A stretch of DNA of 64,000 nucleotides from Pseudanabaena sp. (lineage in GTDB: Bacteria > Cyanobacteriota > Cyanobacteriia > Pseudanabaenales > Pseudanabaenaceae). The stretch is from the NCBI GenBank assembly GCA_003249035.1, contig QBMK01000003.1, positions 62,001 to 126,000 of the forward strand, read 5' to 3'. A model generated the notes under the pieces. The model searched no databases and had not been told where the DNA came from. It saw only the letters and a list, made by a program, of their open reading frames with translations. Shown here in pieces: positions 1-64,000 of the stretch. Position numbers and translations under genes: made by a program. How positions within the stretch are numbered: the stretch's first letter is position 1; each line of letters opens with the position of its first letter.

Positions 1-137
1 CCACCAACTAAGGTGATCGTTTCTCCTGGTAATGGGATACCTGCATTCTCAAGCATGATGCCAAAGAAGACAATCCAGTATCCATACTGCTGCGTCCATT
101 CTTGAATAATTTCTAGCGAAAAAAACTCAAAATGCAT
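1..137 (-). CDS. DedA family membrane protein, N-terminal fragment
   Basis: Only the first 45 codons are inside the window; the gene runs off the left edge. The start is the ATG at 137, because the same frame has a TAA two codons upstream. The peptide begins MHFEFFSLEIIQEW and continues with QYGYWIVFFG, LENAGIPLPGE and TITLVGG. The 'YGYW..FFG..LENAG.PLPGE' pattern is the hallmark N-terminus of DedA/VTT-domain inner-membrane proteins, which are linked to undecaprenyl-phosphate or lipid flipping and envelope homeostasis. No statement can be made about the C-terminal half. The family assignment is good; the exact substrate is unknown. Confidence 0.8.
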   Translation of the reverse strand, partial: MHFEFFSLEIIQEWTQQYGYWIVFFGIMLENAGIPLPGETITLVG

Positions 138-297
138 GAGTTATGACTCAAAGTTTGATTGATTAAAGGGTTTATGAAAAATTGTTACTTTTTGTATCAT
201 TATAGGCGTTTATCGCAATCTCAAATCGGTTGTTGCTGATTTGTGTCTTAAGCATTACCTCTCCTGAGCTTACAATGCTTTGTACTCAATCCTGTAC

Positions 298-347
298 CAA
301 TAATTTTTTTGAAAGTGTTGCAAAGCAACACTTTCAAAAAATTATTG
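298..347. terminator. Long hairpin between the DedA and ferredoxin genes
   Basis: A nearly perfect inverted repeat with about 23-bp arms and an AAA loop (arms include GAAAGTGTTGC / GCAACACTTTC flanked by AT-rich ends). It lies about 35 bp beyond the stop of the minus-strand ferredoxin gene, so it probably ends that transcript. The rest of the 138-379 gap shows nothing else I recognise. Confidence 0.55.
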
Positions 348-379
348 CGGCTGGGTTAATCAAAAATTGCTAAAAAAAG

Positions 380-784
380 CTACAGGTTGATGGAGATAGC
401 ATTAACAGGACATGCAGTAATGCATTGTTCACAGACAACACAGCGCGATCGCAAAAAGTTGAGTTGAAAAGTTTTTGGATCGAGAGTCAAGGCTTCAGTA
501 GGGCAAACACCAGTACACAAGCCACAATCGACACAAGCAGTATCATCGATCACAATTTCGCGTCCATGTAATGAAACCTCGATATCTTGCGATCGCATCC
601 AATCCATCGCTTCTTCAAGTTGATCAATATCGCCTGATAGCTCCAGCACCATTTTGCCCACTTTATTGGGGGCAACTTGGGCGCGAATGATATTGGCGGC
701 AATATTAAAATCTTTGGCAAGCCGATAGGTGATCGGAATGCTGATTGCTCGCTTTGGAAAGGTAAGATTAACTCTTTTTTTCAT
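380..784 (-). CDS. NIL domain / 2x[4Fe-4S] ferredoxin-like protein
   Basis: 134 residues. The N-terminal half (about 1-75) matches the NIL domain, a small ligand-sensing fold also found in the C-terminus of methionine ABC-transporter ATPases. The C-terminal half carries two cluster motifs, CVDCGLCTGVCP (about 85-96) and CVVCEQCITACP (about 115-126), the classic CxxCxxCxxxCP spacing of a bacterial-type two-cluster ferredoxin. The family is widespread in cyanobacteria, where a role in sulfur or methionine metabolism has been proposed from domain content; this is not proven by the sequence here. Cytosolic, no signal peptide. It stands alone, with a repeat element upstream and a hairpin downstream. 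Confidence 0.9.
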   Translation of the reverse strand: MKKRVNLTFPKRAISIPITYRLAKDFNIAANIIRAQVAPNKVGKMVLELSGDIDQLEEAMDWMRSQDIEVSLHGREIVIDDTACVDCGLCTGVCPTEALTLDPKTFQLNFLRSRCVVCEQCITACPVNAISINL

Positions 785-825
785 GATTGGTGCTTTTTGA
801 AGATTCCCGCCCTGATAAACCAGAA

Positions 826-933
826 ATACATCGCTTTATATTTTGCCATAGGCAAAATATAAAGCCAAAAACCTCACTGAGATTGATTTTTGCTTTGCGA
901 ATGTGTGACGAAGACATTCGCAAAATGCTGTAT
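826..933 (-). repeat. Family A miniature repeat, copy 1 (degenerate)
   Basis: Reverse-orientation copy of the family defined best at 14658-14760. It shows the terminal hairpin (GCTTTATATTTTGCC / GGCAAAATATAAAGC), then the internal AAAACCTCACTGAG motif, then a second hairpin (TTGCGAATGTGT / ACATTCGCAAA) and a TGTAT end. It fills part of the gap 785-1178 upstream of the ferredoxin gene. Confidence 0.6.
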
Positions 934-1024
934 TAATTATGAAACCAATTTTGATGTTTTTACGATCAAATCTCAAGCCAAAAAATAGAAGGGGGCGAAG
1001 TGTCCTTTTCTGTTTTTAATATCA

Positions 1025-1079
1025 AAACCAATTTTAGAGTTTATAGAGACGAAGGCGCTGTAAACTCCAAAATTGGTTT
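1025..1079. repeat. Long imperfect hairpin upstream of the amidase gene
   Basis: Arms AAACCAATTTTAGAGTTTA and TAAACTCCAAAATTGGTTT pair over 19 bp with one mismatch. The flanks on both sides repeat fragments of the same 'gaaaccaattttga' sequence (from about 940 and near 1079). With family A copy 1 it accounts for most of the gene-free stretch 785-1178; no promoter was recognised there. Confidence 0.45.
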
Positions 1080-1178
1080 CATAAATTGAATTTCAAATAA
1101 TAAAAAGTCAAACAGGACAAAAGCTGATAGACTTACGAAGACTTTTTTGGTTGCTGAAATTGGCTGGCAGATAGAGAT

Positions 1179-2567
1179 ATGGGCAAAATATTTATTTCCG
1201 CAGGTCACGGTGGTTTTGAGGGGTCATTTCGCGATCTAAGTGAGATGACTGGTGGAGCGATGGAAACTGCTGAATTAGCTGCCACTAGAGACTTAGTAAT
1301 TGCCGAATTGCGATCGCGGGGCATTTCGATCAGCATCCCTAGCGATGATTTAAATTTAACTGAGGCGATCGCATGGATTAATGCGCGAGCTACATCTCAA
1401 GATGTGGCTTTGTCGTTACAAATAGATATTGCCAATGCTAGTGAGTTACGCGGTACAACTGCCTATTACATTACAAATAATGCACTACGTAAACGACAAG
1501 CAGAAATACTTACCAGCGCTTTAACTAAACGTGTTCCTGAAATCATCAATCGCGGCGCAAAAGCAGATACGATCGCGGACATAGGCAGTTTGAGCTTTTG
1601 CCGCCAAATTTCAGTTCCTTCTATCTTGCTGGAATTAGTGTTTTCTAACAATCCTCAAGACAAGTTATTAATGCAAACAAGGCGACGTGACTATGCGATC
1701 GGCATTGCCGATGGTTTGCAAGCATGGATTAACGAAACTGCAGCAACGATTCCTGTATATACTCCATCCAATCGCCCCACGGCTATTAAGCCGGTCACTT
1801 ACCCAGAAATTAATATCAATCTCAATGGTCAAAGTTATGAAGAAAAAGGAATTCTAGTTTCAGGAAATGCTTTTGTACCTGCGGATTTAGTCGATCGCCT
1901 CGGCTTCGATCTCAATCAAATCCCTCTAAACTGTCGGCTGCGCTATCAAAGTATTGTCTATGTACAAGCGATCGCGTTGCGTGAGCTAAATACTTCTGTA
2001 TCTTGGGATAGCCCTACACGCATTCTTCATTTGAAAACAATTTTCAAAGTGTTCACTGGACAAATCAATCAGATCATGGGAGTTGGCAATGCTTCGGAAG
2101 TACAAATGCTAATGTTCCTTAAAAATAATAATGAAGCAGTTCTCACCAATTATAGCGATCTACCCCATATATATCGCGAAGAAGCAGGAATTGAAGGCGT
2201 AAATCATGATATTGCTTTTTGTCAAATGTGCATTGAAACTGGCTTTCTCCGGTTTGTCAAAGGTATTGAGCCTGAGAAAAATAATTTTGCTAGTTTGGGT
2301 GTAACGGCTAGTTCTATGGCAAATGGATCGGCTGCTAGTTTTGCTGATCAGCGCACAGGTGTAAGAGCACATATCCAACAGCTTAAAGCTTATGCCAGTA
2401 ATGCTCCGCTATTTAAACCTCTTGTTGCACCAAGATTCCATTTGGTAGCGAGAGGTATTGCCCCAGTTTTAGAGCAACTAACAGGGCGGTGGACAATCGA
2501 TCCTCTCTACGATCTCAAGATCCTCGCCCTCATTCGACGCCTCTACGAATCCGCAGGCATTTTTTAA
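1179..2567 (+). CDS. Amidase_3-type N-acetylmuramoyl-L-alanine amidase fused to a glucosaminidase-type domain
   Basis: 462 residues, no signal peptide. Residues 1-185 resemble Amidase_3 zinc amidases: start MGKIFISAGHGG with the first zinc His at position 10, an acidic helix (METAEL) and PSILLELVFSNN with the catalytic-type Glu. Residues about 210-285 look like a copper-amine-oxidase-N/stalk-like spacer (NGQSYEEKGILVSGNAFVPA). Residues about 325-460 resemble a FlgJ/Atl-type glucosaminidase (HDIAFCQMCIETGFLRF, NNFASLGV). One protein could therefore cut both peptide and glycan parts of peptidoglycan. Odd point: the second zinc His of the canonical SIHAN motif is Gln81 here (SLQIDIAN). The missing export signal is common in cyanobacterial relatives. 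Function is inferred from domains. Confidence 0.75.
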   Translation: MGKIFISAGHGGFEGSFRDLSEMTGGAMETAELAATRDLVIAELRSRGISISIPSDDLNLTEAIAWINARATSQDVALSLQIDIANASELRGTTAYYITNNALRKRQAEILTSALTKRVPEIINRGAKADTIADIGSLSFCRQISVPSILLELVFSNNPQDKLLMQTRRRDYAIGIADGLQAWINETAATIPVYTPSNRPTAIKPVTYPEININLNGQSYEEKGILVSGNAFVPADLVDRLGFDLNQIPLNCRLRYQSIVYVQAIALRELNTSVSWDSPTRILHLKTIFKVFTGQINQIMGVGNASEVQMLMFLKNNNEAVLTNYSDLPHIYREEAGIEGVNHDIAFCQMCIETGFLRFVKGIEPEKNNFASLGVTASSMANGSAASFADQRTGVRAHIQQLKAYASNAPLFKPLVAPRFHLVARGIAPVLEQLTGRWTIDPLYDLKILALIRRLYESAGIF

Positions 2568-2650
2568 AATGATCGTTATGAGCAAAGATTCATCCGAAGT
2601 TAGTCCTACCTTCCCAACCTGAAAATTATCATTCCTAAAGTGATCGAGTA

Positions 2651-2692
2651 ATACCAAACCACAAAATGCTATGCCATTTTGTGGTTTGGTAT
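2651..2692. repeat. Single-hairpin form of the family A repeat
   Basis: A perfect 42-bp palindrome that begins ATACCAAACCACAAAAT and ends with the complement, ATTTTGTGGTTTGGTAT. It equals one end of the 103-bp family A element with the rest absent. It lies between the converging amidase and DUF4278 genes; the rest of the gap 2568-2890 holds only the terminator at 2746-2777. Confidence 0.6.
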
Positions 2693-2745
2693 AAAGCATG
2701 GGGAAGTTTTTGTTACGGAAAGCATAATAATCAATCAATTTTGAT

Positions 2746-2777
2746 ACAAAAAAAAGGCGATTGAGGAAATCGCCTTA
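2746..2777 (-). terminator. Rho-independent terminator for the DUF4278 / small-peptide cluster
   Basis: On the minus strand a stem AAGGCGATT / AATCGCCTT is followed by a run of T residues. It sits about 115 bp beyond the stop of the DUF4278 gene. Confidence 0.65.
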
Positions 2778-2890
2778 TATTAGGTAAAACCTTGGTGTGA
2801 GGTTGGATTTAATGTAGCTTTAAATAATCAAGAACTTGAAAAGTTTTGATTTGCAAATTTCAAAAACATTGTTTGAGCCGATCGCAGCTT

Positions 2891-3166
2891 TTAGGTAAGC
2901 TCAGCAAAATCCTTTAAATACTGTTGACAAGGAATTAAACGTTCCTGAGTTGGTACTCTCAGTACTTCACGGTTGACCTGATAGGTTACACCTCGAAAAA
3001 CCAGCACATAACTTGATGACTCGGTAACTGTCATTGGATCGTCATAGGGTTTCGTCCAATGGGTAGTACCTCGATACATCAGTTTTGATGGTGCAGTGTA
3101 TTTGCTACTCTCTCCAAGACTAAGGGCTTGAGGCTCATACTTGCTTCCGCGATAAATCAATTGCAT
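2891..3166 (-). CDS. DUF4278 domain protein
   Basis: 91 residues, small and soluble. The N-terminus MQLIYRGSKYEP and the internal LMYRGTTHW and LVFRGVTYQVNR are the repeated 'L.YRG..Y' signature of DUF4278, a family of unknown function common in cyanobacteria. The start has an AGGA sequence about 10 nt upstream. It is the last gene of a minus-strand run bolA, peptide, peptide, peptide, DUF4278, 42 nt beyond peptide copy 1. It could share a transcript with that copy, since the nearest terminator upstream lies before copy 1. No function can be given. Confidence 0.8.
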   Translation of the reverse strand: MQLIYRGSKYEPQALSLGESSKYTAPSKLMYRGTTHWTKPYDDPMTVTESSSYVLVFRGVTYQVNREVLRVPTQERLIPCQQYLKDFAELT

Positions 3167-3208
3167 ATATTTTTTCCTAAATCTTTGATTATTGTTGGTT
3201 TAAAAAAA

Positions 3209-3301
3209 CTAGAGAGTGGAAAGAGCATTTAGCAAAAGCAATCCACCAATTGATACAACGTAGACCTTGATAATGAATCCACCGAATGAAGTTACTGACA
3301 T
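3209..3301 (-). CDS. Small membrane peptide (30 aa), tandem copy 1
   Basis: 30 residues: it begins MSVTSFGGFIIKVYVVSIGG and ends LLLLNALSTL. Short polar N-terminus, then one hydrophobic helix from about residue 8. A very strong ribosome-binding site, AGGAAAGGAGC, lies just upstream of the ATG. The gene at 3610-3702 has the same length and about two thirds identical residues, and roughly 85 bp of 5' leader are also conserved between the two. Coding is supported by the exact length match, conservative replacements (I/F, V/A, L/V) and conserved Shine-Dalgarno. I do not recognise the family: it is not PsaM, PsaI, PetG, PetL, PetN, PsbX or Ycf12. It could be a small photosynthetic-complex subunit, a stress peptide or a type I toxin-like peptide. 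Confidence 0.75.
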   Translation of the reverse strand: MSVTSFGGFIIKVYVVSIGGLLLLNALSTL

Positions 3302-3440
3302 TGCTTTGCTCCTTTCCTAAAACTCTTGATGAGATTAGTATCGAGTTTTTAGAAAGTTGGTGTGGTGATGTAATCCTTTGTCTCAGGATGACTTTCTCAC
3401 TAGCGTTTTGTGATCGAGATCGCGCAATCCACAGTCAATA

Positions 3441-3476
3441 AAAAAGCACCTTGCCCAAACATGGGATAGGTGCTTT
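3441..3476 (-). terminator. Terminator between peptide 3 and peptide copy 1
   Basis: Read on the minus strand: AAAGCACCTA, loop, AAGGTGCTTTTTTATTG. The 8-9 bp stem followed by six T residues is a good intrinsic terminator. It lies just downstream of the 3498-3590 peptide, so copies 1 and 2 probably have separate promoters. Confidence 0.65.
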
Positions 3477-3497
3477 GAATAGTTAAAGAAGATAAAT

Positions 3498-3590
3498 TTA
3501 AAAACTTTGTGCGGCATCGGTGAGTGCCGTGATTGCGATCGCTATCCCCACAAATTTAACAGCGAAAAATACGATGTGAAAGATATCCAT
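3498..3590 (-). CDS. Small membrane peptide (30 aa), third member
   Basis: 30 residues: it begins MDIFHIVFFAVKFVGIAIAI and ends TALTDAAQSF. A single hydrophobic helix covers most of the peptide. It starts 19 nt after the stop of peptide copy 2, with only a weak GGA upstream, which suggests translation coupled to copy 2. Its sequence differs from copies 1 and 2 but shares length, hydrophobic profile and a faint F..K/KF...I...ALT pattern, so it may be a diverged paralogue. The HIP1 site GCGATCGC lies inside the coding sequence. No function recognised. Confidence 0.55.
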   Translation of the reverse strand: MDIFHIVFFAVKFVGIAIAITALTDAAQSF

Positions 3591-3609
3591 GTTTTTTTGT
3601 CCAAAAAAA

Positions 3610-3702
3610 TTAGAGAGTAGAAAGAGCATTTACCAAAACTAAACCGCCGATTGTTACTGCGTAGAACTTGAAGATAAAACCGCCGAATGTATTTACTGAC
3701 AT
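3610..3702 (-). CDS. Small membrane peptide (30 aa), tandem copy 2
   Basis: 30 residues: it begins MSVNTFGGFIFKFYAVTIGG and ends LVLVNALSTL, with one predicted transmembrane helix. The Shine-Dalgarno AGGAAAGGAGCAAAACAA is nearly the same as that of copy 1. The upstream leader shares TACATCACC, GATACTAA and the ribosome-binding region with copy 1, so the duplicated unit includes the regulatory DNA. Followed after 19 nt by the third peptide gene. See copy 1 for possible roles; the cellular partner is unknown. Confidence 0.75.
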   Translation of the reverse strand: MSVNTFGGFIFKFYAVTIGGLVLVNALSTL

Positions 3703-3834
3703 TTGTTTTGCTCCTTTCCTTTAACCTTATGTACTTAGTATCTAGGTTTTTTAAGGTAGCAGCGGTGATGTAGGTAGTGGGGACTTGTGATCGCGATCGT
3801 AATCTACGTACTTTGTGAACAATTGTCGGTTTTC

Positions 3835-4098
3835 TTAGAGAACTTGTACTTGCATACTGTTCCATTGCGAGAGGCTGTAGGTTTTTAGCTGCAATGCATG
3901 AAGATCTCCAGTGTCTAGATGCTTTTGAATTGCGCCATAAACCAGTTTGTGCTGCTTAATCATTGACAAGCCCTCAAATTGCTCAGCGACTACGATCGCC
4001 GAAAAATGTTGACCATCTCGATTAGGGTCTTCAACTTGAACTTTGGAATTAGGCAAAGCCGCGCTAATTAATTCGGCAATATCGTTATGGGAAATCAT
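3835..4098 (-). CDS. BolA family protein
   Basis: 87 residues from the ATG at 4098 (MISHNDIAELISAALP); a longer reading frame upstream adds 14 non-conserved residues. The DGQHFSAIVVAEQFEGLSMIKQHKLVYGAI core has the BolA signature: the FEG loop and the invariant His of 'KQHKLVYGAI' that binds [2Fe-2S] with a monothiol glutaredoxin. BolA proteins act in iron-sulfur maturation and iron sensing as partners of such glutaredoxins (Grx4 type), which are not encoded here. It heads the minus-strand run that contains the small peptides, with a separate promoter likely in between. Confidence 0.9.
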   Translation of the reverse strand: MISHNDIAELISAALPNSKVQVEDPNRDGQHFSAIVVAEQFEGLSMIKQHKLVYGAIQKHLDTGDLHALQLKTYSLSQWNSMQVQVL

Positions 4099-4283
4099 GT
4101 TGGACAAACTCAAAATGTACAAAAAATCTAACTGAACCAATCACATTGTGCCATATCTCAAGATTAGAGAGTATGCAATTATGACTTTTGCCTTGGAGGT
4201 CTTCACGGCAATATCTCTCAAAAATGATAGGATGAATGGCGCAAAGCGCCGTCCAGCTTACTCACTTTTGACATGAAGATTTT

Positions 4284-5075
4284 ATGAAAATCGCAACTTG
4301 GAATGTAAACTCGGTTCGTACAAGGATTACCCATGTTTGTGATTGGTTGCAATCAAATCCTGAGGTCGATTTGTTGTGTTTACAAGAAACAAAGGTTATT
4401 GATGCTGATTTTCCCCATACGCCATTCACGGATCTGGGCTACCAAACCCATATTTATGGACAGAAGTCCTATAACGGTGTAGCGATCATTACGCGATCGC
4501 CTGTTGAAAATATTCAAACTGGCTTTGCCTCAGTATTAGGCGATATCTTAGAACCCAACCTAGACGAACAAAAGCGCTTAATTACCTGTAGATTTGGTGA
4601 TACGCAGATTGTTAATATGTATGTGCCCAATGGATCAGAAGTGGGGAGTGAGAAATATGAATATAAATTGCGCTGGCTAAAGCTATTACGCGAATATCTG
4701 CAAACTTTGCTTGCGAAAAATTCTAATGTGCTAATTTGCGGCGATTTTAATGTAGCGATCGCTGATATTGATATTTACGATCCCAAGGGGCGTGAGAACA
4801 AAGTGATGTCAACTGACATCGAGCGTGAGACCTTGGCAGAAGTATTAAACCTTGGCTTTAAAGATGTATTTCGGAAGTTTGAATCTGAAGGCGGCTACTA
4901 TAGTTGGTGGGATTATCGTTCTGGAGGTTTTCAACGCAATCGTGGATGGAGGATTGATTACCATTTCTTGACAGAGGCTCTCTATGAAAGGGCTACAGCT
5001 TGTAAGATCGATCCTGAACCGCGCAAGCTAACACAACCCAGCGATCATACTCCTGTGATTGTAACCATTGATTAG
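4284..5075 (+). CDS. xth: Exodeoxyribonuclease III (AP endonuclease)
   Basis: 263 residues, close to the 268 of E. coli ExoIII. Exonuclease/endonuclease/phosphatase fold: MKIATWNVNSVR at the start, metal-binding Glu35 in LCLQETK, catalytic LICGDFNVA near residue 150 and the terminal SDHTPV with the catalytic His. It cuts DNA 5' to abasic sites and removes 3' blocking groups in base-excision repair. Cytosolic. The gene stands alone between oppositely oriented bolA and the pentapeptide gene. Confidence 0.95.
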   Translation: MKIATWNVNSVRTRITHVCDWLQSNPEVDLLCLQETKVIDADFPHTPFTDLGYQTHIYGQKSYNGVAIITRSPVENIQTGFASVLGDILEPNLDEQKRLITCRFGDTQIVNMYVPNGSEVGSEKYEYKLRWLKLLREYLQTLLAKNSNVLICGDFNVAIADIDIYDPKGRENKVMSTDIERETLAEVLNLGFKDVFRKFESEGGYYSWWDYRSGGFQRNRGWRIDYHFLTEALYERATACKIDPEPRKLTQPSDHTPVIVTID

Positions 5076-5136
5076 TTGTAATACTTTACGCTTTAATCAG
5101 AGCCAGATCACTTTTCCATATAAGAGAGCTTTAGCT

Positions 5137-5583
5137 ATGAAATACCGCATCTTTTTGGCGATCGCGCTACTTATACTGTTTTTGTTTCCCTCACCAGCAT
5201 GGGCTGCAAATCCTAGCCAAGTTGTCCAATTACAAACTACAAAAAACTGTCAAGTCTGTGATTTGACTGGAGCTTACCTTCCAGTTAGTAGCTTAGACTA
5301 TACCTATCTACTTGCCGCTGATCTCAGTAGAGCAAATTTAGTAGGCGCAAGTGTCACATTCTCAAATTTGAGTCGAGCTAATCTCAGTGGTGCGAATCTA
5401 AGCTATGTGAATTTCAAGCATACCAAAATGCTGCTAACCAACTTCACTAACGCCATATTTGATAAAACTGATCTAACTGAAGCTGATCTCACAAGTTCTA
5501 ATATCTCAGAAGTACAGTTAGCTAAATCAAAGCTTTGTAAAACAGTTTTATCTAATGGATTAACTTCAAATCGCGATTGTTAA
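5137..5583 (+). CDS. Secreted pentapeptide-repeat protein
   Basis: 148 residues from the ATG at 5137. The longer frame from 5068 overlaps xth and lacks a signal peptide, whereas this start gives a clear Sec signal (MKYRIFLAIALLILFLFPSP, cut after AWA). A CxxC (CQVC) follows and then A(D/N)LS/T pentapeptide units (LAAADLSRANL-type, LSRANLSGANL, LTEADLTSSN) that form a right-handed beta-helix. Two more Cys near the end could make disulfides. Likely periplasmic or thylakoid-lumenal; function unknown for this family. The start lies 62 nt after the xth stop. Confidence 0.8.
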   Translation: MKYRIFLAIALLILFLFPSPAWAANPSQVVQLQTTKNCQVCDLTGAYLPVSSLDYTYLLAADLSRANLVGASVTFSNLSRANLSGANLSYVNFKHTKMLLTNFTNAIFDKTDLTEADLTSSNISEVQLAKSKLCKTVLSNGLTSNRDC

Positions 5584-5605
5584 GTAAAGGATCATTGCGT
5601 CCCAA

Positions 5606-6100
5606 TTATTGCTTGGCAAGTCTTTCTAATGCATCATCAGTGACTCGACATATCCGCCAATCTGGAAGGATCTCTGCACCAATGCGTTTATAAAATGTGA
5701 TCGCAGGTTCATTCCATTCTAAAACCGACCATTCAAAGCGCCCATATCCTCTTTCTATAGCAATTTGAGCAATATTGCTTATTAACGCCTTGCCAATTCC
5801 CATAGCGCGATATTCTGAGAGCACAAATAGATCTTCTAAATAGATCCCACGAAGGGTTAAAAAAGTGGAATAGCTGGTAAAAAATAGCGCAAATCCCACA
5901 ACCTGCTGATTAGGTTCTATCTCCGCAACGATCGCTTCAATGCAAGGTTTTACACCAAATAGATCTTCTTTCAAGGATTCAATATTGCCTGTGACTTTAT
6001 CTGAGAGATTTTCATAGTCAGCCAGAGCCAAAATCAATGAAAAAATAGCAGGAATATCAAGAATATCAGCTGGACGAATTTTAAATTGAACTTGAGTCAT
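5606..6100 (-). CDS. GNAT N-acetyltransferase, diamine/thialysine acetyltransferase-like
   Basis: 164 residues from the ATG at 6100 (MTQVQFKIRPADILDIPAIF); upstream in-frame residues look non-native. The acetyl-CoA pyrophosphate loop is SEYRAMGIGKALI and the C-terminal FEWSVLEWNEPAITFYKRIG is characteristic of the SSAT-like branch (spermidine/spermine or thialysine N-acetyltransferase), with LEDLFV before it. It likely acetylates a small amine with acetyl-CoA; the substrate cannot be read from the sequence. It converges on the pentapeptide gene with 22 bp between. Confidence 0.85.
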   Translation of the reverse strand: MTQVQFKIRPADILDIPAIFSLILALADYENLSDKVTGNIESLKEDLFGVKPCIEAIVAEIEPNQQVVGFALFFTSYSTFLTLRGIYLEDLFVLSEYRAMGIGKALISNIAQIAIERGYGRFEWSVLEWNEPAITFYKRIGAEILPDWRICRVTDDALERLAKQ

Positions 6101-6197
6101 AACTCGTAAATATTTTTGAAAATTATTATGTAACGGCAAACAACGATATCTCAATATCGAGTTTGTGCTGTGCAACGCATACTCATTTCCCAGTGAA

Positions 6198-6238
6198 AGA
6201 ACAGACGTTGCGGCACTCCCTGCCGTAACGTCTATTCT
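6198..6238. repeat. Intergenic hairpin
   Basis: Arms AGAACAGACGTTGCGGCA and TGCCGTAACGTCTATTCT pair over 18 bp with two mismatches. It sits between the minus-strand 6303-7130 gene (downstream side) and the acetyltransferase start; it could terminate the former. Confidence 0.4.
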
Positions 6239-6302
6239 TGGTTTCCAATATCTAATTTAATACTGGGAAGGGATTAGCACGTGGGTATTGCAACCACTTA
6301 TG

Positions 6303-7130
6303 CTAAAACAAACGGATTGGAAGTGGACGTGAAGCTTTAAAACGTTCAATTTCTTCATCCAGTTGTGCAGAGATTTCCTCACTACTTTTTGACGGTGGTG
6401 CAGAAGCCCCCATGACATTGAGCTTGAGTGTTACCTGCTTAACCATAAGTTTCTGAACATCAAGGTCAATATCCAGATGTAGTGAGTCATTGCCAAGAAT
6501 TTTGGCGAGTTCATTTTCTACCAGAGATTCGGTTACATTTTCAAGCGTGTTATTAAGCATGTCCTGATTCCCTAAGAGAGAATCTTGTAGCATTTTCTCT
6601 AAGTCGCCAAATTTTAACACTTCTAACAATTTTTCAGCGATCGCAAGGGATTTAGGATCGATGACTAGTGCTAAAGCATTAGGCAAACTAAATTTTGATT
6701 GTATCTGCCGAATTAAAGATTCAGCTTCTGACTTACGCAGTTGAACATTCTCAACTAAAGGGAGAATAGATAAAATCGTCTCTGGCAATAAATTCAGTAA
6801 TTGATCGGGCTGAACCTTCTGAGCATAGGCATTGAGTGTATTCAGCACCTGATTTTCTAATGACTGCCGCCATTGATGTACTTCTTGAACCAATTTATCA
6901 GTAGTTGCGTCAGCAGCAGACAATCTAGTTTCTTTTTGAAACTGATTGACTACCTGCTGAATTAAATCTTCTGCTTGATTAGGGGCGATCGCAAGATTTC
7001 CTTGTTTTTGTTGAAATGTCAAAATCGAACTTGCGATCGCAAGTAGATCTTCTCGAGAATTTGTCTTTTCAAAACGATTCACATAAGCATGAAGACTATT
7101 TAGCAGCGCTTCCTCTGTGGCGATATTCAT
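6303..7130 (-). CDS. Conserved hypothetical protein, helical
   Basis: 275 residues, no signal peptide or membrane segment. Almost entirely helical by composition, rich in Leu, Gln, Glu and Asn, with stretches such as LLNLLPETILSILPLVENV and repeated ESL/EKL patterns. A Pro/Ser-rich linker (GASAPPSKSSEE) precedes a short acidic tail ending ASRPLPIRLF. I do not recognise a domain. Its promoter region directly abuts family A copy 2 (the element starts 30 bp upstream of the ATG). Probably a cyanobacterial lineage protein of unknown function. Confidence 0.65.
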   Translation of the reverse strand: MNIATEEALLNSLHAYVNRFEKTNSREDLLAIASSILTFQQKQGNLAIAPNQAEDLIQQVVNQFQKETRLSAADATTDKLVQEVHQWRQSLENQVLNTLNAYAQKVQPDQLLNLLPETILSILPLVENVQLRKSEAESLIRQIQSKFSLPNALALVIDPKSLAIAEKLLEVLKFGDLEKMLQDSLLGNQDMLNNTLENVTESLVENELAKILGNDSLHLDIDLDVQKLMVKQVTLKLNVMGASAPPSKSSEEISAQLDEEIERFKASRPLPIRLF

Positions 7131-7159
7131 TAAGGGTACTCCTTCAAAAATCTCTACTT

Positions 7160-7257
7160 ATACCAAAGCACAAAATGGCGTAGCCATTTTGTGTTTTTAA
7201 AACCCTCACTGATTTTGGTTTTTCTTTCACAGAAGTGTGGGCACACTTTTGTGAAGC
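7160..7257 (-). repeat. Family A miniature repeat, copy 2
   Basis: Reverse orientation. It begins ATACCAAAGCACAAAATGG, with the hairpin partner CCATTTTGTG, then the internal AAAACCCTCACTGATTTTGG and a second hairpin TTCACAGAAGTGTG / CACACTTTTGTGAA. The final TTGGTAT end is lost, so the right boundary is approximate. It lies 30 bp upstream of the start codon of the hypothetical gene at 6303-7130. Confidence 0.7.
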
Positions 7258-7390
7258 TGCCGACAGACTCATTGCAGCCAAGTCCCAAATAGATTTACCA
7301 CTATTTAGGGTTTCTAAGGCTAAATTTAGAGGATCTCAAGCTTATAGCTCTAAAATAGAACAGCACTTAAACTGGATTATCAAACGCGCA

Positions 7391-7795
7391 ATGAATTTGA
7401 CATTTTCTCCATCGCAGATATTGCTATACGGTATTGCGATCGCGGCGGGGCTTGTATATTTTCCTTATATAGCTGTTGCCTTTGGTCGTATGAGTATTGG
7501 CTATGATATGAACTCTCCGAGAGCGATGTTCGACCGCTTGCCAGACTATGCAAAACGAGCTACATGGGCGCATCAAAATTCCTTTGAAACATTTGCATTG
7601 TTTGCAGCGGCGGCGCTTACAGCCTACGTTAGCAATGTTGCTTCCGATAAAACTTCACTTTATGTACTAGTTTTCCTGGTATCAAGATTGTTATTTAGTG
7701 TGTTTTATATTCTCGATTTGCCGTGGTTGCGATCGCCAATGTGGGGAGTTAGCATGTTCTGCATTGGGAGTCTTTTTACTGCAATCCTCATATAA
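7391..7795 (+). CDS. MAPEG family membrane protein
   Basis: 134 residues from the ATG at 7391 (MNLTFSPSQILLYGIAIAAG); the longer frame runs into repeat DNA. About four hydrophobic segments, with the MAPEG-like RMSIGYDMNSPRAMFDRLPDYAKRA loop and WAHQNSFETFALFAAAALTA in the second segment. MAPEG proteins are trimeric membrane enzymes related to microsomal glutathione transferase and eicosanoid synthases; in bacteria the substrate is mostly unknown. Its stop codon is directly followed by family A copy 3. Confidence 0.8.
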   Translation: MNLTFSPSQILLYGIAIAAGLVYFPYIAVAFGRMSIGYDMNSPRAMFDRLPDYAKRATWAHQNSFETFALFAAAALTAYVSNVASDKTSLYVLVFLVSRLLFSVFYILDLPWLRSPMWGVSMFCIGSLFTAILI

Positions 7796-7895
7796 TATCA
7801 AGTCACAAGTGTGACGACATTTTTGTAAATTAAAGACCAAACCCAGTAAGGATTTTAAAAGCACAAAATGGCTACGCCATTTCGTGCTTTGGTAT
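7795..7895 (+). repeat. Family A miniature repeat, copy 3
   Basis: 101 bp. Starts ATATCAAGTCACAAGTGTG at the last base of the MAPEG stop codon, has the internal ACCAAACCCAGTAAGGATTT motif, and ends with the hairpin GCACAAAATGGC / GCCATTTCGTGC and TTGGTAT. Confidence 0.75.
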
Positions 7896-7971
7896 AAAAC
7901 CTACATTCAGTTGGATCGCAATTTAGGTTAGAAATCTTACTGCTATTAATTCTTAAATGTTTTCTCAGGAA

Positions 7972-8310
7972 TTAAGGGCAAGCATTTGAAATAGCGCTTG
8001 CCCAGTTAAGATAGTCGCAATCGACTGCGATCGCTGGTATGGCAATAATTTCTGGAGTTTCGTAGGGATGTAGCGATCGCAGTCTACTTACCAACCTTTC
8101 ATAATTGGTCTGCAAAGTCTTGATTAAGACTAAATGCTCTGACTCATGACAAAGTTTACCTTCCCATATGTAGGTAGACATCATGGTAGGCATCACCTGT
8201 ACACAAGCTGCAAGTTTTTCTTCAACCAACAAATTGGCGGTACTTTGAGCCTGATTAATTTCAGGGAAAGTTGTCATGACAACGATTAAAGTCGGTTCTG
8301 AGTTTGACAT
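7972..8310 (-). CDS. cutA: Divalent-cation tolerance protein CutA1
   Basis: 112 residues, the usual CutA length. Motifs of the trimeric ferredoxin-like fold: VVMTTFPEINQA at the start, LAACVQVMP, STYIWEGKL and SLHPYETPEIIAIPA near the C-terminus. Originally linked to copper tolerance; in cyanobacteria its role is unsettled and the protein is notably stable. Cytosolic. It lies downstream of thf1 in the same direction, but a strong hairpin separates them. Confidence 0.95.
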   Translation of the reverse strand: MSNSEPTLIVVMTTFPEINQAQSTANLLVEEKLAACVQVMPTMMSTYIWEGKLCHESEHLVLIKTLQTNYERLVSRLRSLHPYETPEIIAIPAIAVDCDYLNWASAISNACP

Positions 8311-8324
8311 GATTAATCACAGAT

Positions 8325-8357
8325 AAAAAAATGGAAGGCAGCGCCTTCCATTTTTTT
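8325..8357. terminator. Bidirectional terminator hairpin after thf1
   Basis: A perfect 15-bp stem, AAAAAAATGGAAGGC / GCCTTCCATTTTTTT, with a 3-nt loop. It lies 3 bp beyond the thf1 stop and upstream of cutA. Confidence 0.75.
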
Positions 8358-8360
8358 ATG

Positions 8361-9083
8361 TTAAGCCTTAGTTTCTGGAGTTTCAGTTGCAGACTCAGCG
8401 GTTGCAGAACTAACTGACGCTGCTTCTTTCTGAGAACGCTTTTTGCGTTCTGCTTCTACCATATCGGCGATCATTTGGCGCGCTTGTTCAATCTTGTCAA
8501 GGTTAGAGCGATATAAATCAATATCTTTGAGTAAGCGATCGCTACCAAATTTAAGAGTTTCACCTACTAATTTGAGCACTTCTTCACGCTTAGCGTTATC
8601 AGCGATATCTTCTGGATTGCTTATCTCTAGCAATGCGTACAGACCTACACCAAGCAAACGACTGTATTTAAAATTTTCTTTGTTAGCAATCATGTGTAGT
8701 TGCCCAGACAAAGGTTCAAGATTTATCCCAGAGTCTAAGTTAGTCAATAGGGGTTTAATCTCATTTGTCGATCTCGTTGCGAGGTCGCTCATAGTTGCTG
8801 CATCTTGGCGAATACGATCGGAATCAAATTGCAGCGCTGAACACAATGCATGAAATACCGCAAAGCGATCGGTCTCAGGCTTGTAACCCACCGTAAAGCG
8901 ATCGAAAGTTGTTACAAAACCTAATGCGAAAATTGCGTCATATACAAATGTTTGATTGACTTTCAGTAGATGGATTTCCACCAAAAGCTCATCAACAACC
9001 CGTCTATAGACCTGATTAACTGGCTTAGGGAAAGCTAAATAAAAATCTTTTTTAGTATCAGAAACAGTACGAACGGTATTCAC
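8361..9083 (-). CDS. thf1: Thylakoid formation protein Thf1 / Psb29
   Basis: 240 residues from the GTG at 9083 (MNTVRTVSDTKKDF), chosen because homologues begin close to NxRTVSDTK; a TTG at 9092 would add three residues. YRRVVDELLVEIHLL and YDAIFALGFVTTFDRFTVGY are the family signature, followed by a C-terminal coiled coil (LDKIEQARQMIADMVEAERK) and a low-complexity Ala/Ser/Glu tail. Psb29 is found in preparations of photosystem II; it supports PSII repair by stabilising FtsH protease complexes and, in plants, thylakoid biogenesis. Thylakoid-peripheral. Ends in a strong hairpin. Confidence 0.95.
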   Translation of the reverse strand: MNTVRTVSDTKKDFYLAFPKPVNQVYRRVVDELLVEIHLLKVNQTFVYDAIFALGFVTTFDRFTVGYKPETDRFAVFHALCSALQFDSDRIRQDAATMSDLATRSTNEIKPLLTNLDSGINLEPLSGQLHMIANKENFKYSRLLGVGLYALLEISNPEDIADNAKREEVLKLVGETLKFGSDRLLKDIDLYRSNLDKIEQARQMIADMVEAERKKRSQKEAASVSSATAESATETPETKA

Positions 9084-9193
9084 AGTCAACAAAACCTAAA
9101 GACAAGATAGTTCCAATTATAATCGCACAGTTATCCATAGCATCAGTCTATCTCTGTAGATAAATTTAATTAACTGCCCATGCTTAGTGATAA

Positions 9194-10975
9194 TTACTTA
9201 TTCTTGGGTCGGCTATCTTGCCAAGCATTGCCAATCCCCTGCACTACCCCTCGACCAATTAAACCGATGCCACGCCCGACCACATTGGTTAATACATACA
9301 CAAGCCCACTGCCAATAAAACCGATCGCTGATTTTAGTCTTGGTGCGATCGCATCTTGTAATTCCAACACCAAAGTGAAAGCAAGCTGTAAACCTTCTAG
9401 CTGCTGTAGTTCCTGATTGCGTGGCGTATAGATACTTACTCTTTTGATGCCATCGGCAAAGGTCAACAAAACATGGCGACTCTCAAAGATTAATTGCGGG
9501 TCAGTAATGTATTTTTCTAGGCGATATTTCCAGGATAAATCATTACGAAATCGCTCGATTTCACGGGTGGCAAGCAGATTATATCGATAGAAATTGTATT
9601 TGATTTCTTCCACATTGGCGAAATTATTTAAAAGTGGTTGAATTACGGCATTAGCAATTTGAATAACCAAATCATCTAAGATCAATTCGGCTCTTTGCAT
9701 TGCCTCAGTTGTTCCTAGGGCAGAAGTAGAATTGTCAACGACTAATTCTGTTTCAAACAATAAATGAGAGAGTAAATTATTGAATTGAGAGATCTTATCT
9801 AAAAATTCTGTTTGAATGATCGCTACATCGTTTAGCAAAACATCTACAACATTGACTTCAGTATCAACATTAGCAATATTATCAAGAATGTAATATTTGC
9901 CAAAGAAATTAATTGCCGTTTCCTGCCAAATACTTTTTAAAATATCAGGTATTTTTGTTTCTACCTGTGATGGCTGAATTTGGGAAAATCGCAGATCAGT
10001 TATACTCTGTTCGATTTGGCGTAGAGCAATATATAGAAGTTCCCGTTTCTTCTCATCTTTTAAAATATCAATTTCTAAAGGTGTTTTACTTAAATTCACC
10101 AAGCTAGATTGGATCTTTGTGACAGTCTTATCCCATAGACTAGCCTGAACAGCTAAGACGTTATTACTTAGCTTCTGATTGGATTGGTTTTGTGATTTAT
10201 TTGTTAATCGATCGCTTAGTTTCACATTCGGACTATCAATTTCTGCGTAAACATTAGGAGCATTATTAGCCGAAGCAATAACTGGTTCTATTTTTTGACC
10301 CCATAAGCGATCTATCAACCAACGTGCCGCTTTCAATTCGCGCGCCTGTCCTGCTAAAACCATTTTGGCAATCCGATCGCCAAGCCGATCTCTATTGGAA
10401 TCAGCTAAATTTGCTTTTACCTCTGTTAAGACACGATCAATCCCTCGTATCCCCGACAAATAGAAATTACGCTTCAAGATATCTACAACAGTTTGTTCAG
10501 GGAAGTTTATTGTTAAGCGATCTGTCGGATCGATAACGAATCCTTTGAGATCGTCCAGATACTGATTCCCCGCAGCAACTTGTCGAATAGCAGTAAGTAA
10601 TTTGTCTGAAGCAGTCCCCTTCAGGCAATATCCCTCAACACCATTACGCAATGACATATCTAGCAATTTTGGAACCTGTGAAGAACTCAGTACTAAAATC
10701 GGCAATTCTGGATATTCAGACTTTAAAAGCTGAAACAGTTCTAACCCAGATTGACGATTGATTTCGACTGATTCAGAATTTTTTGCGATTAAGTTGAGAT
10801 CGAGAATTACTAGATCTGGCTCAATTGCTCTTTGTAAAATCACTAAAGCTTCAGTAAGAGTCTCTGCCTCCCCCACCATTTCTAAATCAGAAAATTGGGC
10901 TAGCCATGATCGCATCCCCATCCGAAAAATGCGATCGGCATCTATTAAGAGTAATTTATAAAGCTCGTCACTCAT
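9194..10975 (-). CDS. Response regulator with C-terminal DUF3685 (Ycf55-like) domain
   Basis: 593 residues. Residues 1-125 form a receiver domain: LLLIDADRIFRMGM with acidic Asp, phospho-acceptor Asp in PDLVILDLNL, and the switch Lys in EGYCLKGTAS. The remaining about 450 residues form DUF3685, a cyanobacterial and plastid (Ycf55) domain without a DNA-binding motif, ending in two glycine-rich segments (SAIGFIGSGLVYVLTNVVGRGIG-type) that may contact a membrane. The histidine kinase gene 61 nt upstream points the same way, so the two probably form a two-component pair. Output is unknown: it is not a NarL- or OmpR-type DNA binder. Confidence 0.85.
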   Translation of the reverse strand: MSDELYKLLLIDADRIFRMGMRSWLAQFSDLEMVGEAETLTEALVILQRAIEPDLVILDLNLIAKNSESVEINRQSGLELFQLLKSEYPELPILVLSSSQVPKLLDMSLRNGVEGYCLKGTASDKLLTAIRQVAAGNQYLDDLKGFVIDPTDRLTINFPEQTVVDILKRNFYLSGIRGIDRVLTEVKANLADSNRDRLGDRIAKMVLAGQARELKAARWLIDRLWGQKIEPVIASANNAPNVYAEIDSPNVKLSDRLTNKSQNQSNQKLSNNVLAVQASLWDKTVTKIQSSLVNLSKTPLEIDILKDEKKRELLYIALRQIEQSITDLRFSQIQPSQVETKIPDILKSIWQETAINFFGKYYILDNIANVDTEVNVVDVLLNDVAIIQTEFLDKISQFNNLLSHLLFETELVVDNSTSALGTTEAMQRAELILDDLVIQIANAVIQPLLNNFANVEEIKYNFYRYNLLATREIERFRNDLSWKYRLEKYITDPQLIFESRHVLLTFADGIKRVSIYTPRNQELQQLEGLQLAFTLVLELQDAIAPRLKSAIGFIGSGLVYVLTNVVGRGIGLIGRGVVQGIGNAWQDSRPKNK

Positions 10976-11036
10976 TGGGAAATTGGTCAGACGATTTTGC
11001 TCAATATATCTTAAAGTTCCGTAGTTAAACTAATAT

Positions 11037-12311
11037 TCAAAAAAATGGCAAAAAGATTGTCAGAATTTCGCCGTCGTAGGCAGCGCTGGTGGAATGCATT
11101 CTCACAGTAAGTTTGCCGCCAAGAGCTTTTAGCAAGGTCTTGGTAGTTGGCAAGCTCAAACTTAAAGTTCCAGTCTCAGGTTGGAGCATCAACCATTGTC
11201 CAACGGCTTTGAGCAATGGTAAATCACCTCCACTCTGCCTAGTCACCTGCGATTGAAACTGTAATTTTAGATATTCGCCTGCACTCGTTAGAATTAGTTG
11301 AATATGACTATCGGGCGGAAAACTCCGCACTAAGCGATCAACGAGCCCATTGAGAACTTGAGATAGAAGTAGCACATTACTCAAAATTGCAGGAATCTCG
11401 TTCGGTAAAATCATTTCTAAGGAAATCTGTCGCCGTCCCGCATGTTCCTGCCAGCGCATGAATCCATCACTTAAAATCTCCTCGATTTGTGTCGCCTCCA
11501 ACACAATGGGGTAATCGTCTAGTTGTGCTGCCTCAAAAATCAAATTAAATCTTTCAATTTGTTCAGTGCATTCAGCATCAATTTGATCTAAGCGCGATTT
11601 TACTTCTGTTAATAGATCTTTGCGACGTTTTAGCGATCGCACCAACATCCGAATCGTAGTAAGAGGGGTACGAACCTCATGAGTAATGGCTTTGATAATA
11701 TCAACTTCTTGGATTTCTGGAATTGGCAACTCTTGGAATATCGAAGATTGTGCCATCAATATTGTGCTAAATCTTGCCATAATTTGATAGGAAGGCAAGT
11801 TAATTGGAAACTGTTTTAGCTTAGTTTGCAATAAAGTCTGTTGCTCAGTGCGCCGAATTCGCGGTAAAAGTTCAGAGATCGCTGCTTGAATGGCAATAGG
11901 ATGCATTGACCAGACGCAACTATGACTTTTTGAGGACGATAGCACTAGGACACTGAAAGTCTCAGTTACTAAAATACAAAACCATTCTTGATTGAGAGGA
12001 TCGGCTTTGGATATCGAGACGACTTGTGTATCGCTAATTGGTAACGAACCAGTTGGGAAAAGTGAAGATTTACTGGGCGTAAATACCCAAGTCTGCAACT
12101 TGGGTTCGCGATAGGTCACATTAGGCAAAATATATGGATGATGAGTTAACAACAGCCCTTTAAAATGGATCTGCATCGAAAACTGTTGAAGCACCGCGAT
12201 CGCTCGATGCCAAAATTCTTTAGAGTCAGTTTGGTGCAACTCTTCTAGAAACTCATGGGTTTGAGGATCTTGATGCAATGCCTCATATATAGTTGCCAAT
12301 CCTGTCGTCAA
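11037..12311 (-). CDS. Sensor histidine kinase paired with the DUF3685 regulator
   Basis: 424 residues, no transmembrane segment. The N-terminal about 190 residues form an unassigned sensor region. The dimerisation/phospho-acceptor motif ITHEVRTPLTTIRMLVRSL has the H-box His near residue 212. The ATPase part is weak: the expected N-box Asn is in a divergent LLSQVLNGLVDRLVRSFP context, and the usual DxGxG and GxGLG boxes are not clear; it ends LKALGGKLTV...IFLPFF. It may be a low-activity or phosphatase-type kinase. It lies directly upstream of, and in line with, the response regulator. Confidence 0.8.
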   Translation of the reverse strand: MTTGLATIYEALHQDPQTHEFLEELHQTDSKEFWHRAIAVLQQFSMQIHFKGLLLTHHPYILPNVTYREPKLQTWVFTPSKSSLFPTGSLPISDTQVVSISKADPLNQEWFCILVTETFSVLVLSSSKSHSCVWSMHPIAIQAAISELLPRIRRTEQQTLLQTKLKQFPINLPSYQIMARFSTILMAQSSIFQELPIPEIQEVDIIKAITHEVRTPLTTIRMLVRSLKRRKDLLTEVKSRLDQIDAECTEQIERFNLIFEAAQLDDYPIVLEATQIEEILSDGFMRWQEHAGRRQISLEMILPNEIPAILSNVLLLSQVLNGLVDRLVRSFPPDSHIQLILTSAGEYLKLQFQSQVTRQSGGDLPLLKAVGQWLMLQPETGTLSLSLPTTKTLLKALGGKLTVRMHSTSAAYDGEILTIFLPFF

Positions 12312-12394
12312 TTTTCGCTATCCTCAAGCTGGTTATAAATTTCAGTAAACTGCATTTTTGGAATCACAAAAAATACAGTTTACTGACAATAAAA

Positions 12395-12913
12395 TTAACG
12401 ACCTTGGCTTAGTGCGGTCTCCGCGCGATCAAATTCTTGCAATATGCGATCGCGAACTTTGACTGGAACAGCCCGCTTTGCCGAACCGTTATAGTATGCC
12501 GCCAAGGAATTTAAAGCTGTGGACATGGTGGTATAGGAATACAAACCACTCTTTTCGCGATCGGCTCGATAGCGCGAAATGTAGGCATTTATCTTATATC
12601 TTGCCGATGTCTTTACCGCAGCTCGATTTTCAGCATTTTCTGGCAGATTAATTGCCTCGCGCAAATTTTGGATCGTATCGTTTGTATCAGCGATGTAATT
12701 TCCTGTCAAACCTGCATTGACAAGCGTTTGTATTTCTTTTGTCGATAGAGCTTCACCTTTTTTGGCAAACAATGCGGCATTTGCTGATGGCGTAAAACTG
12801 CCAAGCACCAATAGGGCAGCCAATCCAAAAGTGATCGCTGAAAGACTTAAACCCTGTAAATAACCTTTTAAAACTTGTAAAGACTTAAACAAAGCCTTGT
12901 ATTTTGCCTTCAT
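12395..12913 (-). CDS. psb27: Photosystem II assembly factor Psb27
   Basis: 172 residues. After the N-terminal region come TGNYIADTNDTIQNLREAI, LPENAENRAAVKTSARYKI, AYISRYRAD and YTTMSTALNSLAAYYNGS, the four-helix-bundle core of Psb27, which binds the lumenal side of CP43 and prevents premature assembly of the Mn cluster. The N-terminus is long (about 45 residues) with a hydrophobic stretch and an SANA-A type Sec cleavage site. The Cys lipobox typical of cyanobacterial Psb27 lipoproteins is absent. Lumenal. It is alone, divergent from the DUF4912 gene, and may not be lipid-anchored here. Confidence 0.9.
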   Translation of the reverse strand: MKAKYKALFKSLQVLKGYLQGLSLSAITFGLAALLVLGSFTPSANAALFAKKGEALSTKEIQTLVNAGLTGNYIADTNDTIQNLREAINLPENAENRAAVKTSARYKINAYISRYRADREKSGLYSYTTMSTALNSLAAYYNGSAKRAVPVKVRDRILQEFDRAETALSQGR

Positions 12914-12985
12914 ATATAAAAAACATATTCGTTGTCCATATAATCTTATGACTTTTCGGACAACCTCCCCTAGTATCCAAAGGAA

Positions 12986-13022
12986 GGGATCGCAATGTTA
13001 TGAAATCATGACAATGCGATCC
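12986..13022. repeat. Imperfect palindrome in the psb27 / DUF4912 divergent region
   Basis: Arms GGGATCGCAATGTTATGA and TCATGACAATGCGATCCC pair over 18 bp with two mismatches. It lies between divergent psb27 and the DUF4912 gene (gap 12914-13244) and could be an operator or a transcript hairpin. No other motif was recognised in the gap apart from the GGAGG at 13232-13236 in front of the DUF4912 start. Confidence 0.35.
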
Positions 13023-13244
13023 CCTGCTAAATTTGTCAATGCGATCGCTACAACAACTACGGGTATTTGGTTTTAGCTGAGTATTTGTACTGAAAGCATC
13101 TAATAAACTTATCTAAACCAATAGAAGATAACCCTTTCAGCCATTGACCTTCTTCCAAAATTTGGCAGAATGTATTTAGCTAGAGACCGAATCCTAAGTT
13201 CGAAGCAACTAAGGTAGATACCATTACATTTGGAGGTTAATTGT

Positions 13245-14516
13245 ATGGCGAGGGAACGTCCTCCCCTAGAAGAAATGACCTTGCGTCAGCTTCGCAAAGT
13301 AGCAGCAGAGCTAGAGATTTCTCGTTACAGTCGAATGCGAAAATCTCAGTTACTAGCTGATATTCAAACTATTCTTACGGCTCAAGGTGCAGCCTCAAAC
13401 CAAGCAGATCGTATTACTTCGGAGACACAAGAAATCGTGGAAGCCTCAAAGTTTAATGTCGGTAGTGAAGAAACAGAAGAAAATCTAGAGTCGCTTGCTG
13501 CCATTGATCAAAGTATCGGTGACTTGCCAAGTGGTTACGGTGAAAGCCGCATCGTCCTATTACCTCGTGATCCCCAGTGGGCATACGTATATTGGGATGT
13601 TCCCAATTCTCAGAAAGAAGAGTTGAGAAAGCAAGGTGGACAGCAGTTGGCACTTCGTCTATATGATGCCACTGATGTTAATTTGGATTATCAAACTCCT
13701 AATAACTTACAGGAATATAACAGCGATGAACTCGCTCGCGAATGGTATTTACCAATCCCAATTAGCGATCGCGATTACGTAGCTGAACTTGGCTATCGTT
13801 GTGCTGATGGTCGTTGGTTAGTCCTAACTCGTTCTAAAGTGGTTCATGTTCCCCCAGTATTCCCTTCGGAATGGGTGGAAGATAACTTCATTACCGTACC
13901 TTGGGATCAAACGCTCAAGGGTCAAACCTTCTTCACATTGGTTCCTCCAGCTAAGAAAGTTGAGTCTGCTCCCGAACAAACAGCAACCACCAGCGACAGT
14001 TCCTACGACGAAATCTTCAATATAGCCCGTGAAGCAGAAGTTCAGAGAATTTCTGGCTCCCTCTATGGCTCTATGCAACATGAAGCCATGGCTCCTCAGT
14101 CTCTGAGTTCCTATGTGTTCCCATCTGGTGCAGGTCTGTTTGCGGGCGCGGCAGGGGCTGTCAGTGCTAGCGGTATTAACTACTCTGGCATTGGCATGTC
14201 TAGCTACAGCTTCTTCTCTAGCGAAGCGCCTATACGTCCTCGCAAGTTCTGGCTAGTTGCTGATGCTGAATTGATTGTCTATGGTGCAACTGAGCCTGAT
14301 GCTTCAGTTACTATTGGTGGTCGTCCAATCAAGCTTAATGCTGATGGTACATTCCGTTTCCATACGTCTTTCCAAGATGGCATTCAAGATTATCCAATCT
14401 TTGCAGTTGCTGCGGATGGCGAACAAAATCGAGCAATTCACATGAATTTTGAGCGTCAAACTCTAGAGCGTCGTACTAACACAAAAGAAGAAGCAATTCC
14501 TGAATGGATTAGCTAA
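13245..14516 (+). CDS. DUF4912 domain protein with N-terminal Rho-N/SAP-like helix pair
   Basis: 423 residues from the ATG at 13245, which follows GGAGG by 8 nt; a TTG 15 nt earlier lies across the Shine-Dalgarno and is rejected. Residues 1-50 (LEEMTLRQLRKVAAELEISR, RMRKSQLLADI) look like a Rho-N/SAP-type nucleic-acid-binding motif. Residues about 95-225 are DUF4912 (ESRIVLLPRDPQWAYVYWDV, ELGYRCADGRWLVLTRSK). A low-complexity Ser/Gly/Ala linker follows, then a small beta domain (ADAELIVYGATEPDASVTIG) typical of the family's C-terminus. Function unknown; cytosolic by lack of signal. It ends in a strong terminator. Confidence 0.85.
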   Translation: MARERPPLEEMTLRQLRKVAAELEISRYSRMRKSQLLADIQTILTAQGAASNQADRITSETQEIVEASKFNVGSEETEENLESLAAIDQSIGDLPSGYGESRIVLLPRDPQWAYVYWDVPNSQKEELRKQGGQQLALRLYDATDVNLDYQTPNNLQEYNSDELAREWYLPIPISDRDYVAELGYRCADGRWLVLTRSKVVHVPPVFPSEWVEDNFITVPWDQTLKGQTFFTLVPPAKKVESAPEQTATTSDSSYDEIFNIAREAEVQRISGSLYGSMQHEAMAPQSLSSYVFPSGAGLFAGAAGAVSASGINYSGIGMSSYSFFSSEAPIRPRKFWLVADAELIVYGATEPDASVTIGGRPIKLNADGTFRFHTSFQDGIQDYPIFAVAADGEQNRAIHMNFERQTLERRTNTKEEAIPEWIS

Positions 14517-14551
14517 ATTGCTTAAAAGTAGGGGCTAATAGCTCCTTATGT

Positions 14552-14585
14552 ACAAACGCCCTGCATCTCAGGGCGTTTGTGTTTT
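14552..14585 (+). terminator. Terminator of the DUF4912 gene
   Basis: Perfect 12-bp stem ACAAACGCCCTG / CAGGGCGTTTGT followed by GTTTT, 35 bp after the stop codon. Confidence 0.75.
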
Positions 14586-14609
14586 ATATCTTTCACTAAC
14601 TTTATCTCC

Positions 14610-14650
14610 AAAAAACCAGTGCAGGCGCGTAGCGCCTGCACTGGTTTTTT
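14610..14650. repeat. Perfect 19-bp-stem intergenic hairpin
   Basis: Arms AAAAAACCAGTGCAGGCGC and the exact complement GCGCCTGCACTGGTTTTTT with a GTA loop. The second structure in the gene-free stretch 14517-14850, between the terminator and family A copy 4. Confidence 0.6.
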
Positions 14651-14657
14651 GAAGATA

Positions 14658-14760
14658 ATACCAATTCACGAAAGTGTGACAACACTTTTGTGAATTAAAA
14701 ATCAAACCCAGTAAGGGTTTTCAAAACTAAAAATGGCGTAGCCATTTTTAGTTTTGGTAT
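14658..14760 (+). repeat. Family A miniature repeat, copy 4 (reference copy)
   Basis: 103 bp with ATACCAA at the left and TTGGTAT at the right end. Three hairpins in order: TTCACGAAAGTGT / ACACTTTTGTGAA; AAACCC-AGTAA-GGGTTT; AAAACTAAAAATGGC / GCCATTTTTAGTTTT. It fills most of the rest of the 14517-14850 gap. Confidence 0.8.
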
Positions 14761-14850
14761 AAGAGGTAATGGCGCAGTTTCAGCAATTATTCACTGGGAA
14801 GGGAGTAAGATCGTCATAGTAAATCTTGGTAGTCTGATTTAAAGGAATCT

Positions 14851-15516
14851 ATGCAGCCTAAAGCCCTACAAACAATTGTTAAAGATGAATACAACGACAA
14901 TTTAGTCGATCGCATGTTTATCTGGCTATTTTCGCTCAAGATGTCACAAGTTTTAGGATCTGGAACCAAAATCAAAGGCTACGATGGCTTTGTGGATTTA
15001 TCGAAGCAAATTATGCAAGGGCGTAATGCTCAAGAGCAGCAAATAATTGTGGCAAAAGTGCTGCAATCTTTAGTGCCCTCCCCAGCCCTCTGGGCAATTC
15101 GCACATTTTTTTCTCCGACAAGGATGGTATGCGTTCTCAATGCATGGTTTGCAGCTCAACTGTTTCAGTGGTTGGTGGGACCTTGTGAGGTTGAAGAAGC
15201 TGAGATAAATTTGGAAGATGGAACTGTGCGATCGCAACCTTCTGCTGTCTATATCAAAAAATGTCGTTATTTAGTGGATAGTGGCTGTGTTGGCATGTGT
15301 GTCAATATGTGCAAAGTGCCTACTCAGGACTTTTTCACCGAGAAGTTTGGTATTCCGCTCACGATGACACCAAACTTTGAAGATCTCAGTTGCAAAATGA
15401 TTTTTGGAAAAATCCCCCTCACTCCAGAAGCCGATCCAGATCATAAGCAACCATGTTTAAAGCAACAATGTGCCACTGCAAGTTTTGCTGCTGCCAGTTG
15501 TCCTAAGCTAAATTAA
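14851..15516 (+). CDS. D27-like (DUF4033) protein, putative carotenoid isomerase
   Basis: 221 residues, matching DUF4033, the family of plant DWARF27, the iron-containing beta-carotene 9-cis isomerase at the head of strigolactone synthesis. Conserved parts visible: DNLVDRMFIWLFSLKM, ALWAIRTFF, QWLVGPCEV, and a Cys-rich run KKCRYLVDSGCVGMC, VNMCKVPTQDFF, PNFEDLSCKMIFG, then C-terminal Cys pairs. The Cys residues may hold a metal or cluster. In cyanobacteria the substrate is presumably a carotenoid, but a strigolactone pathway is not implied. Followed by a family A copy and a cupin gene on the same strand. Confidence 0.8.
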   Translation: MQPKALQTIVKDEYNDNLVDRMFIWLFSLKMSQVLGSGTKIKGYDGFVDLSKQIMQGRNAQEQQIIVAKVLQSLVPSPALWAIRTFFSPTRMVCVLNAWFAAQLFQWLVGPCEVEEAEINLEDGTVRSQPSAVYIKKCRYLVDSGCVGMCVNMCKVPTQDFFTEKFGIPLTMTPNFEDLSCKMIFGKIPLTPEADPDHKQPCLKQQCATASFAAASCPKLN

Positions 15517-15529
15517 CGTTAATCCTCTA

Positions 15530-15632
15530 ATACCAATTCACAAAAGTGTGACGACACTTTTGTGAATTGAAAACCAAACCCAGTAAGGGTTTTAAAAGCA
15601 CAAAATGGCACAGTCATTTTGTGCTTTTGCAT
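15530..15632 (+). repeat. Family A miniature repeat, copy 5
   Basis: 103 bp, the same length as copy 4. ATACCAATTCACAAAAGTGT start, the internal ACCAAACCCAGTAAGGGTTT motif, and the hairpin GCACAAAATGGC / GTCATTTTGTGC at the right. It begins 14 bp after the D27-like stop. Confidence 0.8.
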
Positions 15633-15725
15633 AATTTACAGAATGGCGTATTTGTCCTTTTTGTAACAAAAATTAAATAATGATCGACTAAGCTGAAAAT
15701 GTAGAGATATATTGCGGAGATCTCA

Positions 15726-16166
15726 ATGGCTGCAAATAAAAAAGTCGAAATTCGCTATCTCACCTCTATCAAAAATGGGATGGCAGAGTTTTATACACCA
15801 CAGACAAGCAATGAAACTATGCTTGTTCAGGTGGCGGCAGGGGCGATCGATGATTTGTTTGTGCATCATTTCCAGACCGATCAACTTTTTGTGGTGCGAG
15901 GTAGCTTTGTACTGGTAGTGTTAAGCGATCGCCAATACCAATACATTCCCTTAAGTGAATACTCTCCTGCGGTGGTAAAGATTCCGCCCAATGTTCCGCA
16001 CGCTGCGATTAATCTCAGCGATCAACCTTGTTTAATGGTGAATGCCGTCTTGCGTCACGGGGCACCCTATCCCAAAGACTACCAACCTCGTCGTATCCCT
16101 TTTCCCTACGATCTGCAAGTTGCGCGCGAGGCGATCGCTAATTTAGAACTTCCACTAACTGCTTAA
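15726..16166 (+). CDS. Cupin-fold protein
   Basis: 146 residues. GGAG lies 8 nt upstream of the ATG. The middle of the protein looks like a one-domain cupin: FVHHFQTDQLFVVRGSFVLVV (motif 1-like, with HH and Q in the metal region) and VVKIPPNVPHAAINLS (motif 2-like, P.NVPH). It ends RRIPFPYDLQVAREAI. It resembles dTDP-4-dehydrorhamnose epimerase-like and other sugar cupins only by fold, so no enzyme name is given. It is downstream of the D27-like gene on the same strand but separated by a family A element. Confidence 0.75.
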   Translation: MAANKKVEIRYLTSIKNGMAEFYTPQTSNETMLVQVAAGAIDDLFVHHFQTDQLFVVRGSFVLVVLSDRQYQYIPLSEYSPAVVKIPPNVPHAAINLSDQPCLMVNAVLRHGAPYPKDYQPRRIPFPYDLQVAREAIANLELPLTA

Positions 16167-16197
16167 ATATATTGCCTTAGAATTGCGCTCTACTCTG

Positions 16198-16295
16198 ACG
16201 CCAAGACACAAAATGGCTGCGCCATTTTGTGTCTTGGCGTCAGAGGGTTTTGGTTTTTAAATAACAGAAGTTTTCTCACTTTTGTTAATTGGTAT
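16198..16295 (-). repeat. Family A miniature repeat, copy 6
   Basis: Reverse orientation, diverged. Strong first hairpin (ACGCCAAGACACAAAATGGC / GCCATTTTGTGTCTTGGCGT), a reduced internal part (AGAGGGTTTTGGTTTTT), then GAAGTTTTCTCACTTTTGTT and the AATTGGTAT end. It lies between converging cupin and NB-ARC genes and may terminate both. Confidence 0.65.
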
Positions 16296-16313
16296 GCCTT
16301 GATGAAAATTAAA

Positions 16314-17969
16314 TTACCACCATAGACCAATCAGAGCTAGGTTAACTTCGGTATAACTTGTACCTTCAGTTGGTTGAACTTGATGCTGACTAGCAAGATG
16401 TTCTCTTAGAGCTTCCAATTCGATATTGTTTTGCGCGATCGCCTTAGCCAACTTGTCCTTAATCGGTTTAAGAACTAATCGAATCTGCATTGCCCGAATC
16501 GTGTCAGGGGCGCGATCTTCTACGAGGACATGGCTTTGCAGTAAATTAATCGACTTGAGATTTTGTTGCATAGCGATCGCGGTGATTTCTTTGCTCACCT
16601 CATCTACAAATTGACGATTAACATATTTCAACACGACAGGCTCTAGCAAAAACATCACCTCATCCTGTTCTGAGACTTTCTCAATTAGCGATCGCCAGCG
16701 CAATGACTCCAGAGCATTGATTAATTCAGATCCAGAGGCTTGCAATTTCATCTCCGATCGCAGGGTTGAGAGTGAGACAGGACGATGCTTGATTGCTAGC
16801 CAATACAATACATCTTTTTCTAGTTTTGAGAGACGCTCAAACTGTTGATAGAGAAGAGTACGTAACACGTCCCCTAGCGCAAGTGCAGTCTGTTTGAGAA
16901 ACTCCGAAACATTGCCATTAAATAACTCTTGAATCGTTCCCCCCACAATCCGTAAAGCCGAAGGATTGCCGCGATATTGCTGAACCAGAGCTTCTAAACC
17001 ATTCTCAGTACCTTTAAAACCTCTTGCTCTTAATAATTCAAGGGCTCCTTGTCTCTGTAATCCATTCACTTTGAAATAGCGAATCGGTTGATCTTCCCCT
17101 TGATGCATCGAGATTTCTTTCGGCTGTTCTCGCCCAATCAAAATCAATGTACTTTGATGCCGCTCAGAACCAACTCGTTGTAATAATTCTGAATGGGATT
17201 CGCACCCTTGGCGATAGGCTCCCACTAACTCACCATCTTGAAGCGTCGCCTCAAAGTCATCCAATACAACTAAACAACGCTTTTGGCGCAAAATCTCTAA
17301 CAGATCGGAAATGCCACATCCAGTGTGCTGAGAATGATTGAGAAATTGCAACAGATCGGCTATTAATTGCGCGGTCGGTTGGGCGCCTCGCAGCGATCGC
17401 CAAATAAAGCAATCAAACTGCGATTGAATATTTTCAACTAGTTTTACCGTTAGCGCCGTCTTGCCAATGCCGCCCATGCCGCAAATAGCTAAGAGATGAC
17501 AGCGATCGCGCACAACCCATTGCTCCAACTTGGCAAGTTCTTCAGTGCGTCCATAAAAAGTCTGAATATTCGGAGCCTCGCCCCAATCAGCCACATTTGT
17601 TCCGGAACTAACTTGAGAGTTGACGGTTGTATTATGCAAGCTTTGGCGTTGCACTTTATAGCCCTTAGCCTCTAACCATTCAGGAACCTTTTCCCAACGC
17701 AGGGTATTGATTGGCTGATCTGCGATCGACTCTAGTGATCGATACAAACCCTTATTTAACTCAACCCGCAAAGCCCCCGAAGTCCAAGTCAGCTTAAAAG
17801 CAAGCTGCCCAGGTCGATAGCGACAAAGCAACCCCCGCAAACAGGCTTTTTCAAATGGTTTGATTTCCTTGCCACTAGAAGCTTGTAAATCTGCATAAAG
17901 CCGATTTAAATCCCAATTTTGGGCAGCTTCGGGGAACAGCCCTTCAATGTGATCGTTGTCAGATAACAT
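16314..17969 (-). CDS. NB-ARC / STAND-type ATPase with N-terminal helix-turn-helix-like domain
   Basis: 551 residues. Residues about 20-115 form an N-terminal module seen in cyanobacterial signalling ATPases (FEKACLRGLLCRYRPGQLAF, LRVELNKGLYRSLESI), probably a helix-turn-helix. Residues about 125-400 are an NB-ARC ATPase: FYGRTEELAKLEQWVV, Walker A AICGMGGIGKTALT, Walker B CLVVLDDFEATL, sensor region TLILIGREQP and a GNPSALRIVGG GxP-like motif. A winged-helix region follows (LEKDVLYWLAIKHRPVSL). There is no WD40, TPR or LRR sensor array, so it is shorter than usual STAND proteins. It may be a transcription or stress switch or a defence-type NLR; not decidable here. Confidence 0.8.
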   Translation of the reverse strand: MLSDNDHIEGLFPEAAQNWDLNRLYADLQASSGKEIKPFEKACLRGLLCRYRPGQLAFKLTWTSGALRVELNKGLYRSLESIADQPINTLRWEKVPEWLEAKGYKVQRQSLHNTTVNSQVSSGTNVADWGEAPNIQTFYGRTEELAKLEQWVVRDRCHLLAICGMGGIGKTALTVKLVENIQSQFDCFIWRSLRGAQPTAQLIADLLQFLNHSQHTGCGISDLLEILRQKRCLVVLDDFEATLQDGELVGAYRQGCESHSELLQRVGSERHQSTLILIGREQPKEISMHQGEDQPIRYFKVNGLQRQGALELLRARGFKGTENGLEALVQQYRGNPSALRIVGGTIQELFNGNVSEFLKQTALALGDVLRTLLYQQFERLSKLEKDVLYWLAIKHRPVSLSTLRSEMKLQASGSELINALESLRWRSLIEKVSEQDEVMFLLEPVVLKYVNRQFVDEVSKEITAIAMQQNLKSINLLQSHVLVEDRAPDTIRAMQIRLVLKPIKDKLAKAIAQNNIELEALREHLASQHQVQPTEGTSYTEVNLALIGLWW

Positions 17970-18424
17970 GACAGGATATGGCGGCGAGCGATCGCATAGA
18001 TTTGTGCCGAAGATATCGATAATATTTATCGATTTATCTGAATCGTAACAAAAAAACGGCGATCTCTATAAATAATGCTTGAACTGGCTGATTGTTTTAG
18101 GCTCAGATCCATATAAAATTATTTGTATACAATCGTCTGGTAAAGTCAGGAATTGTCATTGTCGAGATTAGTTTTGGATTGTTCAAACCTAAAGCGCTGA
18201 AAATCCCAAGCTTTTTTCGTAACTAGACTTTCTTGTCAATGCTTTTCGGATTTATACGTGATCAATACTAAATTGATTAACGTTTCTCAGTATTTACCAA
18301 GTTGCTTCAATTAGTAAAGTAACGCAGATGAGCTCAATCCTAGCGATGCAAAAATTTCAATCTTTTACAGCAAATTTACAGTCTAAATGTGAGGAGTTAG
18401 AGCTTACCTAGCTCGTTAGTAATT
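17970..18424. other. Gene-free divergent region, nothing specific seen
   Basis: 455 bp between the divergent NB-ARC gene and the glycoside hydrolase. It contains a HIP1 site near the NB-ARC start and AT-rich DNA. I see no hairpin, repeat, ORF with a ribosome-binding site, or regulator box I can defend. It presumably holds both promoters. Confidence 0.4.
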
Positions 18425-19702
18425 ATGGGGAAAATTAATTTTGGCTTTTGGAGAGCAAGGCTTCGTCTCTTAGTTTTAACCTTCCTAGGATTTGCGATCG
18501 CAATAACGCTCAATTTCCCTTTTTGGGCATTAGCTCAGTCGACTAAAACTGATACTGCTAGCAACACAATTGTTCCATCTACGCCTGCTGCTGCACCCAT
18601 TCAACCGTCGATAAGACCATCTAATGGCAATGAATTACGCGGTATTTGGCTCACAAATGTCGATAGCGATGTCTTGTTCTCGACGCAGAATCTGGAAACG
18701 GCTATAAAAAGATTAAAGCGTTTAAAATTTAATACCCTATATCCAACGGTTTGGAATGGAGGATACACGCTCTACCCTAGTAAAGTTGCTAAAGCTAGTT
18801 TTGGTGTAGCATTTGATCCCATACCTGAGCTTCAAAATCGAGATATGCTTGCCGAAACGATCAAGTTTGGACACGAACAAAATTTTGCTGTAATTCCTTG
18901 GTTTGAATATGGCTTAATGACTGAAGAAGGCTCAGAGTTAATGCTCCAACATCCCGATTGGATCACCAAGCGCGTAGATGGCTCCCATGTTTTCGTGCAT
19001 GGAGAAAAAAATCAACATCGCCTAGCTTGGCTCAATCCAGTAAGACCTGAGGTCCAAAAATTTTTAACTGATTTAATCGTAGAAGTTGTCACCAAATATG
19101 ATGTTGATGGAATTCAACTAGACGATCATTTTGGAATGCCAGCTGAACTTGGCTATGACGATTACACGATCGAATTATATAAAAAACAACACTTTGGGAG
19201 ATTGCCACCTCAGGATTTCAACGATCCTGAATGGATGAAATGGCGTGCAAATTACGTCACAAGTTTAATGAAGAAAATTGCTAAATCGGTTAGGGCGATC
19301 AAACCTAACTGCATAATTTCTCTTTCACCTAACCCCAAAGAATTCTCTTATGCTAAGTACTTGCAGGATTGGTATAGCTGGGTTTATCTGAAATACATTG
19401 ATGAATTAATTGTGCAGATATATCGAGATGATATTAACAATTTTAGAGGAGAATTAGAACGCCCAGAAATGCAGGAAATTCGCCAAAAGATTCCTGTAGC
19501 CGTAGGGATTTTGACAGGATTAAGAGTCCAAGATGTTGACATGCGTCAAATCAAAGGTCAGGTCAAAACAGTTCGCGAGCTAACCTTTGATGGTTTTTCA
19601 TTCTTCTTTTACGAGACATTAGGTAATCGAGATGCTTCCTTTGAGACACTCCTTTTTACACCTGCGCCCCGCCCAGATGTAAGAAGTATTGCCTCTAGAT
19701 AG
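18425..19702 (+). CDS. Secreted GHL10/DUF187-type glycoside hydrolase
   Basis: 425 residues. The N-terminus has one hydrophobic segment (LLVLTFLGFAIAITLNFPFW) ending ALAQ, a likely signal peptide or anchor, then a Thr/Pro-rich linker. The catalytic TIM-barrel begins at NELRGIWLTNVDSDVLF and shows LKFNTLYPTVWNGG, FAVIPWFEYGLM, KYDVDGIQLDDHFGMP and IDELIVQIYRDD, the pattern of GHL10 (DUF187), related to GH10/GH13-like barrels. Family members are thought to cut surface or cell-wall polysaccharides. It is followed by a perfect bidirectional terminator. Confidence 0.85.
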   Translation: MGKINFGFWRARLRLLVLTFLGFAIAITLNFPFWALAQSTKTDTASNTIVPSTPAAAPIQPSIRPSNGNELRGIWLTNVDSDVLFSTQNLETAIKRLKRLKFNTLYPTVWNGGYTLYPSKVAKASFGVAFDPIPELQNRDMLAETIKFGHEQNFAVIPWFEYGLMTEEGSELMLQHPDWITKRVDGSHVFVHGEKNQHRLAWLNPVRPEVQKFLTDLIVEVVTKYDVDGIQLDDHFGMPAELGYDDYTIELYKKQHFGRLPPQDFNDPEWMKWRANYVTSLMKKIAKSVRAIKPNCIISLSPNPKEFSYAKYLQDWYSWVYLKYIDELIVQIYRDDINNFRGELERPEMQEIRQKIPVAVGILTGLRVQDVDMRQIKGQVKTVRELTFDGFSFFFYETLGNRDASFETLLFTPAPRPDVRSIASR

Positions 19703-19710
19703 TAGTAAAC

Positions 19711-19760
19711 CCTCCAGTAAAAAAGCCAAGAACTTTAGTTCTTGGCTTTTTTACTGGAGG
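19711..19760. terminator. Bidirectional terminator between the glycoside hydrolase and sir
   Basis: A perfect 24-bp stem, from CCTCCAGTAAAAAAGCC to its exact complement, with a 2-nt formal loop. It has U-tracts in both directions between converging genes. Confidence 0.8.
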
Positions 19761-19777
19761 CTACTTAAGATCGGGTT

Positions 19778-21703
19778 CTATTCCAAATATTTCTCTAAGG
19801 CGATTTCGACAAGATCTTTCATTGAAGCACCTTTTTCTTCGACTGCTTTTTTGAGTAGTTCATAGGACTTAGCTGAGAGAGTTACTCGATGACGCACATC
19901 TTGACGTTTGCCCTTAGGTGCTGTTTCAACAAATTCCGGAACATAGGCTTCCGCAAATTTACGTAAATCTTCATTGCCTTTACGATCGCAAAAGTCACCA
20001 AACCCTTCGCCTTCTGTGCGTTCATTTTTGAAATAAACAAATAGCGGCTCTAAACCCTTCTCCAGATTATTAATATGCAACCGTTGCACATAGGGTTGAG
20101 CCAGACGGGTCGAGTCAAAGTTGCCACCGAGCCAAATCTGATATTCATCGGCAGCACTACCAACAAAGGCAAGTTCAGCCATGTAGGGGCGAGCACAACC
20201 ATTGGGGCAGCCTGTCATCCGAGTAACAAAGGTTTCCTGCTCCAAGCCTAAACGTACTAACAGCTTACGAATTCTTGCCAATACACTTGGCAAGGCACGT
20301 TCTGACTCAGCGATCGCTAGTCCGCAAGTGGGGAAAGCGGGACAAGCCATGGAGTAACGCACTAGCGAGTCAATTTTGTCGGGAGCAAGCACATGACAGC
20401 GATCGAGAATCTTTTGAATCTCCTCTTTTTCATCAGCGGCGATTTCTGTAATCAGCAAATTGTGATTGGGAGTTAGCACAAAGTCATGATGAAACTTTTC
20501 GCTGATTTCGCGTAAAGCCGTTTTTAGTTGTAAATCTTCGCGATCGCTTACCCGACCATTTTCAATTGAGACTCCGACAAAATATTTGCCATCACCTTGC
20601 TCATGCCAGCCCAGATAATCCTGATATTTAAAATCTGGCAAGGCTCGCGCAGGCGCTAATTCCGTTGGGTAATATTCTCGCAAAACATGCTTGAATTTTT
20701 CTACCCCCCACTCATGCAAAATATGCTTGAAGCGAGAATGACGGCGATTGTGGCGATCTCCAAAGTCACGTTGTAAGGAAACGATCGCTTTAATCACATC
20801 ATAGATTTGGGATACAGGTACAAAGCCAATGCTATCCGCCATTCTGACAATGGTTGCATCATTATTATGGGCGCGTCCCAAGCCACCACCGACATAGACA
20901 TTAAAGCCTTCTAGTTCTTTTTGAGCATTGGTAATCACCACTAACGCCAAATCATTGGTATAAAGATCGACCGAGTTATCCCCAGCAACTGCGATTGCAA
21001 TCTTAAACTTTCGGGGCAAATACTGAACCCCATAGATCGGCTCGACATCACTGATATTTGTTTTAGCTGTCCCCGCTCCTTGACGATTTCTCGCTTCAGT
21101 TACTTCTGGCGCTTCGGAAGAAGTAACCGCTACTTCACCATCAAGCCAAATATCGTAATAAGCTCCAGCCTGTGGAGCTAATAAATCCGCAATTTTAAAT
21201 GCGTATTCACGGGCATACTCATACTCAGGCTTATTTTTAAAGGGAGCTGATGGAGCCATCACGTTACGATTAATGTCGCCACAAGCACCTACCGTTGATC
21301 CCATATTTCTGGTGATATCAGCAATCACTGTCTTCAGATTTTCTTTGAGAATGCCATGAATCTGAAAACCTTGGCGTGTTGTAGCTCTCAAAGTATGGTT
21401 GCCATACTTATCACATAGTTTATCTAGAGCCGAATATAACTGCCAAGGAATCACCCCTCCTGGGCTACGGGTACGCAACATCATGCTGTATTGCGCTTCT
21501 TCGCCTTTAATCTTGTTCTTTTCAAAATCGCGTTCTTTTTGTTGATAGGAACCATGAAACTTCAGGATTTGAATGCCATCCTGACTGAAAAATGGGTTTC
21601 CGTCAGTTAGCTCAGTGTTGATAGGACCTCGCAAAAAGTTACTTTTTTGCTTGAGGACTTCAACCTTTGATACTTTTACAGGATTTGTCAAAGTGTTTGT
21701 CAT
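19778..21703 (-). CDS. sir: Ferredoxin-dependent assimilatory sulfite reductase
   Basis: 641 residues, the length of plant/cyanobacterial ferredoxin-sulfite reductases. It reduces sulfite to sulfide with six electrons from ferredoxin at a siroheme-[4Fe-4S] centre. Visible: MLRTRSPGGVIPWQLY, TTRQGFQIHGI, GDINRNVMAPSAPF, and the four cluster/siroheme Cys in ACPAFPTCGLAIAESER and MTGCPNGCARPYMAEL. The last about 45 residues (RHRVTLSAKSYELLKKAVEE to EIALEKYLE) form a basic, ribbon-helix-helix-like tail outside the catalytic fold. Cytosolic. It lies downstream of amt1 in the same direction with a hairpin between. Confidence 0.93.
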   Translation of the reverse strand: MTNTLTNPVKVSKVEVLKQKSNFLRGPINTELTDGNPFFSQDGIQILKFHGSYQQKERDFEKNKIKGEEAQYSMMLRTRSPGGVIPWQLYSALDKLCDKYGNHTLRATTRQGFQIHGILKENLKTVIADITRNMGSTVGACGDINRNVMAPSAPFKNKPEYEYAREYAFKIADLLAPQAGAYYDIWLDGEVAVTSSEAPEVTEARNRQGAGTAKTNISDVEPIYGVQYLPRKFKIAIAVAGDNSVDLYTNDLALVVITNAQKELEGFNVYVGGGLGRAHNNDATIVRMADSIGFVPVSQIYDVIKAIVSLQRDFGDRHNRRHSRFKHILHEWGVEKFKHVLREYYPTELAPARALPDFKYQDYLGWHEQGDGKYFVGVSIENGRVSDREDLQLKTALREISEKFHHDFVLTPNHNLLITEIAADEKEEIQKILDRCHVLAPDKIDSLVRYSMACPAFPTCGLAIAESERALPSVLARIRKLLVRLGLEQETFVTRMTGCPNGCARPYMAELAFVGSAADEYQIWLGGNFDSTRLAQPYVQRLHINNLEKGLEPLFVYFKNERTEGEGFGDFCDRKGNEDLRKFAEAYVPEFVETAPKGKRQDVRHRVTLSAKSYELLKKAVEEKGASMKDLVEIALEKYLE

Positions 21704-21796
21704 GGTTCAACTATCGAAACTTCGTATATTTTTAACTTCTTTGCCCCACCATTATACCCCGATAACCCCATCGGAATTAAGATGAACTTTACAAAA

Positions 21797-21827
21797 AGAA
21801 AAGGCGGCACATTGTGCCGCCTTTCTT
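21797..21827 (-). terminator. Terminator of the first ammonium transporter gene
   Basis: Stem AAAGGCGGCAC / GTGCCGCCTTT with ATT loop, followed on the minus strand by TCTTTTTG. Flanked by a direct repeat CGGAATTAAGATGAACTTTA (from about 21771 and 21834). Confidence 0.7.
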
Positions 21828-21910
21828 GGAGTTCGGAATTAAGATGAACTTTATCTGAAGCAAAAGACTAGAACTCAATGTGCTGTCTTTTCTTTTTGGT
21901 TTAGAAAACC

Positions 21911-23440
21911 TTATTCGCTTTCCTTAGCAAAACCAGCGTAGGCTTCCATGCCATGTTCAGAAATATCAAGTCCCTTGAACTCTTCTTCTGGCTCAACACG
22001 AATACCACCAGTAACTAGGGAAATCACATACCAAGCGATAAAGCTAAAAGCAACAGTAAATCCACCAACAGAAGCAATACCAATCAATTGATATAGTAGT
22101 TGGTCAAAGCCACCGCCAAAGAATAGACCAGCCTTAGGCCCAGCTCCAGCTTGCAAGATGTAACCATTGCCAATGTCTGCTTTTTGTCCAACAGCAAATA
22201 AGCCGACAGCCAAAGTTCCCCAAATACCGCAGCATAGATGAACTGATGTCGCACCTACAGGATCGTCAATTTTCAGGCTATCAAAGAATCCAACTGCAAA
22301 TACAACAATTACGCCGCCGATCGCACCGATGATAATCGAGCTAGGTAAAGTAATCCAAGCACAAGAAGCAGTTACAGAGACTAATCCAGCCAAGATGCCA
22401 TTAACAATCATTGATAGGTCGGGCTTACCAAGATAAAGCCAAGCAACAATGGTAGCGGCAATGCCACCAGCGGAAGCACCCATGTTCGTTGTCAAGGCAA
22501 TGTGAGAGATCAATCGACCGTCAGCAGCCATTGTCGAGCCTGGGTTGAACCCGAACCAGCCTAACCATAGAATCAAACAACCTAAAGTCGCAAGACCCAT
22601 GTTATGTCCAGGAATAGCTCGATTTCCATTTTCACCATATCGACCCATGCGTGGTCCAAGGACGGCTGCACCAATAAGCGCTGCCCAGCCACCAACAGAG
22701 TGAACAACTGTAGAACCAGCAAAATCAAAGAAACTACCTGTGGTTGCACCTGAAGCGTCCTTTGCTATATTAGCTAACCAGCCACCACCCCAGATCCAAT
22801 GCCCTGTAATCGCATAGGCAACACCAACCAAAACAAAGCTAAACAGCAAGAAGGAAACAAACTTAATACGCTCAGCTACTGCACCTGAAACAATTGTCGC
22901 TGCTGTTCCAGCAAATACTAATTGGAACAAGAATTTTGCTTCTAGGGGCACGCCTGTCCAACTAAGTCCAGGGAAATCACCCTTATAAGCAGCAAGAGTT
23001 GCAGGGCTATTATCTGCTCCAACCAAGAAGAATCCTTTGGATCCAATAAATGCATTACCGCCATTATCACCGTACATCAAGGCAAAGCCGATCGCCCAGT
23101 AAGCAATGGTTGCGATCGCAAATACGATTAAGTTTTTGGTAAGAATGTTAACCGCATTTTTACGGCGGCAAAAGCCAGACTCTACAAGAGCGAAGCCAGC
23201 ATTCATAAAGAATACTAGGAATGCAGATATTACTACCCAAAGAGTATCTAAACCAACTTTGAGGGCAGCAACATTTTCCTGAACCTTATCAGCTGTGAGT
23301 GGTTCAGGTGTGGGAGAAGCAGTTTGAGCAGTGGCTGCGTACACCCAAAAAACACCAATGATTGCCGCTAGCGGAACACAAGCAGTCCAATTTACAGAAC
23401 TCTTGAGCCGCTTCTTGTGATTTGACTTATAAACCAACAC
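21911..23440 (-). CDS. amt: Ammonium transporter (Amt), first copy
   Basis: 509 residues. GTG start at 23440, 8 nt after GAGGAG. An N-terminal signal-like hydrophobic segment ([20 protein letters not shown]) precedes 11 transmembrane helices. Amt signature parts: [51 protein letters not shown] and [20 protein letters not shown], including the pore twin-His residues. A cytoplasmic tail ends [20 protein letters not shown]. It mediates ammonium uptake in the plasma membrane under low nitrogen. A perfect GTA-N8-TAC box 88 bp upstream suggests NtcA control. The second Amt gene lies upstream in the same direction. Confidence 0.95.
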
Positions 23441-23527
23441 TTAAATTTCTCCTCATTAAATTAACCCACTTATGCAAATGCAAAGATTAGTTAATATCAT
23501 CAGACCAGATTTAAGTATTTTGACTTT

Positions 23528-23541
23528 GTATAAAGCTATAC
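23528..23541 (-). promoter_or_regulatory. NtcA box upstream of the first amt gene
   Basis: GTA-TAAAGCTA-TAC, an exact match to the palindromic NtcA site GTA-N8-TAC, centred about 94 bp before the GTG start. No TA-N3-T -10 element is found at exactly 22 nt downstream, so a different promoter geometry is likely. Confidence 0.65.
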
Positions 23542-23673
23542 ATTTATATCTATAACCATCTTTATCAAATCAAAAAATAACAATGAAAAAATACTATTCA
23601 AAGCATAGATTTTTATATATAAATGCGATCTCTTTGCCATTTATAGCTACAGTAATATTTCTTTGGACAAATC

Positions 23674-23728
23674 AAAACCCAAGAATTGCTTGTCGGCACT
23701 CCGCGCCGACAAGCAATTCTTGGGTTTT
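23674..23728. repeat. Perfect 24-bp-stem hairpin between the two amt genes
   Basis: Arms AAAACCCAAGAATTGCTTGT+CGGC and the exact complement with a 7-nt loop (ACTCCGC). With the hairpin at 23776-23805 and the NtcA box it accounts for the notable content of the gap 23441-23837. Confidence 0.6.
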
Positions 23729-23775
23729 AAGTATTAGTAACATTTGGCGACAGCTGTATTTTGCCATATTCATAA

Positions 23776-23805
23776 TTTAGGGAGGCGCTTAGCGCCTCCC
23801 TAAAT
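23776..23805 (-). terminator. Hairpin just downstream of the second amt gene
   Basis: TTTAGGGAGGCGCT / AGCGCCTCCCTAAA palindrome about 33 bp beyond the stop of the amt gene at 23838-25424, probably its terminator. Confidence 0.55.
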
Positions 23806-23837
23806 ATAAGTCTGAAGATTATTTATGAGAAAAGGTT

Positions 23838-25424
23838 TTACCCTTCAGAAGATTGTGAACTGGTGAATACTCCAGAACCAAACTCGCTACCATAACCCTC
23901 TTCACCATGAATAGGCAGGTCAATACCTTGCTCTTCGATAGAAGGAGCAACTCTCAAGTCCATAAAAAGCTTTAAGACTTGGAGAATAATAAATGTAGCT
24001 ACGGCTGCAAAGACGTAGGTTACAAGTACACCCTCTAACTGCACCCAAAGTTGTCCAACATTGCCATCTAATAGACCAAGGTTAATCACTACACCCTTAG
24101 CATCCTTAATTTGATTGACAGCCTTAGTTGCAAATACACCTGTCAAGATTGCGCCAACAGTTCCACCCACACCATGTACGGAGTAGGTATCAAGGGAATC
24201 ATCAAACTTAAGTTTTGCTCTCAAGCTCACGGCCATAAAGCAGCATACAGCAGTAATTGAGCCAATCAAAATAGCGCCGACTGGGGTCACAAAACCTGCT
24301 GCTGGCGTAATACCAACTAGCCCCGCGAGAAATCCGCTAGCAATACCAACTGCAGTTGGCTTACCTCGTAAAACCCATTCAAATAATAGCCAAGTCAAAC
24401 CACCAGCAGAAGTAGAGACGCTAGTAGCCACAAATGCAACCGCAGCAACCGGTCCAGCACTGAGAGCGCTACCTGCGTTAAAGCCAAACCATCCAAACCA
24501 AAGTAAGCCAATACCTAACAGCACATAAGGGACATTATGTGGAGTATGTGGTCTAGATGCGAAGTCTTTGCGTGAGCCAATTACTAAAACTGCCACAACT
24601 GCGGCAACACCTGAACTGATATGAACAACCGTTCCACCCGCAAAGTCTAAGGCTCCTGCCTCACCTAGGAAACCACGACCCCATACCATATGGGCTAGAG
24701 GAGCATAAACAATCGTAGACCAGAGCAGAATAAACCAGAAATAAGCCTTGAAACTCATCCGTTCGACGATCGCACCAGAAATCAGCGCAGGTGTAATGAT
24801 CGCAAACATCATCTGGTACGCCATGAAAACGGCATGGGGAATCGTACCCGCATAGCCAATAGGGTCAGGCGCATCAAAAGCAACATTATTAAGAAAAGCC
24901 CAATCTAGACCACCAATAAACTTTTCGATACCTTGACCAAATTCAGGTGCTTTGACTGACAAATCAAAAGCGAGGCTATAGCCCCACAAAACCCAAGTAA
25001 CACCAACAACTGCCATGAGCAGTAAGCTCATCATCATCGTGTTCAGCACATTACGGGTTCTAACTAAACCACCGTAAAAAAATGCTAGCCCTGGAGTCAT
25101 CAGCAATACGAGAGCCGCCGCAACCAGCATAAATGCAGTATCACCTGAGTTAATTGGTGAAGCCGCTGGTGCTGGTGCAAGAAGCTTGTCGAGTGCTTCC
25201 TTTTGCTCTTTAGTTAAAGTTACAACGTCACCACTTGCTGGAGCAGATGACGGAGACGGAGCAACACTGGGCGAAGGACTCGCTGTAGCCGCAGGAGAGG
25301 ACGTTACTGTTGGGCTAGATGTTGGGGAAGGAGAAGTGGTTGCTTGCGCCCAAGTTTGACCCGTAAAAGGAAAACTCACTAGCCACAATACTAACAACGC
25401 ACTCAATAGAAATTTTTTGATCAC
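23838..25424 (-). CDS. amt: Ammonium transporter (Amt), second copy
   Basis: 528 residues, GTG start with AAGGAAAG about 9 nt upstream. A clear Sec signal (LLSALLVLWLVSFPFTGQTW, then AQA) is followed by a long Ser/Pro/Thr low-complexity spacer (about residues 28-70) before the 11-helix Amt fold. Signature parts: MTPGLAFFYGGLVRTRNVLN, GTIPHAVFMAYQMMFA, LDFAGGTVVHISSGVAA, NVPYVLLGIGLLWFGWFGFN and DDSLDTYSVHGVGGTVGAIL. The C-terminal tail SIEEQGIDLPIHGEEGYG is the Amt regulatory tail touched by PII (GlnB) in other bacteria. It differs clearly from the first copy, so the pair is not a recent duplication. A near-match to the NtcA box (GTA-N8-CAC, 25610-25623) is too weak to claim. Confidence 0.95.
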   Translation of the reverse strand: MIKKFLLSALLVLWLVSFPFTGQTWAQATTSPSPTSSPTVTSSPAATASPSPSVAPSPSSAPASGDVVTLTKEQKEALDKLLAPAPAASPINSGDTAFMLVAAALVLLMTPGLAFFYGGLVRTRNVLNTMMMSLLLMAVVGVTWVLWGYSLAFDLSVKAPEFGQGIEKFIGGLDWAFLNNVAFDAPDPIGYAGTIPHAVFMAYQMMFAIITPALISGAIVERMSFKAYFWFILLWSTIVYAPLAHMVWGRGFLGEAGALDFAGGTVVHISSGVAAVVAVLVIGSRKDFASRPHTPHNVPYVLLGIGLLWFGWFGFNAGSALSAGPVAAVAFVATSVSTSAGGLTWLLFEWVLRGKPTAVGIASGFLAGLVGITPAAGFVTPVGAILIGSITAVCCFMAVSLRAKLKFDDSLDTYSVHGVGGTVGAILTGVFATKAVNQIKDAKGVVINLGLLDGNVGQLWVQLEGVLVTYVFAAVATFIILQVLKLFMDLRVAPSIEEQGIDLPIHGEEGYGSEFGSGVFTSSQSSEG

Positions 25425-25908
25425 AGACTCTTTCCTTTTACAAATTTTTTTGTCATCACATTAAGGCGACATAAGTTAGACGAGCACCGATTCAAATAGC
25501 GTTCTATAACTGAAAGGCTAAGAACTTAAATTTGAAAGATACTGATGCTGATAGTTACCATTGAGAACTTAATCAAGAATGATTTCATCAATTTATACGG
25601 CATTGATTTGTATTGGAAATCACAATTCGTGTCTTACTCATATAAATGTCAAAAAATATCAATAAATTAAAAATATAAAAACCTATCAGTTCTAGTCCTA
25701 GTCTTTGGAAATTATGAACAGAAGGTTAAAACATGAAATTTAAAGGCATTACTTGAAGGGAGCTGTAAATTTAAGTATAAATACCGAACCCGAATGGGTT
25801 ACTTTACTTCTGTTTTGCTAATTTAATCACACGCTTAAAATCTCCTGTGCTAGAGTTGGTTTACTTTTAGATATACTCCTCACTAACCTCACTTTTCAGG
25901 ACGTTGAC
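25425..25908. other. Divergent intergenic region, amt / protease
   Basis: 484 bp, AT-rich, between divergent genes. Only an imperfect NtcA-like site (25610-25623, one mismatch) was noted. No hairpin, repeat or small ORF with a convincing ribosome-binding site. Confidence 0.4.
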
Positions 25909-27174
25909 ATGGCAAAAGGCGGATTTGTACTTGGTACAACAGCAGCATTGGCTGCGGCTGTGGCAGTTGTTGGTTTTCAGCTAGCAAACCCTAGCATCGC
26001 CGCATTTAGGGATAGCCCCAAAGAAATTGTTGATGAAGCTTGGCAGCTTATTAATCGAGAGTACGTCGATGGGGCTTTCAATAAAGTTGACTGGCGGCAA
26101 GTAAGACGACAATATGTCGAAAATCGCGATTACTCTTCTAAGGCTGAAGCCTATCGTTCAGTTCGAGAAATGTTGAAACTTCTCGACGATCCATATACTC
26201 GCTTTATGGACCCTGAGCAGTTTAAGAGTATGCAAATTGATACTTCGGGAGAACTCACAGGGGTTGGTATTCAGCTTGGGATGGACGATGCCACCAAGCA
26301 ACTAACAGTTGTTGCCCCAATCGAAGATTCGCCTGCATCTCGTGCAGGAGTTTTGACAAAAGACATCATCACTTCGATCGCGAATAAGTCTACTGAAGGC
26401 ATGGATATCAATCAAGCGGTTGCGCTAATCCGTGGACCTGCTGGGACAAAAGTTAAATTGGGGATCAAGCGTGGTGACAAGCAGTTTGACCTTGAGCTAG
26501 AACGTGCCAAGATTGAAATCCATCCAGTCAAAGCCGAGCTTCGTGATACAAACATCGGTAAGGTTGGCTACATCAGCTTGCGTCAGTTCAATGCCAATGC
26601 AGCTAGCGATATGCGTAAAGCTATCCAAGACCATGTAAGCAAAGGTGCTGTTGGATTTGTTCTTGACTTGAGATCTAACCCCGGTGGATTGCTTTATTCC
26701 AGTGCTGAAATTGCGCGGATGTGGCTCGATAATGCCACCATTGTTTCCACAATCGATCGCAAGGGTGAAAGCGAGCGATTAACTGCGAACCGTCAAGCTA
26801 TCACCAATAAACCACTTGTGGTTTTAGTTGATGGTGGTTCGGCAAGTGCCAGCGAGATCCTATCTGGCGCTTTGCAAGATAACAAACGGGCGGTGATTGT
26901 CGGTACTAAAACCTTCGGTAAGGGGCTAGTGCAGTCAGTGCATTCTCTAAGTGATGGCTCAGGCATGGCGGTAACGATCGCTAAGTACTACACCCCTAGC
27001 GGACGTGATATCAATCATTTGGGTATTTTGCCCGATCGCGTAGTTGAACTGACCAAGGAAGACCTAGAAAAGCTCAACAAAAACCGCGATCTAGTTGGTA
27101 CAATTTCTGACCCACAATTTGCTAAAGCGATCGATATTTTATCGGGTCAGCTTAAAAGTGTAAGCTCTCGCTAA
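25909..27174 (+). CDS. C-terminal processing protease (S41 family)
   Basis: 421 residues. An N-terminal signal/anchor (LGTTAALAAAVAVVGFQLAN) is followed by a helical domain (IVDEAWQLINREYVDGAFNK), a PDZ domain (GELTGVGIQLGMDD to LIRGPAGTKVKLGI) and the S41 catalytic core with the nucleophile Ser in GGSASASEILSGAL and the general-base Lys in TKTFGKGLVQSV. These Ctp proteases act in the periplasm or thylakoid lumen; CtpA matures the D1 protein C-terminus. Cyanobacteria carry three paralogues (CtpA, B, C), and I cannot say from sequence alone which this is, so no symbol is given. Confidence 0.9.
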   Translation: MAKGGFVLGTTAALAAAVAVVGFQLANPSIAAFRDSPKEIVDEAWQLINREYVDGAFNKVDWRQVRRQYVENRDYSSKAEAYRSVREMLKLLDDPYTRFMDPEQFKSMQIDTSGELTGVGIQLGMDDATKQLTVVAPIEDSPASRAGVLTKDIITSIANKSTEGMDINQAVALIRGPAGTKVKLGIKRGDKQFDLELERAKIEIHPVKAELRDTNIGKVGYISLRQFNANAASDMRKAIQDHVSKGAVGFVLDLRSNPGGLLYSSAEIARMWLDNATIVSTIDRKGESERLTANRQAITNKPLVVLVDGGSASASEILSGALQDNKRAVIVGTKTFGKGLVQSVHSLSDGSGMAVTIAKYYTPSGRDINHLGILPDRVVELTKEDLEKLNKNRDLVGTISDPQFAKAIDILSGQLKSVSSR

Positions 27175-27189
27175 AAAATTTATATTCAA

Positions 27190-27220
27190 AAAAAAAGGCG
27201 GACTTTGTCCGCCTTTTTTT
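27190..27220. terminator. Bidirectional terminator between converging genes
   Basis: Perfect stem AAAAAAAGGCGGAC / GTCCGCCTTTTTTT with TTT loop, 15 bp after the protease stop and next to the stop of the converging gene. Confidence 0.8.
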
Positions 27221-27221
27221 G

Positions 27222-27674
27222 CTAGAAATCTGTATGCCGTGTCAGTATTGCTTCCATAGTGCTTGCTAGATTCTGTCCAGAAATAATGCCACTAGCTAAA
27301 GAATAAGTATTACTATCTCGACGATAAAGCGTCTGAAAACCTGTTCGCATTTTTTTGTCACCCATTACCCAATAACGTTGAATAATTGAATCTGGTCCAA
27401 TTATTCCCTCTCCCTCAACTTTCCCCAGAGAGCTATCATCCACAACAAAAGCAAAACTACGCTCGTCAGAGTCAATTCTGCCTTTATAAGCCATAGTTAA
27501 TTCTTCGCGATCGATACCAGGAAAAGTCAATTTTGTGACCATCGTGAACCAAAAGTTATCCCGTGACCAACCTACTAAAGTTCTACCCTTAACTTGAATT
27601 GGCATGGAATCTCTCTCTACCCAATTGCCTTCGAGAGTCCATTTTCCAGGTTGCACTAAAAAGGTATGTGCCAC
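27222..27674 (-). CDS. Conserved hypothetical protein
   Basis: 150 residues, no signal peptide. It begins MAHTFLVQPGKWTLEGNWVE and has a beta-rich pattern (VKGRTLVGWSRDNFWFTMVT, YWVMGDKKMRTGFQTLYRRD), suggesting a small lipocalin- or calycin-like barrel. I do not recognise a named family. It converges on the protease gene with a shared terminator. Confidence 0.65.
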   Translation of the reverse strand: MAHTFLVQPGKWTLEGNWVERDSMPIQVKGRTLVGWSRDNFWFTMVTKLTFPGIDREELTMAYKGRIDSDERSFAFVVDDSSLGKVEGEGIIGPDSIIQRYWVMGDKKMRTGFQTLYRRDSNTYSLASGIISGQNLASTMEAILTRHTDF

Positions 27675-27790
27675 AATTTTTGTTGCTCTGTTTTGCTGCG
27701 CTGTAGATTCAATCTCGATTATATAGCTTTATTACCAATCACCAGATGATCCCTAAAGTAAGGAATGAAAATTAAGTAACATGTGGATAT

Positions 27791-27843
27791 AAAACCCAAA
27801 ATTGGTTCGGCGGGCTTCGCCCGCCGAACCAATTTTGGGTTTT
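27791..27843. repeat. Perfect 25-bp-stem hairpin
   Basis: Arms from AAAACCCAAAATTGGTTCGG, continuing CGGGC, with the exact complement and a TTC loop. It lies about 50 bp beyond the stop of the minus-strand NarL-type regulator and probably serves as its terminator. Confidence 0.65.
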
Positions 27844-27891
27844 ATTAAATTATCATTCCTAAAACTAGCGCCAATCAACACCACCCTTACT

Positions 27892-28548
27892 CTAATTTAC
27901 TAATCCCGATCGCAAAGCCAACACTGCCGCTTGTACGCGATCGTCAACAGATAGCTTGTTCATAATGCCCCGCACATGAGTTTTAATCGTGTTTGGGCTT
28001 AGATATAGTACTTTTGCAATTTCGGGATTACTTTTGCCTTCAACAATTAATTTAAGCACCTCTAATTCTCGTTGAGATAGGTGTGAAGTATTCTCAGGTT
28101 GAGTCGGCGGCTTGAGATGATTCATCACTTTACGAGCAATTTGCGGATCTAGATATGTTGCGCCGTCTTTAGCTGCCGCAAAAGCAGCTAAAAGACTCTC
28201 AGTCCCTGTACCTTTAACACAATATGCATCGGCTCCACTCGATAACGAAGCGATAATTTCTGTATCATCTGTATGAGAGCTAAGCATCACAATATGGACA
28301 TTAGGTGAAGCAGCCTTGATTTTTTGAGTTGCTGAAATACCATCAAGCCTCGGCAATCCTATATCCATAACAATAATGTCAGGACTTAACTCCTGTGCCA
28401 TTTTTACTCCGATATAGCCATCCTCTGCAATACCAATTACAGTGATATTTGGCTGTTGAGAAAGTGATTGCTCTAATCCAAGTTGGATTAAAGGATCATC
28501 TTCAACAATCAGGACTCTCAAAGGTTTCGATGCTGTTTCCACAGTCAT
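27892..28548 (-). CDS. NarL/LuxR-type response regulator
   Basis: 218 residues. Receiver domain: VLIVEDDPLIQLGLEQSL, phospho-acceptor Asp in IIVMDIGLPRLDG, and the switch Lys in DAYCVKGTGTESL. C-terminal LuxR-type HTH: LSQRELEVLKLIVEGKSNPE and LSPNTIKTHVRGIMNKL. It is a DNA-binding transcription regulator of the NarL class. No partner kinase is adjacent, and nothing in the sequence indicates the signal. Confidence 0.93.
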   Translation of the reverse strand: MTVETASKPLRVLIVEDDPLIQLGLEQSLSQQPNITVIGIAEDGYIGVKMAQELSPDIIVMDIGLPRLDGISATQKIKAASPNVHIVMLSSHTDDTEIIASLSSGADAYCVKGTGTESLLAAFAAAKDGATYLDPQIARKVMNHLKPPTQPENTSHLSQRELEVLKLIVEGKSNPEIAKVLYLSPNTIKTHVRGIMNKLSVDDRVQAAVLALRSGLVN

Positions 28549-29049
28549 AATTCTAAATTTCTCTAAATTTAGTTTAATTGAATTGATTATATACAGCGCT
28601 TTGCACTTATATAGAACCTAATAATTTTCTTGAAAGGCTGACTTTAAAAGCTTTTTAAGAAAATTTCGCTATCCGCGGCAGCAACAATGAGCTGTATTAG
28701 GACTTACGAAACAATAATACACTACGAAAAAAATTGGGCGTTGCACAAATGAAGGATGAATGAATATTAAAGATAACGAGTTTAAGCAATGAAAAACAAT
28801 GAAATGTCCAAAGTGTGGTTCAACACATATTCGTAAAAACGGGAAACGAGGAGACAAACAAAATCATATTTGTGCTGATTGCGGTCTTCAGTTCATAGAT
28901 CATTATGCCTAAAAATGTACTGCAACGGCAGGGATTTAGACAGATTGAGAGATGCACTGATGTTAGCCACAACTCGTTAATCAACTGGGTAAAAGAAGTA
29001 GCCCAGCAATTACCAGAGCATCCACCGATTGAGACTAAGTAGATGTAAA

Positions 29050-29186
29050 TAACCCAAGTTGCTACTTATTCATCCAAAACTAAAATCAAAATGCTAGATT
29101 TTTATCCAAAAAAGCGTTGCTTAGCACTTATATAGGCTGTTTTTAACTTGTTTTGAGACGGTTTTTGATAGGTAGCAACTTGGGTT
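29050..29186. mobile_element. 137-bp inverted-repeat miniature element nested in IS1
   Basis: Ends TAACCCAAGTTGCTAC and GTAGCAACTTGGGTTA are perfect inverted repeats (the next bases also nearly match). There is no coding capacity. It is inserted in the linker between the InsA and InsB parts. A MITE-like element; no clear direct repeat at the edges. Confidence 0.6.
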
Positions 29187-29205
29187 ACATAATTAATTAC
29201 ACATC

Positions 29206-29252
29206 CAAACCCGTAAAATTGCGCCCCGTAGGGGCGCAATTTTACGGGTTTG
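29206..29252. repeat. Perfect hairpin inside the IS1 remnant
   Basis: 22-bp stem, CAAACCCGTAAAATTGCGCC continuing CC, exact complement, GTA loop. Of the same general style as the other intergenic hairpins of the window but unrelated to IS1. Confidence 0.6.
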
Positions 29253-29777
29253 GGTAATTTATTTTGCACAAGTACTTATTCCTGATGTTGGAGAACTGGA
29301 TGAACACCAAACTTTTGTTGGGATAAAAAAACTTGATTTGGCTCTGGACTGGGGTAAATCATTTTAGCCAAGGTATATTGGCTTGGGTATTAGGGGACAG
29401 GAGTAGCAAAACTTTTGAACCTCTATGGACATTGATTAAGGTTTGGCAATGTTATTTCTGGGTTACCGATGGCTACTGTGTCTACAAAATGTTTATTAAC
29501 TCGGAAGATCAAATTATTAGCAAAACCTACATGACTAGAGTTGAGAGTGAAAATACTAGACTGAGACATTATCTTGCCCGATTGCATCGAAAAACTTTAT
29601 GTTATTCAAAATCTGAACAAATGTTGAGACATTCAATTCGTCTGTTAATTCATTATCTCAAGTACAAATCGATTCCCACCTTTTCTTGATTCATCTTTCA
29701 TTTGTGCAACGCCCGATACTCTATGACGCGATCGCCCAAAATATACAAATCAAAGGTTAAGGCGATCGCTAATGGTT

Positions 29778-30806
29778 TTATGGGTTTAAAAATGACTCTA
29801 CTATTTTGACATCCTCAGAGCTGCCAATAATTAACGGCGTGCGGCTGTGCAACTTTTTGGGTATAACATCGAGAATCTCTTGATTCCCAGTAGTGGCGCG
29901 TCCACCTGCTTGCTCAATCAGAAAAGCTAACGGTGCAGACTCGTATAGCAAGCGCAACTTCCCATCAGCATGACCAACTGTACCTGGATAAAGAAACACA
30001 CCACCTTGAAAAAGAATGCGGTGAATATCAGCTACTAGCGCCCCTGAATAACGTGCCGTATTCCCTTCTTGGCGATGAATATAGCGAACATATTCGCGCA
30101 TTGGCTCTTCCCATTGCCAGAAGTTACCTTCATTGACACTATAGATGGAACCTTTAGCAGGGATATGGATATTCTCTTGAAAAAGAATGAATTCTCCAAT
30201 ACTAGGATCTAATGTAAAGGCATGAACTCCATTACCAAGAGAATAAACCAGCATTGTGCTCGTGCCATATAGAATATAACCTGCCCCGATTTGTTTGCGC
30301 CCCGATTGCAATAAATCAAGAGCTTCTCCAGACTCATCATTCCCTTCTTGTTGACGAATCGAAAAGATCGAACCGATCGCTAAATTTACGTCAATATTGC
30401 TAGAACCATCAATGGGATCGTAGAGCAAGGTATAGCGGCCAATGGGGCAATTTTCGGGAATATAATAGGGCTGCTCCATTTCTTCAGAGGCTAGTCTACA
30501 AACTAAGCCACTTTGCTCAAAGGCGCGAAGAAATACACGATTGGCATAGCGATCCATATTTTTGACCGCTTCTCCTTGGACATTTACTTCACCTGTGACC
30601 CCGAGAACATTTTCTGCTAAACCTGCGCGGCTAAGATGGCGGGCGATCGTTTTACCTGCCAGCCCAATCCTCCCCATTAAGGCACTGAGATCGTATGCCT
30701 CAGCCGAAAACGTTCCAAATTGTGAGAGCACATGCTGGGAAAGGGTCATAAAGTCTCGTCCAAGGACGATCTCTTCAGCGGGATTGAGTCTGGTAGAATC
30801 GATCAT
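29778..30806 (-). CDS. fbp: Class I fructose-1,6-bisphosphatase
   Basis: 342 residues, typical class I length. Substrate and metal motifs: [41 protein letters not shown] (metal-binding DPxDGSSN), [11 protein letters not shown], the active-site [15 protein letters not shown], and [20 protein letters not shown] near the C-terminus. It hydrolyses fructose-1,6-bisphosphate to fructose-6-phosphate in gluconeogenesis; in cyanobacteria the Calvin-cycle step is usually served mainly by the separate class II FBP/SBPase. Divergent from the PP2C gene with 75 bp between. Confidence 0.93.
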
Positions 30807-30881
30807 GGTTGCATGTACCTTAAAGTCTTCTTATCTATTATTAGCCTAAATTTGTAGCATTGTGCCAACGCAAAAATAATT

Positions 30882-32042
30882 ATGAGCATCTGTCCTAGCT
30901 GTAAAGCTATAAATCCTGATAGCCACCAATTTTGCCAATTTTGCGGCGCTAAAATTGCTATAGATCCGCCTTTAAATATTCTTGGAGAAGTTGCTATACA
31001 ACCTTCTTCGGTACCAACACAACCGCTAAATTTAGAGTCTGTGTTAGAAACAATAAAAATTCAGGTAGAAGACTTAGCCTCTTCTCAAAGAGCAAACGGT
31101 ATTGCGAAGCCAACGGATGGACTAGACTTGGATGAATTACCAATAGAATTCAATATACAAGACTTCACAGATGTAGACTCAGAAATGACGATGGTCGTAT
31201 CTTCCACACGGAATTTACAGGATATAAACTATGCTGGCAAAACTGATGTGGGACTGCAACGCGATCGCAATGAGGATGATTTTGTCGCGATTTATCAAAC
31301 TCGCAGCATTAATGGCAAAAGTCAAATCAACGATCGCAGTCATCGCGGTTTATTTGTTTTGTGTGACGGCATGGGCGGGCATGACGGGGGCGAAGTTGCA
31401 AGCGCAATCACTGTTAATTCGATTACCGATCAGTTTCGTCCATTTTGGATCGATACTTTGCCAGGGGAGAAGAAGCTTCACGAGATTATCCGCAATGCTA
31501 ATCAAGCGATTTTCACCAAGAATGAAAGCGAGAAAAAGCAATCTCTGGGCAGAATGGGAACAACTCTGGTCATCTTAGCAATTCATGATTTGAATGTTGT
31601 AATTGCCCACGTTGGAGACAGCCGCATATATAAAGTTACAAATAGTAACAATTCAGAACTAAAAGCAGAACCAAAATTAGAACAAATCACTCGCGATCAT
31701 GAAGTTCTTAATCAATTACTAGATCTTGGCGTTGAGCTTGAAGTGGCGCAGTCTAGGCTTGATGCTCATCAACTTACTCAAGCGCTTGGGCCTAATCCTA
31801 GCGATCGCATAGAGCCCTCGATTGATTTTTTTACCCTGACTGAACCAACTCTATTTTTGTTGTGCTCTGATGGGCTGTGTGATAACGATGCGATCGAGGA
31901 TAATTGGCGATCGCATTTATTGCCTATTTTAAATAAGGAAATCAATCTGCAAACTGGTTTAGACAATCTGATTGAGTTAGGGAATAAAGTCAATAGTCAT
32001 GACAATCTCACTGCTATTCTGGTTTTGTGCGAACTTGTATAG
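30882..32042 (+). CDS. PP2C-type Ser/Thr protein phosphatase with N-terminal zinc ribbon
   Basis: 386 residues. Residues 1-25 form a zinc ribbon (MSICPSCKAINPDSHQFCQF, then CG; two CxxC knuckles). A flexible acidic linker follows, and the PP2C/PPM core runs from about residue 115: TDVGLQRDRNEDDF, GLFVLCDGMGGHDGGEVAS (metal Asp/Gly), GTTLVILAIHDLNVVIAHVG, DSRIYKV, and LFLLCSDGLCDN with the last metal Asp. It would dephosphorylate Ser/Thr proteins using Mn/Mg. A zinc-ribbon/PP2C fusion is a frequent cyanobacterial layout. Substrate unknown. Confidence 0.9.
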   Translation: MSICPSCKAINPDSHQFCQFCGAKIAIDPPLNILGEVAIQPSSVPTQPLNLESVLETIKIQVEDLASSQRANGIAKPTDGLDLDELPIEFNIQDFTDVDSEMTMVVSSTRNLQDINYAGKTDVGLQRDRNEDDFVAIYQTRSINGKSQINDRSHRGLFVLCDGMGGHDGGEVASAITVNSITDQFRPFWIDTLPGEKKLHEIIRNANQAIFTKNESEKKQSLGRMGTTLVILAIHDLNVVIAHVGDSRIYKVTNSNNSELKAEPKLEQITRDHEVLNQLLDLGVELEVAQSRLDAHQLTQALGPNPSDRIEPSIDFFTLTEPTLFLLCSDGLCDNDAIEDNWRSHLLPILNKEINLQTGLDNLIELGNKVNSHDNLTAILVLCELV

Positions 32043-32096
32043 CTATAACCCACAAATAGAAGGCAGAGATTCATCGCCTTCTATTTCGATCTATTG

Positions 32097-32244
32097 TTGA
32101 GAATTGCTAATTCTCATTATAAAAATCGGTTTTTTGAAAGCCAGCGTTAGGCTGGCTCTCAAAAAACCGATTTTGGTGTTTCCAGCGCCTTTGGCGCTGG
32201 AAACACCAAAATCGCGTTCATCATGAGAATTGCTGCTTGAGAAT
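32097..32244. mobile_element. Family B miniature element, copy 1, with 8-bp direct repeats
   Basis: The 132-bp core (32105-32236) lies between two copies of TTGAGAAT (32097-32104 and 32237-32244). The ends are imperfect inverted repeats (GCTAATTCTCATTAT / ATCATGAGAATTGC). Two large hairpins lie inside: GGTTTTTTGAAAGCC / GGCTCTCAAAAAACC, and TTGGTGTTTCCAGCGCC / GGCGCTGGAAACACCAA. It is the reverse orientation of copy 2 at 39433-39580. It occupies the gap between PP2C and tgt. Confidence 0.8.
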
Positions 32245-32330
32245 AGCATTGCTTGCCCATTAACGTGAGTGCGCTACAATTAGAAATTGTTTAAATCTTT
32301 AAATAAACATAATTAAGATTAGGGTTGTAA

Positions 32331-33835
<1,505 letters not shown>

Positions 33836-33989
33836 ATTGTATTCTTGAATACAATTACGCTTAACTGGTTTTGTTACTTTCCAATATATGCATCTTAAGT
33901 AAATTAAGCCCCTCCCTATAGTTAATTTAATTAATTGTACAGTTATGGCTACTAGTTGCTTAGATATGTTTTTTTAATGGTGTGAAGGA

Positions 33990-35765
33990 ATGAAAAAAGT
34001 CAGTAATCTCTCAGTTCTATTAGGCTTGAGCTTGCTAGCCACGGCTACAGGCGCAAATGCTGAGACTCAAAAGCAATTTCAAGTTCAGTCTCAATCTTCA
34101 TCTGTTCCAGTATTGCAGTCATCTCTGCCTGCAACTGAAGTAAAGCTAAACGAATCAGAAACTATTCGGGCTATTAACACAGAGTTAAATAGCTCCAAGG
34201 AAGTAGCTCAAAACGTCACTTCTGTATCTCAATTGAGTGATGTTAAGCCCACAGATTGGGCATTCACTGCTTTGCAATCTTTAGTCGAGCGTTATGGCTG
34301 TATCGCAGGTTTTCCTGACAGCACCTATCGCGGCAAACAAGCAACTACTCGTTATGAGTTTGCAGCTGGTTTAAATGCTTGTTTAGACAAGATCAACGAG
34401 ATCATTTCCGCAGGGCTAGCCGATAAGGTCAGCAAAGAAGATTTCGCAACTCTTCAAAAGCTTCAAGAAGAGTTTGCAGCTGAACTAGCCATTCTTCGTG
34501 GTCGTGTTGATGCACTAGATGCAAAAGTTGCAATCCTAGAAGCTCAACAGTTCTCTACTACAACCAAGCTTAGTGGCTTGGCTTTCTTCAACGTTACTGG
34601 GGCGAGTGGTGGTAATGTTCTACGAGAAAATGTTGGTACTGTAAATGGTATCCCAACAAGAACAGTGCAGACTGCTCAAACACCAAACATGACTATGAGT
34701 GGTCTAGTTTGGTTGACACTCAACACTTCCTTCACTGGCAAAGATTCATTAATCACACAGCTAGCAGTTGGGAATGGCAGCGCACCATACAATAACTACG
34801 TTTCAAGCGGCTTCTTCAATACCACAGGTACTACATTTACTGATCAAACTGCTGGCGCGAATGCTAACGTTTTTGTATTGCGTGAGTTGTCCTATACTTT
34901 CCCTGTTTTTGACAAAGCTACTCTGGTTGTAGGTCCTCGAGTCAATTTCTATAAATACTTTGACAACAATCGTTTCCTCCTTCCTTGGAATACAACCTTT
35001 AACTCGATCAACAGCACATTGTTGAGCAATGCGAAGCGTGGCGCAGGTGCAGTATTTTTGACTCCTCTAGGAAATCAATTCGACTTCAAAGTTGGTTACT
35101 TAGCTGAGAGTGTTGAATTTAGCACTAATGGTGGTGCAGCTAATCCAAACCAAGGCTTGTTTGGTGGTAACAACACACTAACTGCTGAAATTGGATTCAA
35201 GCCAAGTGATGCAATTAAATTCCGATTGCTATACAGCTACACTAATCTGGTTGGGAACTCTATATCTGGATTTGGCGCTCCTGGAACAGTTGGTGGTGCT
35301 GGGATTACGCCTTCCATGCCCGGTACAGCATATGCTCCTGGCGGCATGAACAATGGTCAGTCTAATGTGTTTATTTTTAACTTCGATTGGTTGGTCACTA
35401 AAGGATTTGGTCTGTTTGGTCGCTATGGCTATTCAACTACCAACCTCAATAGAACTTTAGGTGGCGCATCAAATGTAAACATGTACACCTTCCAGATTGG
35501 GGCAGCGTTCCCTGACCTGTTTAAAGAAGGTGCTCAAGGCTTAATCTCATTTGCAGTTCCCTTCAAGTTTGGAGATCCAAACAATGTTCTGCTTTCTGGT
35601 AGAGGTAATGATGGTACACAGTACGATCTGGAACTTTCTTACATTTTCCCTTTAACGAAGAACATTTCCTTGGTTCCTTCTACTTATTTCATCTTTAATC
35701 CCAACAACTTTAGCGGCAACCCAACTATCTTCGTTGGTAATTTGCAAGCTGTGTTTAGCTTCTAA
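33990..35765 (+). CDS. SLH-domain iron-uptake porin (OprB-like)
   Basis: 591 residues. Signal peptide (MKKVSNLSVLLGLSLLATAT, cut after GANA). A Ser/Gln-rich linker leads to one S-layer-homology domain (SQLSDVKPTDWAFTALQSLV, YGCIAGFPDSTYRG, TTRYEFAAGLNACLDK), a coiled coil (LQKLQEEFAAELAILRGRVD to AKVAILEAQQ) and a 16-stranded OprB-type barrel with terminal Phe (LQAVFSF). These proteins are the main outer-membrane porins of cyanobacteria; the SLH domain binds pyruvylated peptidoglycan-linked glycan. Many family members are annotated as iron-uptake porins. It has its own promoter region and a strong terminator. Confidence 0.92.
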   Translation: MKKVSNLSVLLGLSLLATATGANAETQKQFQVQSQSSSVPVLQSSLPATEVKLNESETIRAINTELNSSKEVAQNVTSVSQLSDVKPTDWAFTALQSLVERYGCIAGFPDSTYRGKQATTRYEFAAGLNACLDKINEIISAGLADKVSKEDFATLQKLQEEFAAELAILRGRVDALDAKVAILEAQQFSTTTKLSGLAFFNVTGASGGNVLRENVGTVNGIPTRTVQTAQTPNMTMSGLVWLTLNTSFTGKDSLITQLAVGNGSAPYNNYVSSGFFNTTGTTFTDQTAGANANVFVLRELSYTFPVFDKATLVVGPRVNFYKYFDNNRFLLPWNTTFNSINSTLLSNAKRGAGAVFLTPLGNQFDFKVGYLAESVEFSTNGGAANPNQGLFGGNNTLTAEIGFKPSDAIKFRLLYSYTNLVGNSISGFGAPGTVGGAGITPSMPGTAYAPGGMNNGQSNVFIFNFDWLVTKGFGLFGRYGYSTTNLNRTLGGASNVNMYTFQIGAAFPDLFKEGAQGLISFAVPFKFGDPNNVLLSGRGNDGTQYDLELSYIFPLTKNISLVPSTYFIFNPNNFSGNPTIFVGNLQAVFSF

Positions 35766-35780
35766 TTTCGAGGCGTAAAC

Positions 35781-35829
35781 CTTTGAAACACAAAAGGGTG
35801 TGCAATGCACACCCTTTTGTGTTTCAAAG
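35781..35829 (+). terminator. Terminator of the porin gene
   Basis: 23-bp perfect stem, CTTTGAAACACAAAAGGGTG continuing TGC, loop AAT, exact complement; 16 bp after the stop codon. Confidence 0.75.
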
Positions 35830-35897
35830 AGAGATACTTACTTCCTAATGAATAATTCCTATTCTTTTGATGGAAAAGAAGTATCTCAGTAGTACAA

Positions 35898-35939
35898 GTA
35901 GTTAGTAATACATTTGATGTAGATAATATTTGCTAGCTT
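35898..35939 (+). promoter_or_regulatory. NtcA-activated promoter of the BMP transporter operon
   Basis: GTA-GTTAGTAA-TAC (35898-35911), then exactly 22 nt, then TA-GCT-T (35934-35939). This matches the full NtcA class II promoter consensus GTA-N8-TAC-N22-TA-N3-T without mismatch. The predicted transcription start near 35946 gives a leader of about 70 nt before the ATG at 36015. Confidence 0.8.
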
Positions 35940-36014
35940 CTATTTAAGTGTAGATTTCTTGTATTAGTTTTTTCTAAACTCGCGGAAAATTCAATCTTTT
36001 CAAGGTGTGAAGAC

Positions 36015-37214
36015 ATGAGCCCAATTTATATTCCCCGTCGTAAGTTTATCCGAGGCGCGATCGCAACAGCCGCTTTTGGAGCTACCTCTCAACTTTGGGT
36101 AGGCTGTACAGAGCAGGCTCCCACGAATACTGCTACTACAGGTACACCTGGTACACCGGGTTCACCTGCTGCTGCATCAACATTGAATGTTGGTTTTATC
36201 TACGTGGGACCAAAAGATGATTTTGGTTATAGCCAAGCTCATTATGAGGGTCAACAAGTAATCGCCAAGTTGCCTGGGGTTAAAACCTTCAATGAAGCTA
36301 GTGTAGCGGAAACTGCTGTGGTTCAAGAAACCATGCTCGGCATGATCAACCAAAATGGTGTCACAGCACTTTTCCCAACATCTTTTGGCTTCTTCGATCC
36401 TCACATTCTCAAAGTAGCGCCAGCTAATCCCAAAGTGCAATTCTTCCATTGCGGCGGCTTGTTTACGGAAGGTAAAACTCCTAATAATATCGGCAGTTAT
36501 TATGGGTACATCGATGAAGCCCAATATATTGCTGGTATAGTCGCAGGGCTATCTACCAAGACCGGTAAGATCGGATTTGTTGCCGCCAAGCCAATTCCGC
36601 AGGTGGTTCGCAATATCAACAGCTATACACTTGGTGCTCGTAGCGTTAATCCTAAAGCTACAGTTCAAGTCATCTTTACTGGCGATTGGTCAGTCCCTGT
36701 CAAAGAAGCTGAAGCATCTAACAGCATGATCGATCAAGGTGTAGATGTGTTGACCTGTCACGTAGACAGTCCCAAAGTGGTGATGGAAACCGCAGAAAAA
36801 CGCAAAGTATTCTGTACTGGCTATCATACCAACCAAGCAGTACTTGCCCCGAATGGATTCCTAACTGGTGCAGAATGGGATTGGGGGAATGTTTACACTA
36901 AGTATGTAGAGCTGATCAAATCAGGTAAGACTCTCTCCGAAGGAGGCATTCCTCACATTGTGCGCGGTGGTCTTAAGGAAGGCTTTTGTAAAGTCTCGCC
37001 CTTTGGTAGTGCTGTTAGCGCGGCAACCAAGAAGGAAGCTGAAAAGGTAATGGCTAAGTTTATGGATGGCAGCATGATTATTTATGCTGGCGAAATTAAG
37101 GATAACACTGGCAAAGTTGTGATTGCTAAGGGCAAGGAATTCAAACAGACGGATCCCGATCTGGAAAAGATGGATTGGTTTGTTGAAGGTGTAATTGGAA
37201 GTGTTAAAGGCTAA
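36015..37214 (+). CDS. BMP-family substrate-binding lipoprotein of an ABC importer
   Basis: 399 residues. The N-terminus combines a twin-arginine motif (PRRKFIRGA) and a lipobox-like LWVGC, so it is likely a Tat-exported lipoprotein. A Thr/Gly/Pro linker precedes the BMP/PnrA fold: LNVGFIYVGPKDDFGYSQAH, GVTALFPTSFGFFDPHI, IAGIVAGLSTKTGKIGFVAA, IDQGVDVLTCHVDSP and TGAEWDWGNVYTKYVELIKS. BMP proteins usually bind nucleosides or purines (PnrA, YufN/NupN). First gene of an operon with two permeases; an exact NtcA promoter upstream suggests use of the substrate as nitrogen source. A hairpin follows directly. Confidence 0.9.
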   Translation: MSPIYIPRRKFIRGAIATAAFGATSQLWVGCTEQAPTNTATTGTPGTPGSPAAASTLNVGFIYVGPKDDFGYSQAHYEGQQVIAKLPGVKTFNEASVAETAVVQETMLGMINQNGVTALFPTSFGFFDPHILKVAPANPKVQFFHCGGLFTEGKTPNNIGSYYGYIDEAQYIAGIVAGLSTKTGKIGFVAAKPIPQVVRNINSYTLGARSVNPKATVQVIFTGDWSVPVKEAEASNSMIDQGVDVLTCHVDSPKVVMETAEKRKVFCTGYHTNQAVLAPNGFLTGAEWDWGNVYTKYVELIKSGKTLSEGGIPHIVRGGLKEGFCKVSPFGSAVSAATKKEAEKVMAKFMDGSMIIYAGEIKDNTGKVVIAKGKEFKQTDPDLEKMDWFVEGVIGSVKG

Positions 37215-37217
37215 ACC

Positions 37218-37268
37218 AAATAAAAAAATTTAAAACTTGCGAAGCAAGTTTTAAATTTTTTTATTTGT
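37218..37268 (+). terminator. Hairpin between the BMP gene and the first permease
   Basis: Perfect 24-bp stem (CAAATAAAAAAATTTAAAAC continuing TTGC), GAA loop, ending in an AT-rich arm. It lies 3 bp after the stop and could act as attenuator or as mRNA stabiliser that raises binding-protein level over permease level. Confidence 0.6.
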
Positions 37269-37294
37269 ATAACTTTCATTTGAGAACTAACTAT

Positions 37295-38383
37295 ATGAAT
37301 ATACGCGATCGCTGGCGTTCGACATCTGAAAACATTCTGCTTCCCATTGGAGCTTTACTTGCTTCAGTAGTAATTTTTGGGATTTTTTGTGCCATACAAG
37401 GAAAAAATCCGATCGCAATTTTTGGGACGATTTATTCATCTGCGTTCGGCAATAGCTTCTCTTGGCAAGGAACATTAATTCGAGCAGCTCCATTAATGCT
37501 TACATCTCTATGTACGGCTCTACCAGCAATGTTGGGATTGACGATTATTGGCAATGAAGGAGCTTTAATCGTTGGTGGATTGGGTGCGATTTCTGTTGGT
37601 TTATCGCTCGCTTCTCTACCCTCTTTGATAGTCCAGATTGCGATGGCGATCGGCGGAATTCTCGCAGGCGGTCTATGGATCATGTTTGTTGGTGCGATTA
37701 AGTACTATCGAGGTGTTAATGAAACTATTAGTAGTTTGTTGATGAATTACATTGCGCTCGCAGTGCTTAACACCTTAGTCGAAGGTCCAATGCGCGATCC
37801 TTCTACCTTGAATAAGCCCTCCAGTTTTCCACTTTCAGCGGTTAATATGCTGCAAAGTATTCCAAATACAAGAGTGCATTATGGATTGATTTATGGATTA
37901 GTCGCCTGTGCGATCGCCTACTTCTTGATTCATCGCACCACTTTTGGATTTGCAGTTCGCACGGTCGGCGGCAATATTCGCGCAGCTAAAATTGCTGGGT
38001 TACCAGTTGGCAAACTCACATTAATTGTGAGCTTCTTGGGTGGTTCCTGTGCTGGTTTAGCTGGAATGGTTGAAGTCGCTGCTATTCATGGAAGCGCCAA
38101 TGCCTCATTAAATTCTGGGTTAGGCTATAGCGGCATTTTAGTTGCTTTTATCGCCCGACAAAATCCTTTAGTTGCAGTACTTGTTGCAGTCCTGATGGGC
38201 GGGATTCTGGCAAGTGGTAGCGCCCTTCAGAGATCGTTTGGATTACCAGATGCCACGGTTTTGCTATTCCAAGGAATCGTATTCTTATGCATTCTCTTTA
38301 GTGAATCTCTTTATGGTCGTTTGGACTTCTTTAAAGATAGAGAGCCTGAAGTTAAGATTGACGGATCTGCAACTGTAGTTTAG
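37295..38383 (+). CDS. ABC transporter permease, BMP/nucleoside type (first)
   Basis: 362 residues from the ATG at 37295 (MNIRDRWRSTSENI); a TTG at 37265 lies within the hairpin and is rejected. About nine transmembrane segments of the BPD_transp_2 (branched-chain/simple-sugar/nucleoside) family: LIRAAPLMLTSLCTALPAML, LTIIGNEGALIVGGLGAISV, GVNETISSLLMNYIALAVLN and the EAA-like TVGGNIRAAKIAGLPVGKLT loop. Resembles YufP/NupP. Acts with the next gene as heterodimeric channel in the plasma membrane. Confidence 0.9.
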   Translation: MNIRDRWRSTSENILLPIGALLASVVIFGIFCAIQGKNPIAIFGTIYSSAFGNSFSWQGTLIRAAPLMLTSLCTALPAMLGLTIIGNEGALIVGGLGAISVGLSLASLPSLIVQIAMAIGGILAGGLWIMFVGAIKYYRGVNETISSLLMNYIALAVLNTLVEGPMRDPSTLNKPSSFPLSAVNMLQSIPNTRVHYGLIYGLVACAIAYFLIHRTTFGFAVRTVGGNIRAAKIAGLPVGKLTLIVSFLGGSCAGLAGMVEVAAIHGSANASLNSGLGYSGILVAFIARQNPLVAVLVAVLMGGILASGSALQRSFGLPDATVLLFQGIVFLCILFSESLYGRLDFFKDREPEVKIDGSATVV

Positions 38384-38490
38384 TCAATTACAGAGAAACA
38401 ATATTTTCTTGAAAATGATGTAAATCATAACCTTTGGCAAAATATTCACTCTCTAATAATCAAAATTTTTTTTAAGAATTACCAATTACC

Positions 38491-39423
38491 ATGGCAGATA
38501 CATCTACAGCATTAGGTTGGATGAGCGTGCCTCTAGCGATCGTCGCAGGTACACTCCGAGGAAGCGCTCCATTTCTATTCGTCAGCTTAGGTGAATGTCT
38601 TACCGAAAAAGCTGGCAAGATTAATCTTGGGCTCGAAGGAACATTGCTCACTGGCGCAATGACTGCTTATGCGGTTTCTTATATGACTAAATCGCCTTGG
38701 CTGGGTGTCTTAGCGGCTGGTTTAGCAGGTGCTGGGCTAGGTTTAATTCATGCATGGTTATCACAACGTCCTAAGGTAAGTGATGTTGCTGTCGGGATTG
38801 CGATGATTATTTTTGGTAGTGGGATTGCTTTTTTCTTTGGCAAAGCCTTTATTCAACCCAAAGCAATTCCTTTGCCTTTATTTGAGTGGGGCAATTGGAG
38901 CAGTTTCCCCCAAGTTCAGGCAGCTCTGAAAGTTAGCCCATTGCTATTAATTGGTATTGCGATCGCTCCATTAATGCAATGGTTTTTTAAATCGACTCGT
39001 TGGGGCTTATATGTACGTGCTGTGGGTGATAGTCCGAGTGCTGCTAGAGCAATGGGAATCTCAGTGGTCGGTGTGCGTACCTGTGCGATCGTTGTAGGTA
39101 GTTTTCTTGCTGGTATTGGTGGATCAAGTTTATCGCTTTATTTCCCTGGGCTGTGGGCTGAGAACATCTCTAGCGGTCAAGGTTTGATGGCTGTCGCCCT
39201 AGTAATCTTTGCAAGATGGGAGCCAGTTCATTGTCTATGGGCGGCTTTGCTGTTTGGTGGGGCGCAAGCGATCGGTCCGGCTTTACAGGCAGTTGGATTT
39301 GATTCTTACTATTACTTGTTCAATGCTACGCCCTACATTTTGACATTAGTGATCATTATCGTCACTTGTTCACCACGAAAGACGTTAACTGGTTCGCCTG
39401 GAGCGTTAGGAACTAACGAGTAA
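38491..39423 (+). CDS. ABC transporter permease, BMP/nucleoside type (second)
   Basis: 310 residues, BPD_transp_2 family. LRGSAPFLFVSLGECLTEKA and GKINLGLEGTLLTGAMTAYA are the signature of the YufQ/NupQ-type partner; the RAVGDSPSAARAMGISVVGV loop contacts the ATPase. It completes the membrane channel. No ATPase gene follows: the next gene is petM. A YufO/NupO-type double-domain ATPase must be encoded elsewhere or be shared with another importer. Confidence 0.9.
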   Translation: MADTSTALGWMSVPLAIVAGTLRGSAPFLFVSLGECLTEKAGKINLGLEGTLLTGAMTAYAVSYMTKSPWLGVLAAGLAGAGLGLIHAWLSQRPKVSDVAVGIAMIIFGSGIAFFFGKAFIQPKAIPLPLFEWGNWSSFPQVQAALKVSPLLLIGIAIAPLMQWFFKSTRWGLYVRAVGDSPSAARAMGISVVGVRTCAIVVGSFLAGIGGSSLSLYFPGLWAENISSGQGLMAVALVIFARWEPVHCLWAALLFGGAQAIGPALQAVGFDSYYYLFNATPYILTLVIIIVTCSPRKTLTGSPGALGTNE

Positions 39424-39432
39424 AAATGTTCT

Positions 39433-39580
39433 GCACTGATTCAGCAATTCTCATTATGAAACCGATGTTGGTGTTTCCAGCGCCAAAGGCGCTGGAAACA
39501 CCAACATCGGTTTTTTGAAAGCCCGCCTATGGCGGGCTTTCAAAAAACCGATGTTTATAATCAGAATTGCTAGCACTGAT
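39433..39580. mobile_element. Family B miniature element, copy 2, with 8-bp direct repeats
   Basis: The 132-bp core (39441-39572) is flanked by GCACTGAT at 39433-39440 and 39573-39580. Ends AGCAATTCTCATTAT / ATAATCAGAATTGCT. Inside: TTGGTGTTTCCAGCGCC / GGCGCTGGAAACACCAA, then GGTTTTTTGAAAGCC / GGCTTTCAAAAAACC, the reverse order of copy 1. Same core length as copy 1. Confidence 0.85.
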
Positions 39581-39661
39581 TTTGTTATCCGATCGTGACT
39601 CATGCTTTTACTGTAAAATCCTTAAAGTAATATTATTAAATTATTTTTTAAAGAGAAAATC

Positions 39662-39772
39662 ATGGGAGAAATGGTTAACGCAATGGTCTTATCGATGGTA
39701 TTAATTCCTGTCGGTATTGCCTTCGGATACTTTTTGCTAAAGCTGCAAGGCGAAGAACAAGAAGAAGCCTAG
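39662..39772 (+). CDS. petM: Cytochrome b6-f complex subunit PetM
   Basis: 36 residues: it begins MGEMVNAMVLSMVLIPVGIA and ends FGYFLLKLQGEEQEEA. One transmembrane helix followed by FLLKLQGEE, the conserved C-terminal end of PetM (subunit VII). A small subunit of the cytochrome b6-f dimer in the thylakoid membrane. An AAAGAGAAAATC leader supplies a weak Shine-Dalgarno (AGAGA). Monocistronic, 220 bp before groES. Confidence 0.9.
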   Translation: MGEMVNAMVLSMVLIPVGIAFGYFLLKLQGEEQEEA

Positions 39773-39913
39773 TACATACAGAGGCGAAGTTATACGCCAA
39801 TCTGGCACACAAAATATTTTCATGAAGCAAAGCAGGTGACTATAAAAGTCACCTGCTTTGTTCTTTTCAGTTCGGTAAACCACACTATAGACATTGCAAC
39901 CCTTTCGGTTAGA

Positions 39914-39940
39914 TTAGCACTCAGTCACATAGAGTGCTAA
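39914..39940 (+). promoter_or_regulatory. CIRCE element of groESL
   Basis: TTAGCACTC-N9-GAGTGCTAA, a perfect CIRCE inverted repeat, binding site of the heat-shock repressor HrcA, 48 bp before the groES start. Confidence 0.95.
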
Positions 39941-39988
39941 TCCACTCTAAATAACGCCAAAAAATGTTAGTCAACTGAGTGAGTACCA

Positions 39989-40300
39989 ATGGCAACAACG
40001 ACATTAAACGTAACTACCGTAAAGCCTTTAGCGGATCGCGTATTTATCAAAGTAAGCGCTAAAGAAGAAAAAACCGCAGGCGGGATTTTCTTGCCTGAGA
40101 CAGCAAAAGAAAAGCCCCAAGTTGGCGAAATCGCCGCAGTAGGTCCTGGCAAACTTGATGACAAAGGCGAGCGCCAAGCCCTCGAAGTCAAAGTTGGAGA
40201 CAAAGTCCTTTACTCCAAATATGCTGGTACCGACATCAAACTTGGCACAGACGAATATGTGCTGCTAGCAGAAAAAGACATTTTAGCGATCGTTTCATAA
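39989..40300 (+). CDS. groES: Co-chaperonin GroES
   Basis: 103 residues. [20 protein letters not shown] includes the mobile loop that docks to Gro[22 protein letters not shown] and [13 protein letters not shown] follow. Forms the heptameric lid of the chaperonin cage in the cytosol. First gene of the groESL operon under the CIRCE element; 148 bp separate it from groEL. Confidence 0.97.
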
Positions 40301-40445
40301 TTATCTAGCTTTTAGCTCTTATAACCTGACTGCTGAATAAACCAGCTATCTCAGTTAATTAAGCAAAAAAGCAAGAGACAAAATCTAAAAGTTAATTGCT
40401 AACAGTCAAAATATCCGTCTCCACTCATCAATTACCTAATACTAA

Positions 40446-42083
<1,638 letters not shown>

Positions 42084-42119
42084 TAGTTAATAAAGGTTTG
42101 CCTAGCGAACCTTTAATTA

Positions 42120-42162
42120 CAAAAAGAGAAAGGGAGTGCATTGCACTCCCTTTCTCTTTTTG
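42120..42162 (+). terminator. Terminator of groESL
   Basis: Palindrome CAAAAAGAGAAAGGGAGTGC with its exact complement, then T-rich DNA, 37 bp after the groEL stop. Confidence 0.75.
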
Positions 42163-42315
42163 TGAAAGAATTAGCAACAGAAATTATTTAGCAGCAAGTT
42201 GCTATCTGAATGTCCGAGAAAATACTTGGATTTGTTTGGTGTATCCAAACCATTCATATAAACAATCATCCACGTATGGCTAAATCGCTCACGTTAGCTA
42301 AGATTGCTCAACAAA

Positions 42316-42368
42316 ACTCTTGGATTATGAACTACAGCGCAAAGCGCTGTAGTTCATAATCCAAGAGT
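42316..42368. repeat. Perfect 25-bp-stem hairpin upstream of the O-antigen-ligase-like gene
   Basis: ACTCTTGGATTATGAACTAC continuing AGCGC, loop AAA, exact complement, followed by AATTTTTT. With the groESL terminator it accounts for the gap 42084-42433; no other element seen there. Confidence 0.6.
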
Positions 42369-42433
42369 AATTTTTTAACCGATCAAGCAATTGAATAGAA
42401 TGTACAGTTTCTATTCATGTATGAGGTAAATTA

Positions 42434-43717
42434 ATGCTTTGGACGCCGATAGAAAACAATAAGTTACAGTTGGAATGGAAATGGCTGCAAAGTATTGCCA
42501 TTTTTATGGTGATTAGTAATGTGTTTATGCCAGCATTCATGGGAGTACTCGCTATATTAGTACTAGTTCGCCATGGATGGAGAGCGATCGCAACACCAGT
42601 TAATCGCGCTTATTTTTGGCTATCTTTGTGGATGATTTTCACGACTATTATTGCTTTCAATCCCATCGTTGCGGCAGGTGGATTATCCAACTTCTTGCCA
42701 TATTTCCTCTTAGCTGCCATCACTAGTTATATTATTCGCACACCGGCTCAATTTATTCATTTCCTATGGCTATTGGTGCTGAGTTCCATAATGGTAAGTG
42801 GATTTGGCATATTACAGGCAACTCTCAATCAGCCTGATTGGATATTTCCGAAAGTGATTTTTGACAGCTATCCAATCCAAATGGGATTCACTCCCGATCG
42901 TCGTATTCAGTCATTTTTTGGACATTGTAATGAAACTGCGGCTTATTTGTTAATGATATTACCGCTCGCGGTTCACTTTGCTCTTGGCAAAGTCAAAAGT
43001 ATTTCTAAATCCCAACAAGCGATCGCTGCCATAGCGCTTGCATCAGGAACTTGTGTGCTTATTCTAACTGGGTCGCGCAATGCATGGGGACTTTCGATGT
43101 TGGGTGCTTTAGCATTAGCTAGCTATTACCGTCAATGGAAGCTCATTGCAGGATTAGGGCTTGTCTTGGTAATCATTGCATGGGGAGTATTTGGGCAAGA
43201 ATTTGGTTTAGGCGGCGAAGCAGTGCGATCGCTATTGCCAGAAGGATTTGTCAATCGCTTAGCTAGCAGTTTCGATCCTCAATTAGGTGGCTACGCATCC
43301 ACTGCAGATCGCCTAAATGTTTGGCAATTTGCGCTCACTCTAATCTCTCAACATCCGATCCAAGGCTGGGGTTTACGTAATTTCACCCTTGTCGCGCAAT
43401 CTATGAACTACGATCTGCGCGGGTTACCTCATGAACATAATTTATTCTTAGCGATCGCAGTTGGCTCGGGGATTCCAGCGTTGTTAGGGTTTATCGGCAT
43501 CATCAGCTGGACTATCTGGACATCCCTCAAATCTGCGATCGCTAAAGACACGCAAGGAATGATGGTTGTGGCTACGATCAGCGTTATGCTTTTTATGCTG
43601 ACAGGCTGGTTAGATTTAGTACTCTATGAGCCTAGGCTGAGTATGTTGTTATGGTTTTTACTAGGTAGTATGTATGGCTTAACCAGAAGCAATAGTTTTA
43701 GCCAAAGTATTGCCTAA
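42434..43717 (+). CDS. O-antigen ligase / polymerase-like membrane protein
   Basis: 427 residues with about 10-12 hydrophobic helices. The central region GFTPDRRIQSFFGHCNETAA to GSRNAWGLSMLGALALA and the large loop ending GWGLRNFTLVAQSMNYDLRG, then LPHEHNLFLAIAVGSG, follow the O-antigen-ligase (Wzy_C) pattern with the RxxxxxH/N loop and the late 'PHNxxL' motif. Such proteins join or polymerise glycans on the periplasmic side; the cyanobacterial IctB-like relatives were once linked to bicarbonate. It is about 4 kb before the polysaccharide cluster, on the other strand. Confidence 0.75.
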   Translation: MLWTPIENNKLQLEWKWLQSIAIFMVISNVFMPAFMGVLAILVLVRHGWRAIATPVNRAYFWLSLWMIFTTIIAFNPIVAAGGLSNFLPYFLLAAITSYIIRTPAQFIHFLWLLVLSSIMVSGFGILQATLNQPDWIFPKVIFDSYPIQMGFTPDRRIQSFFGHCNETAAYLLMILPLAVHFALGKVKSISKSQQAIAAIALASGTCVLILTGSRNAWGLSMLGALALASYYRQWKLIAGLGLVLVIIAWGVFGQEFGLGGEAVRSLLPEGFVNRLASSFDPQLGGYASTADRLNVWQFALTLISQHPIQGWGLRNFTLVAQSMNYDLRGLPHEHNLFLAIAVGSGIPALLGFIGIISWTIWTSLKSAIAKDTQGMMVVATISVMLFMLTGWLDLVLYEPRLSMLLWFLLGSMYGLTRSNSFSQSIA

Positions 43718-43719
43718 AA

Positions 43720-43766
43720 TCCAAAAAAGGAAAGGAGGCGCTTAGCGCCTCCTTTCCTTTTTTGGA
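43720..43766. terminator. Bidirectional terminator between converging genes
   Basis: Palindrome TCCAAAAAAGGAAAGGAGGC continuing GCT, complement on the other side, directly after the 42434-43717 stop and about 60 bp from the converging coiled-coil gene. Confidence 0.7.
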
Positions 43767-43829
43767 CGAACCAAGAGGGTCAATACCAACCGCTGAGCGG
43801 TGGAAGTATATTCTAATTTGGATTTTCCT

Positions 43830-44381
43830 TTAGCCTAGTGCAGGTATCACTCTGGGTAGCTCAAGACGTTGCTGAGTTGTAGGACGACGAGTACGACCTG
43901 AGAGACGGAAACTGAGGCTTTGCAGCTCAATATGCAATTGGCGATTTTCTTTTTGTAGAGCTTCGATCTTTTGTTTGATAGGAACTATCCGTTCTGCAAA
44001 CTTAGCCCGATAAATATTCGGCAACTCCTGTACAACTTCCTCTAGCATCCGATTGCGATCGCTCATTTCTTGGATGGTGTGGCGCAATTCTAATGCTTCG
44101 CGATCGCGGTTTTGGATTATTGCTTGAGACATGACTAATTGGTTTTCGACCATAGCAAGCTTTTCTGCCAAACAGCGCATTTCTTCAGAATGATGCTCAT
44201 GATCCTCAGCATTTGGCAAAAAGGCAGTATTTCCCTTTACCAAACGAAAAAGCTCTTCAGAAAGTTGCTGTACTAGCAGATCCTTTTGTTCTAAATCAAC
44301 CTTAAGTAAATTAATTTCCTTCTGAAGGTCGGCTGTCATAGTTTCTGAGGTATTCGCGAGGGCATTTACTGTGGCGTTCAT
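43830..44381 (-). CDS. Coiled-coil protein of a cyanobacterial family
   Basis: 183 residues, almost all heptad-rich helix: LQKEINLLKVDLEQKDLLVQ, QLSEELFRLVKGNTAFLPNA, QAIIQNRDREALELRHTIQE, VVQELPNIYRAKFAERIVPI and a short basic tail with GRTRRPTTQQRLELP. The 'LxQQLSEELFRLVKGNT..LP' block looks like a conserved cyanobacterial family (Npun_F5560-type in my memory, not certain). Cytosolic; function unknown, possibly a scaffold. Confidence 0.7.
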   Translation of the reverse strand: MNATVNALANTSETMTADLQKEINLLKVDLEQKDLLVQQLSEELFRLVKGNTAFLPNAEDHEHHSEEMRCLAEKLAMVENQLVMSQAIIQNRDREALELRHTIQEMSDRNRMLEEVVQELPNIYRAKFAERIVPIKQKIEALQKENRQLHIELQSLSFRLSGRTRRPTTQQRLELPRVIPALG

Positions 44382-44532
44382 AGGTGCAATTCATTTAGGG
44401 AATTTAGGCTACGATATATAACACACAAGTACTCGATTGGCAATTTATATCCATAACCGACAGCAAAAACCAACAATTGGTTACATTGTTTAGAGATATA
44501 GCAGTGAAAGTTTTGCTTAGGACATAAAACCC

Positions 44533-44573
44533 AAATAAATAAAGGCGGCGCGAAGCGCCGCCTTTATTTATTG
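44533..44573. repeat. Perfect hairpin upstream of the coiled-coil and tldD genes
   Basis: CAAATAAATAAAGGCGGCGC, loop GAA, exact complement; in the divergent gap 44382-44726. Nothing else recognised in the gap. Confidence 0.6.
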
Positions 44574-44726
44574 CTATACAATGTATCTTCCTTATCAAAA
44601 AACAAGATCAAATATACTTACTTTTGTATGTCTTGCCGACAAACATTATTTATCCACTAAAATGATGTTTTTGTGCGACAATTTTTGTATAAAACGAATA
44701 AGAAGCTTTTCTTGTGGGCTTTACAT

Positions 44727-46115
44727 ATGAGCATATGGCTAGTTAAAGACCAGATTTCGGAATTAGTAAGAAAGCATAAATCTCAAGTAGATTTTTTTGC
44801 AATTCGGCTAGAGAGAGCGCAGGGTGCAGATATATTTTTACGCGGCAGTAAAGTTGAAACCCTAAGTACAGGTATTTCAATTGGTGGACAGGTGAGGGTC
44901 TGTCATCGTGGAGGATGGGGATTTGCCAGCTTTAACGATCTCCATAGTTTAGAAGTAAAGCTTAAAGAAGCAATCACGGCAGCAAAATGGGTTGGCAATG
45001 AAGAAACGGTGCTTGCCGAAGTCGAACCGGTGCAAGCGAAGGTGTCTTTGATTAAAGAAAATCAACAGCAGATTGAACTTATTGATAAAAAGAATTTGTG
45101 CGCACATTACACAGATATTTTGCGATCTGTTTCCGATCGCGTAGTTAGCACATCCGTTCGCTATGGAGACTGTACTCAACAAGTAGTTTTTGCCACATCA
45201 GAAGGAACAATGATCGAGCAGGAATGGGCTGATTGGGAGTTACGATGTTCGGCGATCGCAAGGGATGGAGAAACTATTCAAACTGGTCGCGAAACCTTCG
45301 GATCGAGACGTACTTACTCAGATTTACTAAATTTGGATCAGCAAGTAATTGGCGCGGCTCAGCGTGCAGTTAGTGCGTTAGATTTACCCACTGTGCAAGG
45401 TAATACTTATACAGTTGTAATCGACCCGATTTTGGCAGGACTGTTTGTGCATGAAGCTTTTGGTCATTTGTCAGAAGCGGATATGCTCTATGAAAATCCC
45501 GATATGCTGGAAACAATGAGCATTGGTAGAAGATTTGGATCGACGGATTTACAAATTTTTGATGGGGCTGCTGCTGCTGAGCATCGGGGTAGCTATCTCT
45601 ATGATGATGAAGGTGTGCCTGCGACGACAACCCAGTTAATCGAGGATGGCGTATTGGTTGGGAGATTACATTCGCGAGAGACCGCAGGGAAATTGGGCGA
45701 AAAAGTAACAGGCAATGCTCGATGTTTAGATTATCATTACCCGCCAATCGTAAGAATGACCAATACTTGGATTGGTCGTGGTAAAACTCCTGTTGCAGAT
45801 CTGTTTAATGACATTCCTGTTGGTGTTTATGCGAAGAACTGGCAGGGTGGAATGACTAATGGAGAAATGTTTACTTTTACCGCAGGAGAAGCATGGATGA
45901 TTCGTAATGGAAAAATTGCTGAGCCTGTTAAAGATGTAACTCTATCGGGGAATGCTTTTGAGGCTTTACAGGACATAGAGGCGATCGGCAATGACTTTGC
46001 GTGGGATGAGTCAGGTGGTTGTGGCAAAGGGGGACAAGGCGGATTGGCAGTAGGGTGTGGTTCGCCGAGCCTGAGAATTAAGAATGCGATCGTTGGAGGT
46101 GATGCTCATGGCTAA
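44727..46115 (+). CDS. tldD: TldD-type metallopeptidase
   Basis: 462 residues from the ATG at 44727 (MSIWLVKDQISELV); a GTG at 44673 would add 18 residues. Family parts: LRGSKVETLSTGISIGGQVR, the zinc motif HEAFGH (HExxxH) after LAGLFV, SEADMLYENP, YLYDDEGVPATTTQLIEDGV and ATAGKLG-like RETAGKLGEKV, and the third ligand Cys region GNARCLDYH. Pairs with PmbA/TldE (not in the window) to form a protease that processes small peptides, e.g. microcin or antitoxins. The stop overlaps the start of the histidine kinase. Confidence 0.9.
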   Translation: MSIWLVKDQISELVRKHKSQVDFFAIRLERAQGADIFLRGSKVETLSTGISIGGQVRVCHRGGWGFASFNDLHSLEVKLKEAITAAKWVGNEETVLAEVEPVQAKVSLIKENQQQIELIDKKNLCAHYTDILRSVSDRVVSTSVRYGDCTQQVVFATSEGTMIEQEWADWELRCSAIARDGETIQTGRETFGSRRTYSDLLNLDQQVIGAAQRAVSALDLPTVQGNTYTVVIDPILAGLFVHEAFGHLSEADMLYENPDMLETMSIGRRFGSTDLQIFDGAAAAEHRGSYLYDDEGVPATTTQLIEDGVLVGRLHSRETAGKLGEKVTGNARCLDYHYPPIVRMTNTWIGRGKTPVADLFNDIPVGVYAKNWQGGMTNGEMFTFTAGEAWMIRNGKIAEPVKDVTLSGNAFEALQDIEAIGNDFAWDESGGCGKGGQGGLAVGCGSPSLRIKNAIVGGDAHG

Positions 46116-47727
46116 AGTAAAGACAGAACTCAAAGAAGTTAACTTTCATTTAGTACAAACTATCGCTGATCAACAAATAAATGAAGATCGATTGAACTTG
46201 CAGCTCAATCGATTAAAGTTGCTGTATGAATTTATTTCAGCTCTGAATGCGGCTCAAACAGTAAACGAAATTTATAAAATCGCTTTAAATGGAATCTGCT
46301 CTGCTCTTAGAATTTCGCGTGCTGCTGTAATCATTACAGATTCATGTAAAGGTATAAAATATCAAGAATCTCTAGGAATTAGTCAAGCCTACAAACAATC
46401 TATTGAAGCTTTTTTTGAAGAGCCGTCTCATCAACAAATACTGTTAAAGTCTCATGATTTTCCACACTCTGCAATACTTCCTAGTGATCGCATTTTGCAG
46501 AGTGTATTCCTTGCTGAGAGTATTGGAGCCCTGTCAGTATTTCCACTAGAGTATGAGCGCCGACATTTGGGAGATATTGTCGCGTATTTTGATATGCCAA
46601 GACAATTTACCGAAGAAGAAGTTCAGTTAACACAGACAATTGTTACTTATATTGCGATCGCTTTAACCCGTAAACTGGCTGAACAAGCTCTCCAAACCAG
46701 TCAACAGTTTATTCAACGGATTGCCGATACTACTCCAAGTATTCTCTATATTTACGATATCGAAGAACATCGTAATGTTTACTGCAATCAGGCTATTACG
46801 CATCTTTTAGGATATACTCCATCAGAGCTTCATGGAATGGGTGACTTACTTCTGCAAACAGTTATTCATCCAGATGATTTCCAAAAAGTAATAGATCATT
46901 ACGAACTTATTCGCAACAAAGAACCTAAAATAAGTTCTGAAAGTTTATTTGTCATTGAATATCGTATGAAAGATATTCATGGAAAATGGAAATGGTTTTA
47001 CAGTCAAGAAACTATTTTTTCCTATAACTCTGATGCAAAAGTTAAGCAAACAATTGGTGTAGCCTCTGATATCACAAAGTTAAAAGAAGTCGAAACAAGC
47101 CTTCAATCATCTCTTGCGGAGAAGGAGGCGCTATTAAGAGAAGCCCATCACAGTGTAAAGAACAATCTTGGGGTAGTTGATAGTTTGCTATCGATGCAAG
47201 CTCGTTATATAGATGATGAGGAAGCTCTGAGAGCAATTTTCGATTGCCAGAGGCGCATTCATGCAATGTCACTTATTCATGAGCAGCTATATCAATCTCA
47301 AAATATAGACAAAGTTGATTTCTGTGAGTATCTAACGCGTCTAGTCGGCAATCTCTATAGTTCCACAAGTCTCAATGCTAATCAGATTGAATTAAAGTTA
47401 GATATTAAGCCAACGCAGTTGGATATTGATATGGCAATTTCTCTAGGGTTAATCGTAAACGAGTTATTAACAAATGCCTTTAAATATGCGTTTCCAAATG
47501 ATAACAGGGGGGTAATCGAGGTAGTTTCATATAAATCGGCAGATGACAGAGATTTACATTTAATCATTCGTGATAATGGAATTGGCATTCCTGAGAATGT
47601 GGACTTTAATGGAACATCTTCGCTAGGTTTGAGATTAGTGCGGATTTTGACCCAGCAACTAAGAGCTAGTTTAAATTTATCTTGTACAGACGGCACATGT
47701 TTTCATTTGACTTTGCATACAAAATAA
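46108..47727 (+). CDS. GAF-PAS sensor histidine kinase (HisKA_2 type)
   Basis: 539 residues from the ATG at 46108, 8 nt after GGAGG; it overlaps the tldD stop by 8 bp, so translation is probably coupled. N-terminal GAF domain (ICSALRISRAAVIITDSCKG, LTQTIVTYIAIALTRKLAEQ), PAS domain (TTPSILYIYDIEEHRNVYCN, VIHPDDFQKVIDHYELIRNK), then HisKA_2 with the phospho-His in LLREAHHSVKNNLGVVDSLL and an intact ATPase domain (NELLTNAFKYAFP, IRDNGIGIPENVDF, SSLGLRLVRILTQQL). Cytosolic. The signal and partner regulator are unknown. Confidence 0.9.
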   Translation: MAKVKTELKEVNFHLVQTIADQQINEDRLNLQLNRLKLLYEFISALNAAQTVNEIYKIALNGICSALRISRAAVIITDSCKGIKYQESLGISQAYKQSIEAFFEEPSHQQILLKSHDFPHSAILPSDRILQSVFLAESIGALSVFPLEYERRHLGDIVAYFDMPRQFTEEEVQLTQTIVTYIAIALTRKLAEQALQTSQQFIQRIADTTPSILYIYDIEEHRNVYCNQAITHLLGYTPSELHGMGDLLLQTVIHPDDFQKVIDHYELIRNKEPKISSESLFVIEYRMKDIHGKWKWFYSQETIFSYNSDAKVKQTIGVASDITKLKEVETSLQSSLAEKEALLREAHHSVKNNLGVVDSLLSMQARYIDDEEALRAIFDCQRRIHAMSLIHEQLYQSQNIDKVDFCEYLTRLVGNLYSSTSLNANQIELKLDIKPTQLDIDMAISLGLIVNELLTNAFKYAFPNDNRGVIEVVSYKSADDRDLHLIIRDNGIGIPENVDFNGTSSLGLRLVRILTQQLRASLNLSCTDGTCFHLTLHTK

Positions 47728-47803
47728 ATGAGAAGTGACTCGCGGGTGCAAGAGAATAAACAAAAAATTAAGCGATCGCTATTAGACTAAATCCAAGACT
47801 TAA

Positions 47804-48931
47804 CTATAAAAATCGTTTCAGAACCTCTACAGTTGCTTGTCCTGTTTTTGCCCAACTAAATTGAGTAGCCCTTTGTAAACCAAGTTGTGAAAGATGCGAT
47901 CGTAGTCCTGTGTCATTTGCGATTGCCTGCATTGCATCGGTAATTTCTGCAACTTTGTAAGGATCGATTAAAATCGCAGCATCACCAGCGACTTCTGGTA
48001 AGGATGATAAGTTAGAGGTAATTACAGGTGTCCCGCAAGCCATTGCTTCAATTACAGGTAACCCAAACCCCTCCCACAATGAGGGAAATACCAAAGCGAT
48101 CGCCCTACTAATTATTTTCGGCAAATCATCGTAAGGCACATAATCCAAAAATTTAACGCGATCAGTAATACCTAACTCTTGGACTTGTTTTTTTAAAGAT
48201 GGTGTATAGCGATCATCACTAGGTCCCGATAGCCAAAGTTGATATTCACGATTTGGGTTTAAATTGGCAAAGGCAGAAATTACGCGGCTAATGTTTTTGT
48301 AAGGGTCATGTCTGCCAATGTATAGAAAATAGGGATATAGCGAATGATTAGGCGATTTATAATTAAGTTCTTTTTCTGGTTGAAAATGCTGAGAATCATA
48401 CCCTAATAAAATCGGTAAGATTTTATTAGCTGAAATATTGCAAAAATGAATAACATCATCGGCAGTAGACTGGGAGTTACAAATAATATATTCTGCTTGC
48501 TTTAGTACTTGGGGCACATAGTAGCGATGGTAAGGAGTAAGCGGAGAAAAATGATTAGGAAATCTTAAAGGGATAAAGTCATGAACCATTACTACACTTC
48601 GACATTGTGACCATAATGGTGATTCTGGTATTGGTGAAAATAACAGTTGGGACTTGATCTGCTGATAAATTTTAGGCAGTTGAAACTGTGTCCAAACTAA
48701 GCGATTAAAATGTCCCTTTGTCCCATGAGCAGGAGTGAATTTATTGGAGATGGGGTAACAGTCAAAGTTAGGATATGTTTCGGAGCTTAACAAGATGGGA
48801 TTAATATCTTTTAAATAAGGAAAAATATTTTTTGTGTAGTTGCTTATACCCGTTGATTTTGTCAATAAGTTTGACAAGTTAACTACTACCTGATTTCTAT
48901 GCTGATATTGGTGATTTTTTCTGTTATCCAT
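47804..48931 (-). CDS. Glycosyltransferase family 4 (1)
   Basis: 375 residues from the ATG at 48931 ([20 protein letters not shown]), whose first base is the last of the upstream TGA stop, i.e. coupled translation. GT-B fold: acceptor-side [17 protein letters not shown], and donor-side [60 protein letters not shown] (EX7E motif) and [17 protein letters not shown]. Transfers a sugar from a nucleotide donor; specificity unknown. Last gene of the minus-strand polysaccharide cluster. Confidence 0.9.
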
Positions 48932-50091
48932 CACGAGATGCTTTTATATGCTTCTAATGTTTTCTTTGCTGTATTTTCCCAAGAAAATAAGCTAGCTCTA
49001 GTTTTGCCTTTATTAATTAAGTCTTGCCGCAATTTGCGATCGCTAATTACAGTCAATATAGCCTCAGCAATTTGTATAAAGTCATTGGGATCAATCAATA
49101 TAGCCGCATCTCCTGCTACTTCTGGTATTGATGAAGTATTAGAAGCAACTACTGGCGCACCCAAGGTCATTGCTTCGAGTACAGGCAACCCAAATCCTTC
49201 ATAGTGGGATGGATAAACGAATACATCTGCTCTTGAGTAAAATAGAGCAACTAGCTCATCTGATAAGTAGTCAAGGTGATGGATATCATTTTGCCAAGGA
49301 GAACTTTTTATTGCGTCAAAAATCGGTGTATATTTCCACCCTTTTCTACCGATTAATACTAATTGGTGATCAATTTTATGTTTTTGTTTTAGCCAGTTAA
49401 AAGCTTGAATAATTGAGTTAATATTCTTTCTTGGTTCTATGGTACTGACAAAGAGGAGATAAGGTTTAGAAAAATCAAAATTAGTCTTTTTAATTTCTTG
49501 ATCTAAATCCAGATTACTCAAAAATTGAGAATTATAGCGACTGGCTAATGGAGTAACAAAAATCTTCTCGGCGGGAAAATGTAAATAGTTAACAATGTCT
49601 TGTTTTGAACTTTCTGAAATAGTAATTATGGCATCTGTCCATTTTAAACATTTAGTTAGTCTATTTGTATATTGTTGTACTACAGAATCGACATATTCTG
49701 GATGTCTGATAAAACTCAAGTCATAGATACTAATAACTTTTTGAATATTTTGATAGGGATATACTGTGTAATTAGTACCATGAAATATATTAGTCTCTCC
49801 CAAAGTAGACTCTATATAGCTGGGAAAAAGTTTAGGTAGATAATCTATAAAGAAGTTAGTAGCTCGAACGGGTAATGGTATTTGATAGAGTTTCTTATAA
49901 TGTTTGAGAGTATCTGGAAAATCAATATTCCCTTTGAGCCAGTTTTTTAATCCTGGCTGATAAGCTAGACCTAAATCAAATGATTCTGAACTCTCTAACC
50001 GAGATAAGGCTTCAATGAGATTAAAAACATACAAGCCAACACCACTGGGTGTAGCATCAATGGGGGTAACGTCAACTGTAATTTTAAGCAT
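48931..50091 (-). CDS. Glycosyltransferase family 4 (2)
   Basis: 386 residues. MLKITVDVTPIDATPSGVGL (DxTP..SGVG start typical of these GT4 enzymes), ETNIFHGTNYTVYPYQNIQK, YLLFVSTIEPRKNINSIIQA, YPSHYEGFGLPVLEAMTLGA (EX7E) and [20 protein letters not shown]. Close in layout to the neighbouring GT4 genes at 53629 and 47804, from which it may derive by duplication. 8 bp after gmd in transcription order; overlaps the next gene by 1 bp. Cytosolic or peripheral membrane. Confidence 0.9.
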   Translation of the reverse strand: MLKITVDVTPIDATPSGVGLYVFNLIEALSRLESSESFDLGLAYQPGLKNWLKGNIDFPDTLKHYKKLYQIPLPVRATNFFIDYLPKLFPSYIESTLGETNIFHGTNYTVYPYQNIQKVISIYDLSFIRHPEYVDSVVQQYTNRLTKCLKWTDAIITISESSKQDIVNYLHFPAEKIFVTPLASRYNSQFLSNLDLDQEIKKTNFDFSKPYLLFVSTIEPRKNINSIIQAFNWLKQKHKIDHQLVLIGRKGWKYTPIFDAIKSSPWQNDIHHLDYLSDELVALFYSRADVFVYPSHYEGFGLPVLEAMTLGAPVVASNTSSIPEVAGDAAILIDPNDFIQIAEAILTVISDRKLRQDLINKGKTRASLFSWENTAKKTLEAYKSIS

Positions 50092-50099
50092 TAGTAAAA

Positions 50100-51074
50100 T
50101 TACAACTCATTCTCAGTCAAATCCTTGAGATCATGCTCAACCATGACTTCAATTAAATCCTCAAAAGTATATTTCGGAGTCCAACCAATCTTGTTTTTAA
50201 TCTTGTCAATACTTCCTACTAGCTGGACAGTCTCATCAGGTCGATAAAAAGCGTTATTCACTGACACGTAATCTTGGTAGTTAAGTCCTACACATTTAAA
50301 GGCGTGATCCACCAATTCTCTGACTGAATGTGTCTCTCCACTGCCAATAATATAATCGTCTGCCTCTGCTTGCTGCATGATCAACCACATTGCTTCAACA
50401 GCATCTTTGGCATAGCACCAATCACGGCGAGCATCTAAATTTCCTAACTTTAACTCTTTAGACAAACCGAGCTTAATCATGGCTGCACCACGAGTGATCT
50501 TCCGAAAGACAAACTCTGCTCCACGACGGGGTGATTCATGGGTATAAGTGATGCCACAACAAGCATAGAGATTGTAGTATTGACGATAATTGCTGTTTAA
50601 CCAATGAGCATAGGCTTTGGCAGTACCATAGGGGTTACGCGGACGAAAAGCGGTTTCTTCGGTTTGTGGTGATTCGGATGGTTGACCAAAAACCTCGCTG
50701 CTAGAAGCTTGATAAAACTTTGCCTCAGGCTTGATACGGCGAATTGCCTCTAGGATGCGAGACACGCCGATCGCTGTATATTCTGCCGTTAAAGACGGCT
50801 GTGTCCATGACAGGGGTACGTAGCTCTGAGAAGCAAGGTTATAGATTTCATCTGGTTCTGACTGGGCGATCGCATCCATGAGAGATGACTGATCTAACAA
50901 ATCACCAGAAATAATATGGATATCGTCAGCAAAGTGATTAATCCTGACTAAGTTACTCGTACTTGATCGGCGCACTAGACCATACACTTGATAGCCCTTT
51001 TCCATCAATAGTTCTGCAAGATACGAGCCATCTTGTCCAGTCAGTCCAGTTATAAGTGCTTTTTTTACAGTCAT
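50100..51074 (-). CDS. gmd: GDP-mannose 4,6-dehydratase
   Basis: 324 residues, typical length of about 325-345 for short forms. NAD(P)-binding MTVKKALITGLTGQDGSYLA, RRSSTSNLVRINHF, NLASQSYVPLSWTQPSLTAE, active site YQASSSEVFGQ and the YxxxK NPYGTAKAYAHW, HESPRRGAEFVFRKITRGAA, GNLDARRDWCYAKDAVEAMW. Converts GDP-mannose to GDP-4-keto-6-deoxymannose, precursor of GDP-fucose or GDP-rhamnose for surface glycans. IS66 sits 42 bp upstream of its start, so its expression may depend on an IS-borne promoter. Confidence 0.93.
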   Translation of the reverse strand: MTVKKALITGLTGQDGSYLAELLMEKGYQVYGLVRRSSTSNLVRINHFADDIHIISGDLLDQSSLMDAIAQSEPDEIYNLASQSYVPLSWTQPSLTAEYTAIGVSRILEAIRRIKPEAKFYQASSSEVFGQPSESPQTEETAFRPRNPYGTAKAYAHWLNSNYRQYYNLYACCGITYTHESPRRGAEFVFRKITRGAAMIKLGLSKELKLGNLDARRDWCYAKDAVEAMWLIMQQAEADDYIIGSGETHSVRELVDHAFKCVGLNYQDYVSVNNAFYRPDETVQLVGSIDKIKNKIGWTPKYTFEDLIEVMVEHDLKDLTENEL

Positions 51075-51115
51075 ATTTAGGTATTGATGGCTTAGTGTAA
51101 TATCAAACTATTCTA

Positions 51116-52672
51116 GTAGCAGTTCAGAGGGATTCAGGGGATAAAAGAGAGGGTGGAATACGACCAGAACGAGCAGCAGAGAAAGACTCAGCTAAAAAAT
51201 CAAGAATATTACGTTCTTGTAGACTTAGTGAAGATACGACCGTGAGTAAACGGGAAACAAACAAACTCCCAGCAGCAGAATCTGAACCAAAACTGGTGCG
51301 CCGCCAAATCACAGCAGGGCGAATGGCTCTTTCAGCCGCATTATTAGTCGGCTCTCCTCCCTCTTGACGCACAAACAACCACAAAGCAACTTCAATCTTC
51401 AGCAAATTACGGCATGTCCGCACAGTTTTAGCCAACGGTGTTTTTTCTTTCGCGCCGATTTGAATTTCCGCAGCTTCCCGCAGAATACTCAAAACTTTAG
51501 TCTTGATCGGGGCAATCGATTGCGCCAAACCTGTGCGTGTGATTTGGTCATTCCAGAATTTATACCAAAGATTAAAAACCTGCTTTTCCTGTTCTAGCAA
51601 GGATGCACCAATTTCAGCCGAGACTCCAACTCGTTCCGAGATTTGAATAAAGTCTCGTTTGAGATGTGCCCAGCATAGTTGCCTGAGTTGCACATCTACC
51701 CAGTTATAAGCAGGACATCGGTCACTAGTGATAAATCCAGCAAAAGTTTCTCCCAAGACTGTTTGAGCCGCAGTAGTTGCTCGACTTAATATCATCTGAA
51801 AGCAAATTATCAATGGCGTTACCGCTACCCACAGCCATCCACTGGTTTTGGTTGCATTTTGACCATCTCCATTACCCTGTTTGAATCCAGTCTCATCGAC
51901 TCCTACTATCGGTTGTTGCTGGATGTAGCTGATTGCTTCATCCACTGCATTACTAACGGCTTCACTCACTTCGCTCCTCAGCCGATTGATTGTACCGAGT
52001 GACATCTCAATTCCAAATACTGCCTCCATGATTTTCTGGATTTGGCGGTAGGATTGTCGATACTGACTACTAAACAGTCCCACATGTCCTACTACTTTGC
52101 TGCCATATCCACCCCTACTAATTATTCTTACCATTTCTGGGGCTTGGGTTTCTTTGCCACAGCAACTACAGGTAATTGCATAAAAACGATGTTCGAGCAC
52201 GATTGGTTGTACTGCTGGAATTTCTACTACTTGATGCCGATATACTTCCCCTTTGCTGCTAACATTTAATTCGGTTCCACATTTACTACATTGCTCTGGA
52301 TAATGCTCAATTACTTCTTCACACATTTCTAGTGGATACAGTTTTCGTTCGTATCCTTCATGTGCTATTTGCCCACCTCGCTTATTTCCGCTTGGTTCCT
52401 TTCGATTAGGCTTAAACTCTAGTGGATTTTTTGATGGCGGTTGTGATGAATTCGCTGATGTTCTGGCTAGTTGTTCTTTCAGTAACTCATTTTCAGTTCG
52501 CAGTTCTATCATTGCCTGCTCAACCTTATCCATCCGCCTCACTAATTCTTCAATTAGCTTGATGACGCTTGTTGGCACCTGTGCCCACTCTTCTGGGCTA
52601 ATTGCTGACATTAATTCTGGAACTGTCTTTCCCATGCGTCCTACCTTAACATCTGCTTTCTGTTTTTGCTAC
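51116..52672 (-). mobile_element. IS66-family (ISBst12-like, single-ORF) insertion sequence
   Basis: 1557 bp bounded by short inverted repeats beginning GTAGCA (GTAGCAGTTCAGAG at the left, GTAGCAAAAACAGA at the right, both read inward). It carries only the TnpC gene, as in the ISBst12 subgroup. The 8-bp sequences at the two edges do not match (left ends ACTATTCTA, right CCCCATGA), so a simple insertion is not preserved; it cuts the ISAzo13 remnant on its right. Confidence 0.8.
51124..52635 (-). CDS. IS66-family transposase TnpC
   Basis: 503 residues, complete. N-terminal helical segment (LIEELVRRMDKVEQAMIELR), a Ser/Pro/Asn linker (SANSSQPPSKNPLEFKPNRK), the zf-IS66 zinc finger (EQCSKCGTELNV and ITCSCCGKETQ), and the DDE catalytic domain (YRQIQKIMEAVFGIEMSLGT, VGVDETGFKQG, FITSDRCPAYNWV, LRQLCWAHLKRDFIQIS, EPTNNAAERAIRPAVIWRR). 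No frameshift: it may be active. Its last 55 codons also exist as a detached fragment at 57068-57236. Confidence 0.93.
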   Translation of the reverse strand: MGKTVPELMSAISPEEWAQVPTSVIKLIEELVRRMDKVEQAMIELRTENELLKEQLARTSANSSQPPSKNPLEFKPNRKEPSGNKRGGQIAHEGYERKLYPLEMCEEVIEHYPEQCSKCGTELNVSSKGEVYRHQVVEIPAVQPIVLEHRFYAITCSCCGKETQAPEMVRIISRGGYGSKVVGHVGLFSSQYRQSYRQIQKIMEAVFGIEMSLGTINRLRSEVSEAVSNAVDEAISYIQQQPIVGVDETGFKQGNGDGQNATKTSGWLWVAVTPLIICFQMILSRATTAAQTVLGETFAGFITSDRCPAYNWVDVQLRQLCWAHLKRDFIQISERVGVSAEIGASLLEQEKQVFNLWYKFWNDQITRTGLAQSIAPIKTKVLSILREAAEIQIGAKEKTPLAKTVRTCRNLLKIEVALWLFVRQEGGEPTNNAAERAIRPAVIWRRTSFGSDSAAGSLFVSRLLTVVSSLSLQERNILDFLAESFSAARSGRIPPSLLSPESL

Positions 52673-53530
52673 CCCCATGAACTTCTACTTTTTTTTGTGT
52701 CTATACTCATAATTGGATTACCTGTATCCTTATACTCTTGCTTAAGGTCGTTGATATTTTCAAACTCCTCGTAACGATTTGCTGTTTCTCCTGTCGCCAA
52801 TTGCTTTTTTGCTTTGCGTTTTACATAATTATGCCTATCTAGTAGTTGCCTGACAATGGGCATACTTATCTCTATTCCCAGTTGTTTTAATCCTGCAACT
52901 ATTTGGGCTTGGTTTAAGTATATCCATTTTATCTCTGCTTGCATTGGCTCTCCTGCTGCGTGTTCTTGCACCACTCGCTGAAATGCTTGATCTAGTTCTG
53001 GTATTTTCTTAAAGCAACTTTTCCTCCCACCACCTCTGACTCGAATAGCTTTTTCATTAAACTTTTCTGGGACTGTATTTTCTATTTCGTTTTTCCATTC
53101 TCTAATTGTATCCCACATTTCGCACTTCTTAATATTTATTCAAGATTTTTTACTGATAAAATAACTGTGATCCTTTATCTACAAGCGTTATGGCAATATG
53201 TAGGAAAACTAAGCTATGTAAAGGATTGTATTCAAATTTCTCAATAGAGGTTAACAATTGAAAATATTTTTCGGATTAGAGTCCTAGAATGACAAATTTT
53301 CGCAAAAAGACTTTTGCCTATGTTAAGAAGTTTGCAAGTATGTTAAGAAGTGCGGAATGTCGGTTGTATTTCGATGACACCCAAATAGCTCTGATATGTA
53401 CTTTATACCTCCATGTCCTAACTTTTTTGCTTCAATAGCTAATACCTGCGTTAATCTTTCTCGCGCAGTGAATCGTAAAATTTCAACATCTCTGTCTCAA
53501 GTTCTTCGCTGTAATAACCCAAAATTATTC
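52673..53530 (-). pseudogene. ISAzo13-family transposase remnant
   Basis: Minus-strand pieces in the order of an ISAzo13 transposase. N-terminal part (53361-53530): EELETEMLKFYDSL, a frame shift, ERLTQVLAIEAKKLGHGGIK, YISELFGCHRNTT. Then a 246-bp inverted-repeat element. Then 52673-53118: IREWKNEIENTVPEKFNEKA, IRVRGGGRKSCFKKI, GNPIMSIDTKK. The C-terminal half is missing where IS66 begins. Dead by frameshift, insertion and truncation. Confidence 0.75.
53115..53360. mobile_element. 246-bp inverted-repeat miniature element inside the ISAzo13 remnant
   Basis: Ends ACATTTCGCACTTCTTAATA and TATGTTAAGAAGTGCGGAAT+GT are inverted repeats over about 20 bp with few mismatches. AT-rich, no ORF with a ribosome-binding site. 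TATGTTAAGAAGT also occurs once more just inside the right end (near 53319). It splits the ISAzo13 coding region exactly between two conserved blocks. Confidence 0.65.
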
Positions 53531-53628
53531 CTTTTCTCTCTTTATCTGAGCTTATCCTAATTTGCACAAGTTATTTATTTATTATTCCTTATTATGTTGA
53601 ATTGAAATTAACTTACTTGTATTTAGAA

Positions 53629-54783
53629 TCACTTGACTGAAAGTAAATGAAGTCGTTTATCAAGTTTTAGAATATCTGTATACAATTGCAACAATTGTTT
53701 GACTGTTTTAGACCAAGAGAATATTTTTGAGCGTTTTTGACTACACACTTTCAATTGATCGCGTAATGCACTGTCTGTCAATAGTTCAAAAGCCTGCAAA
53801 ATTCCAGTTTCATTAATTGGATCTACATATAAAACTGCATCTCCACCAACTTCAGGCAAGCTAGTAGTGTTGGAAGTGATGACTGCTACGCCAAGGCTCA
53901 TAGCCTCTAGAACTGGCAATCCAAAGCCCTCATAAATTGATGGATATACAAATGCCCAACAATTTTTGTATAACCATCTGAGTTTATAGTCATCAACGTA
54001 TCCTGTTTTGTGAATGTATTCACTTAGTCCAAGCTTAGCAATAAATTCATCAATATCATCTTCTAACCATCCTTGTCCTCCTGTTAATACTAAAGGCTTA
54101 GGATCAGGTCGATTACTAACATATTGCCTGTAAGCTATTAAGGTTTGCCGTACGTTTTTTCTTGGTTCTAAAGTACATACAGACAACCAAAAATCATGAG
54201 GTTTTAAGCCTTGCACTGGTCTTTCTTCACCCACTTCTTCAAAACGACTACCTAAGTGAATTGTACGAGTTCTTTCTTCAGGAAAATGAGGAAATGTTTG
54301 AAGGAATCGTATCCTCGAATATTCAGAAATAGCCATAATAAAGTCAGCTTGTATTGCAGCATCAAAAACACCGTTGAAACATTGCCAGCGATTTTCTTCG
54401 GATGTGAATTCTGGGTAATCCAAAAAGCTCATATCATACAACGTGTAGACAACACGAGCATTAATTAAATGAGGACAAGAAAAGTTGTTAGAGTGAATAA
54501 TATCTGGCTTCCCTAATCGGTCTTCATTAACAGGCATAGCAGTCCACAAATCCAAAGACTCCTGATGAGATAATTCATCTAGCTTGTGGATGAAATTGGC
54601 TTTTTCGATTCGTCGTGTGTTTTTGCCGTGTTCTGGATCCCAAAATCGATTACCAAATGCTGAGTACAGTAGATAATCATTCTCACTATCACAAAGTGCT
54701 AGTTGCTGAATTATACTATCAGCTAAATAGCCACAACCTGCTTTACTTCTTCCTGTCTGGCTAATATCAAAACCAACCTTCAT
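53629..54783 (-). CDS. Glycosyltransferase family 4 (3)
   Basis: 384 residues from the ATG at 54783 (MKVGFDISQTGRSKAGCGYL), overlapping the upstream GT2 stop by 4 bp (ATGA). VVYTLYDMSFLDYPEFTSEE, HDFWLSVCTLEPRKNVRQTL, YVDDYKLRWLYKNCWAFVYP, SIYEGFGLPVLEAMSLGVAV (EX7E) and LPEVGGDAVLYVDP. A retaining GT4 like its neighbours. Last functional gene before the IS region; downstream DNA 53531-53628 holds nothing I recognise. Confidence 0.9.
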   Translation of the reverse strand: MKVGFDISQTGRSKAGCGYLADSIIQQLALCDSENDYLLYSAFGNRFWDPEHGKNTRRIEKANFIHKLDELSHQESLDLWTAMPVNEDRLGKPDIIHSNNFSCPHLINARVVYTLYDMSFLDYPEFTSEENRWQCFNGVFDAAIQADFIMAISEYSRIRFLQTFPHFPEERTRTIHLGSRFEEVGEERPVQGLKPHDFWLSVCTLEPRKNVRQTLIAYRQYVSNRPDPKPLVLTGGQGWLEDDIDEFIAKLGLSEYIHKTGYVDDYKLRWLYKNCWAFVYPSIYEGFGLPVLEAMSLGVAVITSNTTSLPEVGGDAVLYVDPINETGILQAFELLTDSALRDQLKVCSQKRSKIFSWSKTVKQLLQLYTDILKLDKRLHLLSVK

Positions 54784-55700
54784 AGTCTTACCAATGAAAT
54801 AATAAACTTCAACCACAAAATTCTAGACCAAATCCACCAACATATAATTTTAATAGCACCATTTAAGGAAATAGAATGATTCCAGTGCCAAAATGACCAT
54901 AAACTATTAGATATTAGTGCCTTAATAAATTTAATATTTTGCTTGATGTCCGTGCGATCTAAGTGGAGAGTTTCTTCAATCTTGACGTGTGCATAAGCGA
55001 AGATCCACTTGTCAGGTACATTTTTAAGTTTAGTGCAAAACATTTTATTGATTTCATAATGGACAGCTATTCTCTGACCAAGTGTCTTATTGTCCTTATA
55101 AAGCCTTGAACCAGCTAATTTCATAGGAAGATAATAAAATGAAATATGATTTCTCCATCGTAGCCATAGTTCATAATCCATACAGTATTTTAGCGAATCA
55201 TCTAACCCTCCAAATTTTTCGATCAAACTGCGTCTAAAAAAAACAGCGGGCTGACAAAGAAAGCAGGTTTCTATTAATCGCTCGTAGTTCCATTTCTCTA
55301 CTGGATAAGCTTCTAAAATCTGATCTCTTTCATCAATGTGATCTGCGTCACCATATACAACTTGTACCTTTGAATCAGACTCAAATATTTCTCTAACTGC
55401 ATCAAAAGCTCCTGGATAGTAAGTATCATCAGAGTTAATCCAAGCAATTATCTCACCTGTTGTAAGTTCAATTCCTTTATTTACCGCGTGAGCCTGCCCT
55501 CTATCAGGTTCTGAGAGCCAGTTTATGCGATCACTGTATCTTTTGAGAATTTCTATAGTTTCATCATCACTAACTGCATCACACACTACATACTCAAATT
55601 CTCCATCTGGTAGATTTTGGGATAAGACACTTTGAATTGTTCTTTCAATAAAACGTCCTTGACAAAATGAAGGTGTAATAACGCTAAATTTTAAATTCAT
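54780..55700 (-). CDS. Glycosyltransferase family 2 (1)
   Basis: 306 residues. GT-A fold: MNLKFSVITPSFCQGRFIER, TIQSVLSQNLPDGEFEYVVC (DAVSDD), INWLSEPDRGQAHAVNKGIE, IIAWINSDDTYYPGAFDAVR (DxD-like SDD), CQPAVFFRRSLIEKFGG and LKYCMDYELWLRW. C-terminal hydrophobic part (WHWNHSISLNGAIKIICWWI) may bind the membrane. Inverting transferase; sugar unknown. Coupled to the GT4 at 53629. Confidence 0.9.
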   Translation of the reverse strand: MNLKFSVITPSFCQGRFIERTIQSVLSQNLPDGEFEYVVCDAVSDDETIEILKRYSDRINWLSEPDRGQAHAVNKGIELTTGEIIAWINSDDTYYPGAFDAVREIFESDSKVQVVYGDADHIDERDQILEAYPVEKWNYERLIETCFLCQPAVFFRRSLIEKFGGLDDSLKYCMDYELWLRWRNHISFYYLPMKLAGSRLYKDNKTLGQRIAVHYEINKMFCTKLKNVPDKWIFAYAHVKIEETLHLDRTDIKQNIKFIKALISNSLWSFWHWNHSISLNGAIKIICWWIWSRILWLKFIISLVRL

Positions 55701-55711
55701 GCTATACGACT

Positions 55712-57019
55712 TTAGTTTAAAGTTTGGGTTGGCAAATTAACAGCTTCCGTTTCAAATATATCTAAATACTTACGACTCATTTCTTCGTCATTAAATAGTT
55801 TTAACCTTTGGTAGCCTTTTTCGATCAATTCATTAAATAACAATGGATCACTACTTATTTTTGTCAAGCATAAAGCTATTTCATGCGGCTTTCGCGGATC
55901 AAAATAAATAGCTGCATCTCCTGCAACTTCTGGCAAGCTACCTGCATTACTAGATAACACTGGCTTACCAAATCTCATAGACTCTAAGACGGGAATGCCA
56001 AATCCTTCATACAACGATGGAAAAACTAAGCATTCAGAGTTTTGCCACACAGATGCTAATTCATCTTCATTCAAAAAACCTAAGAAATGTACATTACCAC
56101 TAAGTCCCATAGCAGAAACTATTTCTTTTAACTGATTTTCTTCATGCTTTAATTCTCCCGTAAATACTAAATCCAAAGATTGATGAGGGAATTGTCTTTT
56201 ATATATTCCATAAGCAGTTAAAAGAACTCTATGATTTTTATGCTGCCAGTAATTAGCTGGATAAAATGCATATTTCCGATTTTCTAAACCTAAACGTCTA
56301 CACAATTCTATTGTAGTGCTTTCACTTGTTTTATTCAAACGATTATGAATAGAAATGGATACAACACTTAATTGTTGTTGGGATGCTTGAAAATGCGTAA
56401 TCAATGATTGACGGGTAAAGTCTGAAATACAAATTATTTTTTTTGATTTTTGAAGAAGATCTATTAAAAATTTTGTTCGGTGTTGTTTCTCTTGACTCGC
56501 AAAGAAGAATGGATAATCTAAATGCTGTAAGTCATAGACAATTGCTACCAATGGAATATCTTTTTCAGCATATGTTGGCGCAGAAAAAGGACAGAATAGT
56601 AGATTGATGTTCCTTTTTTTGAGTGGTGATATAGATGGGAACAATTTGTCAGCTATTTTCTGAATTAGCTTAGAGAAAAAATTTGATTTAGCAACTATTT
56701 TATTGTTTAAATTAGATAGGAAATTTGATTTGTTAACTATTTTCTGAATTAACCTAGAAAAAGAACTTAACACATAACCTTTTGAATTTTTTGTTTCTAA
56801 ATCACTAATTAGCAGGCGTTCTGTATTGTTACCATCAAATTGGGCTAGCTCCAAGTGATTCCAAGGTGCTGTTAAAATCAGAAAATAATAGTTGGGAGCT
56901 AACACTTGGAATTGCTTCAGTAACGCTAAAACTAAATGCTTAGCACCTCCATTCTCTCCACCTGCTCGCAAAGGAGTTAAATCTATAGCAATTCGTAAAG
57001 ATGTTTCTAATACATTCAT
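55712..57019 (-). CDS. Glycosyltransferase family 4 (4), with repeated basic insert
   Basis: 435 residues, about 50 longer than its neighbours. MNVLETSLRIAIDLTPLRAG start, GGENGGAKHLVLALL, YPANYWQHKNHRVLLTAYGI, FPSLYEGFGIPVLESMRFGK (EX7E) and [20 protein letters not shown]. The extra length is a Lys/Asn-rich insert near residues 85-130 made of imperfect copies of IQKIVNKSNFLS / NKIVAKSNFFSK / IQKIADKLF, also visible as a DNA repeat (56640-56765). Retaining glycosyltransferase. 11 bp before the GT2 gene in the same direction. Confidence 0.88.
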   Translation of the reverse strand: MNVLETSLRIAIDLTPLRAGGENGGAKHLVLALLKQFQVLAPNYYFLILTAPWNHLELAQFDGNNTERLLISDLETKNSKGYVLSSFSRLIQKIVNKSNFLSNLNNKIVAKSNFFSKLIQKIADKLFPSISPLKKRNINLLFCPFSAPTYAEKDIPLVAIVYDLQHLDYPFFFASQEKQHRTKFLIDLLQKSKKIICISDFTRQSLITHFQASQQQLSVVSISIHNRLNKTSESTTIELCRRLGLENRKYAFYPANYWQHKNHRVLLTAYGIYKRQFPHQSLDLVFTGELKHEENQLKEIVSAMGLSGNVHFLGFLNEDELASVWQNSECLVFPSLYEGFGIPVLESMRFGKPVLSSNAGSLPEVAGDAAIYFDPRKPHEIALCLTKISSDPLLFNELIEKGYQRLKLFNDEEMSRKYLDIFETEAVNLPTQTLN

Positions 57020-57064
57020 ATTTTAATTACATAAAAAGTTTCTACATACAAATTTAATTGTAGC

Positions 57065-57240
57065 AGCTTAGAGGTAATCAGGGGATAAAAGAGAGGGTGG
57101 AATACGACCAGAACGAGCAGCAGAGACTGACTCAGCTAAAAAATCAAGAATATTACGTTTTTGTAGACTTAGTGAAGATACGACCGTCAGTAACCGGGAA
57201 ATAAACAAACTCCCAGCAGCAGAATCTGAACCAAAATTAA
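57065..57240 (-). mobile_element. IS66 3'-end fragment
   Basis: About 175 bp nearly identical to the end of the complete IS66 at 51116-51295, including the terminal GTAGCAG region and the coding end. Differences such as FISRLL vs FVSRLL and LSPDYL vs LSPESL show it is not a very recent copy. Confidence 0.85.
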
Positions 57241-57682
57241 CCTTTCGCTTTTTTAGCTGTTGTAAAAAACGATGATAAGAACGTGGTAAATCCCAGTTAG
57301 CATCTGCAATAAGATAAATATCCGTTGAAGAGAATTTGATTCCTGCAAATTCAGGATTATTCATGTCCTTATTGAGGATTAAATAATTAGAAAATAACTT
57401 TTTTAACTTGTTTTTTACTTTACTTATAAACATTTTTTTAGCTAGTTTTCTAGCTAAATCTATCTCTTTATCATCTTGAGGATCACAATTTATCTTTTCC
57501 TCATCAAGAGAATTTACCTTAATGATAAAATCTCCATCGAATTTAACTGGTATTACTTCTAAATTGGAATCACCTGCAGCTATTTCAAGTAATTCCAATG
57601 TTATCTGTCGAACAATCCTATGGATACAAGTGTTTTTATAAGTATAATTTGCTGTATGTGTACAATCTATGAAAACTCTCAT
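57068..57682 (-). pseudogene. Glycosyltransferase N-terminus fused to an IS66 fragment
   Basis: One open frame of 204 codons from the ATG at 57682. The first about 147 residues are native (MRVFIDCTHTANYTYKNTCI, HRIVRQITLELLEIAAGD, the N-terminal acceptor part of a GT4). They run straight into NFGSDSAAGSLFISRLLTVV and end LLSPDYL, the last 55 or so residues of the IS66 transposase (compare 51124-51295). The nucleotide-sugar domain is missing, so this is a truncated, chimeric gene. The IS fragment is about 170 bp and slightly diverged. Confidence 0.85.
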
Positions 57683-57713
57683 TTGCATGACCAAATATAT
57701 TGACTTTTTAACT

Positions 57714-58615
57714 TTAACTTTGTTTTGTGAAGATATTAACAAATGATTTAATCGTTGATTTTAATCTTGACCATAATCGTTTTACAAAGGGATTATGGGA
57801 CGAGTTTTTCTTTTTCTCAATTATAATCATACGTTCCTCTAAAAGAGTTTGAACCTTGCTTATAAAATCTTGTAATTCTATAATACAACCCTGTAGCTTT
57901 GATATTCTCATCTTCTGCCAATTATCACTTTGATACATTAAAACCTGATTTTGTATTTCAAACATTTCTTTAAGAGTCTCTGCTACATTTCCAGATGCTC
58001 CACCTGCATAGTAAGAAAAAATGGTTCTTGGATAATAGTTTAATGATACTGTTTTGTTTTGGATAAGTCTGGTAAACCATTCATAATCTGCTGAAATTTT
58101 ATAATGCTCTGAGAAACAGCCCAATTCAGTATATAGTCTATGTCTAAAAAATTGCGCCCTGAAGAAAAAGTGTTCCGCATATCATGGATTCAGGGATTTA
58201 TGAAGGTAAAGGTGGTTTAGCAATGCTTGATTGACTAAAAATTTTTGCGTCGGGTCTTATATGTGTATTTCCGAATAACATATCGCAATCAGAATGTCCA
58301 CTTATAAAATCAACTACATCCTGAGATAAATTATTATCATAAAAATAATCATCCGCATTCAGGAAATTAATGAATGAACTTGTTGAAATTTTGATGCCTT
58401 TGTTCATTGCTTCATCAATACCATGATCTTGGCTCACTGATAAAAAGGGTAATATGCTGAGAATATTTAGAAACTATTTCTTTTGTCTTGTCTTGTGAAT
58501 TCCCATCCACAATAATATACTCAATCTCTTTATAAGATTGGGTAATTACGCTTTTGATAGCTTTTTCAATATAGGCTTCTGAATTTTTACAGGCTGTGAT
58601 TACAGAGATTTTCAT
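57714..58615 (-). pseudogene. Glycosyltransferase family 2 (2), broken by two frameshifts and a stop
   Basis: Starts MKISVITACKNSEAYIEKAI with TQSYKEIEYIIVDGNSQDKT. The frame breaks at about 58435 in ...LFISEP / DHGIDEAMNKGIKIS (one extra A in CCAA). A TAA interrupts KPPLPS near 58196, followed by IPESMIC, another shift near 58165, and then FFFRAQFFRHRLYTELGCF and KISADYEWFTRLIQNKTVSL, ending with a coiled-coil tail. Restored length is about 300 residues of a normal GT2. Recent decay, since all motifs are still readable. Confidence 0.85.
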
Positions 58616-58700
58616 ATTTTAAGATAATTTGAATTTGTTTCTGTTCGATTAGCTTTTTCTTGATTACACTAAATAAAATAGTTATGATGTAAAGGAGTAG

Positions 58701-58863
58701 CTAAGATTTTATCAATGTCCAAATAGCTGTAAAATTTCGAGCCTCCATCTCCAAATGAATTATGTCCATTGGCGGTCGATCCTGTTTCAGAAACTTCAGT
58801 TTGTCCCAACTGAGAGCTAGATCTAAATGGTGGTTAGGAATACCCAATTTTGAAATCAATTAT
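58701..58863 (-). pseudogene. Remnant of an unidentified gene
   Basis: Minus-strand open stretch without a start: LISKLGIPNHHLDLALSWDK, LKFLKQDRPPMDIIHLEMEA, RNFTAIWTLIKS and stop. It looks like the C-terminal end of an enzyme, but no family was recognised. It is the only feature seen in the gap 58616-58907. Confidence 0.35.
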
Positions 58864-58907
58864 TCTATGTAAGCCTCTAACTTCTATCTAATAGGTGTAT
58901 AAATCTT

Positions 58908-60152
58908 CTAAGAGTTTTTCTCTGGTAGCAGCAAAATATCTAGGTGCAAAGTTGTATGGAGGTAGGTCTCATAAAAATCTTTCAAGAAATCAAGAGTAAT
59001 TGGCTGAACTTTTTCGTCAACCCATCTAAATATCTCATTTGAATATTGGGTAATGAATTCAAAATATTCATCTTTGCAGTTAAGTCTATTGATTCCATAT
59101 GGCCAAAATTCAACGTAAATAGGAGCATTCACGCGCTGTAAAAACTCCATTCCCCCCTTAAAAATCAACCCCTCACTTCCCTGACAGTCAATACAAATCA
59201 AACCAATTTTTTCTGCAATTATATTGTGCTGCTCAGATAAGCAATCTAGAGTTGAAAATTGAACTTTCTCTAAATTAAATTGATCTTCATGATATAGATT
59301 TTCTGGATTTTCGGTTTGTTGAGAAGACATGCGGAAATCTCCGCAGTTATACGGGCTACAAATTATATCCTGCTCTCCAATAAAGTCAGCCAATCCGTAG
59401 TTAAGTGCATGGACCTGACTCTCTAGGTTGTTTATACTCACATTCCACTGCATAAACTGATAATTGAGAGAAGAAGCTTCAATGCCAATGGCTTGAGTAA
59501 AATATCCACTGGAAATAGCGTAGATAGACATTGAGCCAATATTTGCACCGATATCTAGAAAAGTTGTTTTGTCTGGAATAAGCCAATTCTGTTCTTTAAG
59601 AAAGTTTAAACAAGCGTTTAAGTCTGACAATTGGTATGGTTCACTAGTTAAAGTTGTAAACAACTGTGCTTGATCGAAACTAGGGTATAGCAAATAAGAT
59701 TTAATCGACTCAGCTTTGGTCAATACACCAAATAAAGCATTGTTTTTCGGTATTTGTAAACGGCTCTGATAATCGTCCGATGTAAAAAGCTGAATAAATA
59801 TTTCGCGATCGCTAAGTGATGAATTGGAGTATTGAGAAATTTCATCCTCTTTTGGTTCACGGCGCATCAAATATCTAATGAAACCATCCATTAATTGGCA
59901 ACGTGCCAACGTTGTTTCGGTGTCTTTTAGTTGTTTTTCCTGTAGTAATAGTTGTTTTTCCTGTAGTAATAGTTGTTTTTCCTGTAGTAATAGTTGTTTT
60001 TCGCACTCCACCTGAGCTAACTGTTGAGAAAGGCAAGTAATCTTTTCTTGTAATTCATCATACTCATCATACTTATGAATTAGCTTCGCCAAGATAGGAA
60101 CACGAATAAGAACAGATTTTATAAAAGATTTATATGTTAAAGTTTTAGCCAT
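58908..60152 (-). CDS. FkbM-family methyltransferase with N-terminal coiled coil
   Basis: 414 residues from the ATG at 60152 (MAKTLTYKSFIKSVLIRVPI), which has AGGA 5 nt upstream; longer starts to 60287 lack a ribosome site. A coiled coil of EKQLLLQEKQLLLQEKQ repeats (21-bp DNA repeat) precedes the SAM domain: FLDIGANIGSMSIYAI, IGIEASSLNYQFMQWNV and LICIDCQGSEGLIFKGGMEF, IYVEFWPYGINRL. FkbM enzymes O-methylate sugars or polyketides; here probably a residue of the surface glycan. Confidence 0.88.
   Translation of the reverse strand: MAKTLTYKSFIKSVLIRVPILAKLIHKYDEYDELQEKITCLSQQLAQVECEKQLLLQEKQLLLQEKQLLLQEKQLKDTETTLARCQLMDGFIRYLMRREPKEDEISQYSNSSLSDREIFIQLFTSDDYQSRLQIPKNNALFGVLTKAESIKSYLLYPSFDQAQLFTTLTSEPYQLSDLNACLNFLKEQNWLIPDKTTFLDIGANIGSMSIYAISSGYFTQAIGIEASSLNYQFMQWNVSINNLESQVHALNYGLADFIGEQDIICSPYNCGDFRMSSQQTENPENLYHEDQFNLEKVQFSTLDCLSEQHNIIAEKIGLICIDCQGSEGLIFKGGMEFLQRVNAPIYVEFWPYGINRLNCKDEYFEFITQYSNEIFRWVDEKVQPITLDFLKDFYETYLHTTLHLDILLLPEKNS
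59927..60002 (-). repeat. 21-bp tandem repeat in the FkbM gene
   Basis: Three full and one partial identical units of TGTAGTAATAGTTGTTTTTCC coding for the heptad LLLQEKQ. Identical DNA points to recent slippage expansion. Confidence 0.85.
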
Positions 60153-60427
60153 GAGTCCTATAGGTGTTATAGAGTAGTCGAACATTATAATCGGCTCAAC
60201 GCTTCTAATATCAATATTTTTAGTGTCAGATGACTCTAACACTAAAAATATTGACCATAAATATTTCAAGTGTTTTACCTCAAACAATTTTCTGAAACAT
60301 TTATTAATTTATAATTAATAATAGCATTTCCGAAGATGACGAGCTGCAGACAGCTTCATTTTTTGTAAAGAAAGGGATCTAAAGATACACCTTAATTTCG
60401 CAAAAAAAACACTATGCCAGTCTTTTT

Positions 60428-61879
60428 TTACTCTTCATCAATTGGTAACCCAATCATTCTTTTAAAACGAAACCAAGCAGTTCTTATTTTCCAGAATTTA
60501 CTAGTTTCAATATTTGCAATACGTTGATTAGCTTGGTCTAAACGCTCTTTATACTGTCGTAATTCAATCGACTTAAGCCAGTCATCCTGTATAGATTTTT
60601 GCAATTCTGCAATACGTTGATTAGCTTGGTCTAAACGCTCTTTATACTGTCGTAATTCAATCGACTTAAGCCAGTCATCCTGTATAGATTTTTGCAATTC
60701 TGCAATACGTTGATTAGCTTGGTCTAAACGCTCTTTATACTGTCGTAATTCAATCGACTTAAGCCAGTCATCCTGTATGGATTTTTGCAATTTTGGCAAA
60801 ATCTCGGACAACATAAATTCTTCAAGCTGAGGCTGCCACCCATAACGTTTAATGGTATTTAACATTGTCAGAAAAACCTTTTCATACTGTCCTGATTCCA
60901 ACAATATGCTGCGGATATGTGACAAATAAAATGTAAACTCTAACTCGATCTTTTGATGGTAACAAAGACGCGCTTCTGCGATCCCTTGGGTTAGAGCTAA
61001 ATGGATACAATCCACTAACTTAGAAACTGAGCAATCTGTCATCTCGATGATGCGATCAGTTGGTTGTCCCCAATACTCAAAATCATGAACCATCGAAGCA
61101 TAGACTGATGTAGAACCTAACAAAAGCTGAATAGTTGGTAATGGTTTAGCCCAATCTGAAGTGCAAAGCCAAGATATACCACTGGAACAACCGACTAGGA
61201 TGTCGCAGTATTTACTCAACTCGGCATGATCTCGAAAAGAAAGTACATCGCTACTTATAATCCTCTCGTCTCCAGAGTCAACCGCAATAGCAGAAGCAAG
61301 AATCACTGATATATCTGGTAGTTTCAGCACTAAATCTCTAGCAACTTCCAAGGCATAATCTGGCGTAACAAATGACTGTCCACTGTTAGATGCACATTCA
61401 AAAAGGATGACATTAGCTCTTTCTGCTAAACGATTGAGTTCAGAAAACTGACTCACAGTTTTCACTTCTTCTGGCAGCAGATTGATCACTGGTGCGATCG
61501 GTAATGTAATTGGACTTGGATAAGCTCGAAAAATCGATAAACGCACTGTGCCGTCATAATTCTGAAAGTTGCCTGGAGATATTTGTGTGAGAAAAACCTC
61601 GTCAAAGTCTCCTTGAAGATAACGCTTCGCAACTTCTGCTTCAAAAGCTTTCCATGCTTGACTCATTTCTCCATGATTTTGCATAGGGAATTCCCATACT
61701 TGGTCAACATAAGGGTTCCCTCTTAGGATTTCTCGGCACATTGAGCCAATTCCCCACGTGAGAACACAACTAGGGTAATCCGCTTTGATTTGGCGGGCTA
61801 CCGCTGTCGCATATAAGCAGTCACCTTTAGCAGAAAGGTGCCCTAATAAGATTCGCTTCGGTTGATTGCTTTCTGACAT
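60428..61879 (-). CDS. Glycosyltransferase family 9-like protein with tandem coiled-coil repeats
   Basis: 483 residues. N-terminal about 340 residues resemble GT9 (heptosyltransferase-type): RILLGHLSAKGDCLYATAVA, RQIKADYPSCVLTWGI, NVILFECASNSGQSFVTPDY, DVLSFRDHAELSKYCDILVG, CSSGISWLCTS. Then three tandem 31-residue units, each LQKSIQDDWLKSIELRQYKE + RLDQANQRIAE, form a coiled coil, and the protein ends IETSKFWKIRTAWFRFKRMI, a basic amphipathic tail common in cyanobacterial surface-glycan enzymes. Probably a membrane-associated transferase. Neighbours: the FkbM gene (downstream) and an NDP-sugar epimerase (upstream). Confidence 0.85.
   Translation of the reverse strand: MSESNQPKRILLGHLSAKGDCLYATAVARQIKADYPSCVLTWGIGSMCREILRGNPYVDQVWEFPMQNHGEMSQAWKAFEAEVAKRYLQGDFDEVFLTQISPGNFQNYDGTVRLSIFRAYPSPITLPIAPVINLLPEEVKTVSQFSELNRLAERANVILFECASNSGQSFVTPDYALEVARDLVLKLPDISVILASAIAVDSGDERIISSDVLSFRDHAELSKYCDILVGCSSGISWLCTSDWAKPLPTIQLLLGSTSVYASMVHDFEYWGQPTDRIIEMTDCSVSKLVDCIHLALTQGIAEARLCYHQKIELEFTFYLSHIRSILLESGQYEKVFLTMLNTIKRYGWQPQLEEFMLSEILPKLQKSIQDDWLKSIELRQYKERLDQANQRIAELQKSIQDDWLKSIELRQYKERLDQANQRIAELQKSIQDDWLKSIELRQYKERLDQANQRIANIETSKFWKIRTAWFRFKRMIGLPIDEE
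60514..60795 (-). repeat. 93-bp tandem repeat, three copies, in the GT9-like gene
   Basis: ACGTTGATTAGCTTGGTCTA starts at 60521, 60614 and 60707, exactly 93 bp apart. The units are nearly identical at DNA level, with one or two base changes in the last one, and encode 31 residues each in frame. Confidence 0.9.
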
Positions 61880-61920
61880 AAAAAATTCTGTAATTGCTAA
61901 AATAGAATAGACGTTTTACT

Positions 61921-62802
61921 TCATAATTCCTCGTGATTACTCATCATGAGGGTAGCTAATGCAGGCAAATCTACTAAAGGCTTCCAGTTGAGAGTACAAA
62001 TAGTTTTGGGATCGGACAACAAACACGGATATTCTGCAACAAACCCTTGTTGACAAATCACGTATTTTTGCCAGTCCAACCCCACATGTCTAAAGCACAA
62101 TTCTATCCAATCTTCGATCGAGTAAGGAACTCCCGAACCAATGACTGCTTCGTAGATTTCATTCTGCTGAACTAAGCTAAGAATGCCCTCTACCACATCT
62201 CCAGCAAAAGTCCATTCTTTCTTAACTTTTATACTACCTATTTCTAGAACGTCTAATTTACCCTTGGCAATTTGTTGGACAGCAGTGGCTATTTTCTTAC
62301 TGATATGATGGATTTTCCGAAGTGGACTTTCGTGGTGGAACAAATAACCGACATATACCTGTAAGCCCAAGGATCGAAAATACCTAGCCGCATAAGTAGA
62401 CTGGATGCGGCTTAGGGCATAGGCGCTAGATGTATTGAAGCGAGTTTCTTCGGAAATTGGACTCCCATCATTCACAAACTGTAAGCCACTACCCGTGATA
62501 AACACTTTGGCACTTGGACAATGAAGACGAACAGCTTCAAGCAGATTCATTGCCCCCGTACAGATAGTCTGATGATTTTCCCATAAAACATTATGATTTG
62601 TTGATGAGTTAGCAGCTAAGTGAAAAACGAAATCGGGAAGATAGTGACAAATTAATTGCTCTACTTGTTCATAACAAGAGATGTCACCTTTAAGCCAATT
62701 CCCAGATCGAGATATTCCTATCGGCTCAATAGCTCTTTGCCTACAAGCTTTTGACAAATAGTAACCATCCTGACCATTCGCACCAAAAATCAGAGCTTTC
62801 AT
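61921..62802 (-). CDS. NAD-dependent epimerase/dehydratase of the GDP-mannose dehydratase family
   Basis: 293 residues from the ATG at 62802 (MKALIFGANGQDGYYLSKAC). SDR fold with GANGQDGYYL nucleotide site, VFHLAANSSTNHNVLWENHQ, FITGSGLQFVNDGSPISEET and YxxxK-type motif SAYALSRIQ in which the Lys is replaced (YALSRIQ has Arg), then HHESPLRKIHHISKKIATAV, EWTFAGDVVEGILSLVQQNE and IGSGVPYSIEDWIELCF. Relative of gmd at 50100 but shorter and diverged; it may act on a different NDP-sugar or be altered in activity. The gene starts 1 bp after the stop of the gene at 62804. Confidence 0.85.
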   Translation of the reverse strand: MKALIFGANGQDGYYLSKACRQRAIEPIGISRSGNWLKGDISCYEQVEQLICHYLPDFVFHLAANSSTNHNVLWENHQTICTGAMNLLEAVRLHCPSAKVFITGSGLQFVNDGSPISEETRFNTSSAYALSRIQSTYAARYFRSLGLQVYVGYLFHHESPLRKIHHISKKIATAVQQIAKGKLDVLEIGSIKVKKEWTFAGDVVEGILSLVQQNEIYEAVIGSGVPYSIEDWIELCFRHVGLDWQKYVICQQGFVAEYPCLLSDPKTICTLNWKPLVDLPALATLMMSNHEEL

Positions 62803-62803
62803 A

Positions 62804-64000
62804 CTAGCGCTTCTCAAATACAGCCATGCCAAAAGTATATTTCATGGCTGGGTGAGGTGAATAATAGCCATAATGAATAACAGCCTCTCCTAGGCTCCAA
62901 TCCATCTCATGCTGCAGCTTTAAGCCTTGGCGATCGCAAACATCAATAAATTGACAAACTTTCTCTTTGTCCAGAGGTTGCCAATTTAAACCATAAAGAC
63001 GAACTGGCGATATAAGTTTTGGTTCCCAATAATCAAAAGTGACAAATAAACGTCCTCCAGCCTGAAGTAGGCGACTAACTTCCGACGTAAAACGCTCAAG
63101 ATCTACCTCATGTTCAATCACCGATAGACATGAAATATTTGCAAAATGGTGTGATGGTAATCCTGTATCCATCAAATCACCCTTAAGGTACTTCACTCGA
63201 GGGATTGGCACGTCAGGCTCTTGGAAATCAATACCATAGAGGTCGCCTTGGATATTTTTTAGGGTGAGATTTTTTAAGATATAGGAATCAGAACTACCCA
63301 TATCCAAAAAGTTGCCATCACCAATTTCAGAGACAATATGTGCAAGATCCCAGTCTTTGCAAACTAAATTGTGAGAAGCAAAGCCATTACGATGTAAGAA
63401 TTCTGTGCATTTGTCCACTTCAATTCTAGATTTAAGAAATTTGCAAAGATTTCCAACTGGTAATCTGGGCTGATGGGCTGATGTAATTGCTTTATCTGAA
63501 GTTTGTAAGTATGGTGTTTGGTTAGGGTTAGGTTTTAGGAGTGCCCAATCAGAGCTGAGTGTAGTTTCAATAGAGTAGCCAAGTGCTTCAACGATCTCAC
63601 TCCATGATTGAGGATTACCTCCGAGGATGATAGTAGGCTTATTTTTTAAAATCGTATTGACTGCTCCTTGGAGAGCTTTAGACTCGTTCCCATTAGCAAA
63701 GATTTTGATTAGGCTAACAGGGGTGACAATGTTTAGATCGTCAATGGATATAGTTTCTTCTTCTTTTTTTTCTATATCACTGCTTAGAGTATCCGAACTT
63801 ATCTTGTTGCTTTCACCCACAAGCCCGAGGTAGGGTCGAACATTATAAATGTGGTTAACAGCCAAAGTTTTTTGCAAAGCATGAAAAAGATAGGCATCAG
63901 ATTCAAAAGCTAGTACTTGTCCTTGAGCCCCAGTTATTTGGGCAAATAAAGCAGTTGTTTGTCCAAAACGGGTACCGATATCAATCACAGTTGAATTTGG
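62804..64000 (-). CDS. Double methyltransferase (FkbM-like + class I), 5' end outside the window
   Basis: At least 398 codons; the frame continues past the right edge as PNSTVIDIGTRFGQTTAL, so the M at 63988 is not the start. The N-terminal part is an FkbM-type domain (VIDIGTRFGQTTALFAQI, VLAFESDAYLFHALQKTLAV, LIKIFANGNESKALQGA). The C-terminal part from about residue 200 is a separate class I SAM methyltransferase (FLDMGSSDSYILKNL, DLYGIDFQEPDVP, ISCLSVIEHEVDLERFTSEV, GGRLFVTFDYWEP). Probably modifies the surface glycan. The stop sits 1 bp before the start of the epimerase gene. Confidence 0.85.
   Translation of the reverse strand, partial: PNSTVIDIGTRFGQTTALFAQITGAQGQVLAFESDAYLFHALQKTLAVNHIYNVRPYLGLVGESNKISSDTLSSDIEKKEEETISIDDLNIVTPVSLIKIFANGNESKALQGAVNTILKNKPTIILGGNPQSWSEIVEALGYSIETTLSSDWALLKPNPNQTPYLQTSDKAITSAHQPRLPVGNLCKFLKSRIEVDKCTEFLHRNGFASHNLVCKDWDLAHIVSEIGDGNFLDMGSSDSYILKNLTLKNIQGDLYGIDFQEPDVPIPRVKYLKGDLMDTGLPSHHFANISCLSVIEHEVDLERFTSEVSRLLQAGGRLFVTFDYWEPKLISPVRLYGLNWQPLDKEKVCQFIDVCDRQGLKLQHEMDWSLGEAVIHYGYYSPHPAMKYTFGMAVFEKR

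Follow-up and report, generated by a model that had tools for sequence, protein, structure and literature searches.

The one-helix membrane peptides of 27-30 residues found in filamentous Pseudanabaena are a previously unlisted family, one that gene callers have overlooked. Three 30-codon reading frames in the window (the whole 64,000-nucleotide stretch of DNA that was analysed) are real genes, best read as members of a lineage-specific family of paralogous single-helix membrane peptides comprising subfamilies A, B and C. An earlier note on this DNA had described undescribed small membrane peptides duplicated together with their leader, a description that is supported here; the present analysis adds the homology between A and B, the CRP-type boxes and a second copy of the array elsewhere in the genome. 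Short membrane peptides usually come to light singly. In this case an entire paralogous set is delimited by a promoter model, with some members that had escaped sequence search or given it only weak matches, in a genus of tractable filamentous cyanobacteria. The features of the array are as follows.

3610-3702, minus strand: peptide A1, 30 aa, MSVNTFGGFIFKFYAVTIGGLVLVNALSTL; reading frame, homologues, purifying selection, predicted helix over residues 2-29 (pLDDT 93)
3498-3590, minus strand: peptide B, 30 aa, MDIFHIVFFAVKFVGIAIAITALTDAAQSF; downstream gene of the A1-B unit, A paralogue, predicted helix over residues 2-29
3209-3301, minus strand: peptide A2, 30 aa, MSVTSFGGFIIKVYVVSIGGLLLLNALSTL; reading frame with its own promoter and no B partner, 22 of 30 residues identical to A1
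3443-3476 (U tail 3442-3437), minus strand: intrinsic terminator after B, fold -19.5 kcal/mol, z -4.85
3711-3720, minus strand: Shine-Dalgarno site of A1 (AGGAAAGGAG), from the sequence
3309-3318, minus strand: Shine-Dalgarno site of A2 (AGGAAAGGAG), from the sequence
3786-3801, minus strand: CRP-type dyad of A1 (TACGATCGCGATCACA), its centre 53 bp before the -10 element
3765-3770, minus strand: CATCAC half-site of A1, some 30 bp before the -10 element, near-invariant in the promoter alignment
3735-3740, minus strand: -10 element TACTAA of A1 (within GATACTAA), from the promoter alignment
3409-3424, minus strand: CRP-type dyad of A2 (CGCGATCTCGATCACA), its centre 76 bp before the -10 element
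3365-3370, minus strand: CATCAC half-site of A2, from the promoter alignment
3335-3340, minus strand: -10 element TACTAA of A2, from the promoter alignment

The three frames, each exactly 30 codons long and opening with ATG, lie where the earlier note had placed them. A1 and A2 had been proposed as tandem duplicates sharing about two thirds of their residues and a strong ribosome site; the identity given above agrees with this, and AGGAAAGGAGCAAA is found upstream of both. The conserved leader of about 85 bp that had been claimed for them is indeed similar (about 50 of 68 positions identical, in the last 67 bp), but most of it is promoter, the -10 element lying about 35 bp before the ATG. B starts 19 nt past the A1 stop, and while an in-frame ATG further upstream would yield 43 aa, its relatives favour the 30-residue start. 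The terminator already reported after B proves to be bipartite, with no shuffle equally stable on folding; it was missed by a consensus scan because of the loop limit and was detected by folding, and its hairpin is also present in the array copy on contig C55, with the inner stem changed. The flanking BolA and DUF4278 genes were both confirmed by Pfam. The DUF4278 gene (window 2891-3166) begins 42 bp past the A2 stop with no terminator seen between, and may be co-transcribed with A2; it is not kept as a neighbour at the other fetched loci.

By sequence comparison, B is an ungapped paralogue of A and not merely the third hydrophobic peptide that it had been taken for. Alignments of A and B made independently correspond over their full length with no gap (hhalign probability 96, E 2.9e-9), and when eight B peptides are scored against the A profile as a PSSM, each is reached by 0 to 8 of 20000 composition-preserving shuffles (1 of 20000 for the B of the window). 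The pairwise comparison of A1 with B alone is weak (p 0.02), and it is the profiles that carry the evidence for homology. Many A copies are followed immediately by a B; several others have none. Subfamily C also matches A end to end (E 6.6e-10), in an alignment that includes one A/C intermediate from G020; most C members outscore almost every shuffle, and the two most divergent do so less clearly.

The pattern of substitution points to purifying selection on both A and B. Median pairwise dN/dS is about 0.17 for A and about 0.24 for B, the genes being short and single pairs noisy; dN and dS are 0.13 and 0.64 between A1 and A2, and 0 and 0.30 between the two B copies of this genome (window and C55). 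Residues K12, Y14, L21, N25 and S28 are invariant in A. The earlier note had left its case to hang on homologues in related genomes and on unequal rates of synonymous and non-synonymous change; homologues were found in relatives, and dN is well below dS. AlphaFold predicts a single helix over residues 2-29 in A1 and B alike, as is expected for any such hydrophobic peptide, and the best 19-residue hydropathy of the peptides (1.8-2.4) places them among small hydrophobic single-helix proteins.

The distribution of the family is centred on the genus. The A1 peptide matches two further copies in its own genome, A2 among them, as well as homologues across the genus, and a profile of A and B finds matches in 19 of 26 genus genomes. 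A degenerate DNA pattern run against GTDB genomes matched 13 contigs, 11 of them labelled Pseudanabaena, one Phormidium tenue and one an uncultured cyanobacterium. Across 291 genomes of the class, no credible member was found outside the family to which Pseudanabaena itself belongs. One genome of a sister genus in that family (G029; L191, G029:C5, near 3458000) encodes MSIYKIANFIFKLYGVSLFALLATSALTAR and then MSIYKSFLFTVEYCLISTAALLIISTVVPS, a 30+30 pair that resembles A-B and is preceded by a CRP-like box. At position 12 this pair combines K in A with E in the second peptide, an arrangement suited to a salt bridge between the two; the second peptide is closer to its own A (p 0.003) than to Pseudanabaena B (p about 0.07) and so is only a possible orthologue of B. 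Among the genus genomes, no peptide was detected in G001, G006, G007, G012 and G022, and G015 has the promoter only, while all 16 of the 16 genomes with an Oxidored_molyb orthologue keep at least one peptide, though the copies move. Searches of PHROGs, PADLOC and the PDB returned nothing credible. A phage or plasmid origin was considered and rejected, with no plasmid match and a single phage match at E 3.

The promoters are as characteristic of the family as the peptides. When upstream DNA is aligned on the -10 element, a dyad near TGTGATCNNGATCACA is followed by ATCAC about 30 bp upstream of the -10, then by GATACTAA and some 30 nt of leader that includes a strong Shine-Dalgarno site. A dyad scoring at least 12 of 14 is present in 20 of the 21 A promoters with a recognisable -10, and 18 of these 20 dyads are centred either 53 or 76-77 bp upstream of it, two positions that are 23 bp, or about two helical turns, apart; at other TACTAA sites, a dyad at either distance occurs in 0 of 138. 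Because the promoters are related by descent, this statistic measures conservation of position and not 21 independent events. HIP1 (GCGATCGC) is abundant in cyanobacteria and overlaps most of the dyad boxes, so that the telling cases are the dyads without HIP1 (TGTGATCGCAATCACA, TGTGATCAATATCACA, AGTGATCATAATCACA and AGTGATAGAAATCACA). HIP1 as the whole explanation of the boxes was ruled out, since these dyads sit at the same spacing, and C promoters and promoter remnants likewise retain the spacing with non-HIP1 dyads such as AGTGATAGAAATCACA. The dyad at the fixed promoter position is of the form TGTGAN6TCACA, many copies being near-consensus and not exact, and its sequence suggests that it is bound by CRP. 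That the same CRP-type promoter is kept while the family multiplies and moves suggests a regulated membrane function.

The RETV-R motif in the recognition helix of E. coli CRP reads TGTGA. Four CRP/FNR-type proteins are encoded in the genome, namely NtcA, a PtrA-like protein, a third whose recognition helix is divergent, and a CRP homologue (L138:1489-2181) that carries RETVTR in its recognition helix, carries FGEMAPLDQVPRSTDV as well, and has a cyclic-nucleotide pocket that is catabolite-activator-like. In comparison with the PDB this last protein resembles catabolite activators (E about 5e-16), its best match being another Crp-family regulator, and it falls below the NCBIfam CRP equivalog cut-off; on these features it is the best candidate for the regulator. 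In cyanobacteria the consensus for CRP sites is TGTGAN6TCACA (PMC2633013). Exact TGTGATNNNNATCACA sites occur just twice in the genome (G000:C33:202834 and G000:C59:64089; L086 and L087), and both are candidates for other CRP targets.

A promoter model built on sequence only, from 81 promoter/leader positions in 19 sequences of which one came from a C locus, recovers A loci together with new loci in the genus. Behind the new loci lie reading frames of 26-27 aa that make up subfamily C (for example MTEINIGGFIFQSYAAAIVFLLLVIIL), and the model also led to a TTG-start A-like frame of 24 codons in G024. Before the model was applied, C loci had yielded one weak partial match to the A/B profile (G013:C55, E 0.03) and three matches to the A1 peptide on its own (E 0.18-0.57). 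Outside the genus the promoter model gave no convincing match. Searching for a promoter and then for the reading frame behind it is a route to unannotated small proteins, and the loci recovered are testable targets for CRP/cAMP signalling, the lineage-specific outputs of which are poorly known in cyanobacteria.

Copies of the peptides occupy different gene neighbourhoods, save at one common locus. Ten of the fetched A copies lie behind an Oxidored_molyb gene and the remainder are in unrelated places, and no conserved partner gene stands beside the copies at the fetched loci. In the genome of the window, the Oxidored_molyb locus retains a decayed promoter only. The array itself is duplicated on contig C55, where A-B at 196000 is followed by a 1.8-kb interruption, the terminator, the promoter and an A2 cut after about 5 codons. 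The match to C55 starts at the CRP-type box and amounts to 91.8% for window 3437-3799 and 88.7% for window 3285-3488. In this second array copy (L004, G000:C55, 5904-8306) the interruption of about 1.8 kb carries an amine-oxidase-like reading frame, with the terminator stretch on both of its sides and A2 truncated.

Promoters without a peptide were found on contigs C11 and C21 and in G010 and G015. At L182 (G000:C21:14156-14211) a degenerate peptide promoter, dyad included, lies upstream of a lipoprotein-like frame (MKKYISFAVSLVLFSVSACTSST...) and is possibly a captured promoter. At L181 (G010:C61:38277-38320) a peptide-type promoter has dyads 76 and 31 bp from the -10 and a terminator-like hairpin within about 70 nt, with no peptide, and might make a very short RNA. 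At L173 (G015:C136:3036-3110) the promoter and Shine-Dalgarno site are intact in a genome with no detected peptide, and the ATG now opens an unrelated frame.

The reading that we favour, plausible though still tentative, is that these are CRP/cAMP-activated accessory membrane peptides, with A and B probably associating. A CRP-family activator, most likely a SyCRP1-type cAMP receptor protein, would bind the dyad at about -65 or -88, and perhaps also the ATCAC half-site near -43, to switch on a promoter that has no -35 consensus. The short leader and strong Shine-Dalgarno site would give efficient translation of A, and B, with little Shine-Dalgarno site of its own, would be read by coupling. The peptides are predicted to insert as one helix, the N-terminus probably cytoplasmic because positive residues lie in the N-terminal half (positive-inside rule). 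A and B, with their common register and K12 position, would pair up and/or join a larger membrane protein, whose activity would be tuned while the regulator is active, and the two probably act together. Counted against this explanation are the HIP1 overlap, the lack of a conserved partner gene that would indicate a target, the several congeneric genomes without the family, and the commonness of solo A copies, from which it follows that A does not need B. A bolder version, in which the dispersed CRP/cAMP-controlled A, B and C peptides form defined membrane hetero-oligomers as a peptide-only effector layer of second-messenger signalling, is rather doubtful. The earlier suggestion of stress-induced peptides fits only loosely, in that the promoter is of CRP type.

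Alternatively, the peptides may work like TisB, as type I toxin-like depolarising peptides that reduce growth and proton motive force in response to a stress relayed by a CRP-type regulator, a reading that we regard as unlikely. The type I toxin-like array had been among the candidates of the earlier note, and there is a physical likeness: one helix of about 30 aa has K12 in the register of TisB from E. coli (K-12 reference), and in a comparison with TisB the B of the window outscores its composition-matched shuffles (p 0.0006). That is the top result among nine peptides; other Pseudanabaena B peptides reach p 0.02-0.05, and neither A nor C gives a significant score. Type I toxins typically show copy-number turnover and lineage restriction, as this family does. 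Type I toxin-antitoxin systems have one report in cyanobacteria, msoT1/msoA1 (PMC12390103). Against a TisB-like role, Pfam, NCBIfam and PADLOC gave no toxin-family match for the peptides, no Rfam match reached the gathering score, the peptides have little net charge, and neither an antitoxin RNA nor a long structured leader was found, the leader being short with an exposed Shine-Dalgarno site. Synonymous sites diverge substantially, and thus there is no sign of an overlapping antisense RNA.

A role as a new small component of a photosynthetic or respiratory complex is improbable. Subunits of the PsaM, PetN and NdhP type are of similar size and have a single helix, which the one confident AlphaFold helix resembles, but no PDB chain of such small subunits is matched. 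The small thylakoid subunit that had been proposed is not supported as a core subunit, given that the family scarcely extends beyond one genus, is missing both from other cyanobacterial genera and from several near-complete congeners, and shows turnover of copies. The peptides are unlikely to be core subunits of a photosystem, b6f or NDH complex.

A secreted or cell-contact two-peptide antimicrobial of bacteriocin type, made of A plus B, is less probable again: a paralogous, lineage-specific pair with dispersing copies would suit it, but the neighbourhoods of the copies share no recurring leader, transporter or immunity gene, the peptides are weakly charged and very hydrophobic, and A is often alone. 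Leader peptides or spurious frames near HIP1-rich intergenic DNA, to which a weak Leu_leader match (E 0.08) and the HIP1 overlap of many boxes might point, are scarcely credible and are refuted in the main by dN/dS and distribution, with dN far below dS, invariant residues in A, downstream genes that vary from locus to locus in most cases, and a terminator immediately behind B.

Among known systems, TisB, the SOS-induced type I toxin of E. coli, is similar in length (29 against 30 aa), in its one helix and K12 register and in having a dedicated transcription factor; it differs in that here no antisense antitoxin, inhibitory structured leader or Pfam TisB match was found, charges are fewer, the family is a multi-paralogue one (A, B and C) and control is of CRP and not LexA type. 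MsoT1/MsoA1 of Microcystis (PMC12390103) likewise involves a small hydrophobic cyanobacterial membrane protein, but MsoT1 has 63 aa, two predicted membrane helices and a pI of 11, and is accompanied by an antisense RNA. HliR1/SliP4 and Norf4 of Synechocystis 6803 (PMC5126843, PMC12850537) are also cyanobacterial single-helix proteins, of 31-37 aa, that annotation missed; these are reported as single genes, HliR1 being high-light induced and Norf4 conserved across cyanobacteria, and their descriptions set them apart from the Pseudanabaena-centred peptides with their CRP-type promoter. Lastly, the promoters of the SyCRP1 regulon (PMC2633013) share the TGTGAN6TCACA dyad, for example TGTGATCCAGATCACA at slr0442. 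The known targets of that regulon include pilus/motility and other larger genes, whereas here the targets would be peptides, and the dyad stands in two fixed phases with an added ATCAC half-site.
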